Assembly: GCF_000455365.1 (NCBI RefSeq)
Contig: NZ_HG315684.1
Location: forward strand, 417,921 to 457,181
Length of the DNA stretch: 39,261 nt
Direction of reading: 5' to 3'
Source of the DNA: Halopiger djelfimassiliensis
GTDB lineage: Archaea; Halobacteriota; Halobacteria; Halobacteriales; Natrialbaceae
The translations under genes were made by a program, and so were the position numbers. Below the pieces are notes generated by a model. That model was not told the DNA's origin. It saw only the letters and a list, made by a program, of their open reading frames with translations, and ran no database searches. Positions 1-39,261 of the stretch are shown piece after piece (the first letter of the stretch is position 1; each line of letters starts with the position of its first letter).

Positions 1-867
1 GTCGCCTTACACGATCTGGCGGGTAAGATCCTCGAGGTGCCGGCCTACCAGTTGCTGGGCGGGAAGTACCGCGACGAGGTCCGGGTCTACTGCGACTGCC
101 ATACGGAAGCGGAAGCCGACCCGATCGCCTGCGCCGACGAAGCCGAGCGCGTCGTCGAGGAGTTGGGGTACGACGCGCTCAAATTCGATCTGGACGTTCC
201 GTCGGGCCACGAGAAAGACCGCGCGAACCGCCACTTGCGTGAACCCGAAATCGAGCACAAAGCCAGCATCGTCGAGGCGATCACCGAGCGCGTCGGCTCC
301 CGGGCCGACGTCGCCTTCGACTGCCACTGGACGTTCTCGGGCGGCTCCGCCAAACGGCTGGCCAAACGTCTCGAGGAATACGACGTCTGGTGGCTCGAGG
401 ACCCCGTCCCGCCGGAAAACCACGACGTTCAGCGCGAAGTCACCCGGTGTACGTCGACGCCGATCACCGTCGGCGAGAACGTCTACCGGACCCACGGCCA
501 GCGCCGCCTGCTCGAGGAGCAGGCCGTCGACATCATCGCGCCCGATATGCCCAAAGTCGGCGGGATGCGCGAAACCCGCAAGATCGCCGACCTCGCGGAT
601 CTCTATTACGTCCCGGTGGCGATGCACAACGTCGCCTCGCCGGTCGCGACGATGGCAAGCGCCCACGTCGGCGCGGCCATCTCGAACGCGCTGGCCGTCG
701 AGTACCACTCCTACGAACTCGGCTGGTGGGAGGATCTCGTCGAGGAGGACGTCATCGAGGATGGCTCCATCGAGATCCCCGAGGAGCCCGGTCTGGGCGT
801 TACTCTGGATCTGGACGCCGTCGCCGACCACATGGTCGAGGGCGAAGAACTGTTCGACGAGGCGTAA
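1..867 (+). CDS. Mandelate racemase/enolase-superfamily sugar-acid dehydratase-like protein (5' partial)
   Basis: The frame is open from the first base, so the true start lies upstream; 288 codons plus the stop are visible. The visible part is the (beta/alpha)8 barrel of the enolase superfamily. In order it shows a KFDLD segment at the position of the catalytic lysine strand, then three metal-binding acids (FDCHW, WLEDP, VGEN), then APDMPKVGG and AMHNVASP, whose Asp and His form the usual base pair. The family abstracts a proton alpha to a carboxylate using a magnesium ion. Haloarchaeal relatives include dehydratases of gluconate or xylonate type, and the DCHW and HNVASP signatures suit an acid-sugar dehydratase better than a racemase. 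The substrate cannot be read from the sequence. The family assignment is firm, the dehydratase role is inferred. Confidence 0.85.
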   Translation, partial: VALHDLAGKILEVPAYQLLGGKYRDEVRVYCDCHTEAEADPIACADEAERVVEELGYDALKFDLDVPSGHEKDRANRHLREPEIEHKASIVEAITERVGSRADVAFDCHWTFSGGSAKRLAKRLEEYDVWWLEDPVPPENHDVQREVTRCTSTPITVGENVYRTHGQRRLLEEQAVDIIAPDMPKVGGMRETRKIADLADLYYVPVAMHNVASPVATMASAHVGAAISNALAVEYHSYELGWWEDLVEEDVIEDGSIEIPEEPGLGVTLDLDAVADHMVEGEELFDEA

Positions 868-979
868 CCGCCTCCTTCTGTTTCTCGACCACTCGTCTTT
901 CGCCTTCCGCCCGGTCTCGAGCCTCGTATCCGGCGTCGAACACACGGTGCCTTCGTTCGGGATGTCCCTGCTGGTGTGT

Positions 980-987
980 GTTTTATT
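980..987 (+). promoter_or_regulatory. TATA-like box of the HtrA-type protease gene
   Basis: The AT-rich octamer TTTTATTA is centred about 28 bases before the GTG at 1012. This places transcription initiation at or next to that codon, which supports a leaderless mRNA and argues against the upstream in-frame GTG at 976, which lies before the box. Confidence 0.5.
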
Positions 988-1011
988 ACACTCGTCGGGG
1001 TGGCAACGGGC

Positions 1012-2127
1012 GTGACACCGAACCAAAAGCCGCTCACCCGGAGGCGTCTGTTACGAGCCGCTGGCAGCGTCACGGCAGCACTCGGTTTCTGTGGCTCGAC
1101 GGCGGCGAACCGAACCGTAGCTGCGGATGTTCCGGGTGCGAACGCTCCGGTGCAAAGCGCCCCCGACGAGGACGTGGGACAGTACGCCGAAATCTACGAG
1201 GCGACGATCGACGATGTCGTCCTCGTCAACGTGTTCGGCGTCGACGACGAGATCCCCGGGGGGATCGGCTCCGGGTTCGTCATCGAGGACGGGTACGTGG
1301 TGACGAACAACCACGTCGTCCGCGACGCAGCCGAGGTCGAACTCCAGTTCAGGAACGAACGGTGGCGAACGGGGTCAGTCGTCGGGACTGATATCCACAG
1401 TGACCTCGCCGTTCTGCGCGTCGACTCCTTGCCCGACGCGGTGACCGGCCTATCGTTTGACGACGCGGCGCCGACGATCGGTCAGGAAGTCCTCGCACTC
1501 GGAAACCCGCTCGGATTCGATGCCTCCATCTCTCAGGGCATCGTCAGCGGCGTCAACCGATCGCTGCCGAGTCCGACCGGCTTCTCGATCCCCGCGGCGA
1601 TCCAGACCGACGCGCCGGTCAACCCCGGCAACAGCGGCGGGCCGCTGATCACCCTCGATGGCGACGTGCTGGGCGTCGTCTTTGCCGGTGCCGGCCAGAC
1701 GATCGGGTTCGCGATCTCTGCGCTCCTTGCCGCCCGCGTCGTCCCCGCCCTCATCGAGGACGGCGAGTACGAGCACGCGTACATGGGCGTCGGCGTCCTT
1801 CCCGTCGGGCCGCTGATCGCCGAGGCCAACGATCTCGAGGAGCCACGCGGCGTCCTGGTCACGAACGTCGCCTCGAGCGCACCCGCGTCCGGCGTTCTCG
1901 AGCCGGCGAACGACGTGACGACCGTCGAGGGGACGCCGGTCCCGGTCGGCGGCGACGTCATCGTCGCCATCGGTGACGCGGACGTCCCGACGCAGGAACG
2001 GCTCTCCGCGTATCTCGCACTCGAGACCTCGCCCGGCGACGAGATCGACATCGACGTCGTCCGCGACGGCGACCGCCAAACCGTATCGTTGACGCTTGCG
2101 GAACGCCCGGAGGTCGATCTGCCCTGA
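1012..2127 (+). CDS. Tat-exported trypsin-like serine protease, HtrA/DegP family with PDZ domain
   Basis: The protein has 371 residues from the GTG at 1012, chosen because a TATA-like box lies about 28 bases upstream. The N-terminus carries a twin-arginine motif (TRRRLLRAAG, about residues 9-18) followed by a short hydrophobic stretch, so export in folded form by Tat is likely. The trypsin-like domain has its full triad: His about 101 in TNNHVV, Asp about 131 in HSDLAVL, and Ser about 208 in NPGNSGGP. A PDZ-like domain follows (about 265-365), with VGGDVIVAIGD resembling the carboxylate-binding region. HtrA proteases degrade or hold misfolded exported proteins. A cysteine at about 27 does not sit in a good lipobox (LGFC), so lipid anchoring is doubtful. 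The gene runs toward a small acidic minus-strand gene. Confidence 0.92.
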   Translation: MTPNQKPLTRRRLLRAAGSVTAALGFCGSTAANRTVAADVPGANAPVQSAPDEDVGQYAEIYEATIDDVVLVNVFGVDDEIPGGIGSGFVIEDGYVVTNNHVVRDAAEVELQFRNERWRTGSVVGTDIHSDLAVLRVDSLPDAVTGLSFDDAAPTIGQEVLALGNPLGFDASISQGIVSGVNRSLPSPTGFSIPAAIQTDAPVNPGNSGGPLITLDGDVLGVVFAGAGQTIGFAISALLAARVVPALIEDGEYEHAYMGVGVLPVGPLIAEANDLEEPRGVLVTNVASSAPASGVLEPANDVTTVEGTPVPVGGDVIVAIGDADVPTQERLSAYLALETSPGDEIDIDVVRDGDRQTVSLTLAERPEVDLP

Positions 2128-2131
2128 GCCG

Positions 2132-2314
2132 TCAGTCCTCTCCTTCGTCCTCGATCTCGTTCTCGTCCGCCCGCGGTGCGTTCTGCGTGCCGAGGTCGTC
2201 GTCTCCGGCGTCGACCTCGTCCGGATCGCGGTCGATCCGCTCGAGTTCTTCCTCGATTTCGGCGTCCCGTTCCGCCTCGCGCTCGTTCGTTCTGTCGTTG
2301 TCGGCTTCGGCCAT
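2132..2314 (-). CDS. Small highly acidic hypothetical protein
   Basis: A 60-residue reading frame starts at the ATG whose complement is 2312-2314 and stops 4 bases from the protease stop. More than a third of the residues are Asp or Glu, and the middle (EIEEELERIDRD) could form a short helix. Longer versions reaching 2521 are open, but they would run across the secE promoter and start, so the ATG at 2314 is preferred. I recognise no domain. The codon pattern looks like haloarchaeal coding sequence, but acidic low-complexity frames are common here, so its reality is moderately supported. Confidence 0.5.
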   Translation of the reverse strand: MAEADNDRTNEREAERDAEIEEELERIDRDPDEVDAGDDDLGTQNAPRADENEIEDEGED

Positions 2315-2427
2315 AGGAATCGGCTTCGCCGCCGAACGGGTTGACGTTCCCGCCGTCGAGTGCAACGTCGGGTCGGATCGCCCACCGCTCCCAGCGCGCG
2401 GCGACCAGTCGGGAGACACGAAAGACA

Positions 2428-2434
2428 GATAAAA
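2428..2434 (+). promoter_or_regulatory. TATA-like box of the secE-nusG operon
   Basis: GATAAAA is centred about 29 bases before the secE ATG at 2460. The two genes overlap, so this single box probably serves both, giving a leaderless or nearly leaderless transcript. Confidence 0.5.
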
Positions 2435-2459
2435 GACGCCGCGCTGTGAATAGACAGAT

Positions 2460-2639
2460 ATGGACGTTCCGTACGACCTCACCTCGTACGTTCGGGTGTT
2501 GAAAATGGCGACGACACCCACGACCGAGGAATTCCTTCAGGTATCGAAAATAGCCGGTGCAGGGATCCTGCTCGTCGGATTCGTCGGTTTCCTCATCGGC
2601 GCGATCATGCTGTTCCTCACCGGCGGTGGTGGCTTCTAA
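2460..2639 (+). CDS. secE: Preprotein translocase subunit SecE
   Basis: The 59-residue protein is too short for most gene finders. It has the archaeal SecE (Sec61-gamma) plan: a short amphipathic N-terminal helix containing [16 protein letters not shown], then one transmembrane helix at about residues 31-53 ([19 protein letters not shown]), and a Gly-rich end. SecE clamps the SecY channel in the cytoplasmic membrane and is essential for secretion. Its stop overlaps the nusG start in TAATG, so the two are translationally coupled. The secE-nusG pair is the conserved archaeal and bacterial order, which strengthens the call. Confidence 0.93.
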
Positions 2640-3076
2640 TGGGTATTTACGCGGTCAAGACGACTGCAAGTCAGGAACGCACCGTCGCGGACATGATCAT
2701 CAACCGCGAGGAGTCGGAGATCCACGCCGCGCTCGCCCCCGACTCGCTGACCTCGTACGTCATGGTCGAGGCCGACGGCAACGCCGTGTTAGAGCGCGTG
2801 CTCGAGGACATTCCGCACGCGCGAAGCATCGTCCCCGGCGAGTCCGACATCTCCGAGGTCGAACATTTCCTCTCGCCCAAACCCGACGTCGAGGGGATCG
2901 CGGAGGGCGACATCGTCGAACTCATCGCCGGCCCGTTCAAAGGCGAGAAGGCCCAAGTACAGCGCATCGACGAGGGCAAGGATCAGGTGACCGTCGAACT
3001 GTACGAGGCGACGGTCCCGATCCCGGTGACAGTACGGGGCGACCAGATCCGCGTGCTGGACTCCGACGAACGCTAG
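2639..3076 (+). CDS. nusG: Transcription elongation factor Spt5 (NusG)
   Basis: The 145-residue protein has the archaeal Spt5 layout: an NGN domain (about 1-83, starting [13 protein letters not shown], with YVMVEADG and [11 protein letters not shown]) joined to one KOW domain (about 85-140, with [20 protein letters not shown]). Spt5 binds the clamp coiled coil of RNA polymerase with Spt4, raises processivity and links transcription to other machinery. The length is normal for the family. It overlaps secE by one base and is followed by a short gap and a convergent zinc-finger gene. Confidence 0.95.
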
Positions 3077-3156
3077 GCTCGCTCGGCTTTCCCGTCAACT
3101 GCAGTTGCGGCCGCTGATGCTGTGGGTGACGAAAGCAGCCGACTCGTCGGACGGCG

Positions 3157-3444
3157 TTACCGTTTTAACTCGTTGGCGATCGCTTCGACGTCCGCGGCCG
3201 CTTCGATCTCCTCGAGGAGTTTCTCCCGTTTGCGGACGTCCTCGGAGCTTGCACCGTACGCCCGGACGTACTCGGCGCGGCTGTGTTCGGTAAAGGCGTG
3301 TCGGATCGCGAGGTATCCGTCGGGGACGACGGTTCCACAGACTTTGCACTCGCGGCGCTCGTGTTCGGTCGCCTGATGGACGACGGCCGATTCGACGTCC
3401 TCGAACACCGAACCGCAGCCGTCGATTCCGCATTCCCAGGCCAT
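3157..3444 (-). CDS. Small zinc-finger protein (C2H2/C2C2 type), DUF7565-like
   Basis: The 95-residue protein has two Cys pairs and matching His residues. A first unit CGIDGCGSVF...VVHQATEH resembles a C2H2 finger, and a second unit ECKVCGTV...RHAFTEH repeats the pattern. A charged helical C-terminal half follows (KREKLLEEIEAAADVEAIANEL). This layout is typical of small haloarchaeal zinc-finger proteins whose role is unknown; binding of nucleic acid or protein is likely but not shown. The ATG at 3444 is the natural start. It is convergent with nusG. Confidence 0.75.
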   Translation of the reverse strand: MAWECGIDGCGSVFEDVESAVVHQATEHERRECKVCGTVVPDGYLAIRHAFTEHSRAEYVRAYGASSEDVRKREKLLEEIEAAADVEAIANELKR

Positions 3445-3573
3445 TCGATGGGAAAATCGACGGGCCGTCCTAATGGTCTTTTCGCAGTACTCCTGTTGGA
3501 GACAACACAGGTCGGTGGGCCGTTCGGCGGTCGACGCGATTACGGTCGGACGCGAACGGTCGGAAAATCAGAA

Positions 3574-3580
3574 TTCATAA
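3574..3580 (+). promoter_or_regulatory. TATA-like box of the PHP-domain gene
   Basis: TTCATAA is centred about 29 bases before the GTG start at 3606. It supports that start and a leaderless transcript. Confidence 0.4.
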
Positions 3581-3605
3581 CTCGCCGGTCGCGAAACGAA
3601 CGATC

Positions 3606-4370
3606 GTGAGCGATGGAGCGGAGTCTCGAGTCGACTGTCACGTGAAGGTGCTCGACGAGACGGTCGTCGAGCGTGCAAAACGCGCCGGCCTCGACGCGAT
3701 CGTCTACGCGCCCCATTTCACTCGGCTGCCGGAGATCCGCCGGGAAGCAAACGCCTACTCGAGCGACGAGTTGCTCGTCATTCCCGCACGTGAAGTGTTT
3801 ACAGGCTCCTGGCAAAACCGAAAACACGTTCTGGCACTCGGGCTCGAGGACCCGGTGCCCGATTTCATCCCGCTCGATGCGGCGATAGCCGAGTTCGAAC
3901 GACAGGACGCCACGGTGCTGGCACCGCATCCCGAGTTCGCGAACGTCAGCCTCGCCGAAGACGACCTGCGTCGGTACAGGGAAGTGATCGACGCCGTCGA
4001 AATCTTCAACCCGAAACACCTCCCGTTCCACAACCGCCGGGCGCGTAAACTGGCGGCCGCATACGAGTTCCCGCCCTTCGGTTCCTCGTACGCGCACCTC
4101 CCGAGTTCGGTCGGTATCGCACACACTGCCTTCGAGACGGCGATCGAGACCGAAGCCGACCTCATCGACGCATTCGAGGATCGGGTCGGGCGACGGGTCG
4201 TGTACGAAAACGGCTTCGAACGGATGCGTACGAGCGCGATCGAACTCGGCCACCTCTGTTACGAAAACACCTGGGAGAAGATCGACCGGCTCTTTCTCTC
4301 CGGCATCGAGCCGACACATCCCAACCACATCGCCTACGACGGACGGTTCGACGACGTCGCCGTCTACTAG
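3606..4370 (+). CDS. PHP-domain phosphoesterase-like protein
   Basis: The 254-residue protein starts at a GTG placed correctly after a TATA-like box. It shows PHP-superfamily landmarks: VDCHVKV near the N-terminus in place of the usual HxH motif, GLDAIVYAPHFT (the second metal His), IPAREVFT (Glu), VLAPHPE (His), FGSSYAHLPSSVG near the last metal site, and overall PHP spacing. PHP enzymes are metal-dependent phosphoesterases acting on nucleotides, nucleic acids or histidinol phosphate. The first motif reads DCHVK, so the N-terminal His pair is reduced and the metal site may be altered. Its stop codon overlaps that of the convergent 51-residue gene in a CTAG. The substrate is unknown. Confidence 0.75.
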   Translation: MSDGAESRVDCHVKVLDETVVERAKRAGLDAIVYAPHFTRLPEIRREANAYSSDELLVIPAREVFTGSWQNRKHVLALGLEDPVPDFIPLDAAIAEFERQDATVLAPHPEFANVSLAEDDLRRYREVIDAVEIFNPKHLPFHNRRARKLAAAYEFPPFGSSYAHLPSSVGIAHTAFETAIETEADLIDAFEDRVGRRVVYENGFERMRTSAIELGHLCYENTWEKIDRLFLSGIEPTHPNHIAYDGRFDDVAVY

Positions 4371-4522
4371 TCGTCCTCTAGCGCGTCGGCGATCCGCTCG
4401 AGCTGGATGCCGACGTAACACAGCGCCTGCGTCCGCATGATCGCCGGGTCGTCGCTCCATTCGTTAGTGATGTACGACGCCTGTTTGCCCGCACGGTCGA
4501 GGTGTTCGGTATCGGATGCCAT
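4367..4522 (-). CDS. 51-residue hypothetical protein
   Basis: The frame starts at the ATG complementary to 4520-4522 and encodes a 51-residue acidic protein, beginning MASDTEHLDRAG and ending RIADALEDD. Two helices are plausible, the second amphipathic (TQALCYVGIQLERIADAL). Its TAG stop and the TAG stop of the PHP gene share the palindrome CTAG at 4367-4370. It is below the usual length cutoff of gene finders, but the codon use matches the neighbours and the frame fills the gap between the PHP gene and the dodecin gene neatly. I know no function for it. Confidence 0.6.
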   Translation of the reverse strand: MASDTEHLDRAGKQASYITNEWSDDPAIMRTQALCYVGIQLERIADALEDD

Positions 4523-4673
4523 CGTCCGCGATCAACGTTCGGCGTCGATATCCGAAACGGTTCGGGTCCGGGTTACGGACACGGAGGAAACGGCCGCGAG
4601 GATAGCGGCTCGCGGGAAGCGGCATTATCACGCCGCGGAACTATGAGCGCTTGCGATGTCCGTTGGCTGGACC

Positions 4674-4880
4674 ATGGCCGAGACCGTCAAAGTCATCGAA
4701 CTGACCGGAAACTCGACCGAATCGTGGGAAGACGCTGCACAGAACGCGCTCGAGGACGCCGACGAAACGCTCGAGAACATCAGCGGCATCGAGATCGTCT
4801 CGCAGACGGCCGACGTCGACGGCGGAACGATCGAGCGGTACAAGACGACGGTACACGTCTCGTTCGCGCTCCAGCGCTGA
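4674..4880 (+). CDS. Dodecin family protein, lacking the flavin-stacking tryptophan
   Basis: The 68-residue protein matches the dodecin fold (beta-alpha-beta-beta) along its length: VKVIELTGNS, then the helix SWEDAAQNALEDADETLENI, then GIEIVSQTADVDGGTIERY and TTVHVSFAL. Dodecins form hollow dodecamers that store riboflavin or FMN. Aligned by eye to the Halobacterium salinarum dodecin, the strand reading VVWAEVVDQ there reads ISGIEIVSQ here, so the tryptophan that stacks on the flavin is a glycine. It may bind another ligand or none. I chose the ATG at 4674 because it fits the family start; an in-frame ATG at 4656 would add six residues. A TATA-like ATTATCA lies at 4625. Confidence 0.85.
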   Translation: MAETVKVIELTGNSTESWEDAAQNALEDADETLENISGIEIVSQTADVDGGTIERYKTTVHVSFALQR

Positions 4881-4918
4881 CGGCGGCGCTGATGGCGTCG
4901 CTGGCGCGTTCGGGACGG

Positions 4919-5395
4919 CTATCGGTCGCCTGCGTTCCCCGCCCGGTCGCGGTCGATCCGTGAGAGCGTCTCCGCGACCCGCTCCCAGTGGCTTCCGCGC
5001 CAGAAGTACTGGCCACACCCACGGCAGCGCCGGACGTCGACCGCCGCCGGGTCGGGCGCGTATTCGGGCGTCGATACCGATTCCGCGACGGGTTCGAGCG
5101 GCCCGTTACAGCGGCCGCAAAACGCGGGTTCGGCGGCGAGGCGCAACTCGACTCCCGCGGCGGCCAGTTCCGAGAGTTGGCCCTCGACGCTGCGTGACTC
5201 GAGCAAAATTGCGTTGGTCGCGCGGTTCGCAAGCGCGACGTCGCGCGTGATCAGGGTTCGGCGCTCCTTCCGGGCGAGTGCACGCAGGGCGTCGTCGGCT
5301 TCGAGGCCGCGGTCGCCGGCGTAGACGGTGTCGTGGTTGCACATCCGGAGGTACGAGTCGAGCCCGCCACACATGACATCGAGCAGGAGACGCAT
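4919..5395 (-). CDS. Mut7-C RNase domain protein (PIN-like fold with zinc ribbon)
   Basis: The 158-residue protein begins LLLDVMCGGLDSYLRMCNHD, the characteristic opening of the Mut7-C (DUF82) domain with the first active-site Asp. YAGDRG and LITRDVAL supply further acidic residues of the PIN-like nuclease site. The C-terminal third carries a zinc ribbon: CGRC at about 93-96 and CRGC at about 124-127, then YFWRGSHWERV, a family signature. Mut7-C proteins are predicted RNases. The ATG lies 16 bases after the polX stop, so it is the last gene of a DUF5788-like, polX, Mut7-C operon and may act in nucleic-acid processing with PolX. That link is inferred from position only. Confidence 0.85.
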   Translation of the reverse strand: MRLLLDVMCGGLDSYLRMCNHDTVYAGDRGLEADDALRALARKERRTLITRDVALANRATNAILLESRSVEGQLSELAAAGVELRLAAEPAFCGRCNGPLEPVAESVSTPEYAPDPAAVDVRRCRGCGQYFWRGSHWERVAETLSRIDRDRAGNAGDR

Positions 5396-5411
5396 GGGAT
5401 CGTGCGGCGGC

Positions 5412-7163
5412 TCAGTGCAGGAACGCCCGCAGGTCCTCGAGTTCCCAGGTGTTGATCACGTCGTCGGGCTCGGCCCAGCCGCGACGGGCCGTGTGGACGC
5501 CCCAGCGCATGTACTCGAGCGTCGAGGGCTGGTGGGCGTCGGTGTTGATCGCGATCGGCGCACCTTCCTCGACGGCAGCTTGGACGGCGCTCCCCCAGAG
5601 GTCGAGTCGGCGAGGGTTGCTGTTCACCTCGAGGGCGGTATCGTGTTCGGCGGCGGCCTCGGCGAGCGCGGTCGCGTCGAAGTCCAGTCCCGACCGTTCG
5701 TTGAGCATCCGGCCGCTCGGATGGCCCAACACGTCGATCGCCGGGTTCTCGACCGCACGGACGAGGCGTTCGGTGGCGGTTTCGGCGTCCTGATCGAGCG
5801 CGCTGTGGGTCGAGGCGACGATCACGTCGAGCGCATCGATGACCGCCTCGGAGAGGTCGATCTCGCCGTCGGCGTCGACGTTCGCCTCGATGCCCGCAAA
5901 GACCGCGATGTCGGCTGCGGCGTCGACCTCGCGGATCCGCTCGACCTGCTCGAGGATCTCGGTATCGGAAAGCCCCATGCCGCCGACGATGCCGGGACCC
6001 TCGGCGTGATCGGCGACGGCGTAGTAGTCGTACCCCCGGTCCGCGGCGGCGGCGACCATCTCCTCGATCGTGGTGTTGCCGTCGGACCACTCGGTGTGAC
6101 TGTGCAGATCGCCGCGGATATCCTCGCGCGTGAGCAACGCCGGCAGCGTCCCGTTTTCCGCCGCCGCGATCTCGCCGCGGTCCTCCCGCAGCTCCGGCGG
6201 GATCCGGGGCAGGCCGAGGGCCTCGTACATCCCCGCCTCGGTCTCGCCCGCAACGCGGTCGCCGACGCGCTGGCCGGCCGCCTCGTCGTCGACGTCGCTT
6301 ACGTCGAACGCGCCGTACTCGTTGAGCTTCATCCCACGATCGATCGCGTAGTTTCGCAGGGCGACGTTGTGGTCCTTGCTGCCCGTAAAGTACTGCAGCG
6401 CGGAGCCGAACTCCTCGGGGACGACGACCCGCAAGTCGACGCGGCTCTCGCCGACGCGGACGCTGGCCTTCTCGGGACCGGACTCGATCTCGCTGTCGAC
6501 CGACTCCCACTCGACGAACCGCTCGACGACCGCCTCGTTGGCTTCGGTCGCGGCGAGGACGTCCACGTCGCCGATCGTCTCGCGCCACCGGCGGATCGAC
6601 CCCGCCACCTCGCAGCGCTCGACGGCCTCGAGCGACTCGAGGAACGCGAGCACGTCGTCGGCGAGCGGCCGCGCTTCGCCGAGCAACTGCCGCTGGCCGA
6701 CCTGCCGGGCGAACTCGAGGTTCTCGAGGATGTTCCGCTCTGTCTTCGGGCCGAACCCCGTTACGGACTGGATCTCACCGGCCTCGGCGGCCGCCTCGAG
6801 GTCGTCTAACGTCTGGACGCCGAGTTCCCGGTAGAGTTTCCCGGCCGTCTTGGGGCCGACGCCCTCGATGCGGGTGATGTCGGCGATATCGATGGGGAGG
6901 TCGGCGCGCAGTTCCTCGAGTTCCTCGATCTCGCCGGTCTCGACGTACTCGACGATCTTCGAGGCGATGGCGTCGCCGACGCCGTCGATCTCCTCGAGAA
7001 TCCCCTCGTCGCCCGCCTCGACGCGGTCGGCGATCGGCGACGGATGCGCGCGGATGTTCTCGGCCGCCCGCCGGTACGCGCGGGGTTTGTACTCGACGTC
7101 GTCGGCCTCGAGCAGGTCGGCGAACTCCTCGAACCGCGCGGCGAGTTCGGCGTTGGTCGCCAT
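5412..7163 (-). CDS. polX: DNA polymerase/3'-5' exonuclease PolX
   Basis: The 583-residue protein has the full PolX arrangement. N-terminal helix-hairpin-helix repeats are visible (LEEIDGVGDAIASKI, ITRIEGVGPKTAGKL and VTGFGPKTERNI). The polymerase site is GSIRRWRETIGDVDV at about 188-202 with a third Asp in SRVDLRVV. A C-terminal PHP domain follows from about 335, with DLHSHTEWSDG, VADHAEG, GIEAN, ASTHSAL, GHPSGR and NTDAH. PolX fills short gaps in base excision repair; the PHP domain gives Mn-dependent 3'-5' exonuclease and often AP-site activity. All catalytic motifs look intact. The ATG at 7163 overlaps the stop of the upstream gene (TGATG), and the Mut7-C gene follows after 16 bases. Confidence 0.95.
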   Translation of the reverse strand: MATNAELAARFEEFADLLEADDVEYKPRAYRRAAENIRAHPSPIADRVEAGDEGILEEIDGVGDAIASKIVEYVETGEIEELEELRADLPIDIADITRIEGVGPKTAGKLYRELGVQTLDDLEAAAEAGEIQSVTGFGPKTERNILENLEFARQVGQRQLLGEARPLADDVLAFLESLEAVERCEVAGSIRRWRETIGDVDVLAATEANEAVVERFVEWESVDSEIESGPEKASVRVGESRVDLRVVVPEEFGSALQYFTGSKDHNVALRNYAIDRGMKLNEYGAFDVSDVDDEAAGQRVGDRVAGETEAGMYEALGLPRIPPELREDRGEIAAAENGTLPALLTREDIRGDLHSHTEWSDGNTTIEEMVAAAADRGYDYYAVADHAEGPGIVGGMGLSDTEILEQVERIREVDAAADIAVFAGIEANVDADGEIDLSEAVIDALDVIVASTHSALDQDAETATERLVRAVENPAIDVLGHPSGRMLNERSGLDFDATALAEAAAEHDTALEVNSNPRRLDLWGSAVQAAVEEGAPIAINTDAHQPSTLEYMRWGVHTARRGWAEPDDVINTWELEDLRAFLH

Positions 7164-7603
7164 CAGCGCCCCCTCCGTGTGGCCCCGCCGTCGTCCCGTC
7201 CGAGCGCCTTTTTGAGGAACGACATCCAGCGTTTGCGATCGGCGGCCTGCTTGGCCTGCTGTTCGCGCTCGAGGTCCGTCGGGCCGAGGCTCTCGAGGGC
7301 GTTCAGCGCGCGATCGATCCCGATGATACCCCGCGCCAGCTCCTCGCCTTCCTCGCGGCTGATGTCGCCCTCCTCGATCCGCTCGAGGCGCTCGAGGCGT
7401 TCCCGTCGCAGGTTCTTTTTCGCCTGCTCGACGCGCTCGCGCTCGCCGGGCGGGACCGTCTCGCGGCGTTTGATCTCGAAGACGAACGTCCGGAGGTCGA
7501 TCTCCTCGCCCTGGACCGTGATCGTCTCCGGGATGTCCGCTCCGACGGTCGCGCCCTCGCGGTCGACCCGCTCGAGCAGTTGCTTGCGCTCGTACTCTTG
7601 CAC
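7163..7603 (-). CDS. Coiled-coil-like conserved haloarchaeal protein (DUF5788-like)
   Basis: The 146-residue protein starts at the GTG complementary to 7601-7603, chosen because a TATA-like box sits about 29 bases upstream. The sequence has a small ordered N-terminal part (GADIPETITVQGEEIDLRTFVFEI) followed by a long charged helix rich in Arg and Glu (about 50-95), a short turn and a basic C-terminus. It resembles the haloarchaeal DUF5788 family as I remember it; no function is known to me. Its stop overlaps the polX start, so it is the first gene of the polX/Mut7-C operon. A TTG at 7630 would extend it by nine residues. Confidence 0.7.
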   Translation of the reverse strand: MQEYERKQLLERVDREGATVGADIPETITVQGEEIDLRTFVFEIKRRETVPPGERERVEQAKKNLRRERLERLERIEEGDISREEGEELARGIIGIDRALNALESLGPTDLEREQQAKQAADRKRWMSFLKKALGRDDGGATRRGR

Positions 7604-7628
7604 GGTTCGATATGGGTGTCGGGGAGCC

Positions 7629-7635
7629 AAAAATG
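7629..7635 (-). promoter_or_regulatory. TATA-like box of the DUF5788-polX-Mut7-C operon
   Basis: On the minus strand this reads CATTTTT, centred about 29 bases before the GTG at 7603. No comparable box lies before polX or the Mut7-C gene, so all three genes may depend on this promoter. Confidence 0.4.
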
Positions 7636-7742
7636 TACAGTCCCGGGCGAAGCGGCCGCCGGACTCCGACGACGCCCGCAGCCGAATCAGCGGTCGACTC
7701 GAACCCCAAATCCCTTAGCTGCTCCGCACATACCCCCGCGCA

Positions 7743-8675
7743 ATGGCCAAGTGCGACGTGTGTGGGAAAGACGAAAACATGCCGTACAACTGTCGGCACT
7801 GCGGGGGAACCTACTGTGCCGACCATCGGCTGCCCGAGAATCACGACTGCTCGGGCCTCCAGAACTGGAACGATCCGAAGGGTGTCTTCGACAGCGGATT
7901 CGACGACAGCGTCAACGGCGGGAACGCGTCTCGGGCCTCGAGTCTCTCCGATAAACTCCCGATCGATACCGGTCCGGGCGGGCCGCTGGCGTACTTCCGC
8001 GGGAACATGACATACACGTTCCTCGCGATCATCTGGGTGACATTTCTCGTACAGCAACTCTCGTTACTCGTCGGCGGTTGGAGTCTCCACCAGGCGTTGT
8101 TCGTCCTGACGCCACAGCATCCGGAGTACGTCTGGACGTGGGTGACGTCGATCTTCTCGCACAATCCTTTCGGTCTCATGCACATCGTCGGCAACAGCAT
8201 CGTGCTGTTTTTCTTCGGTCCGCTGGTGGAACGCTACGTCGGATCGAAGAACTTCGCCGCTCTGTTCATCGTCAGCGGTGTCCTCGCCGGATTGAGTCAG
8301 GTCTCGATTCAGTTCCTGCAGGGCTCGCCGACTTCCAGCGGCGTCCTCGGTGCCAGCGGGGCCGCACTCGCCATCATGGGCGTCCTGACGATCTTGAACC
8401 CCAGTCTCAAGGTGTACCTCTACTTCATCCTCCCGGTTCCGATCTGGGTGCTTACGGCCGGCTATGCGGCCATCAGCGTCTTCTTCCTCGGCCTCGGTGG
8501 GGGCGGAGATATCGCCCACATGGCCCACCTCGTCGGCCTGCTGATCGGACTGGGCTACGGCGAGTACATCAAGCGCAACCGGAACGTCCGCGCACCGAGC
8601 CAGTTGCAGTTCGGCGGTGGCGGTCCGGGCGGTCCGGGTGGCCCCGGCGGCCCCGGCGGTCGCCGTCGGTTCTAA
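7743..8675 (+). CDS. Rhomboid intramembrane serine protease with N-terminal AN1 zinc finger
   Basis: The 310-residue protein joins an AN1-type zinc finger (about residues 4-38: CDVCGKDE, CRHCGGTYC, HRLPENHDC) to a rhomboid core of about six membrane helices from about residue 88. The catalytic serine is in LGASGAALA (about 203) and the histidine in AHMAHLVG (about 261). A conserved HNPFGLMHIVGN lies in the first loop and helix 2, and GYGEY follows the last helix. The tail is a Gly-Pro repeat ending RRRF. Rhomboids cleave membrane-spanning substrates inside the bilayer. AN1-rhomboid fusions are known from haloarchaea (the RhoII type of Haloferax), where they affect envelope properties. The finger presumably sits on the cytoplasmic side and recruits a partner, which is inference. 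Confidence 0.93.
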   Translation: MAKCDVCGKDENMPYNCRHCGGTYCADHRLPENHDCSGLQNWNDPKGVFDSGFDDSVNGGNASRASSLSDKLPIDTGPGGPLAYFRGNMTYTFLAIIWVTFLVQQLSLLVGGWSLHQALFVLTPQHPEYVWTWVTSIFSHNPFGLMHIVGNSIVLFFFGPLVERYVGSKNFAALFIVSGVLAGLSQVSIQFLQGSPTSSGVLGASGAALAIMGVLTILNPSLKVYLYFILPVPIWVLTAGYAAISVFFLGLGGGGDIAHMAHLVGLLIGLGYGEYIKRNRNVRAPSQLQFGGGGPGGPGGPGGPGGRRRF

Positions 8676-8747
8676 CGCTCGTTTTCTCTCCTCTGCGTCG
8701 CGCAACCCCGACACTGATTTTCGCCCCGCGTCAACACCCGCGTATCG

Positions 8748-9545
8748 ATGCCTTCAGCCCGCCCCGATCTCGCACCCGACGCCGACCTCTCGCGCGATGA
8801 CATGGAGGCCATGCAGCGCGAAATCGCCACCGCCGCCGTCTTCGAAGACCAGTTCGGGTTCGACCCCGCGGCCCTCTCGAGTCCGCTCGAGACGACCGCG
8901 AGTGCCGCCGAGCCGCCGATCGTCGCCGGCGTCGACCAGTCGTTTCTCACGAACGCGGACGGCGAGCAGGACCGCGCCCTGAGCGCCGTCGTCGCCATGC
9001 AGGGCGGCGAGGTCGTCGAACGCGTTGCCGCGGTCACGCCGCTCGAGATCCCCTACATCCCCGGTCTGCTCTCCTTTCGCGAGGGCCGGCCGATCCTCGC
9101 CGCGCTCGAGGACCTCTCCGTCGACCCCGAGCTCCTCCTGTTCGACGGCAGCGGCCGGATTCACTTCCGACAGGCCGGCATCGCGACGCACATGGGCGTG
9201 GTACGTGACGTGCCGAGCGTCGGCATCGCCAAGAGCCTGCTCTGTGGGCAGCCCCGCGAGGAGACCGCGGACCGTCCGGAGGGCACTCGCGTCGCCATCG
9301 AAGCCGACGGGAACGTCGACGCGCCCGACGGGACCCTGCTCGGGTACGCCGTCCAGACGCGCCAGTACGACTCGCCGAACCGACACATCAACCCCCTGTA
9401 CGTCAGTCCCGGCCACCGCGTCGGTCCCGAAACGGCCGCCGACATTGCCCTCGCGCTCGCCGCGTCGTACAAACTCCCCGAACCGGTTCGGTTGGCCGAC
9501 AGCTACGCGGACGAGGCGAAACGGAACTACCGAGAGGTGCCGTAG
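8748..9545 (+). CDS. nfi: Endonuclease V
   Basis: The 265-residue protein carries the endonuclease V core. AGVDQSF holds the first metal-binding Asp, PYIPGLLSFREGRP is the signature wedge region, LLFDGSGRIHFRQAGIATH contains the second catalytic Asp, then GIAKSLLCG, and NPLYVSPGHRV near the end. The enzyme nicks DNA (or RNA) one base 3' of deoxyinosine and so starts repair of deaminated adenine. The usual HPR after DGxG reads HFR, a small departure. About 50 extra N-terminal residues precede the core. The ATG at 8748 follows a TATA-like ACTGATTTT by about 30 bases. The gene sits alone between the rhomboid and MATE genes. Confidence 0.93.
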   Translation: MPSARPDLAPDADLSRDDMEAMQREIATAAVFEDQFGFDPAALSSPLETTASAAEPPIVAGVDQSFLTNADGEQDRALSAVVAMQGGEVVERVAAVTPLEIPYIPGLLSFREGRPILAALEDLSVDPELLLFDGSGRIHFRQAGIATHMGVVRDVPSVGIAKSLLCGQPREETADRPEGTRVAIEADGNVDAPDGTLLGYAVQTRQYDSPNRHINPLYVSPGHRVGPETAADIALALAASYKLPEPVRLADSYADEAKRNYREVP

Positions 9546-9626
9546 CGAAGACGGGACGGCGATTCGCGGAGTCCGCCGTCTGGTATCGGTACACTGATAC
9601 GATTGGGTCCCGTTTCGGTGGGGTGT

Positions 9627-11003
9627 ATGGGGACCGTCGACCGGCAGCGCGTGCTCGCCATCTGGCGGCGGACGGCCGCGCTCTCGTGGCCGATCGCGCT
9701 CCAGCAGACGTTCAACACGCTGATGCGGACGGTCGACATCGTCGTTACCGGTCTCTTCTCGCCGGCGGCCGTCGCCGCGATCGGACTCGCGGACCTCTAC
9801 GCGCAGGTCCCGCTGCGGATCGGGCTCGGGCTCGGGACCGGTGCAATTGCTCTCTCGAGTCAGGATACCGGTCGGGGCGCGACGGCGACCCGCGACCGGG
9901 CGATCACGCAGGCGCTCGCCATCGGGTTTCTGACCGGCGTTCCGATGATCCTCCTTGGGTTCGCGTTCGCGTCGCCGCTCATCGCGGTTTTGGGTGCCGA
10001 ACCCGACGTCGTCCGGATGGGCGGCCAGTACCTCACGCTGGTTTTCGCCGCGGCCCCGATGCGCATCGTCGGGCTCGTCGGCGCTCGATCGCTGCAAGGG
10101 ACCGGCGATACGCGCACGCCGATGCTCGTCAACGGCTCCGCGAACGCGGTCAACATCCTCGTAACCGTCGGCCTCGGACTCGGCGTCGGGGCGCTTCCGC
10201 GACTGGGAATCGTCGGCGTCGGGCTGGCGACGGCGATCAGCCGCACGATCGAAGCCGCCATGATCACGGCTGCGATCGCGAGCACCCGGACCGATCTCTC
10301 GTTTGCCCGCCCGCGGTCGGTTACGATAACGCGCCAGCTCGTGGCGGTGAGCCTCCCGAACTTCGCCGAGGGGATGAGCACTTCGATCGCGAACTTTCCG
10401 TTCAACGCGTTGTTACTCACGTTCGGCACTGAAGTGACCGCCGCTTACCACATCGGTCGCCGGATCTACCAGCAGCTTACGGGCCCGCTGTATCGCTCGT
10501 TCAACGTCGCCTCGAGCATCGTCGTCGGCCAGACGCTCGGCGAAGGCGACCCGGCGGAAGCGCGGTTCGCGGGGCTCGCGATGACGGCCCTCAGCGTCCT
10601 CACGCTCGGGATCGGCGGCGCGGTCCTCGTCGGCGGCGCGGCACCGCTCGCACGCGTTTTCACGTCGGATCCGGAAACGCTCACCCACGCCGTCGCGTTC
10701 ACCCGTGTCTTCGGCGTCTCGACGGTCTTTTTCGGGCTCTTTTTCCCGCTAGCCGGGAGCCTCAAGGGCGCGGGAGATACGCGGACGCCGTTCTACGCCC
10801 GGTTTACCGGAACGTTCGTGTTCATGCTCGGCGTGGCCTACCTCGCGGGGATCGTCTTCGACTACGGTCTTCCGGGAGTCTACGCCGGGATCGTCCTCAG
10901 TTACGCGTGGTGGACGCTCGTCGTCGCGGCCGGGTTCCTGTGGGGTAACTGGGCCGACAGGGCGGCGGCGATGATGGCCGAACGGGCGGGGACAGCCGAT
11001 TAA
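9627..11003 (+). CDS. MATE family multidrug/Na+-coupled efflux protein
   Basis: The 458-residue protein has twelve predicted membrane helices in two similar halves, the MATE fold. Landmarks are LSWPIALQQTFNTLMRTVDIV in helix 1 of the first half, GARSLQGTGDTRTPM between helices 4 and 5, and the matching SLKGAGDTRTPF in the second half; this repeated GTGDTRTP motif is typical. MATE proteins export cationic drugs or metabolites in exchange for Na+ or H+. The ATG at 9627 begins GTVDRQRVLAIWRR and is preferred over an upstream TTG at 9603; an AT-richer stretch at about 9593-9600 could serve as the TATA element. The cargo is unknown. Confidence 0.92.
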   Translation: MGTVDRQRVLAIWRRTAALSWPIALQQTFNTLMRTVDIVVTGLFSPAAVAAIGLADLYAQVPLRIGLGLGTGAIALSSQDTGRGATATRDRAITQALAIGFLTGVPMILLGFAFASPLIAVLGAEPDVVRMGGQYLTLVFAAAPMRIVGLVGARSLQGTGDTRTPMLVNGSANAVNILVTVGLGLGVGALPRLGIVGVGLATAISRTIEAAMITAAIASTRTDLSFARPRSVTITRQLVAVSLPNFAEGMSTSIANFPFNALLLTFGTEVTAAYHIGRRIYQQLTGPLYRSFNVASSIVVGQTLGEGDPAEARFAGLAMTALSVLTLGIGGAVLVGGAAPLARVFTSDPETLTHAVAFTRVFGVSTVFFGLFFPLAGSLKGAGDTRTPFYARFTGTFVFMLGVAYLAGIVFDYGLPGVYAGIVLSYAWWTLVVAAGFLWGNWADRAAAMMAERAGTAD

Positions 11004-11130
11004 GGGCGACTCCGGCCGCGAAACCCCACCGTTGGAATCGTTCCGGACGACGAACGGTCACCGATTCCCAACGTTCCATCGGGCGCGACAAACCGTCGAT
11101 ACTTAGGTATCGTCTCCCGAACTGCTTCAC

Positions 11131-12099
11131 ATGGCCACCGCTGCGGAAGCCGAGGGAACCGACGAGACCGGGGCCGGCGACGCGGACGGCCGGTCCCCGG
11201 GAACAGGTACCGACGAGGCGGGTGCGGATCGCCGCGAGCGCGAGACGACCGTCGACGACGACCGCTACACCCGCAAACAATGTGTCCTGATTACCGGCTG
11301 TTCCTCCGGAATCGGGCACGCGACCGCGAAGGCCTTCCTCGAGGACGACTGGCTCGTCGTCGCGACGGCGCGCAACCCCGACGACATCGCCGATCTCGCG
11401 GACGCCGGCTGTGAGACGCTTGCTCTCGACGTCACCGACCCCGATCAGGTCGCGTCGGCCGTCGAGGAAACCGTCGACATCGGCGGTGCCATCGACTGTC
11501 TCGTCAACAACGCCGGCTACGCACAGATGGGACCGCTCGAGGACGTCTCGACGGCGGACCTCCACCGGCAGTTCGACGTCAACGTCTACGGTCCGCATCG
11601 ACTCGTTCGCGCGGCGCTCCCGCACATGCGCGCGCAGGCCGAGGGTCGGATCATCAACGTCTCGAGCGTCGCGGGGCGGATCTCGTTACCCGGCTCGGGC
11701 GCGTACTCGGGCTCGAAGCACGCGCTCGAGGCGATGAGCGACTCGCTGCGGGCGGAGGTCGAGGAGTTCGGCATCGACGTCGTCCTGATCGAACCCGGGC
11801 CGGTCGAGACGGCCTTTACCGAACGCGTCGACGACGAACTCCCCGAGGCCGAGCAAACCCCGGCCTACGAGTCGCTGTACGAACTCTACGACGAGGCGCA
11901 ACTGATCGGCGGGGGCGCGGGCGGCCCGTTTGCCTCCGAGCCGGAGGACGTCGCGGCGGCGATCCTCGAGGCGGGGACCTGCCCCGAACCGCCGGCCCGC
12001 TATCCGGTCGGTCCGCTCGCCCAGCTGGGCGTCTACGCGCGGTTCCTTCCCGACCGGCTGCGCGATACAGCGTACGGACTCCTCAGAAAGCTCGCGTAG
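11131..12099 (+). CDS. Short-chain dehydrogenase/reductase (SDR)
   Basis: The 322-residue protein has an acidic, probably disordered extension of about 48 residues, then a classical SDR domain. The cofactor loop is TGCSSGIG, followed by the conserved NNAGYAQ. The catalytic Ser is in NVSSVAG and the YxxxK pair in AYSGSKHAL, with EPGPVET after it. Classical SDRs use NAD(P)H to interconvert alcohols and ketones; the pattern resembles retinol/17-beta-hydroxysteroid-type members, but the substrate cannot be told. A TATA-like CTTAGGTA lies about 27 bases before the ATG, which fixes the start. It is convergent with the Get3-like gene. Confidence 0.9.
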   Translation: MATAAEAEGTDETGAGDADGRSPGTGTDEAGADRRERETTVDDDRYTRKQCVLITGCSSGIGHATAKAFLEDDWLVVATARNPDDIADLADAGCETLALDVTDPDQVASAVEETVDIGGAIDCLVNNAGYAQMGPLEDVSTADLHRQFDVNVYGPHRLVRAALPHMRAQAEGRIINVSSVAGRISLPGSGAYSGSKHALEAMSDSLRAEVEEFGIDVVLIEPGPVETAFTERVDDELPEAEQTPAYESLYELYDEAQLIGGGAGGPFASEPEDVAAAILEAGTCPEPPARYPVGPLAQLGVYARFLPDRLRDTAYGLLRKLA

Positions 12100-12126
12100 G
12101 GGTCTCCCCATCCGGACGAGCCCCGA

Positions 12127-13320
12127 TCAGCGCAGACAGGCCGCCACGACTGCGAGCATTCCTTCACCGCGGACTTCCTCGGCGAACAGCGGCACCCGGC
12201 GAACGTCGGTACCGCGAAACAGGTCCTGCGCCTCGGCGAGGGCCGATTGCTGGACGTCCCAGCGTCGCTGGCAGAACTCGCAGTCCTCGAGGTTGGGCTG
12301 GAGGAACTCGCCTTCGACGTCGTCGGTGACGTCCGAGAGCGGTTCCATGACGCGGTTGACGACGACGGTACCGACCGGGATGTCGAACTCCCGGAGTTGC
12401 TGGCGCAGCCGTTTCGACTCGAAGACGCTCATCTCCTCGGGCACGAGGACGATGCGGAAGTCCGTCCGCGCCGGATCGCGAAGGGCCGCCCGGAGCCGTT
12501 CGATTCGCTCGCGAAGGACTTCAAGGTCCTCGAGCCCCTGCTCCCCGTCGGGACCGTCGTCCCCGCCGAACATGCCTTTCATCCCCTCGATCATGCCGCC
12601 GATCCGCTGGCGGAATTTGATGAGCCGCCCCATCATCGAGTCCATGACTTCGGGGAGTTGCAACAGCCGAAGGGTATGGCCCGTCGGGGCCGTATCGACG
12701 ACCACGCGATCGAACCGGTCGTCGTCCAGATACTCGAGCAGGAGTTGCATCGCGGCGGCCTCGTCGGCACCGGGCATCGCGCCGCCGAAGAGCGCGTCCA
12801 TCGGCGATTCGCCCCCCAGCATCTCGCCGAGGCCGCCGAACTCGCCCATCGGACCGCCGCCGACGTCCCCGCCCGGACCTTCGTGTCCGGGTGCGGCGTC
12901 GGACTCGGCCCCGCCGAGAAACGCGACCTGTCCCTCCTCGAGGGCCGCGTCGGGGTCGATCTCGACCGCATAGAGGGGGATATCCTCACGGATGCGGGTC
13001 GGCTCGGCCGGAACGTCGGCCTCGAACGTATCCGAAAGGGAGTGTGCGGGGTCCGTCGAAACGACGAGCGTTCGGGTCCCCCCGTGGGCGCTGTCGAGGG
13101 CGGTCGCGGCGGCCATCGTCGTCTTTCCGACGCCGCCTTTCCCGCCGTAGAGCACGTAGTCCGGGCCCTCGATCGGCTCGGTCGACGGCTCGACGTCGAT
13201 GGACTCCCGTCTCGCCCCGTCATCGACGGCGTCCGTCGGAGTCACCTCGATGGTGTGATCGTCGTCGTCCGTCGATTCCGCGTCCTCTTCGTCGACCGGC
13301 TCGACGTCGATTCCACTCAT
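12127..13320 (-). CDS. ArsA/Get3 family ATPase
   Basis: The 397-residue protein has an acidic N-terminal leader of about 50 residues, then the deviant Walker A GGKGGVGKTT of the ArsA/Get3 family, STDPAHSLSDTF (switch I), and DTAPTGHTLRLLQLP (switch II region). A CEFC pair at about 353-356 matches the zinc-binding CxxC that joins Get3 dimers. Between these lie a long Gly/Met-rich insert and a second Met-rich helix (MMGRLIKFRQRIGGMIEGMK), both reminiscent of the Get3 groove that holds tail-anchored membrane proteins. No duplicated ATPase half is present, unlike bacterial ArsA, and no arsenic genes are nearby. I favour a Get3-like targeting factor over an arsenite pump. Confidence 0.9.
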   Translation of the reverse strand: MSGIDVEPVDEEDAESTDDDDHTIEVTPTDAVDDGARRESIDVEPSTEPIEGPDYVLYGGKGGVGKTTMAAATALDSAHGGTRTLVVSTDPAHSLSDTFEADVPAEPTRIREDIPLYAVEIDPDAALEEGQVAFLGGAESDAAPGHEGPGGDVGGGPMGEFGGLGEMLGGESPMDALFGGAMPGADEAAAMQLLLEYLDDDRFDRVVVDTAPTGHTLRLLQLPEVMDSMMGRLIKFRQRIGGMIEGMKGMFGGDDGPDGEQGLEDLEVLRERIERLRAALRDPARTDFRIVLVPEEMSVFESKRLRQQLREFDIPVGTVVVNRVMEPLSDVTDDVEGEFLQPNLEDCEFCQRRWDVQQSALAEAQDLFRGTDVRRVPLFAEEVRGEGMLAVVAACLR

Positions 13321-13375
13321 ACCCCTTTCTTTCCGGCCCCGACACGAGTATTCGTCGGTCTTTCGAGGCCCGACC

Positions 13376-14476
13376 TCAGGCGAAGTACGCCGCCAGCCGC
13401 TCGGCCGCCTCCTCGAGTCGCGGCGTCACGAGCGCGAACCGCAGCCACTCGGATCGGGAATCGCCGAACGCCTCGCCGGGCATGCCGGCGACGCCGGCTT
13501 CGTCGATGAGTCGCTCGACGTTCTCGAGCGTGCCGGGATACCCCTCGAAGCGCGCCATCACGTAAAAGGAGCCGTCGGGGCGGGTATACGCCGCGCCAGC
13601 GGCATCGAGCGCGTCGGTAAACGTGGTGACCCGCTCGCGAAGCAGGTCGCGGTTCCGCTCGTAGTACCCGGGACCGGTCTCGCGCAACGCCTGCAACACC
13701 GCGTACTGGCCGGGTCGGTTCCCGGCGACGTTGACCAGCATGTGTCGGCTCTTGGCGTCGTCGACGAGTTCCGGCGGAAAGATCGCATAGCCCACCCTGA
13801 ACCCCGTGATCGCCATCGACTTCGAGAATGCGTTCGTGACGATCCGGTGGGCCGACTCGACCGCGAGCGCGCTCGAGAACGTCCCCGAGAGGTCGTAGTG
13901 GTCGTACACCTCGTCGCTGACGAGGATCGCGTCGCAGGCCTCGGCGATCGCGACCAGTTCCCGGACCGTTTCCTCCGGATAGACCGCCCCCGTCGGATTG
14001 TTCGGCGAGTTGACCACGATCGCCGCGGTCTCGTCGCTTGCGGCCTCGCGGACGGCCGCCGGATCGAGCTGTCCGTCCGCGGCCGCCTCGACGTACGCCG
14101 GCGTTCCGCCGAGCATCGTCGTCTTGCCGGGGTAGTAGGGGTAGACCGGATCGGTCAACAGGATCTCCTCTCCCCGCCCGCGCTCGAGCGCCCGCGCCAT
14201 CGCGAGGTAGTTCGCCTCGCCCGCGCCGTTCGTGATCACGATCTGCTCGGCGTCGACGCCGCGGCGGGCGGCGATCTCCTCGCGCAACTCGACGAGGCCC
14301 TGACTCGGCGGGTACTGGAACCGATCGGGCTCGAGATCGGCGTACTCGCGCAGGCCGTCCCGCAGCGCCGCGGGCGGTTCCCAGTCGGGGTTTCCGCTGA
14401 CCATGTCGACGACGTCGCGGTCCGCCCGGGACGCGTACTCCATGACGTGAAAGAACAGCGGCGTCTCGTACTCCAT
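13376..14476 (-). CDS. Class I/II pyridoxal-phosphate aminotransferase
   Basis: The 366-residue protein is a fold-type I aminotransferase. It shows SGNPDWEPPAALR near the N-terminus, the cofactor-contacting NSPNNPTGAVYPEE, SDEVYDHYDL with the Asp that binds the pyridine nitrogen, and TNAFSKSMAITGFRVGY with the Schiff-base lysine. FRVGY and the C-terminal SEWLRFAL supply substrate-carboxylate contacts, the last holding the conserved Arg. The closest groups by pattern are aspartate- or aromatic-type aminotransferases; the amino donor is not clear. It is complete and starts at an ATG. It lies upstream of, and on the same strand as, the Get3-like gene with a gap of about 55 bases, but that gene has its own TATA-like box (GAATACTC). 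Confidence 0.9.
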   Translation of the reverse strand: MEYETPLFFHVMEYASRADRDVVDMVSGNPDWEPPAALRDGLREYADLEPDRFQYPPSQGLVELREEIAARRGVDAEQIVITNGAGEANYLAMARALERGRGEEILLTDPVYPYYPGKTTMLGGTPAYVEAAADGQLDPAAVREAASDETAAIVVNSPNNPTGAVYPEETVRELVAIAEACDAILVSDEVYDHYDLSGTFSSALAVESAHRIVTNAFSKSMAITGFRVGYAIFPPELVDDAKSRHMLVNVAGNRPGQYAVLQALRETGPGYYERNRDLLRERVTTFTDALDAAGAAYTRPDGSFYVMARFEGYPGTLENVERLIDEAGVAGMPGEAFGDSRSEWLRFALVTPRLEEAAERLAAYFA

Positions 14477-14744
14477 ACCAGAGAGCGACGGGCGAAAGAC
14501 GGTTGTTCTTTCGGTCCGCGCCGTCCGAGCCCCGTGCAGTCGAACGGCAGTACAGCCGCAATCGGGTTCGTACTACTCGGCTATGCTTCCGTGATCGTTT
14601 CCTCGAGTTTTGCGGGCAGTCGGTGGAGGCACGTTTCAAGAAAACTCAGTGGCGCTTCGGCTTCGAGATGTCCGGGTTCGTGAGTCACCATCGCACCGGT
14701 ATCGATTTCAACCCCGCCCACGGTGGGGCGGGGAATCCGCCTCG
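14477..14744. other. Gene-poor stretch with hairpin and a short coding remnant
   Basis: No intact gene is visible here. On the minus strand, 14581-14691 encodes 36 residues (MVTHEPGHLEAEAP at the start, KLEETITEA at the end) with convincing codon use, so it may be the tail of a lost gene. The hairpin at 14712-14733 separates it from the truncated winged-helix gene. The first 40 bases hold the aminotransferase promoter region. Confidence 0.4.
14712..14733. repeat. Hairpin resembling an IS200/IS605-type element end
   Basis: CCCCGCCC and GGGCGGGG form a perfect 8-base stem around the 6-base loop ACGGTG. On the minus strand it is preceded by GGCGGATT and followed by TTGAAAT. Such a subterminal hairpin beside the broken end of a gene is what a TnpB-type insertion leaves after decay. 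No transposase remains, and the assignment rests on memory of similar ends. Confidence 0.35.
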
Positions 14745-15158
14745 CTACCTAGTTTGAACGTTGTATTCCCATTCTTCGATGACTTCGATGCGCTCTCTCC
14801 GTTCGTCGGACGATAAGTCCTCACGACCGATACTCCGCCGGAGTTCCTCGGGGGACTCAACGTCGGACGTCGACTTCCACGAGTCGATTTCGTCGCCGAT
14901 CGCACGTAGCTCGTCGGTAAGTTCGTCTGCCGACCGCTCTTCGGCGAGCGAACGCACTTCACGAAGGAAGTGTGTGACGGAGTCGGGTTTATAACAGGTA
15001 CCGTCGGCCGTTTCGATACGCTCGAGTTCCCCGCGGTCGGCCATGCGGTCGAGGTATTTCGCGGCGGTGTCACTCGATACGGCTGCCTCTTCCGCAATCC
15101 AACCGGCGTTCCGTGGTGTCCCGTGCTTTGACAACGCTGTCCGCCGAATCGCTCGCTA
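14745..15158 (-). pseudogene. Winged-helix transcriptional regulator fragment, truncated at both ends
   Basis: The frame encodes a winged helix-turn-helix (GWIAEEAAVSSDTAAKYLDR, then MADRGELERIET and GTCYKPD) followed by a helical domain (FLREVRSLAEERSADELTDEL, EEWEYNVQ). This is the layout of a common haloarchaeal regulator family (DUF7342-like), whose members have about 30 further N-terminal residues and extend past the EWEYN segment. Here the frame upstream ends in a stop overlapping the cinA start, with only a TTG (15134) or ATT as possible starts, and the C-terminus stops three residues after EYNVQ, right beside a hairpin. I read it as a remnant. It could still be a short functional protein if TTG is used. 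Confidence 0.55.
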
Positions 15159-15682
15159 TGATCGATGGGATCGGTTCCGACCTGCCGAAAGAAGTGGGCG
15201 AAACGCTGCGGAGCCGCGAGGAGACGCTGGCCGTCGCCGAGTCCTGTACCGGCGGCCTGATCGGCGCGGCGATCACCGCGGTGCCGGGCGCGAGCGACTA
15301 CTTCGACGCCGGGGTGGCGGCCTACGCGTACGACGCCAAGCGCCGGCAGCTGGGCGTCAGCCGCGAGGCGCTCGACGAACACGGGGCCGTCTCCGAACCC
15401 GTCGCCCGCGAGATGGCACGAGGGGTCCGCGACGTCGCCGACGTAACGTGGGGCGTCTCCGCGACCGGAATCGCCGGCCCCTCCGGCGGGACCGAGGAGC
15501 ACCCGGTCGGGACCGTCTACGTCGGCGTCGCCTACGCCGGCCCGTGGGGTAGCGAGTCGTCGTTCGCGACCGTCTCTCGGTACGAGTTCGACGGCGATCG
15601 GGCCGCCGTCCGGGACGAAACGGTCGAACAAGCACTTTCGGATCTGCTCGCGGCGATCGACGAGCGGTCGGACTCAACCTAG
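15158..15682 (+). CDS. cinA: CinA-type nicotinamide-nucleotide amidase (PncC domain)
   Basis: The 174-residue protein is the stand-alone C-terminal CinA domain. LAVAESCTGGLIGAAIT holds the catalytic Ser-Cys-Thr-Gly-Gly loop, DYFDAGVAAYAYDAK and GVSREALDEHGAVSEPVA follow, then SATGIAGPSGGTEEHPVGTVYVG, a family signature. The enzyme deamidates nicotinamide mononucleotide to nicotinate mononucleotide in pyridine-nucleotide recycling. The ATG at 15158 gives the family's usual N-terminus; an upstream GTG at 15113 would add 15 residues that overlap the winged-helix remnant. There is no clear TATA box, and its promoter must lie inside that remnant, which suggests the junction is a rearrangement. Confidence 0.92.
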   Translation: MIDGIGSDLPKEVGETLRSREETLAVAESCTGGLIGAAITAVPGASDYFDAGVAAYAYDAKRRQLGVSREALDEHGAVSEPVAREMARGVRDVADVTWGVSATGIAGPSGGTEEHPVGTVYVGVAYAGPWGSESSFATVSRYEFDGDRAAVRDETVEQALSDLLAAIDERSDST

Positions 15683-15757
15683 CGCTGGCAACGGGTTCGC
15701 GGGACCGACAGTCACGAGAGAAAGGTATTCGGCGATCGCCTCTCGAGTAGGGGGTAG

Positions 15758-16255
15758 ATGAACAAGAAGGGGCACGTTCTCAACGCCGCGCTGTTGAGCA
15801 TCGGACTGGGAGCCGTACTCGAACCGGCGACGGAGCTTTCGGCGGTACCGGCGATGCTGGAGACGATGGTCGTGATCGGGGTGCCGGTGACCCTCGGAGC
15901 GCTGTTTCCGGACGTCGATACGGCGTTCGGGAAACACCGGAAGACGCTGCACAACCTGGGGATTCTGGCCGCGTTCGCCGCATTTCCCGAGGTCTATGGG
16001 AACCTCGAGTTCGTCTGGATCGGCGTGTTGACCCACTACGCCCTCGACGTCGCCGGGAGCAAACGCGGCATCGCGCTGTTTTACCCCCTCTCATCGCAGG
16101 AGTACGGGCTCCCGTTCGGCGTCGCGGTCAGCAGCCGGTACGCCACCGTCGTGACGGTGGTTGTCACCGCCGGCGAACTGCTCGTCGCCGGGCTGATCGT
16201 CTTCGAGGTGCCCCAGTGGGGGCTCGAACTGGCTCGACAGGCGATCGGCGTCTAG
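15758..16255 (+). CDS. YdjM/LexA-binding-type inner-membrane metal-dependent hydrolase
   Basis: The 165-residue protein matches the YdjM (DUF457) family. It has an N-terminal His (KKGHVLNAAL), FPDVDTAFGKHRKTLHN with the metal-binding Asp and His cluster at about 50-66, and THYALDV at about 92-98. There are about four membrane helices. Members are annotated as metal-dependent hydrolases of unknown substrate, placed in the cytoplasmic membrane. The TAG stop overlaps the TAG of the convergent acetyltransferase gene in the palindrome CTAG at 16252-16255. Confidence 0.85.
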   Translation: MNKKGHVLNAALLSIGLGAVLEPATELSAVPAMLETMVVIGVPVTLGALFPDVDTAFGKHRKTLHNLGILAAFAAFPEVYGNLEFVWIGVLTHYALDVAGSKRGIALFYPLSSQEYGLPFGVAVSSRYATVVTVVVTAGELLVAGLIVFEVPQWGLELARQAIGV

Positions 16256-16983
16256 ATCTCGTAGGCCATCATGACTTCGTCGACGTGGTCGCCGTCGATC
16301 GTGTAGTGGTCCCGGCGGATCGCTTCGGTATCCCAGCCGTGATCGGTCAGAAACTCGAGGGCTCTGTCGTTGACGACCGGGACGCTGTTGTACACTTTCC
16401 GGTAGCCGTTGGCTTCGGCCCACTCGATGCCCCGCCGGAGGAGTTCGCTCCCGATGCCATAGCCCTGGTAGTCCTCCCGCACCCCGACCGTCTGTTGGGC
16501 GACGTCCTGAACCTGTTCGACCTGCGGGAGTTCGAGGTGGGTCCAGCCGACGACATCGCCGTCGCTGGTCGCAACGAAGAACATCCGCGATTTGACGGTG
16601 TTGTGTCTCGTGACGGTGTTCTCGTAGAGCAGTTGTTCGGCGATCGTCTCCGCGACGACGTACGTCTCCTCCGACGTGACGTCGCGGATGGTCTCGACGA
16701 GTCCATCGAAGTCGGCCTGGCGCGCCGGTCGAATGGTGACGCTCACCGCGTCGGTTTCGTACGTTTCGACGGCTCCGAACTCGAGACCGAGCCGTATCGT
16801 CCCGCCGTCCTCCTCGAGATAGCCGTCGGCTTTCAACTGCTCGAGGTGGGTCTGAAAGCCGTCGGCCGAAACCGGGACGCTGTCCAACAGCACGTGGCGT
16901 TTCACGGTCCCGTGGCGCTCGACGAACTCGTAGATGTGTTTGCTCGCTTCGTCGGCGAACGTCGGTCGGTCGAGCGATCCCAT
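16252..16983 (-). CDS. GNAT N-acetyltransferase with N-terminal winged-helix-like domain
   Basis: The 243-residue protein has two parts. Residues 1-68 look like a small winged helix (ASKHIYEFVERHGTVKRHVL, then FQTHLEQLKADGYLEEDGGTIRL). From about 80 onward is a GNAT domain: VTIRPARQADFDGL at strand 1, MFFVATSDGDVVGWTHLEL, and the acetyl-CoA loop VREDYQGYGIGSELLRRG with the R/Q-x-x-G-x-G/A core, then VPVVNDRALEFLTDHGW. GNAT enzymes transfer an acetyl group to an amine. The fused DNA-binding-like module is unusual and suggests either self-regulation or a substrate bound to nucleic acid; this is inference. A TATA-like GGATAAGC lies about 27 bases before the ATG. Confidence 0.88.
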   Translation of the reverse strand: MGSLDRPTFADEASKHIYEFVERHGTVKRHVLLDSVPVSADGFQTHLEQLKADGYLEEDGGTIRLGLEFGAVETYETDAVSVTIRPARQADFDGLVETIRDVTSEETYVVAETIAEQLLYENTVTRHNTVKSRMFFVATSDGDVVGWTHLELPQVEQVQDVAQQTVGVREDYQGYGIGSELLRRGIEWAEANGYRKVYNSVPVVNDRALEFLTDHGWDTEAIRRDHYTIDGDHVDEVMMAYEI

Positions 16984-17127
16984 AGGCTCCGTATGCGGAC
17001 CGACGGCTTATCCTTTGGGCATCGTTAACAACCATCTGTCCACGAACGTCGGTCGCGGCTCACGGCCGAAACCGATCGCACAGAACCGTCGTGTCGGCTC
17101 GAGAATCGCTCGGTTCGGGGTGGACGG

Positions 17128-18105
17128 TTACTGACGGTTCGGCGTCCACTCCTCGCAGGCGTCCATGTCGTCCATCGCCCGGTCGTGGCGGGCACAGTAG
17201 GGAACCATCCCCGAAGACGACCGGACGTACTCGAAGTGACGGCAGTTTCCACAGTAACGGTCGGCGGGCGACTCCGTCGACTCGGCCGTCGTCGTCGAGT
17301 CGACGATTTCGGCGTCGCGGCCGTCACCGGACTCGATCGGCGAGGAGATGTCGGTAGCCGCCGTTCCGCCGTCGCTCGTGGCGGTTCCGGCGGCTCGAGC
17401 GGGTTCGGACGGTGTCGTCCCGCCCGACGTCGCCTCGCGCTCGTCGAACGACAGGGTCGTCTCGTCGTCCTCCTCGGCGTTTGCGTTCGTCTGTGTCTCG
17501 ACGTCCCCGGCTGGCGTGCCACCGAGCAGTCCGATTCCGCCGAAGCTGCCCGAGTCGTCGCCGTCGTCGTCGACTTCGACGATCGTCTGATTGTGTCGAG
17601 TGACGTTCATCTCGAGCATACCGCCGGGGTCATTGCGGGTCTTGAAGTTGACGATGGCGGTGAACAGACACCAGATGGCGACGAAGAGTCCGAGGAGGTA
17701 GACCACCGAGACCTGCAGCGTCAGTTCGTCGCCGTATCCGCGCCAGTGAGCGGGATACGCGTACCAAAAGAGCGTGACGCCACACAGACAGAGACTCGCG
17801 CTGATCGCGCCGGCGGCGCGGACCCATCGACCGGCCGGTAACACGATGAAAACGCCGACCAGCGCCGCCGGAACGCCGAGGCCGGCGAGGACGCCGGCGA
17901 TACGAACCGACGCGTAGTCCTCTCCCATCCCCCACGATTGGGCGGCCGAGGTCACGAACTCCGAAAACAGCCCGGTCGTCGCAAGGAGCACGGCCACGAC
18001 GGAGAAGCTCGCCCCGAGCAGGACGAGCGCGGTCCCCGCGTACAGCCGCCGGAGGCTCGTCACCTCCCGTGCGTTCCCCTCGTAAACCTCCGTCAGGCTT
18101 GTCAT
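17128..18105 (-). CDS. Multi-helix membrane protein with acidic linker and C-terminal Cys-rich cytoplasmic segment (DUF7139-like)
   Basis: The 325-residue protein begins MTSLTEVYEGNAREV. It has about four membrane helices (about 22-50, 68-92, 97-118 and 130-152), then an unusual linker of about 120 residues rich in Asp, Thr, Ser and Gly, which is probably disordered. The last 40 residues carry a zinc-binding-like pattern CGNCRHFEYVR, YCARHD and DACEEW. It resembles a haloarchaea-specific membrane family annotated DUF7139; the function is unknown. I chose the ATG at 18105; a GTG at 18132 would add nine residues (MWWGIECPR) before it. Its gene is divergent from the following small acidic gene. 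Confidence 0.75.
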   Translation of the reverse strand: MTSLTEVYEGNAREVTSLRRLYAGTALVLLGASFSVVAVLLATTGLFSEFVTSAAQSWGMGEDYASVRIAGVLAGLGVPAALVGVFIVLPAGRWVRAAGAISASLCLCGVTLFWYAYPAHWRGYGDELTLQVSVVYLLGLFVAIWCLFTAIVNFKTRNDPGGMLEMNVTRHNQTIVEVDDDGDDSGSFGGIGLLGGTPAGDVETQTNANAEEDDETTLSFDEREATSGGTTPSEPARAAGTATSDGGTAATDISSPIESGDGRDAEIVDSTTTAESTESPADRYCGNCRHFEYVRSSSGMVPYCARHDRAMDDMDACEEWTPNRQ

Positions 18106-18227
18106 GCGAGGGCATTCGATCCCCCACCACAAAACGGTATGTCAGACACATTTCGTCGAACGGAAAGGAACGGCCGTCGGTTCGCGGAAACGAAAGCTTG
18201 AATCGACGCGCTCGCGAATCGACGCCC

Positions 18228-18512
18228 ATGAGCGACGACGAGGACGAGGATCCGGCCGTCTCACTCGGTTCGAAAACGCCCGTCGAGGGTGCCCCCCTCG
18301 CCCGCGTGAGTTCGCGGCTGACGTGGCCGAAAGAGAAAAGCGAGATCGACCGTCTCGAGGGCGACAGCGTCATCCGAACCCCCGAGGGGCCGCGTGAACT
18401 CTCGGCCGTCCTCGCCGAGATCGACGAGACCTACTTCCAGCGCCATCAGGAGTTCGAGAACCACGTCCGGAACGTCATCGGCACCGGTCCAATCCCGACG
18501 GCCGACGAGTAA
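18228..18512 (+). CDS. Small conserved haloarchaeal protein, DUF5789-like
   Basis: The 94-residue protein has an acidic first 20 residues, then LARVSSRLTWPKEKSEIDR, DSVIRTPEGPRELSAVLAEI and the end GTGPIPTADE. I recall this pattern in haloarchaeal proteins annotated as DUF5789; no function is known to me. The ATG at 18228 is chosen over longer open frames (from 18069) because those would overlap the divergent membrane gene and its promoter. It is followed after eight bases by the GTG of the CPBP-type gene, so the two may be cotranscribed. Confidence 0.75.
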   Translation: MSDDEDEDPAVSLGSKTPVEGAPLARVSSRLTWPKEKSEIDRLEGDSVIRTPEGPRELSAVLAEIDETYFQRHQEFENHVRNVIGTGPIPTADE

Positions 18513-18520
18513 CGCTAGCC

Positions 18521-19219
18521 GTGGCAACCGAAACGGATCGACGGGGAGGTGGCCGACTGCGCGACCAGTTCGACCGGCTCTCCTGGGTCCAGAAATCGCT
18601 GTTGTTCGGGGCGGTTCTGACGGTCCTGTGGATGCGTACCGTCCCCGGCGATCTCGGACAGCGAGCCGTCGTCGACAGCGTCCTCCTGATCGGTGGCCCG
18701 CTCGCGCTGGGGCTGTCCCACGGGCGACGTATCGGCTGGACCGTCAACCGCGTCGCCGTCCGAAACGCCGTGTTGCTCGCGCTGTTTGTCCTCCCGTTCT
18801 ATCTCGTAGGCTCGACGCTGCCGACCATCCGCGCCTTCTATCCGATGTGGGAAACCTCCGCCGCGCCGGCGGAGTTCGTTCCGCACGCGATCAAGCTCTT
18901 TTGCCTCGCGCTGGCCGCCGAAACCTACTATCGCGGGTTGCTCTGTGTCGGCGTCAAGGAACTGGGATTCAAAGCGGTCCTCATCAGCCCCGTCGTCTAC
19001 ATGATCCACCACTCCTCGAAACCGCCGATCGAGTTCCTGCTGTCTGGGCCGACCGACGTCCTCTTCGGCGCGGTCGATTACACCTCCGACTCGATCCTCC
19101 CGTCGGTGATCGCCCACGGGGCCGGACTCGTCCTGCTCGATTGGCTCGTCCTGCACGAGCCGCTGTTCGATCCCATGCCGTTCCTGCGGGCCCTCGAGTG
19201 GTTTCCCCTACCGCTGTAA
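18521..19219 (+). CDS. CPBP (CAAX protease/Rce1-like) family membrane protein with altered active-site motifs
   Basis: The 232-residue protein starts at a GTG eight bases after the previous stop. It has about six to seven membrane helices. The Rce1-like motif 1, normally EExxxRG, reads AETYYRG at about 147-153. Motif 2 appears as YMIHHSS at about 175, and motif 3, normally HxxxN, appears as AHGAGLVLLDW at about 206. CPBP proteins are intramembrane glutamate-type proteases, or partners in bacteriocin self-protection. Here the first Glu of motif 1 and the Asn of motif 3 are replaced, so proteolysis may be lost or use other residues. The family match is fairly clear, the activity is not. Confidence 0.8.
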   Translation: MATETDRRGGGRLRDQFDRLSWVQKSLLFGAVLTVLWMRTVPGDLGQRAVVDSVLLIGGPLALGLSHGRRIGWTVNRVAVRNAVLLALFVLPFYLVGSTLPTIRAFYPMWETSAAPAEFVPHAIKLFCLALAAETYYRGLLCVGVKELGFKAVLISPVVYMIHHSSKPPIEFLLSGPTDVLFGAVDYTSDSILPSVIAHGAGLVLLDWLVLHEPLFDPMPFLRALEWFPLPL

Positions 19220-19241
19220 GGGATCGTCACCGGAGTGAGGG

Positions 19242-19249
19242 CTTATAAG
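19242..19249 (+). promoter_or_regulatory. TATA box of the DUF302 gene
   Basis: CTTATAAG is one of the strongest boxes in the window. It is centred about 28 bases before the ATG at 19274, consistent with a leaderless mRNA and with that start over the upstream open frame. Confidence 0.6.
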
Positions 19250-19273
19250 ACGCGAGCCGACGAAGGGCCGCGT

Positions 19274-19738
19274 ATGAGCCTGCCGATCGATCCCGAGACG
19301 ATCGACCCCGAAGCCATCGGCGAAAAACAGGCGGTCCTCGAGATGGACCACGAGGCGGCCATCGAACACGTCCGTGAGGTCTGTGAAGCGGTCGGGTTCG
19401 GCATCCCGGCCGAGTTTTCCCCCTCGGAACTGCTCAACGAAAAGGTCGACGCGGACCGGGACCCCTACTACGTCCTCGGGGCCTGCAATCCGGAAATCGC
19501 AAACGAGGCGCTCGAGGAAACGATGCGAATCGGCGGTCTCTTCCCGTGCAACATGATCGTCTGGGAGGAAGAGCCGGGGCGACAGCGCGTCTACCACGTC
19601 TCGATCATGAAAATCGCCCGTCTGCTCGGGATGGCACCGGACAACGACAGGTGGGACGAGATCGTCGAGACGACCGGCGATCTCACCGAAGAAGCGTTCG
19701 ATCGGTTCGATTCGGTCGAGACCACCGTGACGGACTGA
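19274..19738 (+). CDS. DUF302 domain protein
   Basis: The 154-residue protein starts at the ATG placed 28 bases after a strong TATA box. From about residue 20 it matches the DUF302 domain: DHEAAIEHVREVCEAVGFGI, then FSPSELLNEKV, YYVLGACNPEIANEAL and GLFPCNMIVWEE. The LGACNP and PCN pattern is typical. DUF302 proteins are small soluble proteins with a dimeric alpha/beta fold and no agreed biochemical role; some are linked to redox or membrane stress. Two Cys residues in these motifs (about 75 and 96) could be functional. It stands alone between two membrane-protein genes. Confidence 0.88.
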   Translation: MSLPIDPETIDPEAIGEKQAVLEMDHEAAIEHVREVCEAVGFGIPAEFSPSELLNEKVDADRDPYYVLGACNPEIANEALEETMRIGGLFPCNMIVWEEEPGRQRVYHVSIMKIARLLGMAPDNDRWDEIVETTGDLTEEAFDRFDSVETTVTD

Positions 19739-19879
19739 GCAGTAGGCTTCGGTTCCTGTCGATACCGAACGACTCCGACGACGCCGTCGTTTTCGGTGTC
19801 TACGCCGGCGTCGAACCCGTTGTTCTCCGGTACAGTCACGAACGCCAACACTTACATACTTGACGAGTTACGTCGAAAT

Positions 19880-21016
19880 ATGGACGTTCGAACCGCGTTC
19901 TTTGCCCTCCTGCTTGTCGCCCTCGCAGGGGTCACGGCCCTGATCATCGCCCCGCTGTTGCAGTACGTGCTCGGAGCGGCCCTCCTCGCGTTCGTCCTCT
20001 CCCCAGCCTACGAGCGTCTCGAACCCAAGATCGGAGCGCGGCCCGCCGCCCTCTCGCTTACCGGCTTCGCCGTCGTCGCTGCCATCGTTCCGCTGCTTCT
20101 CGTGTCGCTCGTCGTCTTCGAAACCGTCATGACGTTTCTCAGTGACGTCGACAGCGAAAGCGTTCTCGAACAGGGCCGGGACGTCGCACAGAACGACCTC
20201 GGTCTCGAGGCCGATCACGTCGAGTCGCTCGAGACGGCGCTGCTCTCGGAAGTCGAGTCGTCGGTTTCCGACGCCGTCGAACTCGCCCTCGGTGAAGTCC
20301 TCAATCTGGTGAACACGAGCATCGAGATGGGGCTCGGCCTGATCGTCTTCGTCTTTCTCCTGTACTACATGCTCCTCGACGGAGCGGCGTTCGTCGACTG
20401 GCTTCGCGACGTCGCGCCGCTCGAGGACCGGGTGCAGGACGAACTGTTCGAGGAGGTCAACGTCGTCACCTGGGCGGTGATCAAAAGCCACGTTCTCGTC
20501 GCGCTGGTCCAGGGGGTCCTCGGGGGACTCGGATTGTTCCTGCTCGGGATCCCGAACGTCGCGTTCTGGACCGTGATCATGATCCTCGTTGCGTTCCTGC
20601 CGGCGATCGGCGTCTGGTTGGTCTGGGGTCCGGCCGTGGGATACCTGTGGACGACCGGCGACCCGGTCAGCGCCGTCGCGCTGTTGCTCTACGGACTCGC
20701 CGTCCTCTCGGTGGTCGACAACTACCTGCGTGCGATCGCCGTCGACCACGATTCGGGGCTGCATCCGGCCGTCGTCCTCGTCGGCGTCATCGGTGGCATC
20801 TACGTGCTCGGAATCATGGGACTGTTTCTCGGTCCCGTGGTTCTCGCGGTGTTCAAAGCCGGGCTGGACGTCTTCAGCAAGACATCGCTGGCAGCCGCGA
20901 TCGAAACCGACGCCGGCGACGCGACGGCCGCATCACCCTCGTCTGTTTCCGGGTCGGGACTGGAGGCGGAGCCGGCGTCGACGCCGCAGTCGGACGGCCC
21001 GACGCCGGACGACTGA
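19880..21016 (+). CDS. AI-2E family transporter (PerM/YdiK-like membrane protein)
   Basis: The 378-residue protein has about eight membrane helices with the AI-2E family layout: LLQYVLGAALLAFVLSPAYE near the start, a central soluble segment (about 95-160), then YYMLLDGAAF, WAVIKSHVLVALVQGVLGGLG, LVAFLPAIGVWLVWGPA and DNYLRAIAVDHDSGLHPA, all typical. A low-complexity Ser/Ala/Asp tail ends it. Members export small molecules (autoinducer-2 in some bacteria) or act as Na+/H+ antiporters. The ATG at 19880 is supported by TATA-like CTTACATAC at 19851-19859. It is convergent with the NhaC gene. Confidence 0.88.
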   Translation: MDVRTAFFALLLVALAGVTALIIAPLLQYVLGAALLAFVLSPAYERLEPKIGARPAALSLTGFAVVAAIVPLLLVSLVVFETVMTFLSDVDSESVLEQGRDVAQNDLGLEADHVESLETALLSEVESSVSDAVELALGEVLNLVNTSIEMGLGLIVFVFLLYYMLLDGAAFVDWLRDVAPLEDRVQDELFEEVNVVTWAVIKSHVLVALVQGVLGGLGLFLLGIPNVAFWTVIMILVAFLPAIGVWLVWGPAVGYLWTTGDPVSAVALLLYGLAVLSVVDNYLRAIAVDHDSGLHPAVVLVGVIGGIYVLGIMGLFLGPVVLAVFKAGLDVFSKTSLAAAIETDAGDATAASPSSVSGSGLEAEPASTPQSDGPTPDD

Positions 21017-21041
21017 TCCTGAGACCGGAGGAGAAAGAGGG

Positions 21042-22478
21042 TTAGTCGGCTGCCTGTGGCGTCTCGAGCCGTTTCGTCGTCGGGACGCCGCGTCCGGTCA
21101 GGGCCATCGCGAACAGCACCAGCGGCGACAGGATGCCAAACAGGTAAAACGGCGCGTACTCGAGGGTCGGAACGCCGGTCGCACCCGTCATGAAGACGGC
21201 CCCGGCGTGCCACGGGAACAACGCGCCGGTCGGGGTCCCGGCCGCCTCGACGGCCCGGGAAAGCTCGTCGCTGTCAAGGCCGAACTCCTCGTAGAGGTTC
21301 CGCAGCGTCATCCCGGGGAGGACGATACTCATGTACTGTTGTGCGGTGAGCGCGTTGATGAGGATCGCGGAGATACCGGTTCCGGCGATCAGGCTTCTGG
21401 AGGTCCCCAGCCCTCTCGAGAAGTGATGGGCGAGGACCGCGAGGACGCCGATCCGTTCCAGCAGTCCACCGAGGGACAGCGCCGCGACGACCACCGTGAT
21501 CGTCCACGCGGAGCCGGTCAGGCCGCCCGTATTGAGGAGTTCGTTGACCAGTTCCGAGCCGGTCTCGGGACCGGTTCCGTTCATGAAGACTTCCCAGGCG
21601 GGAACGAAGCCGGTCCCCTGAACGAGCATCGACGTGAGGACGCCGGCGAACGCACCGATGACCAGCGTCGGGAGGGCTGGATAGCCCCGGAGCGCGAGAC
21701 CGAACGTGACGAGCAAGGGCAGGAACACCAGCAGCGAAACGTCGTAGGTCCCCGCGAGGGCGGTCTGAATCTCGGCGACGCGGTCGGCCGGAACGGCACC
21801 GCTTGCCCGGAGACCGAGCGCGGCAAAGCCAAGCACCGCGAGCCCGAAGGAGATCGCGGTTCCCGTTCGCATCCGGTGAATGTGGTCGTACAGCGGTGTG
21901 TTCGTCACGCCGGCCGCGAGGTTCGTCGTATCCGACAGGGGTGACTGCTTGTCACCGGCGTACGCGCCCGAGATGACCGCGCCGACGGTCATCGGTCCCG
22001 AGATGCCCAGTCCGGTCCCGATACCGACGAACGCGACGCCGAGGGTCCCGACCGTCGTCCACGAGGACCCGATCGCGAACGCGACGATCGCGGCCAGCAC
22101 GGCCGCAGCGGGCAGGAACGTCGCCGGCGTCAGCAACTCGAGGCCGTAGTACATCATCGCCGGGATCGTTCCGGCATCGACCCAGGTCGCGATGAGCGCG
22201 TAGATGGTGAAGATGATCAAAAGCGCCTGTGTTCCCATCAGAAGGCCGTTTGCAATGCCGTCGTAGAGGTCGGTCCACTCGTAGCCGAGATACCGACCGA
22301 ACGCGCCGGTGAAGATGATACTCCAGAGGAGCGGAACGTGCGGATCGAGTCCGAGCACGGCCGAGCCGATTCCCAGAAAGAGAACGACCGCGAGGACCGG
22401 AACGAACGCGAGCCGGAAGGACGGCCGGCGTTCCGGATCCAGTTCGTCGATCGTCGTCGGTGTAAAGTCGAGTGTCAT
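21042..22478 (-). CDS. nhaC: NhaC family Na+/H+ antiporter
   Basis: The 478-residue protein has about twelve membrane helices. The family signature SGAYAGDKQSPLSDTTNLAAG is visible at about 170-190, together with GSSWTTVGTLGVAFVGIG and, in the second half, LINALTAQQYMSIVLPGM and GTPTGALFPWHAGAVFMTG. NhaC proteins exchange intracellular Na+ for H+ and are common in haloarchaea living in high Na+; a role in pH and Na+ balance is expected. The ATG at 22478 lies about 27 bases after a TATA box (22501-22508), so the mRNA is probably leaderless. Confidence 0.9.
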   Translation of the reverse strand: MTLDFTPTTIDELDPERRPSFRLAFVPVLAVVLFLGIGSAVLGLDPHVPLLWSIIFTGAFGRYLGYEWTDLYDGIANGLLMGTQALLIIFTIYALIATWVDAGTIPAMMYYGLELLTPATFLPAAAVLAAIVAFAIGSSWTTVGTLGVAFVGIGTGLGISGPMTVGAVISGAYAGDKQSPLSDTTNLAAGVTNTPLYDHIHRMRTGTAISFGLAVLGFAALGLRASGAVPADRVAEIQTALAGTYDVSLLVFLPLLVTFGLALRGYPALPTLVIGAFAGVLTSMLVQGTGFVPAWEVFMNGTGPETGSELVNELLNTGGLTGSAWTITVVVAALSLGGLLERIGVLAVLAHHFSRGLGTSRSLIAGTGISAILINALTAQQYMSIVLPGMTLRNLYEEFGLDSDELSRAVEAAGTPTGALFPWHAGAVFMTGATGVPTLEYAPFYLFGILSPLVLFAMALTGRGVPTTKRLETPQAAD

Positions 22479-22500
22479 GAGCCGGGATATGCAGTTGAAG

Positions 22501-22508
22501 AATAAAAG
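22501..22508 (-). promoter_or_regulatory. TATA box of nhaC
   Basis: On the minus strand this reads CTTTTATT, centred about 27 bases before the nhaC ATG. The surrounding 22480-22615 stretch is notably AT-rich for this genome and contains an imperfect inverted repeat GGACC/GGTCC (22538-22562 region) of unknown meaning. Confidence 0.5.
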
Positions 22509-22640
22509 AGGAACGGTTTATTACCAAAGAGCATGTGATAAGGGACCAATAACCACGGGTCCAAAGGACAAATTATGGTTCGATAACAGCTCCGGAACGA
22601 TAGCAGAGCCACTAAACCGTCGGCCCGCCTCCGTGCGGGT

Positions 22641-22841
22641 ATGGCACTCGCACTCCTCACCGCCGAGCAGTTCACCGTCCTCGCCGTGGTGGGCCTGCTC
22701 GTCGGCGTCCCCCTGTTCGTCGTCGCCGTCCTCGGCGTCGTCTCCGGTTACATCCGGTACGACGCCGCGCGCAGGTTCGAGGACGTCGAAGCGCAGACGA
22801 ACGAGGAGCACCCTGCTCCGGACTCGCCTTCGGAACGCTAA
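22641..22841 (+). CDS. Small single-span membrane protein
   Basis: The 66-residue protein has one strong hydrophobic helix at about residues 11-35 (VLAVVGLLVGVPLFVVAVLG), then a polar tail (SGYIRYDAARRFEDVEAQTNEE) that would be cytoplasmic. An element ACTAAAC lies about 27 bases before the ATG. A GC-rich hairpin (CCCGC/GCGGG) ends just before the start. I know no function; it is divergent from nhaC and convergent with nreA. Confidence 0.65.
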   Translation: MALALLTAEQFTVLAVVGLLVGVPLFVVAVLGVVSGYIRYDAARRFEDVEAQTNEEHPAPDSPSER

Positions 22842-22889
22842 CGGTCCGTTCGCATCGAGCGACAGCCGACTCGAGAACCGTCTCGTCGA

Positions 22890-24191
22890 TCACTCCCTCC
22901 CGGTAAACGCGGCGAGACTCGACTGCAAGCCCGCCGCGAGTTCCGACTTCCGTCGAAGCCGGGCGTGAGAAACCGGTAACTGCGTCGCGACCTCCGCGAC
23001 CGCCTCGTGGAACGCCTCGGCTTCCCCGTACTCCCCGTCGAAGGCGTTGCGGACGCTTTCCCGCACCTGCCAGACGCCTACGGGTGCCCAGTAGTCGTCG
23101 GAGACCTCACGGAGGACGAGACACTTCGCCTGTCGGCCGATCGACTCGAGGTACTCGAGGACGCCCAGTCGAGCGGCGTAGTAGGCACCCGCGGTCTCCT
23201 CGACGTAGCTCGAGCGCCCCTCGTAGCCCTCGCTTGCGCTTGCGAGCCAGATGTCGTCGTGGGGATCGGGGTTCCAGATGCTTCCCGGCGCTTTCATCTC
23301 GACGAGTTCGAACTCCCAACTGCCGGGAGCCAGCACGATCCAGTAGCGATTGCCCACGTACTCGTTGGCCCAGACCTGCACCTCGTCGATGCTCGGCTCG
23401 TTCCGGATGCGCCCGCGGAGGAACTTTCCGACGGTATCGTCGACGGCCGTGATCGACCACCGCGTCGGGACGAGCCGGCGCTGTTCGGTCTCGCCGAGCG
23501 CGCCGGCCGAAAGGATCGAGTTGATATCGTAGACGTCGAAGCCGCGCCGGTAGAGGTAGGTCATCGCCCCCTGTGCCTGCCAGTCGTCGTCTTCGAGGGT
23601 CTTCTTGACGGGTTTGGGGACGTAGGGGTTCTCGCGGAGTTCGGCGTTTCGGGCGTTCGCGCGGGGACCACGCGGGGTCGCGACGTCCGTCCCCGCGTCG
23701 AGGTCCAGCTCCGGCGTGTCGTCGAGACCGATCTCGAGGTCGACCGGCCGGTCCGCGATGGCGACCTCGCGCTGGACGCCGACGAACCCCTCCCAAGTGT
23801 CGTGGACCGACGGCGTCAGTCGGCTCGCGATGCTCGGCGAGTCGACGTTCGCGCGTTTGTTGGAGTTCAATAGCCCGGTTCGACGCTGGAGAACGTCGGA
23901 GATGGCATACCCCTGTTGGTACCAGTCCCCATCGGTGACGTACTCCTCGGCGGCGTCCTCGTCGCCGACCGGCGAGAGGACGCCCACGGGGATGTCGGGG
24001 TAGTTCGACCGCCCGACGAAGATCGACGGTGCCGTCGAGCCGACGAGGCTGTCGCCGCTGACGGCGTCGTCGAACCGCCGTTCGAAGTCCTCGAGATGAT
24101 CGGTGATCGCGTAGGATTTTTCCTTCGCGAGGCGCCGCCGCTCGGCTTCCTCGTCGGGCTCGAGTTCCTCGATGTAGTCGTCGAGGCGCAT
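22890..24191 (-). CDS. nreA: DNA repair protein NreA (PCNA-interacting)
   Basis: The 433-residue protein carries the hallmarks of the archaeal Nre family (DUF650/DUF651): IFVGRSNYPDIPVGVLSP at about 57-74, NSNKRANV, VKKTLEDDDWQAQGAMTYLY and FDVYDINSILSAGALGE, then the C-terminal domain with WEFELVEMKAPGSIW. The last residues, QSSLAAFTGRE, contain a QxxLxxF-type PCNA-binding (PIP) motif. NreA binds PCNA and is needed for resistance to DNA-damaging agents such as mitomycin C in Haloferax. The length and motifs are complete and no zinc ribbon is present at the N-terminus, which separates NreA from NreB. The ATG at 24191 is the only good start. Confidence 0.93.
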   Translation of the reverse strand: MRLDDYIEELEPDEEAERRRLAKEKSYAITDHLEDFERRFDDAVSGDSLVGSTAPSIFVGRSNYPDIPVGVLSPVGDEDAAEEYVTDGDWYQQGYAISDVLQRRTGLLNSNKRANVDSPSIASRLTPSVHDTWEGFVGVQREVAIADRPVDLEIGLDDTPELDLDAGTDVATPRGPRANARNAELRENPYVPKPVKKTLEDDDWQAQGAMTYLYRRGFDVYDINSILSAGALGETEQRRLVPTRWSITAVDDTVGKFLRGRIRNEPSIDEVQVWANEYVGNRYWIVLAPGSWEFELVEMKAPGSIWNPDPHDDIWLASASEGYEGRSSYVEETAGAYYAARLGVLEYLESIGRQAKCLVLREVSDDYWAPVGVWQVRESVRNAFDGEYGEAEAFHEAVAEVATQLPVSHARLRRKSELAAGLQSSLAAFTGRE

Positions 24192-24334
24192 TCACCGGCG
24201 GTAGGGCCGGGTGCGGTTTGAATGTTCAGTTCCGGGGCACCGTCGACGGTCGCCGGGAACTGACAACACGGGACACGATCGAAGACTCGCCGCCACCGAG
24301 TCGGGTTGAAATAGAGGCGGCACCCATCCCCACT

Positions 24335-24358
24335 GCGATCGTTCGGGCAAACGATCGC
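24335..24358. repeat. Perfect 9-base-pair hairpin
   Basis: GCGATCGTT and AACGATCGC pair perfectly around the loop CGGGCA. It lies five bases before a second perfect hairpin. No T-run follows, so it is not an obvious terminator. Confidence 0.6.
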
Positions 24359-24362
24359 TGAG

Positions 24363-24384
24363 ACCCACGACCGAAGTCGTGGGT
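24363..24384. repeat. Perfect 9-base-pair hairpin of IS200/IS605-end type
   Basis: ACCCACGAC and GTCGTGGGT pair perfectly around the four-base loop CGAA. Hairpins with a CCCACGAC/GTCGTGGG stem are, as I remember, frequent at the right ends of haloarchaeal TnpB-type elements. No transposase or TnpB gene is attached here. Confidence 0.45.
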
Positions 24385-24621
24385 TTCCGCGGTCGATATG
24401 TCAGAGGCACGGCCCGACCGGCGAACGGGCAGTCCGGCCACGCGTCAGGCCGCATCGGAACTTCTGCAGGGAACATAAAATATCCGTGAGCGCGTTTTCC
24501 GTCCCAGAAAATCCGCCCGCTATCGGTAACTCGCCCACCCGAGGCGTCTCTGTTCCGGACGCGGCCGTCAGTGACCGTTCCGAGGTCAGGTGGCCGCGGA
24601 ACGGGGCCGGCGAAAGACAAC

Positions 24622-24629
24622 GGTTAAAA
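24622..24629 (+). promoter_or_regulatory. TATA-like box of the zinc-finger/aEF1-beta operon
   Basis: GTTAAAAA is centred about 27 bases before the ATG at 24653, implying initiation at or near the start codon. The GGAGG at 24645-24649 would then fall mostly outside the mRNA and its spacing of three bases is short, so it is probably not a working ribosome-binding site. Confidence 0.45.
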
Positions 24630-24652
24630 ACGACGGGCGGGAAAGGAGGGGT

Positions 24653-24832
24653 ATGAGTACGACGGACGACCGACGGACTCGATCCTGCGTTTCCTGTGGG
24701 ATCAACATCGCCGGCACGAACGCCGCGTCGTTCAAGTGTCCCGACTGTGGCACCCAGATCTTCCGCTGTGCCAAGTGTCGCAAGCAGAGCAACCTCTATG
24801 AGTGTCCCGACTGCGGGTTCACCGGACCATAA
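24653..24832 (+). CDS. Small zinc-finger protein of the HVO_2753 type
   Basis: The 59-residue protein has four CxxC knuckles, CVSCG, CPDCG, CAKCR and CPDCG, evenly spaced, which together can form two zinc sites. This matches the HVO_2753 family of Haloferax volcanii in length, motif order and position next to the elongation factor 1-beta gene. In Haloferax, loss of HVO_2753 affects swarming and biofilm formation; the molecular target is unknown. The aEF1-beta ATG follows the stop by six bases, so cotranscription is almost certain. It is too short for many gene finders. Confidence 0.9.
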
Positions 24833-24838
24833 CTCACC

Positions 24839-25105
24839 ATGGGAAAAGTCGCTGCCAAAATCAAGGTCATGCCGGACAGCCCCGAAATCGACCTCGACGC
24901 GCTCCAGGAGCGCCTCGAGACTGCCCTGCCCGAGGGGGCAAAGATCAACGGCGTCGAGCGTGAGGAAGTCGCGTTCGGCCTCGTTGCGCTCTACCCGACC
25001 GTGATCGTCCCGGACGGTGCGGGCGGCACGGAGACCGTCGAGGAGAACTTCACGGACGTCGACGGCGTCGAAAGCGTCGACGTCGACAACGTCGGCCGTA
25101 TTTAA
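24839..25105 (+). CDS. ef1b: Translation elongation factor 1-beta (aEF1B)
   Basis: The 88-residue protein is the archaeal exchange factor: [40 protein letters not shown] and [12 protein letters not shown], ending [12 protein letters not shown]. It resembles the C-terminal catalytic domain of eukaryotic eEF1B-alpha and recharges aEF1A with GTP after each elongation step. Its length is normal. It follows the four-knuckle zinc-finger gene after six bases without its own promoter. Confidence 0.94.
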
Positions 25106-25161
25106 TCCACTTTTCGGCCGTTCGATACGTTGATCGCCGCCAGCCAGCCGTGCGTATTCGT

Positions 25162-25183
25162 TCCTCGCCGTTTACGGCGAGGA
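25162..25183. repeat. Hairpin resembling a TnpB-type (IS200/IS605) right end
   Basis: TCCTCGCC and GGCGAGGA form a perfect 8-base stem with loop GTTTAC. It sits directly before the remaining part of a broken MFS transporter gene, so an insertion here may have removed the 5' part of that gene. Hairpins of this CTCGCC/GGCGAG kind are typical, in my memory, of haloarchaeal TnpB element ends. Confidence 0.45.
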
Positions 25184-25189
25184 GGATGT

Positions 25190-25597
25190 CACTACACGCT
25201 GCTCGGCTCCGTCGGGAAGGTACTCGGCTCGCCCGTCATCGGCTGGCTCTCCGACGGCGACTTCCGATGGCGGTCGGGCTCGGACTGTTCACCGCCGTCG
25301 CCGGTTCGTACTTCCTCAGCACGGAACCGCGATGCTCGCGCTTTCGATCGTCAAGGAACGGTACCCCGCAGGAGCCAGCGGCGTGGCTACGGGGACGATC
25401 AACACCGCCGGGTTCGTCGGCGCGACGGTCCTTCCGCCCTCATGGGCGTCACGCTCGATTCGCACCGAACCGGCGATACCGTCGGCGGCACCGTCATCTA
25501 CACCGAGCTCGGCTACCGCCTCGCGTTCGGCGTCCTCGCCGGTACCGTCGGGGTCGCGTTCCTGTGTTCGCTGTGGCTGCTCGGCTGGGATCGCTAG
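25190..25597 (+). pseudogene. MFS transporter pseudogene (C-terminal part, several frameshifts)
   Basis: Pieces of one major-facilitator transporter appear in different frames in the right order. LLGSVGKVLGSPVIGWLSD is in the frame of 25130. VGLGLFTAVAGSYFLST follows in the next frame. MLALSIVKERYPAGASGVATG, with NTAGFVGATVLP after it, is in the third frame from 25332. The rest, ALMGVTLD and then YRLAFGVLAGTVGVAFLCSL, returns to the first frame and ends at a TAG at 25595-25597. At least three frameshifts and short deletions are therefore needed, and the N-terminal half is absent. The gene cannot make a working transporter. Its stop shares a CTAG with the convergent PIN-domain gene. Confidence 0.85.
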
Positions 25598-26268
25598 TCG
25601 ATGGTTCGTTTGGATTCGGGATCGACCGCCGTGAGGTACTGCTCGAGCAGGACCGGAAACTCCCGGCCCCGGATGTACCGCAGGCCGAAGTCCTCGGTCC
25701 AGTCGATGATCCCTTTGTCCTCGGTAACGACGCCGGCGTCTAACTCCCGGGCGAGAACGAGAAGGTCGAAGTCCTCCCGGGAGTCGAGAACCCCGGTACG
25801 AAGCGCCGATCGGTACTTATCACGGAGATCCGAGATCACCGCATCGACCGCCGTCTTGTGCTCGTGATCCTCGAGTGGTTCGTCGCCGGTCCGGTCGGCC
25901 TCCCGGACGGCCTTTTCGGAGACGCGAAGGCCGCGGTCGACCCGCTCGCTCATCTCGTCGACGAAGCTGTAGACGACGTTGGCCGGAATCGAAACCTCGT
26001 ACCGGTCGGGGTGTTTGCGGATCACCCAGGTGTTCAGCTTCGAGTAGACCTCGTCGTCGACCTCGCGGGCCGTCAGCATCGTCGTGAGTTCGTCGTGGAT
26101 CGTCGGCGGAACGTAACACGAGATCCCGAGGTTGAGTCGGGCGTTCGCGATCAACTCGAGCAGCCGAAGCACGGCGTCCTCGAGCGACTCCCCGTCCGTC
26201 CGGATCTCCTCGGTGATAAACAGGGAGGTATCGAGGACGAACCGCTGTTTGAACGCCTCGCTGGACAT
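25594..26268 (-). CDS. RNA ligase partner protein (PIN-like nuclease domain, MJ0950 type)
   Basis: The 224-residue protein begins [16 protein letters not shown], with the first PIN-type Asp. [24 protein letters not shown] near the end supplies the later acidic residues, and a helical middle contains [21 protein letters not shown]. This is the family described as RNA ligase partner (TIGR03875), found next to Pab1020-type RNA ligase in archaea. Such a ligase gene lies about 650 bases away, divergently oriented. A nuclease that trims or cuts RNA before sealing is plausible but untested as far as I know. The ATG at 26268 follows a TATA box at 26293-26300. Confidence 0.9.
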
Positions 26269-26292
26269 AGCTGGACGTTGGGGCCGAACGAT

Positions 26293-26300
26293 GAAATAAG
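26293..26300 (-). promoter_or_regulatory. TATA box of the RNA ligase partner gene
   Basis: On the minus strand this reads CTTATTTC, centred about 28 bases before the ATG at 26268. The PIN gene can therefore be expressed apart from the 143-residue gene upstream of it. Confidence 0.5.
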
Positions 26301-26348
26301 TGGACCGTCGCGCGGCGGGAACGGTCAGCCGTCGAGCCGTCGAGACCG

Positions 26349-26780
26349 CTATCGTTCGACGTTCGCGCCCAGATCCGCGTTGGAGATGATCTTCGCGCCG
26401 GGTTCGGAGAGCTCCACGGTAACGTCCTCGTGGACCGCCTTGTTGATCTCGTCCAGATTACCCGCAAGCACCGTCAGGATGTCGTCGAGATTGGCATACA
26501 GCAGCATGTTGCCGTCCTGGCCCTCGGCGACGAGTTGGGTATCGTTCAGGACGATCTGGTCGTTCTGGATCGTCGCTGCGACGACCGGCAGCGCCTCGGG
26601 CTTGCCGGGTTCGTCGTCGCGGACGCGTCGGATGTGGACGGCATCGAGGTCCAGTACGTCCTTGTACTCCTCGATCCGTTCGGCGCAGGCGACCATGTCC
26701 TGAAGCAGTTCGGACTTCTGTTGGGAAGCGCCGTGGTCGCCCTCGAGGCAGTGCTTGCAGACGCGGAGTTCGATTCGCAT
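26349..26780 (-). CDS. Uncharacterised 143-residue protein between RNA ligase and its PIN partner
   Basis: I do not recognise this protein. It begins [16 protein letters not shown], where a Cys-x-x-Cys and nearby His could bind a metal, then has a helical region ([20 protein letters not shown]). A strand-rich middle follows ([16 protein letters not shown]), then [20 protein letters not shown] and the end [12 protein letters not shown]. There is no membrane segment or signal peptide. Its gene is on the same strand as the PIN partner (80 bases upstream) and divergent from the RNA ligase, whose start is 137 bases away. Codon use is like the neighbours. The position suggests a third component or a regulator, which is inference only. 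Confidence 0.75.
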
Positions 26781-26917
26781 TGCCGTTCGGTTGGCGCTCG
26801 AGACCGATGAGAATTCCGCTTCGGGGGATCGAGCGCCGACACCCTCTCAGTCGGGAGGCTCCGATGCCGTCGATGCCGGGACTGGTTCTTTCAGCCTCCA
26901 CGACGTACGCCGTACCG

Positions 26918-28048
26918 ATGAGTGGGACCGAGTACCACAGACTGCTCGGGATGGGGGAGTCGGCGTTCGAGGCCCTCACGGCGCATCTCGAGGAGCGAAA
27001 TTACGAGGGGCTCGAGTACCGCCACGTCCCGGACTACCGCCACGGGGTCGAGCGCGGAACCGTGCTGATCGACGGCGAGGTGGTCCGTGGCTTTCCGAAG
27101 ATTCCGCGCACGCTCGTCCTCGCCGAGGGCATCCCCGAACGGTTCGGCGACCACGAGTGCGAACGGATCGCCGTCGAGGAGAAGTTAAACGGGTACAACG
27201 TCCGCGTCGCGCGCCTCGACGGCGAGTTGCTCGCGTTCTCCCGGAGCGGCATCGTCTGTCCGTTCACGACACGGATCCTCGAGCGGCTGGTCGATCTCGA
27301 GCCGCTGTTCGAGGCGCATCCGACGGCGATGGTCTGTGGCGAGATGATCGGCCCCGAAAACCCCTACACCGCCCACGAATACCCCGGCGTCGACTCGATC
27401 GCGTTCCGGGCGTTCGACTGGCGGGACCGCGAATCGGGTGAGCCGCTTTCGGTCGGGGACCGTCGGGAACGGTACGAGCGCTTCGACGTCCCGCAGACGC
27501 GGCTGTTCGGTCGCTACGAGATCGACGGTGCAGCCGATTCGGTGTGCGAGATCGTCCGCGAGCTAGACGCCGAAGACCGCGAGGGCGTCGTGATGAAGTC
27601 CCCCGACGGCACGGCACACCTGAAGTACACGACGGCCGCCTCGAATCAGGGTGATCTCGCGTACGCGTTCTCGCTCCCGTTCGACTACGGCAAACCGTTC
27701 ATGTTCCGACGGCTCATCAGGGAGGGGTTCCAGACCGTCGAGTGGGACGAGTCCGACGAGACTGCCCGAAAGCGCGCCCACGAACTGGGCGAAGCCATCC
27801 TGCTGTCGATGCGGGATACCATCGAGACCATCGACGAAGGCGGGACCGTCGGCGAACGACACACCGTTCGGGCCAGTTCCGAGACCATCGAGGTCCTCCT
27901 CGAGCACCTGCGCGGTCAGGGGCTGCAACTCGAGATCGAAGCCGACCGCCGCGAGGACGGCGATCGGGTCGTCACCTTCTGCAAACGCACGCAGGCGACG
28001 AACGACAAGATCAGGAACTACCTCGACGGACACATCGTCGAGGAGTGA
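26918..28048 (+). CDS. RNA ligase, Pab1020 family
   Basis: The 376-residue protein has the nucleotidyltransferase motif I EEKLNGYNVRVARL at about 87-100, with Lys about 89 as the adenylated residue. The following motifs are FSRSG (III-like), CGEMIGPENPY with a motif IIIa-like acid, EDREGVVMKSPDG (IV), and HLKYTT (V). A helical C-terminal domain ends QATNDKIRNYLDGHIVEE. Pab1020-type enzymes seal or circularise RNA using ATP and act as homodimers. The ATG at 26918 fits the family's start (GTEYHRLLGMGESAFE); further upstream codons add a non-conserved leader. Its partner gene and an unknown gene lie on the opposite strand. It is convergent with the metallo-beta-lactamase gene, with stops only a few bases apart. 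Confidence 0.93.
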   Translation: MSGTEYHRLLGMGESAFEALTAHLEERNYEGLEYRHVPDYRHGVERGTVLIDGEVVRGFPKIPRTLVLAEGIPERFGDHECERIAVEEKLNGYNVRVARLDGELLAFSRSGIVCPFTTRILERLVDLEPLFEAHPTAMVCGEMIGPENPYTAHEYPGVDSIAFRAFDWRDRESGEPLSVGDRRERYERFDVPQTRLFGRYEIDGAADSVCEIVRELDAEDREGVVMKSPDGTAHLKYTTAASNQGDLAYAFSLPFDYGKPFMFRRLIREGFQTVEWDESDETARKRAHELGEAILLSMRDTIETIDEGGTVGERHTVRASSETIEVLLEHLRGQGLQLEIEADRREDGDRVVTFCKRTQATNDKIRNYLDGHIVEE

Positions 28049-28052
28049 CGGC

Positions 28053-28742
28053 TCACTTGGAGCGATGCTCGTAGATCTCCCGCAGCCGTTCGGTCCCGCG
28101 GTCGACGTAGCCGCCGTGATAGCAGACGACGTGGTCGACGCGACGGTCGGAGAGGTCGCGGACCGACTCGAGGGCGCGATCCACGTCGTGAGTAAACGCC
28201 GGCTTGGGCCCGGTAAGCGCCTCTTCGCCGTCGGCGACGAGCGCGTCGCCGGCGAGCAACAGGCCGTCCTCGGGGAACAGCAACGAGACGTGTCCCGGCG
28301 TATGGCCCGGCGTTTCGAGGACCACCATCGGCCCCGCAAGCGTCGGGATCCGAACGCCGCCGGCGAGTTCGAGATCGACCGGAACCGGCCGATAGCGGCC
28401 GTTCCCATCCCCCTTGAGCGGGTCGCGGTCGCCGGAGACGAACGGCGCTTCATCGCGGTGGGTCGCAACGATCGCGTCGGTTTCCTCGAGCAGGGCCGCG
28501 AGTCCGCCGGCGTGATCCCCGTCGTGGTGGGTCAGGACGACGAGCCAGACGTCCGCGAGTTCGTGTCCGAGACTTCGGACGTGGGTTCGCAGCGGCTCGA
28601 GGCTGCCCTCGGGACCGGCGTCGATCAAAACGAGCCCGCGCCGGGTTTCGACGAGCGTCGGGGTGACGGTGAGTTCGCGACCGCCGTACTCGATCGTGAT
28701 CGGAAGCGCGTGGACGCCGACCTGCTCTCGACTATCGGACAT
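28053..28742 (-). CDS. Metallo-beta-lactamase fold hydrolase
   Basis: The 229-residue protein has the MBL motifs in order: LIDAGPEG, then LTHHDGDHAGG at about 80-90 (the metal-binding HxDxDH variant), TPGHTPGHVSLLF, LLAGDALV and CYHGGYVDRG near the end. These bind a di-metal centre used for hydrolysis of thioesters, lactones or phosphodiesters. It lacks the extra domains of RNase J or CPSF types, so a small-molecule hydrolase (glyoxalase II-like) is more likely. The ATG at 28742 is supported by a TATA-like box at 28766-28773. A longer upstream frame is a shadow. Confidence 0.88.
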   Translation of the reverse strand: MSDSREQVGVHALPITIEYGGRELTVTPTLVETRRGLVLIDAGPEGSLEPLRTHVRSLGHELADVWLVVLTHHDGDHAGGLAALLEETDAIVATHRDEAPFVSGDRDPLKGDGNGRYRPVPVDLELAGGVRIPTLAGPMVVLETPGHTPGHVSLLFPEDGLLLAGDALVADGEEALTGPKPAFTHDVDRALESVRDLSDRRVDHVVCYHGGYVDRGTERLREIYEHRSK

Positions 28743-28765
28743 GTGGGGGTCGTCGATCGCCGAGG

Positions 28766-28773
28766 GAATAATA
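28766..28773 (-). promoter_or_regulatory. TATA-like box of the metallo-beta-lactamase gene
   Basis: The minus strand reads GTATTATT, centred about 27 bases before the ATG at 28742, which separates this gene's expression from the PLP-enzyme gene upstream. Confidence 0.45.
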
Positions 28774-28801
28774 CTGCTCGTTGGCGATCGGCCCGCCGTC
28801 G

Positions 28802-29986
28802 CTACGCGAGCGCCGCCTCGATCGCCCGGTCGAGGTCGTCGATCAGGTCGTCGACGTTCTCGATGCCGACGCTGACGCGGATCAGACTGTCCGTCAATCC
28901 GGCCTCGAGTCGCTCCTCGCGCGGAATCGCGGCGTGAGTCATCGGCGCGGGCTGTTCGATCAGGCTCTCGACGCCGCCGAGGCTCTCCGCGAGGGTAAAG
29001 ACCTCGGTCGTCGAAACGACCTCGCTTGCCTCGTCCATGCTCGCGTCGAGCTCGAAGCTCAACATGCCCCCGAAGTCGGTCATCTGCTCGCGGGCGATCT
29101 CGTGGCCGGGGTGGGACTCGAGTCCGGGGTAGTAGACCCGATCGACGTCGGGGTGGTCGTCGAGCCACTCGGCGATCGCGCGAGCGTTCTCACAGTGGCG
29201 GTCCATACGGACGGGCAGCGTTTTGGTCCCCCGGAGGACGAGGAAACACTCGAAGGGGCCGGGCGTCGCGCCCACGGAGTTCTGATAGAAGCCGAACTGC
29301 TCGTCGAGCGCTTCGTCGTTGGTCAACAGCGCACCGCCGACCACGTCCGAGTGCCCCCCGAGGTACTTGGTCAGCGAGTGCGAGACGACGTCCGCGCCGA
29401 GATCGAGCGGCTGCTGGAGGTACGGTGTCGCGAACGTGTTGTCGATCGCACAGAGCGCGTCGTGGTCGTGGGCGATGTCGGCCGCTCCCGCGACGTCGAC
29501 GATCGACATGAGCGGGTTGGTCGGCGTCTCGAGCCACAGCAGTTCAGTGTTCTCCTGAAACGCGTCCTCGATCGCCTCGAGATCGGTCATATCGACGAAG
29601 CTGAACTCGAGGTCGTAGTCCTCGTAGACCTGCGTGAAGATGCGGTGAGTGCCGCCGTAGACGTCGTTGCCCGTTACGACGTGATCGCCGGCCTCGAGCA
29701 GGTTGAGGACGGTGTTGATCGCGGCCATGCCGCTCGCGAACGCGCGGCCGTACTCGGCGTTCTCGAGGCTGGCGAGGTTCGCCTCGAGGTCGGTTCGGGT
29801 CGGGTTCCCGGTCCGGGAGTACTCGTAGCCGCGATGCTCGCCCGGCGCGTCCTGTTTGTACGTCGAGTTCGCGTGGATCGGCGTCATCAGCGCGCCGGTC
29901 TCGTCGTCCGGTTCCTGTCCGGCGTGGATCGAGCGGGTTTCGATCCGGTACTCCGAGTCGGGGCCGCCGTCAGAATCGTCGCTCAT
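28802..29986 (-). CDS. Cystathionine gamma-synthase/lyase-type PLP enzyme
   Basis: The 394-residue protein matches the Cys/Met-metabolism PLP family. It shows TRSIHAGQEPD near the start, YEYSRTGNPTR, FASGMAAIN, GNDVYGGTHRIF, LLWLETPTNPL, AIDNTFATPYLQQPLDLGAD, and HSLTKYLGGHSDVVGG with the cofactor-binding lysine; the end contains SLGGVESLIEQPAPMTHA and LIRVSVGIE. Members include cystathionine gamma-synthase (methionine synthesis) and gamma-lyase (cysteine synthesis). The typical start TRSIHAGQ and the length do not decide between them. A role in trans-sulfuration would fit the methionine synthase operon about 6 kb away. The ATG at 29986 begins SDDSDGG; its divergent neighbour is L21e. Confidence 0.9.
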   Translation of the reverse strand: MSDDSDGGPDSEYRIETRSIHAGQEPDDETGALMTPIHANSTYKQDAPGEHRGYEYSRTGNPTRTDLEANLASLENAEYGRAFASGMAAINTVLNLLEAGDHVVTGNDVYGGTHRIFTQVYEDYDLEFSFVDMTDLEAIEDAFQENTELLWLETPTNPLMSIVDVAGAADIAHDHDALCAIDNTFATPYLQQPLDLGADVVSHSLTKYLGGHSDVVGGALLTNDEALDEQFGFYQNSVGATPGPFECFLVLRGTKTLPVRMDRHCENARAIAEWLDDHPDVDRVYYPGLESHPGHEIAREQMTDFGGMLSFELDASMDEASEVVSTTEVFTLAESLGGVESLIEQPAPMTHAAIPREERLEAGLTDSLIRVSVGIENVDDLIDDLDRAIEAALA

Positions 29987-30121
29987 ACCCGGGTCGACGG
30001 GGCCGACACAAGTTACGTTTGTCCTTTTCGAAGACCACCCCGGCCGCGTGACAGTCTCCCCCGAACGTCGGACAGCCGGCGATTCGGTACCGGTCGGCTG
30101 CCGGCGAGCCCGGAACGTGCG

Positions 30122-30129
30122 TTTTATAA
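30122..30129 (+). promoter_or_regulatory. TATA box of the L21e-rpo4 cluster
   Basis: TTTTATAA is a near-consensus archaeal TATA box centred about 33 bases before the L21e ATG at 30159, so the transcript probably has a leader of a few bases. It is the likely main promoter for L21e and rpo4. Confidence 0.6.
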
Positions 30130-30158
30130 CCGTCACCAAGTAAGAGGGTCGTACGACT

Positions 30159-30467
30159 ATGCCGAACTCTAATGGCCCTCGTCAGGGAACCCGGAACAAA
30201 CTCGCGAACGATCCTCGAGACCGGGGGGCGTCCCCGCCACAGCGCGCGATTCAGGAGTACGAGGAAGGTGAAAGCGTCCATCTGAAGATCGACCCGAGCG
30301 TTCACAAGGGTCGGTTCCACCCCCGCTTCGACGGACTCACCGGCGAAGTCGTCGGGAAACAGGGCGACGCGTTCAAGGTTCGCATCAACGACGGCGGCAA
30401 GGACAAGACGCTGATCGTGACCGCGGCTCACCTGCGCGCACAGGACCGCGCCGAAGACCGCGTCTGA
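30159..30467 (+). CDS. rpl21e: 50S ribosomal protein L21e
   Basis: The 102-residue protein matches archaeal L21e throughout: [67 protein letters not shown] and [10 protein letters not shown], with a short extra tail. L21e is a component of the large ribosomal subunit in archaea and eukaryotes. The rpo4 gene follows after 12 bases, the usual archaeal order. Confidence 0.96.
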
Positions 30468-30479
30468 GCCACGACTGGT

Positions 30480-30836
30480 ATGACGATCTTCAAGGAGATC
30501 GTCGACGAGGAGTTCCTGACGGTCTCGGAAACGAAGGAGCTGCTCGCCGACATCGAAGCCGAGCGCGCGCTAGACGAGGACCGCGAGCTACCGTACGAAC
30601 TCGCGCGGGCGATCGATCACGTCAATCGGTTCGCCGTCCTCGATCCCGAGGAAGCCCAGTCGCTGGTCGACGACCTGCAGGAACTCGAGAAGGTCGACGA
30701 GCCGACGGCGTACAAGATCGCCAACCTCCTGCCACGCAACCGGGACGAACTCCGGTCGGTGTACGCACAGCAACGGTACTCGCTGTCGGGGGACGAACTC
30801 GACGAGATTCTCGACGTCGTCGCGCAGTACGCCTAA
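30480..30836 (+). CDS. rpo4: DNA-directed RNA polymerase subunit Rpo4 (RpoF)
   Basis: The 118-residue protein matches archaeal subunit F: MTIFKEIVDEEFLTVSETKELL, then AIDHVNRFAVLDPEEAQSLV, TAYKIANLLPRNRDELRSVY and a final helix with LSGDELDEILDVV. With Rpo7 it forms the stalk of RNA polymerase, which helps open the promoter and bind the emerging RNA. It follows L21e by 12 bases. The next gene starts 45 bases later with its own TATA-like sequence. Confidence 0.95.
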   Translation: MTIFKEIVDEEFLTVSETKELLADIEAERALDEDRELPYELARAIDHVNRFAVLDPEEAQSLVDDLQELEKVDEPTAYKIANLLPRNRDELRSVYAQQRYSLSGDELDEILDVVAQYA

Positions 30837-30881
30837 ACGCGGGCCGACTCTTTAAGTACGCCGTTCCCGTATCGACAAACA

Positions 30882-31472
30882 ATGAGCGAAGTCGACAGCG
30901 ACGGGACGGACGTTCAGCGCGCGGTCGTGTTGGATTATCTCGCACACGGTCTTTCGGACGACGGCCGACCCCAGTACGAGAAGTCACCGGCGGGCTATGC
31001 CCTCGGTGTCGACGACTTTCAGCTCTACGAGGTCGCGTTCGACGAGGACGAGCGACTCACGATCGGCAGCGAGGTCGTCGTCGAACCGCCGGAAGAACGC
31101 GAGGTCGTCACTGACGCCAGCCGCGTCGAGTACGCCGATCTCTCGTCGGGGGCCCAGTCGGAACTGGAGTACGCCGTCGCCGACCTCGTCGAGGAACACG
31201 AAGAGCGGTTCGTCGACTTCTACAACGAGGCCCAGCCGATCACCCTCCGGCTCCACCAGCTCAACCTGTTGCCGGGCATCGGAAAGAAACTCCGAAACAG
31301 CATCCTCGACGAGCGAAAGCGAAAGCCCTTCGAGAGCTTCGAGGAACTCTCCGAGCGCGTCTCCGGGCTCCACGACCCCGACGAGGTACTCGTCGAGCGC
31401 ATTCTTCAGGAGTTGCGGGACGACGATCTGAAGTACCAGACGTTCGTCGGTCGTCAACAGGACGGGAACTGA
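30882..31472 (+). CDS. DUF655 family nucleic-acid-binding protein
   Basis: The 196-residue protein begins with an acidic, beta-rich half (AVVLDYLAHGLS, PAGYALGVDDFQLYEVAF, GSEVVVEPPEEREVV). The C-terminal half holds a helix-hairpin-helix (LNLLPGIGKKLRNSILDERK) followed by FESFEELSERVSGLHDP. This is the archaeal DUF655 family, always near L21e, rpo4 and the rRNA methyltransferase, and thought to bind RNA or DNA; the precise role is not known. TATA-like CTTTAAGTA lies at about 30850-30858, so it may have its own promoter. The ATG at 30882 is chosen on that basis. Confidence 0.93.
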   Translation: MSEVDSDGTDVQRAVVLDYLAHGLSDDGRPQYEKSPAGYALGVDDFQLYEVAFDEDERLTIGSEVVVEPPEEREVVTDASRVEYADLSSGAQSELEYAVADLVEEHEERFVDFYNEAQPITLRLHQLNLLPGIGKKLRNSILDERKRKPFESFEELSERVSGLHDPDEVLVERILQELRDDDLKYQTFVGRQQDGN

Positions 31473-31540
31473 TCCGACCCCTGTACCGGTTCGCCCTCGG
31501 CGACCGTTCTCCGCTTTCGGCGGCTGTATTTTCCCAGTAC

Positions 31541-31548
31541 ACTTAAGA
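31541..31548 (+). promoter_or_regulatory. TATA-like box of the universal stress protein gene
   Basis: ACTTAAGA is centred about 28 bases before the ATG at 31572. A separate promoter at this point agrees with uspA being an insert in the translation cluster. Confidence 0.5.
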
Positions 31549-31571
31549 AATCAGAACGTGAACGGAAAGCG

Positions 31572-32048
31572 ATGGTTACGTCAATCCTGCTCGCGGTCGA
31601 CCCGGATGATACCGCCCGGGCCGAGGAACTCGCGGCGCATACGATCGACGTCGCTCGTCCGACCGACGCGACGGTCGTTCTGGCCCACGTTATCGGGACC
31701 GGCAAGTACGAGGACGAGGTCCAGAGCTATCACGAGGCGATCGACCGGATCGGGTTCGACGTCCAGAACCGCAGTCTCCCGCCGGAGTCGCTGGCGAAGG
31801 AGACGGAACCGGTCGGCGAAATCGCCGAGCGGATCGAAGATGCGGGGATCGACGTCGAGGTCAAGGCGGCGGTCGGCGATCGGGCGACGGAGATCGTCCA
31901 GTTAGCCGACGTGACCGACGTTGATCTCGTCGTCGTCGGCGGCCGGAAGCGCTCGCCGACGGGAAAGGCAGTGTTCGGCAGTTCCGCCCAGAAGATCCTG
32001 CTCAATGCGCCCTGCCCGGTCACCTACGTCCGGGAAGGGACCGTCTGA
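31572..32048 (+). CDS. Universal stress protein UspA family
   Basis: The 158-residue protein is a single Usp domain. It starts SILLAVDPDD, contains ATVVLAHVI, VEVKAAVGDRATEIVQLADV and DVDLVVVGGRKRSPTGKAVFGSSAQ (the ATP-binding G-x2-G-x9-G-S/T loop), and ends LNAPCPVTYVREG. The preserved loop predicts nucleotide binding. Usp proteins respond to stress and many bind ATP or AMP; the target is unknown. It lies between DUF655 and rsmA, which are neighbours in most archaea I know, and it has its own TATA box, so it looks like an addition to the cluster. Confidence 0.93.
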   Translation: MVTSILLAVDPDDTARAEELAAHTIDVARPTDATVVLAHVIGTGKYEDEVQSYHEAIDRIGFDVQNRSLPPESLAKETEPVGEIAERIEDAGIDVEVKAAVGDRATEIVQLADVTDVDLVVVGGRKRSPTGKAVFGSSAQKILLNAPCPVTYVREGTV

Positions 32049-32118
32049 ATCGCAGTTCCGTCGGTCACCGAAACCGCGAGACGGTGCGTTTACACGCGCC
32101 GCCCCCGAACCGCCGGCA

Positions 32119-32958
32119 ATGAGAGACCCAGATGCGTTGATCGCCCGTGCGGGCGTTCGCGGCGATCCGAACCGCGATCAGCACTTTCTCGTCGACGATC
32201 GCGTCTTGGACCGACTGCCGACCTACCTCGAGGAGATCGACGCCGACACGAGCCGATTGCTCGAGATCGGCGGCGGAACGGGCGCGTTGACCGACCGATT
32301 GCTCGCGGTCGGCGACGAGGTAACCGTCGTCGAGCGCGACCGCGAACTCGCGGGCTTTCTGGGCGAGGAGTTCCGCGAGGAGATCGAGGAAGGGCGACTG
32401 ACCGTGATCGAGGGCGACGCGCTCGAGGTCGACCTGCCGGCGTTTACCGCGTCCGTCTCGAACCTTCCCTACGGCGTCTCGAGCGAGATCGCGTTCCGAC
32501 TGTTTCCCGAATCGCGGCCGCTCGTATTGATGTTTCAACAGGAGTTCGCCGAGCGGATGGTCGCCGATCCCGGCACGTCGGCGTACGGGCGGCTGTCCGT
32601 GTCGTCCCAGCACTACGCGGACGTGGAACTCGTCGAGTCGGTCCCGAAAGAGGCGTTCTCGCCGCCGCCAGCGGTCCAGAGCGCGGTGGTTCGGGCCGTT
32701 CCTCGAGAGCCGGCGTACGACGTCGACGACGAGGCGTTTTTCCTGCGGTTCGTCAAGGCCCTGTTCACCCAGCGCCGGAAGACGATCCGCAACGCGATCC
32801 GAAACACGGCCCACATCACCGACCTCGAAAACCCGGAGGCCGTCGTCGAGGCGGCCGACGAGGACCACCTGCAAAAGCGCGCGGACGCGATGGCCCCCGC
32901 GGAGTTTGCGGCCCTCGCACAGCTGGCACTCGAGGTCGGCGAGCCGACCCACGACTGA
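32119..32958 (+). CDS. rsmA: 16S rRNA dimethyladenosine transferase RsmA (KsgA/Dim1)
   Basis: The 279-residue protein has DQHFLVDDRVLDRL near the start, the S-adenosylmethionine loop LLEIGGGTGALTDRLL at about 46-61, VVERDRELAGFL, EGDALEVDLP and the catalytic NLPYGVSS at about 114-121, then MFQQEFAERMVADPGTSAYGRLSV. The C-terminal domain has FTQRRKTIRNAIRNT. The enzyme dimethylates two adjacent adenines near the 3' end of 16S rRNA, a late step in small-subunit assembly. The ATG at 32119 gives the usual family start. It belongs to the L21e-rpo4-DUF655 cluster. Confidence 0.96.
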   Translation: MRDPDALIARAGVRGDPNRDQHFLVDDRVLDRLPTYLEEIDADTSRLLEIGGGTGALTDRLLAVGDEVTVVERDRELAGFLGEEFREEIEEGRLTVIEGDALEVDLPAFTASVSNLPYGVSSEIAFRLFPESRPLVLMFQQEFAERMVADPGTSAYGRLSVSSQHYADVELVESVPKEAFSPPPAVQSAVVRAVPREPAYDVDDEAFFLRFVKALFTQRRKTIRNAIRNTAHITDLENPEAVVEAADEDHLQKRADAMAPAEFAALAQLALEVGEPTHD

Positions 32959-33035
32959 CATGACGCCCCTACGAGCGCCGACCGACGGATACTCAAAGCT
33001 GCGTTGACGACAGGCTCGAGGGACGACGACCACTC

Positions 33036-34205
33036 ATGTTAGAGGCGCTGCCCGAACTCGATTCGCTGTCGAGGACGTTCGAGACGCTGGAGCTGAAACT
33101 CGCGGTGACATTCGCAGCGGTCGGGCTCTTGCTCTTTGTCCTCCTGTCCTATCGGCAGCTACAGGAGTGGCTCAACGAACGAACGCGACCGCTGTACAGC
33201 GATATCGTCTCGACGACGGTCCTCGTGGGAACCTGTGCGGTCTCGCTTGCCATCGTGTTGGGAGTCTGGAATCAGGCGCATACGGTCAACGAGTTCTACA
33301 ACGAGAACCTCGGATTCGGCGAGGACGTCATCTGGCGATCGACCGTCTCGCTTATTCTCATCCTCGGAACGGTCATCTTTCAGCGGTTCGTCAAGCGGGT
33401 CCTCGACGAGATTCTCGGCTCGGCGTCGGCCGTCACCGATCATCAACGCGAGATCACCCACCGGATCACGCAGGTCATCATCTGGGCGGTGTCGCTCGTC
33501 GTCGTCCTCGGGTTCTGGATCGACGATCTGAGCGGACTACTCGTCGGGGCCGGATTCCTCGGTATCGTCGTCGGTATGGCGGCCCGACAGACCCTGGGTA
33601 CCGTCCTCGCGGGGTTCGTGTTGATGTTCGCCAGACCGTTCGAGATCGGCGACTGGATCGAAGTCGAGGACTACGAGGGGATCGTCACCGACATCTCGAT
33701 CGTCAACACCCGCCTTCGAACGTTCGACGGCGAGTACGTCATGATCCCCAACGACGTTATCTCCTCGAGTATGGTGACCAACCGCTCGAGACGCGGTCGG
33801 CTCCGGCTCGAGATCGAGGTCGGGATCGACTACGATGCGGACGTCGATCGGGCCGCTGACCTCGCGAAGACCGCCGTTTCGGACCTCGAGTGGTCGCTGT
33901 CGGCTCCCTCGCCGCAGGTCGTTACCAAGGAGTTCGGCGACTCGGCGATCCTGCTTGGGGTCCGTTTCTGGATCGACAAGCCAAGCGCCAGACGCCACTG
34001 GCGGGCCCGGAGCGCCGCGATCAACGCGATCAAACGTGAGTTCGCGGACGCCGACGTCAAGATCCCCTATCCCCAGCGGGAACTGTCCGATCGCGCCGAA
34101 ACCGACGGAGTCCGACTCGCAGCTGATGCCGACGCGGCGACCGATGGATCCACGGGCGAGGGCCACCGGAGTCAGAAACAGATGTCACCATCGGAGGACC
34201 AATGA
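33036..34205 (+). CDS. MscS-type mechanosensitive channel
   Basis: The 389-residue protein has about five membrane helices (starting about residues 22, 62, 104, 143 and 163). The pore helix region GFLGIVVGMAARQTLGTVLAGFVLMFARPFEIGDWIEV is typical of MscS, followed by the beta domain (GIVTDISIVNTRLRTFDGEYVMIPNDVISSSMV) and the mixed C-terminal domain. A low-complexity tail rich in Asp, Ala and Thr ends it. MscS channels open under membrane tension and release solutes on osmotic downshift. Its last codons overlap the ATG of the methyltransferase gene (ATGA), so the two are coupled, which ties a membrane channel to a translation-related enzyme. Confidence 0.92.
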   Translation: MLEALPELDSLSRTFETLELKLAVTFAAVGLLLFVLLSYRQLQEWLNERTRPLYSDIVSTTVLVGTCAVSLAIVLGVWNQAHTVNEFYNENLGFGEDVIWRSTVSLILILGTVIFQRFVKRVLDEILGSASAVTDHQREITHRITQVIIWAVSLVVVLGFWIDDLSGLLVGAGFLGIVVGMAARQTLGTVLAGFVLMFARPFEIGDWIEVEDYEGIVTDISIVNTRLRTFDGEYVMIPNDVISSSMVTNRSRRGRLRLEIEVGIDYDADVDRAADLAKTAVSDLEWSLSAPSPQVVTKEFGDSAILLGVRFWIDKPSARRHWRARSAAINAIKREFADADVKIPYPQRELSDRAETDGVRLAADADAATDGSTGEGHRSQKQMSPSEDQ

Positions 34206-34786
34206 CCCTGAGAGAACGACGCGACGTGGAAACGGACGTCTATCAGCCCGCGGAGGACTCAGAACTGCTGGCCGATGCAGCCTGTGATCGCCTCGAGAAC
34301 GGGGCCGGAGACGGGCCGCTCGTGCTCGAGGTCGGCACGGGATCGGGCTACGTCGCCGGCCGGATCGCCGACGAGACGGACAGCCGCGTCGTCGCTTCGG
34401 ATCTGAATCCACACGCCGTGAGGCAGGCCCGCCGCGAGGGCGTCGAGACGGTGCGGGCGGACCTCGTCTCGCCGTTCGCGGACGACGCCTTCGACGCCGT
34501 CGTCTTCAACCCGCCGTACCTCCCGACCGACCCCGACAACGAGTGGGACGACTGGATGGAACACGCGCTGTCCGGCGGGGAAGACGGCCGTGCGGTCATC
34601 GATCCGTTCCTCTCGAGCGTCGGTCGCGTGCTCGCACCGGATGGGGTCGGTTATCTGCTGGTCAGCAGCCTCACCGGCGTCGACGAAGTCGTCGAACGCG
34701 CCGGTGAGAACGGGTTCAGCGCCGTCGCCGTCGCCGACGAGTCGTTCCCCTTCGAAACGCTGACGGTGCTCGAGTTGCTTCGATAA
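34202..34786 (+). CDS. HemK/PrmC-type class I methyltransferase
   Basis: The 194-residue protein has VYQPAEDSELLADAA at the start, the SAM loop VLEVGTGSGYVAGRI at about 41-55, VVASDLNPHAVRQARR and the catalytic motif VFNPPYLPTDPDNEWDD at about 100-116, the NPPY of N-methylating enzymes. The small size, without a PrmC N-terminal bundle, matches the eukaryotic/archaeal HemK2 (N6AMT1/Mtq2) form, which methylates the glutamine of the release factor GGQ motif and normally works with a Trm112 partner. The start overlaps the mscS stop. It completes the conserved group that begins at L21e. Confidence 0.92.
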   Translation: MTLRERRDVETDVYQPAEDSELLADAACDRLENGAGDGPLVLEVGTGSGYVAGRIADETDSRVVASDLNPHAVRQARREGVETVRADLVSPFADDAFDAVVFNPPYLPTDPDNEWDDWMEHALSGGEDGRAVIDPFLSSVGRVLAPDGVGYLLVSSLTGVDEVVERAGENGFSAVAVADESFPFETLTVLELLR

Positions 34787-34801
34787 CGGTCGCGACCGCC
34801 G

Positions 34802-34969
34802 CTACTGGATCTCTTCGACGTCTTCTTCCAGCGACTGCAATCGCCGCTCGAGGTCGTCGATTCTGTCCAGTCGTCGTCCAACGTAGAGACCGACTACAAC
34901 GATGAAAACCATGCCAAACGGCGGGAAAACAAGCGTAAGGAGTATCCCGAGCAGCAGTAACACGGTCAC
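34802..34969 (-). CDS. Small membrane protein with C-terminal coiled-coil
   Basis: From the GTG at 34969 the frame gives 55 residues: two hydrophobic stretches close together (VLLLLGILLTLVFPP and GMVFIVVVGLYVG) and then a short coiled coil (RLDRIDDLERRLQSLEEDVEEI). A TTG at 35035 would extend it by 22 residues, and a TATA-like AAAAGTAAA lies at about 35041-35049, which suits neither start exactly. The function is unknown. The protein probably spans the membrane as a hairpin and dimerises through the coiled coil. Confidence 0.6.
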   Translation of the reverse strand: MTVLLLLGILLTLVFPPFGMVFIVVVGLYVGRRLDRIDDLERRLQSLEEDVEEIQ

Positions 34970-35107
34970 ATGAAACGAAGCGGGCAACCACCTCTTTCCG
35001 TTCGCATACCCCCAAGTGTTGGCCCGAGTACACAAGTGCGTTTACTTTTGGAGCCGTCGTCAGGCCCTGTAAGTATCGCCGTCTTTCGGGCGGGATCGAC
35101 GTGACGG

Positions 35108-36190
35108 CTACGAGCGTGGCCGCTGGTCGTCGACCATCCTGCGTAACCGACCGATGCGTTTCGCCGTCGGCGGATGCGTTGCCGGTCGCCACTGGAGGAC
35201 GTGCCCGACCCGCCCGAACAACCGTGACAGCGTCGAGACGGCGCGGGCGCGGTCGAGTTCGCTCTCCCCGTCGGGGACCCAGCGTGCGATCGCCGACTCC
35301 GCCGGCGGCCGATCGTCACGGTCCTCGAGCGTATGTGGGACGATGCCGAGCGTCGAACTCGCGTGGAGTCGGCGCGCGTCCGCCGTCGGCGGGCCACGCT
35401 CCTCGAGGGTCTCGAGGGCGGACGCGAGCGCGGCGGGATCGCCGACGAGTTCCGCGCCGGCACGGTCGGCCGCGTACTCGCGCGTTCGGGCGTGGAGCAC
35501 GATACAGACCGCCGTGATCGCAAGCACCGTGCGAGCGAGGACGCTGACGAGCACCAGCACGAGCGCGAGGACGACGACTGGCCCCGCGACGAGCACCAGC
35601 ACGAGCGTGACGGAGCCGATCGTCAGACAGAACTGGAGCCACTGGCCGAGACGCCGTTCCCGGGCGAACAGCCCTTCGGTGAGCGACCCGATCGCGGCGA
35701 CGATCGTCGCGACCGCCACGTCGCGGTTACGGAGGTGTGCGACCTCGTGGGCGAGCACGGCGTCGAGTTCGTCCTCGGAGAGGATCTCGAGCGCCCCGGT
35801 CGTGACGACGACCGTCGCCTCGGTGCCGTTGTGGACAGTGAAACTGGTGGGTTCTGTCGCGTCGGCGATCGCGACGGTCGGCGTTTCGACGCCCGCGGCG
35901 AGCGCGAGTCGCCGAATGCGATCCTCGAGTGCGTGTGTGTCGTCCGCGAGCGGACACGCGTCGATCGACGCGAGCGACCGGCGATAGCCGTACCGGACGG
36001 CGGTCAGAACCAGTCCCGTTGCGGCAAGGGTGACTATCCCGGCGGCAAGCGGGAGCGAGAACGACGGCCGGACGCCGATCGAGACGGCCGCGGCGTGGAC
36101 GGCCCACCCGACGGTAGCCAGCGCCGCGACGGCGACGAGAACGACCACGACGAGCGTGCCGATCAGCCGCGCTCGGAGGGGGAGGGACAT
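35108..36190 (-). CDS. M48 family (HtpX/Ste24-like) membrane metalloprotease
   Basis: The 360-residue protein has two N-terminal membrane helices (about 9-32 and 46-66). The zinc-binding HEVAHLRNRD follows at about 150, preceded by LSEDELDAVLA. Two further membrane helices lie between about 160 and 230, and the downstream TREYAADRAGAELVG provides the third ligand (the Glu of EYAAD). A cytoplasmic C-terminal part contains THPPTAKRI, also typical of the family. HtpX-like proteases remove damaged membrane proteins, often under heat or envelope stress. The ATG at 36190 is preferred; a GTG at 36196 would add two residues. It is divergent from the methionine synthase operon. Confidence 0.92.
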   Translation of the reverse strand: MSLPLRARLIGTLVVVVLVAVAALATVGWAVHAAAVSIGVRPSFSLPLAAGIVTLAATGLVLTAVRYGYRRSLASIDACPLADDTHALEDRIRRLALAAGVETPTVAIADATEPTSFTVHNGTEATVVVTTGALEILSEDELDAVLAHEVAHLRNRDVAVATIVAAIGSLTEGLFARERRLGQWLQFCLTIGSVTLVLVLVAGPVVVLALVLVLVSVLARTVLAITAVCIVLHARTREYAADRAGAELVGDPAALASALETLEERGPPTADARRLHASSTLGIVPHTLEDRDDRPPAESAIARWVPDGESELDRARAVSTLSRLFGRVGHVLQWRPATHPPTAKRIGRLRRMVDDQRPRS

Positions 36191-36243
36191 CCTCACGGGA
36201 GCGTAAACCGGTTACCACAAAAACAGTTCCGTAGGCCCGCAAA

Positions 36244-36257
36244 GCAGCTCGAACTGC
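36244..36257 (+). promoter_or_regulatory. Imperfect palindrome in the M48/MetE divergent region
   Basis: GCAGCTCGAACTGC matches its reverse complement at 12 of 14 positions. It sits between the two divergent promoters and could bind a dimeric regulator of either gene. Confidence 0.3.
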
Positions 36258-36269
36258 GGATTCGACCGT

Positions 36270-36283
36270 TTGATTACCATCAA
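36270..36283 (+). promoter_or_regulatory. Inverted repeat upstream of the methionine synthase operon
   Basis: TTGAT and ATCAA are separated by TACC. The repeat ends about 18 bases before the TATA-like AATATTA (36302-36308), where an activator could act; no regulator is known to me for it. Confidence 0.35.
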
Positions 36284-36301
36284 GCATTGAATTGGATGGA
36301 A

Positions 36302-36308
36302 AATATTA
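36302..36308 (+). promoter_or_regulatory. TATA-like box of the methionine synthase operon
   Basis: AATATTA is centred about 33 bases before the ATG at 36338, suggesting a leader of a few bases. One promoter would serve both genes, which overlap. Confidence 0.5.
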
Positions 36309-36337
36309 AGCACCGGTATAACCTAGCCGGGTGTACG

Positions 36338-37339
36338 ATGACCGAATACGTTTCGACCACGCCGGGGCTGTACCCCCTCCCGGACTGGGCGAAAGACGAC
36401 CTCTCGGACCGCAAGGGCCACCAGAAGGGCGACCTCATCAGCGGCGACGAGGGCGAGGAGATCACGGCGGTCTACGAGAACGCCCGCGAGGAGGTGCTCG
36501 AGGTACAACAGAAGGCCGGACTCGATCGCGTCGTCGAGGGGCAACTGCGCTGGGACGACATGCTCGCCCACCCGCTTGCGGTCCACGACGCCGTCGAGAC
36601 ACACGGGATCGTCCGCTACTACGACAACAACAACTTCTACCGCGAGCCGGTCGTCGAAGGCGACCTCGAGTTCTCCGGGGACGTCGCCGGCGAACTCGAG
36701 GCGGCCGCCGAACTCGCCGACGGCGACCTGCAGGCCGTCCTGCCCGGTCCGTACTCGCTTTTCGACCTCGCGACGGACGACCACTACGGCGACGAGGCCG
36801 CGTTCCTCGGCGCGATCGCCGAGTTCCTCGCGGGCGAGGTCGAGGCCTTCCCGGACGTGGAGACGCTGTTCCTGCTCGAGCCCTCGCTGGTCGAGAACGC
36901 GCCGGGCGACGGTCTCGACGAGCGTGCAAGCGAGGCCATCGATCGGGTCGTGACGGCGACCGACGCGGACGTCGTCGTCCACCCCTACTGGGGCGCGCTC
37001 TCCGAGAAGGTCTACGCGCACCTGCTCGACGCCGACATCGACGCGGTCGGCTTCGACTTCGTCACCGAGCGGGACGACAACCTCTATAACATTCAGGAGT
37101 ACGGGACGACCGACGACGTCGCGCTGGGCCTTGCGGACGGCCAGAACACGCTCGTCGAGGACCCCGAGGCGATCCGCGACCGGGTCGACTGGGTCGAGGA
37201 CAAACTGCAGGTCACCGAGTTCGAGACGGTCTACCTGACGACCAACACGGAGACGTTCTACCTGCCGTACGGCAAGTTCGAGGAGAAACTCGAGGTTCTT
37301 GCCGAAGCCGCGGCTCTCGCGGAGGTGAAAGCAGCATGA
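36338..37339 (+). CDS. MetE-like methionine synthase paralogue without cysteines
   Basis: The 333-residue protein has the cobalamin-independent methionine synthase barrel: STTPGLYPLPDW at the start, LDRVVEGQLRWDDM, LPGPYSLFDLA (compare GPYTLANWSF in the next gene), FLLEPSLVE, VVVHPYWGALSEKVYAHLL and TNTETFYLPYGKFEEKLE. The sequence contains no cysteine at all. In the active enzyme a His and a Cys two residues later, with a later Cys, hold the catalytic zinc; here those positions read HPY and NTE. It is therefore unlikely to bind zinc and probably acts like the N-terminal domain of full-length MetE, holding substrate. It overlaps the catalytic gene by ATGA, so equal production is expected. Confidence 0.9.
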   Translation: MTEYVSTTPGLYPLPDWAKDDLSDRKGHQKGDLISGDEGEEITAVYENAREEVLEVQQKAGLDRVVEGQLRWDDMLAHPLAVHDAVETHGIVRYYDNNNFYREPVVEGDLEFSGDVAGELEAAAELADGDLQAVLPGPYSLFDLATDDHYGDEAAFLGAIAEFLAGEVEAFPDVETLFLLEPSLVENAPGDGLDERASEAIDRVVTATDADVVVHPYWGALSEKVYAHLLDADIDAVGFDFVTERDDNLYNIQEYGTTDDVALGLADGQNTLVEDPEAIRDRVDWVEDKLQVTEFETVYLTTNTETFYLPYGKFEEKLEVLAEAAALAEVKAA

Positions 37340-38409
37340 CGAACGCGAACAAGGACCAGTTCCGGCCGGAGGGACACGACGCCGACCACTTCCTGCTGAC
37401 GACCGTCGTCGGCTCCTACCCCAAGCCCAAGTGGCTCAACCGCGCGAAGGAACTCTACGAGGACGACGACCACGACTTCGACGCCGATGACTGGCAGGAG
37501 GCGAAAGACGACGCCGCCCGCCTCATCACGAACGAACACGAACGCGCGGGACTGGACGTCGTCGTCGACGGCGAGATGCGGCGCACCGAGATGGTCGAGT
37601 TCTTCGCCCACCGCATCGAGGGCTACGAGTTCAACGGCCCGGTCAAGGTCTGGGGACACAACTACTTCGACAAACCCTCCGTCGTCTCGGCGGTCGAGTA
37701 CGACGACAGCTGGCTCGTCGACGAGTACGAGTTCACCGCGGCCGCGAGCGACCGCCCGGTCAAGGTCCCGATCACGGGGCCGTACACCCTCGCCAACTGG
37801 TCGTTCAACGAGGCCTACGACGACGACGAGGAACTCGCCTACGACCTCGCGGATCTGGTCAACGAGGAAATCGAAAAGCTCGTCGACGCCGGCGCGCGGT
37901 ACATCCAGATCGACGAGCCCGCCCTCGCGACGACGCCCGACGACCACGCCATCGTCGGCGAGTGTCTCGAGCGCATCGTCGCCGACATCGACGAGGAGGT
38001 CCGCATCGGTCTCCACGTCTGCTACGGCGACTACTCCCGGATCTACCCCGAAATTCTGGAGTTCCCCGTCGACGAGTTCGACCTCGAACTCGCCAACGGC
38101 GACTACGATCAACTCGACGTCTTCAAAGACCCCGAGTTCACGAAGGACCTCGCGCTGGGCGTCTGTGACGCCCACGTCGCCGAGGTCGAGTCCGTCGAGC
38201 AGATCGAGGAGAACATTTTGAAGGGACTCGAGGTCGTCCCGCCGGAACAGCTGGTCGTCTCGCCGGATTGCGGCGTGAAGCTGTTGCCCCGCGAGGTCGC
38301 CTACGGCAAGATGGCAAACATGGTCGAGGCGGCCCGTAACGTCGAGGCGGACCTCGATGCGGGGAACGTCGATGTCGAGCGCGGCACGCCAACGCCCGCG
38401 GACGACTAG
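37336..38409 (+). CDS. metE: Cobalamin-independent methionine synthase, catalytic subunit
   Basis: The 357-residue protein has TTVVGSYPKPKWL, VDGEMRRTEMVEFF, ITGPYTLANWSFNE, YIQIDEPALAT, and the zinc ligands in order: His and Cys in GLHVCYGDYS at about 223-230, Glu in DLELANGDYDQL, and Cys in SPDCGVKLLP at about 312-321. The Asp of IDEPAL is the conserved substrate contact. MetE transfers a methyl group to homocysteine. Archaeal core forms of this size may take the methyl from methylated corrinoid proteins or from a folate-like donor; which applies here cannot be seen. The gene overlaps the cysteine-free paralogue by ATGA. A T5 tract (38420-38424) follows the stop. Confidence 0.93.
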   Translation: MTNANKDQFRPEGHDADHFLLTTVVGSYPKPKWLNRAKELYEDDDHDFDADDWQEAKDDAARLITNEHERAGLDVVVDGEMRRTEMVEFFAHRIEGYEFNGPVKVWGHNYFDKPSVVSAVEYDDSWLVDEYEFTAAASDRPVKVPITGPYTLANWSFNEAYDDDEELAYDLADLVNEEIEKLVDAGARYIQIDEPALATTPDDHAIVGECLERIVADIDEEVRIGLHVCYGDYSRIYPEILEFPVDEFDLELANGDYDQLDVFKDPEFTKDLALGVCDAHVAEVESVEQIEENILKGLEVVPPEQLVVSPDCGVKLLPREVAYGKMANMVEAARNVEADLDAGNVDVERGTPTPADD

Positions 38410-38419
38410 ACCGCACCTC

Positions 38420-38424
38420 TTTTT
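38420..38424 (+). terminator. T-tract after metE
   Basis: Five Ts lie 11 bases after the metE stop in an otherwise GC-rich gap. Archaeal RNA polymerase terminates at such tracts without needing a hairpin, but short tracts are common by chance. Confidence 0.3.
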
Positions 38425-38514
38425 GAGTCTCGGGACGCGACAGCCTCGAGCGACTGCAATCCCGGCCGGCGAGGTCAACCATGGGATGTGCGAACTCGTG
38501 ACGACGACACCATC

Positions 38515-38527
38515 GTTACCTGGTAAC
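38515..38527 (+). promoter_or_regulatory. Perfect inverted repeat upstream of the nitroreductase gene (candidate operator)
   Basis: GTTACC and GGTAAC flank a single T. The repeat ends 15 bases before the TATA box CATATA at 38543-38548. A perfect 6-base half-site palindrome directly upstream of a core promoter is what a dimeric regulator would bind, here in an activating position. Confidence 0.45.
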
Positions 38528-38542
38528 TTGTATGTCCGGGAA

Positions 38543-38548
38543 CATATA
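38543..38548 (+). promoter_or_regulatory. TATA box of the nitroreductase gene
   Basis: CATATA is centred about 30 bases before the ATG at 38576, supporting that start over a long upstream open frame. Confidence 0.5.
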
Positions 38549-38575
38549 CGTGCGAGCGGTTCCAACGAACGGTCG

Positions 38576-39202
38576 ATGCAAGAATCCGTTCCGGACCGAG
38601 ACGAGCTCCGCGATGAGGTCGCAAAACACCGCACTCCCGAGTACGACGTCGACCCGCTGTTCGTCAACCGGTGGTCGCCCCGGGCGATGACCGGCGAACC
38701 GCTCGACGACGAGGAGTTCCTGCCGCTGTTCGAGGCCGCCCGCTGGGCACCCTCGGCGTTCAACAACCAGCACTGGCGGTTTCTCTACGCGAGCCGCGAG
38801 GACGAGGAGTGGGACACCTTCGTCGACCTCCTGAACGAGGGGAACCAGTCGTGGGCGACCGACGCCGCCGTGCTGGCGGTCATCGTCTCGAAGACGACGT
38901 TCGATCACAACGGCGAACCCGCACCGGTCCACTCCTTCGACACCGGCGCGGCCTGGGAGAACCTCGCGCTCGAGGGCGCACGCCGCGGGCTGGCCGTCCA
39001 CGGGATGGCCGGCTTCGACTACGAGCGCGCGGCCGCGGAACTCGATGTCCCCGAGGAGTTCGCGGTCGAGGCGATGGTCGCGATCGGCGAGCGCGCACCG
39101 GCGGAGACGCTGCCCGACGAACTGCAGGAACGCGAACGGCCGAGCGACCGCAAGCCGCTCTCGGAGATCGTTCATCAGGGCGGCTTCCGGAACCAGGAGT
39201 AA
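38576..39202 (+). CDS. Nitroreductase family FMN-dependent oxidoreductase
   Basis: The 208-residue protein begins QESVPDRDELRDEV and has RWSPRAMTGEPLDDEEFLPL, then the FMN and quinone contact region FEAARWAPSAFNNQHWRFLYA at about 59-79. The middle has DAAVLAVIVSKTTF, followed by SFDTGAAWENLALEGARRGLAVHGMAGF and VEAMVAIGE. Nitroreductase-type proteins are FMN-containing dimers that reduce nitroaromatics, quinones or flavins using NAD(P)H. The start follows a TATA box by about 30 bases. No other redox gene sits beside it, so its substrate is open. A perfect inverted repeat upstream hints at regulated expression. Confidence 0.92.
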   Translation: MQESVPDRDELRDEVAKHRTPEYDVDPLFVNRWSPRAMTGEPLDDEEFLPLFEAARWAPSAFNNQHWRFLYASREDEEWDTFVDLLNEGNQSWATDAAVLAVIVSKTTFDHNGEPAPVHSFDTGAAWENLALEGARRGLAVHGMAGFDYERAAAELDVPEEFAVEAMVAIGERAPAETLPDELQERERPSDRKPLSEIVHQGGFRNQE

Positions 39203-39261
39203 CGGGCGACTCCGCCCGTCGAGTCGCCGTCCCGGGCGAGACGAACCGCCAGCCGCAGCGA

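Follow-up and report, generated by a model that had tools for sequence, protein, structure and literature searches.

A haloarchaeal dodecin with glycine and lysine in place of two flavin-pocket residues, and its relatives beside spore genes in Bacillota

We propose that a small dodecin from the haloarchaeon Halopiger djelfimassiliensis, encoded within a stretch of 39,261 nucleotides that we analyzed as a whole (the window; Table 1), has a ligand other than flavin. Both of its flavin residues are lost, and its relatives in spore-forming bacteria usually lie beside sporulation genes, so it probably holds something else. From its sequence, we think it quite probable that this is a non-flavin dodecin, and the predicted twelve-subunit shell very likely still forms. 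Our preferred explanation as a whole is that the shell was kept, that the pocket was emptied and became cationic, that a non-flavin ligand is stored, and that the Bacillota relatives take part in spore maturation; we hold it with some confidence, although less than we have in those two parts.

Table 1. The dodecin gene and three of its codons in the window (HsDod, dodecin VNG1446H of Halobacterium salinarum; PDB 1mog, 2cc6, and others)
Feature	Position	Strand	Basis
Gly/Lys-type dodecin gene, 68 aa	4674..4880	+	PF07311, fold match, dN/dS
Codon TGG, Trp18, place of HsDod Phe16	4725..4727	+	sequence alignment
Codon GGC, Gly38, place of HsDod Trp36 / Thermus Trp38	4785..4787	+	sequence alignment, fold match
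Codon AAG, Lys57, place of HsDod Gln55	4842..4844	+	sequence alignment

The open reading frame begins with the ATG at 4674 and its stop codon ends at 4880. A second in-frame ATG lies upstream at 4656; several relatives start at the place of 4674. The protein matches the dodecin family in Pfam (PF07311, E = 6.9e-24, 84.4 bits, gathering cut-off 22.5). As a chance control, we shuffled the protein 2000 times and scored each shuffle against a dodecin profile in which the window protein's own row is included; the best had E = 0.017. An AlphaFold2 single-chain model (mean pLDDT 87.3) matches solved dodecins with Z scores of 10.9-12.4, and the next listed fold has a Z score of 7.0. The residues of the studied function are absent, as they might be from a functionless and decaying copy, but that explanation is scarcely credible: of 12 orthologue pairs, 11 have a dN/dS (NG86) between 0.11 and 0.41 (the remaining pair, L078, is saturated at synonymous sites), and this type of protein keeps invariant positions of its own across 14 and 40 aligned relatives. 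These ratios indicate that the gene is under purifying selection.

The first-pass annotation had aligned the strand ISGIEIV with VVWAEVV of HsDod, which places a glycine where the flavin-stacking tryptophan should be, and we confirmed this. The window protein and HsDod are alike in fold and length and align over 61 residues without a gap, and in this register (score 107) Gly38 is opposite Trp36. No shift of the alignment moves an aromatic residue into the stacking place (eight other offsets were tried, with scores of -7 or less). The fold alignment with the Thermus dodecin pairs residues 2..68 with 2..68 (67 residues), so Gly38 sits on Trp38 of that protein. The only aromatic residues are Trp18, Tyr56, and Phe64. 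We rejected Trp18 as a replacement stacker: it is opposite Phe16 of HsDod, so it is not a displaced Trp36, and 3 of 56 rows with Trp36 also have a tryptophan at this place. Among pooled rows without Trp36, 100 of the 100 with a letter at this place have Trp (the pool has 156 rows, with some genomes counted twice). Passages of two papers describe the dodecin pocket as holding two flavins between symmetry-related tryptophans (PMC7414021) and Trp36 as the only tryptophan of the Halobacterium dodecin, where it quenches light-excited riboflavin (PMC12123629). With Gly38 at the tryptophan's place, the sandwich of flavins between tryptophans cannot form in the window protein, as the annotation had argued.

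The pocket has a second change. The conserved Gln55 of HsDod, which we take to hydrogen-bond with the flavin ring, is replaced by Lys57. Across 75 haloarchaeal PF07311 loci, gathered blind to form, Gln55 is present in all 55 Trp rows and in none of the 20 Gly rows. We also examined 50 rows from samples of Bacteroidota and Planctomycetota and from five chosen genomes: 24 of the 25 Trp rows have Gln (the remaining one has Glu), and so does just 1 of the 23 non-Trp rows (two fragments were unscored). Trp36 and Gln55 occur together or vanish together, so the dodecin family splits by this pair of residues, with the window protein on the non-flavin side. Glycine by itself is not diagnostic, as four Planctomycetota rows have Gly inside a Ser-type group (see below). 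The NCBIfam models give a similar picture: the window protein scores 53.3 bits against dodecin_Halo (cut-off 100) and 50.5 bits against DodecBact (cut-off 75), and none of the five other Gly forms that we tried reaches either cut-off.

Flavin might still be bound in some other way, as a single flavin or an unstacked dimer, with Lys57 on the ring or the phosphate. The fold and the position of the pocket are retained, and a W38F mutant of the Thermus dodecin was crystallised as a dodecin (title of PDB entry 2vyx). However, Gly38 offers no ring, Gln is missing from the same rows, and of the 19 haloarchaeal genomes in which the Gly form occurs, 18 have kept the Trp form as well, so we consider altered flavin binding improbable.

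The Trp form is also present in H. djelfimassiliensis itself. A second dodecin with Trp was sought in this genome and found (G000:C3:4319-4510, motif NLYWIEI); it also has the Gln that goes with Trp36, and dodecin_Halo accepts it (123.3 bits, cut-off 100). Of 61 haloarchaeal genomes searched, including this one, 56 contain a dodecin: 37 have the Trp form only, 18 have both forms, and one has the Gly form only. The Gly form is thus found in 19 of the 56. Counts that we term unselected derive from PF07311 searches. A further set of loci is the best 80 of 181, and since these were fetched by patterns that include the Gly motif, Gly is partly selected in that set. In public records, close relatives of the window protein are named merely "dodecin family protein."

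Because the two forms share the fold, and also share one cell in 18 of 19 genomes, they might form mixed dodecamers in which the Gly form tunes the flavin load. We think this very unlikely. The Gly form is the sole dodecin of one haloarchaeal genome, and no Trp row was found among 95 rows from Bacillota samples, so the Gly form works there without a partner.

The haloarchaeal Gly forms are of two kinds. In 19 of 25 rows of the second kind (type 2; for example L095, L096, L101, and L109), there is a Trp six residues past the Gly. One genome (G027) has a third, diverged Gly-type dodecin (L073) besides one Gly form and one Trp form. Another haloarchaeal dodecin (L083, 8001-8204) has Glu at the place of the Gly (ISEIGI). 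Elsewhere, the frame of a Trp-type dodecin (L279) is broken by one TGA, in a genome (G303) that also has an Ile-type dodecin.

Much of the interpretation in the first-pass annotation stands: the Trp sandwich is lost (and Gln with it), a Trp paralogue is present, and the Gly forms make up a conserved and separate group. What does not stand is the framing of the Gly as an odd haloarchaeal substitution. The Gly form is not confined to haloarchaea, as it is common in Bacillota and is the usual form there; it represents one branch within a large portion of the dodecin family that has no Trp. In a sample of 149 Bacillota genomes, 91 have a dodecin. We read 95 rows from this phylum sample and from a second sample at the level of class: 94 have Gly and one has Glu, and all have Lys or Arg at position 57. 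(The Glu is in ITEVEI of L274, which is a spore locus.) Of 37 genomes in the Thermoanaerobacter class, 24 have a single dodecin; each of these dodecins adjoins spore genes, and the 23 that could be scored all have Gly with Lys.

The Bacillota dodecins tend to lie in a particular place. We read 92 of the 93 dodecin hits in the phylum sample, and in 83 of these 92 loci the flank contains one or more of spoIIAA, spoIIAB, sigF, spoVAC, and spoVAD. (No spore gene was detected in the flanks of the other nine: L199, L226, L229, L232, L240, L251, L266, L276, and L277.) When the Bacillota loci are pooled, 86 of 121 have sigF upstream of the dodecin and spoVAC or spoVAD downstream of it. The sigF, spoIIA, and spoVA genes were called with single-query phmmer (E of 1e-5) within flanks that spanned roughly 1.5 to 2 kb, and five of the phylum or pooled matches are on the opposite strand. 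Pfam confirmation of these calls covers L134, from Thermoanaerobacter wiegelii, plus one GerA-family neighbor in L103. According to Pfam, the order in L134 is D-Ala-D-Ala carboxypeptidase, STAS, HATPase, sigma factor, and then the dodecin; past the dodecin are a SpoVAC-type protein, SpoVAD, and a second protein of the SpoVAC/SpoVAEB type.

The presence of the dodecin also tracks the presence of SpoVAD in two of three sets of genomes. Across the 149 genomes, 90 have both, 37 have SpoVAD only, 1 has the dodecin only, and 21 have neither (Fisher test, 2.8e-9, treating related genomes as independent, with weak SpoVAD matches in G184 and G246 scored as absent). In the single dodecin-only genome, the contig ends past spoVAC. 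In the class that includes the L131 genome, the corresponding counts are 9, 18, 0, and 32 (p = 3.7e-4, with the same treatment of relatedness). In the Thermoanaerobacter class they are 23, 13, 1 (a fragment at a contig end), and 0, which is uninformative. Spore formers can dispense with the dodecin: it is absent from 37 of 127 genomes with SpoVAD in the phylum sample and from 13 of 36 in the Thermoanaerobacter class, and the Bacillus subtilis control genome has no match to PF07311. Overall, the context of these genes makes a putative sporulation-linked role likely for the Gly forms of Bacillota.

The Gly/Lys dodecins of Bacillota (such as L134) resemble the window protein at three positions (Gly38, Trp18, and either Lys or Arg at 57), and they fall in the same part of the tree. 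In contrast, they mostly adjoin spore genes, between sigF and spoVAC, while the window gene adjoins other genes, with neither sigF nor spoVA genes beside it. On one side of it are a 51-residue open reading frame and a gene with a PHP-associated domain, and on the other side is a Mut7-C gene. The 51-residue frame (4367-4522, - strand), which separates the dodecin from the gene with the PHP-associated domain, has no Pfam match; four relatives (L079, L084, L085, and L089) have it at 78-86% identity. We rejected the idea of a recurrent haloarchaeal partner gene, as the window's neighbors are rare among the best 80 of 181 loci (PHP-associated 5, Mut7-C 6, PolX-like 7, rhomboid 6, endonuclease V 6, and HtrA-like, SecE-like, and Spt5-like 3 apiece). 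In the 25 type-2 haloarchaeal loci, the top neighbor cluster recurs in no more than 6. The clusters of spore-gene neighbors include no haloarchaeal locus, so the context in Bacillota is not directly transferable.

To place these forms relative to each other, we built a tree of 104 rows, picked at fixed steps from sets of 156, 95, and 50 rows, together with three fragments from the PDB; repeats and rows of under 52 residues were dropped, and the alignment has about 60 columns. The Trp and non-Trp rows lie on opposite sides of one branch (support 98/82). The haloarchaeal Gly forms make up one group (95/92), which bears out the suggestion that they are a separate clade, and this group is nested, along with Gly rows from Bacillota, in a larger set (94/88, not starred). 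In a quick tree with the two trait columns removed, Trp versus non-Trp still requires one change, Gln versus non-Gln requires three, and the window protein is in no starred set. The tree speaks against an origin of the Gly form by duplication of the Trp form within haloarchaea; an AU test does not reject a single clade of the haloarchaeal Gly and Trp forms (p = 0.126). On these short sequences, the support from the tree is limited.

Two more kinds of non-Trp dodecin are in the tree, with Val/Ile or with Ser. The Ser-type dodecins of Bacteroidota and Planctomycetota resemble the window protein in lacking Trp36, and one row alone has Gln55. Unlike the window protein, they form a separate group (97/90) and have Ser (Gly in four rows) in another sequence context. 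Three of them (L301, L318, and L319) have a Trp two residues past the place of Trp36, which might, or might not, offer another means of stacking a ligand.

The Val/Ile rows include PDB entry 3onr (Rv0379 of Mycobacterium tuberculosis), from which a Trp-less dodecin is already known. The title of this entry calls it a calcium dodecin. In our alignment, 3onr lacks both flavin residues, as the window protein does, and has Val and Arg where the window protein has Gly and Lys. The window protein might be a strict calcium dodecin, with a Ca2+ site and a role as in Rv0379, and a profile of the Gly forms does match 3onr best of all PDB entries (2e-13, compared with 5.1e-12 for HsDod). However, the single window sequence favors the flavin dodecins (1e-9 for 2vxa, 1.4e-7 for HsDod, and 4.2e-6 for 3onr), the Z score of 3onr in the fold comparison (10.9) is below those of most flavin dodecins, and in the tree 3onr is on a long branch with the Val/Ile rows (100/96), away from the Gly rows. 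We consider a strict calcium dodecin unlikely.

Our preferred explanation remains a dodecin for a small non-flavin ligand. The predicted twelve-subunit shell would be retained, while its two-fold pockets would lose the pair of indoles (to Gly) and gain positive charge (from Lys or Arg). These pockets would hold the ligand, so that the shell might buffer or store it. The usual place of the Bacillota genes, between sigF and spoVAC-spoVAD, suggests a role in the maturation of spores, which may be the handling of Ca2+, of dipicolinate, or of their complex. As stated in portions of one paper, SpoVA proteins are required for dipicolinic acid to enter the forespore, and the acid is present in the core of Bacillus spores as its calcium salt (PMC4959285).

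Calcium is a candidate ligand because of the title of 3onr, its first rank among PDB entries in the search with the Gly-form profile, and the spore locus. It is disfavored because single-sequence scores favor flavin dodecins, because 3onr is in another group, and because the haloarchaeal genes lack spore neighbors. For the haloarchaeal Gly form, a Ca2+-related ligand is a candidate that we put forward tentatively and with more doubt than belief. We know of no haloarchaea that make spores, so for these we would guess at a simpler common ligand, such as a divalent cation or a small anion. A bolder version would make the Gly/Lys dodecins a second functional class. Its Bacillota members would store or pass on Ca2+, dipicolinate, or their complex in the forespore, next to the SpoVA channel, and their haloarchaeal relative would buffer a related ligand in a cytoplasm that is rich in salt and poor in water. 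This is a speculation, and rather unlikely to be right in full.

Dodecin is usually described as a flavin-storage protein. We did not find the Gly/Lys class or its spore locus in the open-access literature that we searched, and a section of one paper terms dodecin flavin-binding and reports it from every genome studied there (PMC12029414). If our proposal is correct, then a two-residue rule (both Trp36 and Gln55, or neither) would tell flavin dodecins from the others. As a haloarchaeon can have both kinds of dodecin, the ligand of the second kind could be compared side by side with that of the first. The link to spores is the part of these findings that is most worth following: usually adjacent to sigF and spoVAC-spoVAD in Bacillota, the Gly/Lys type may be a soluble part of spore maturation.
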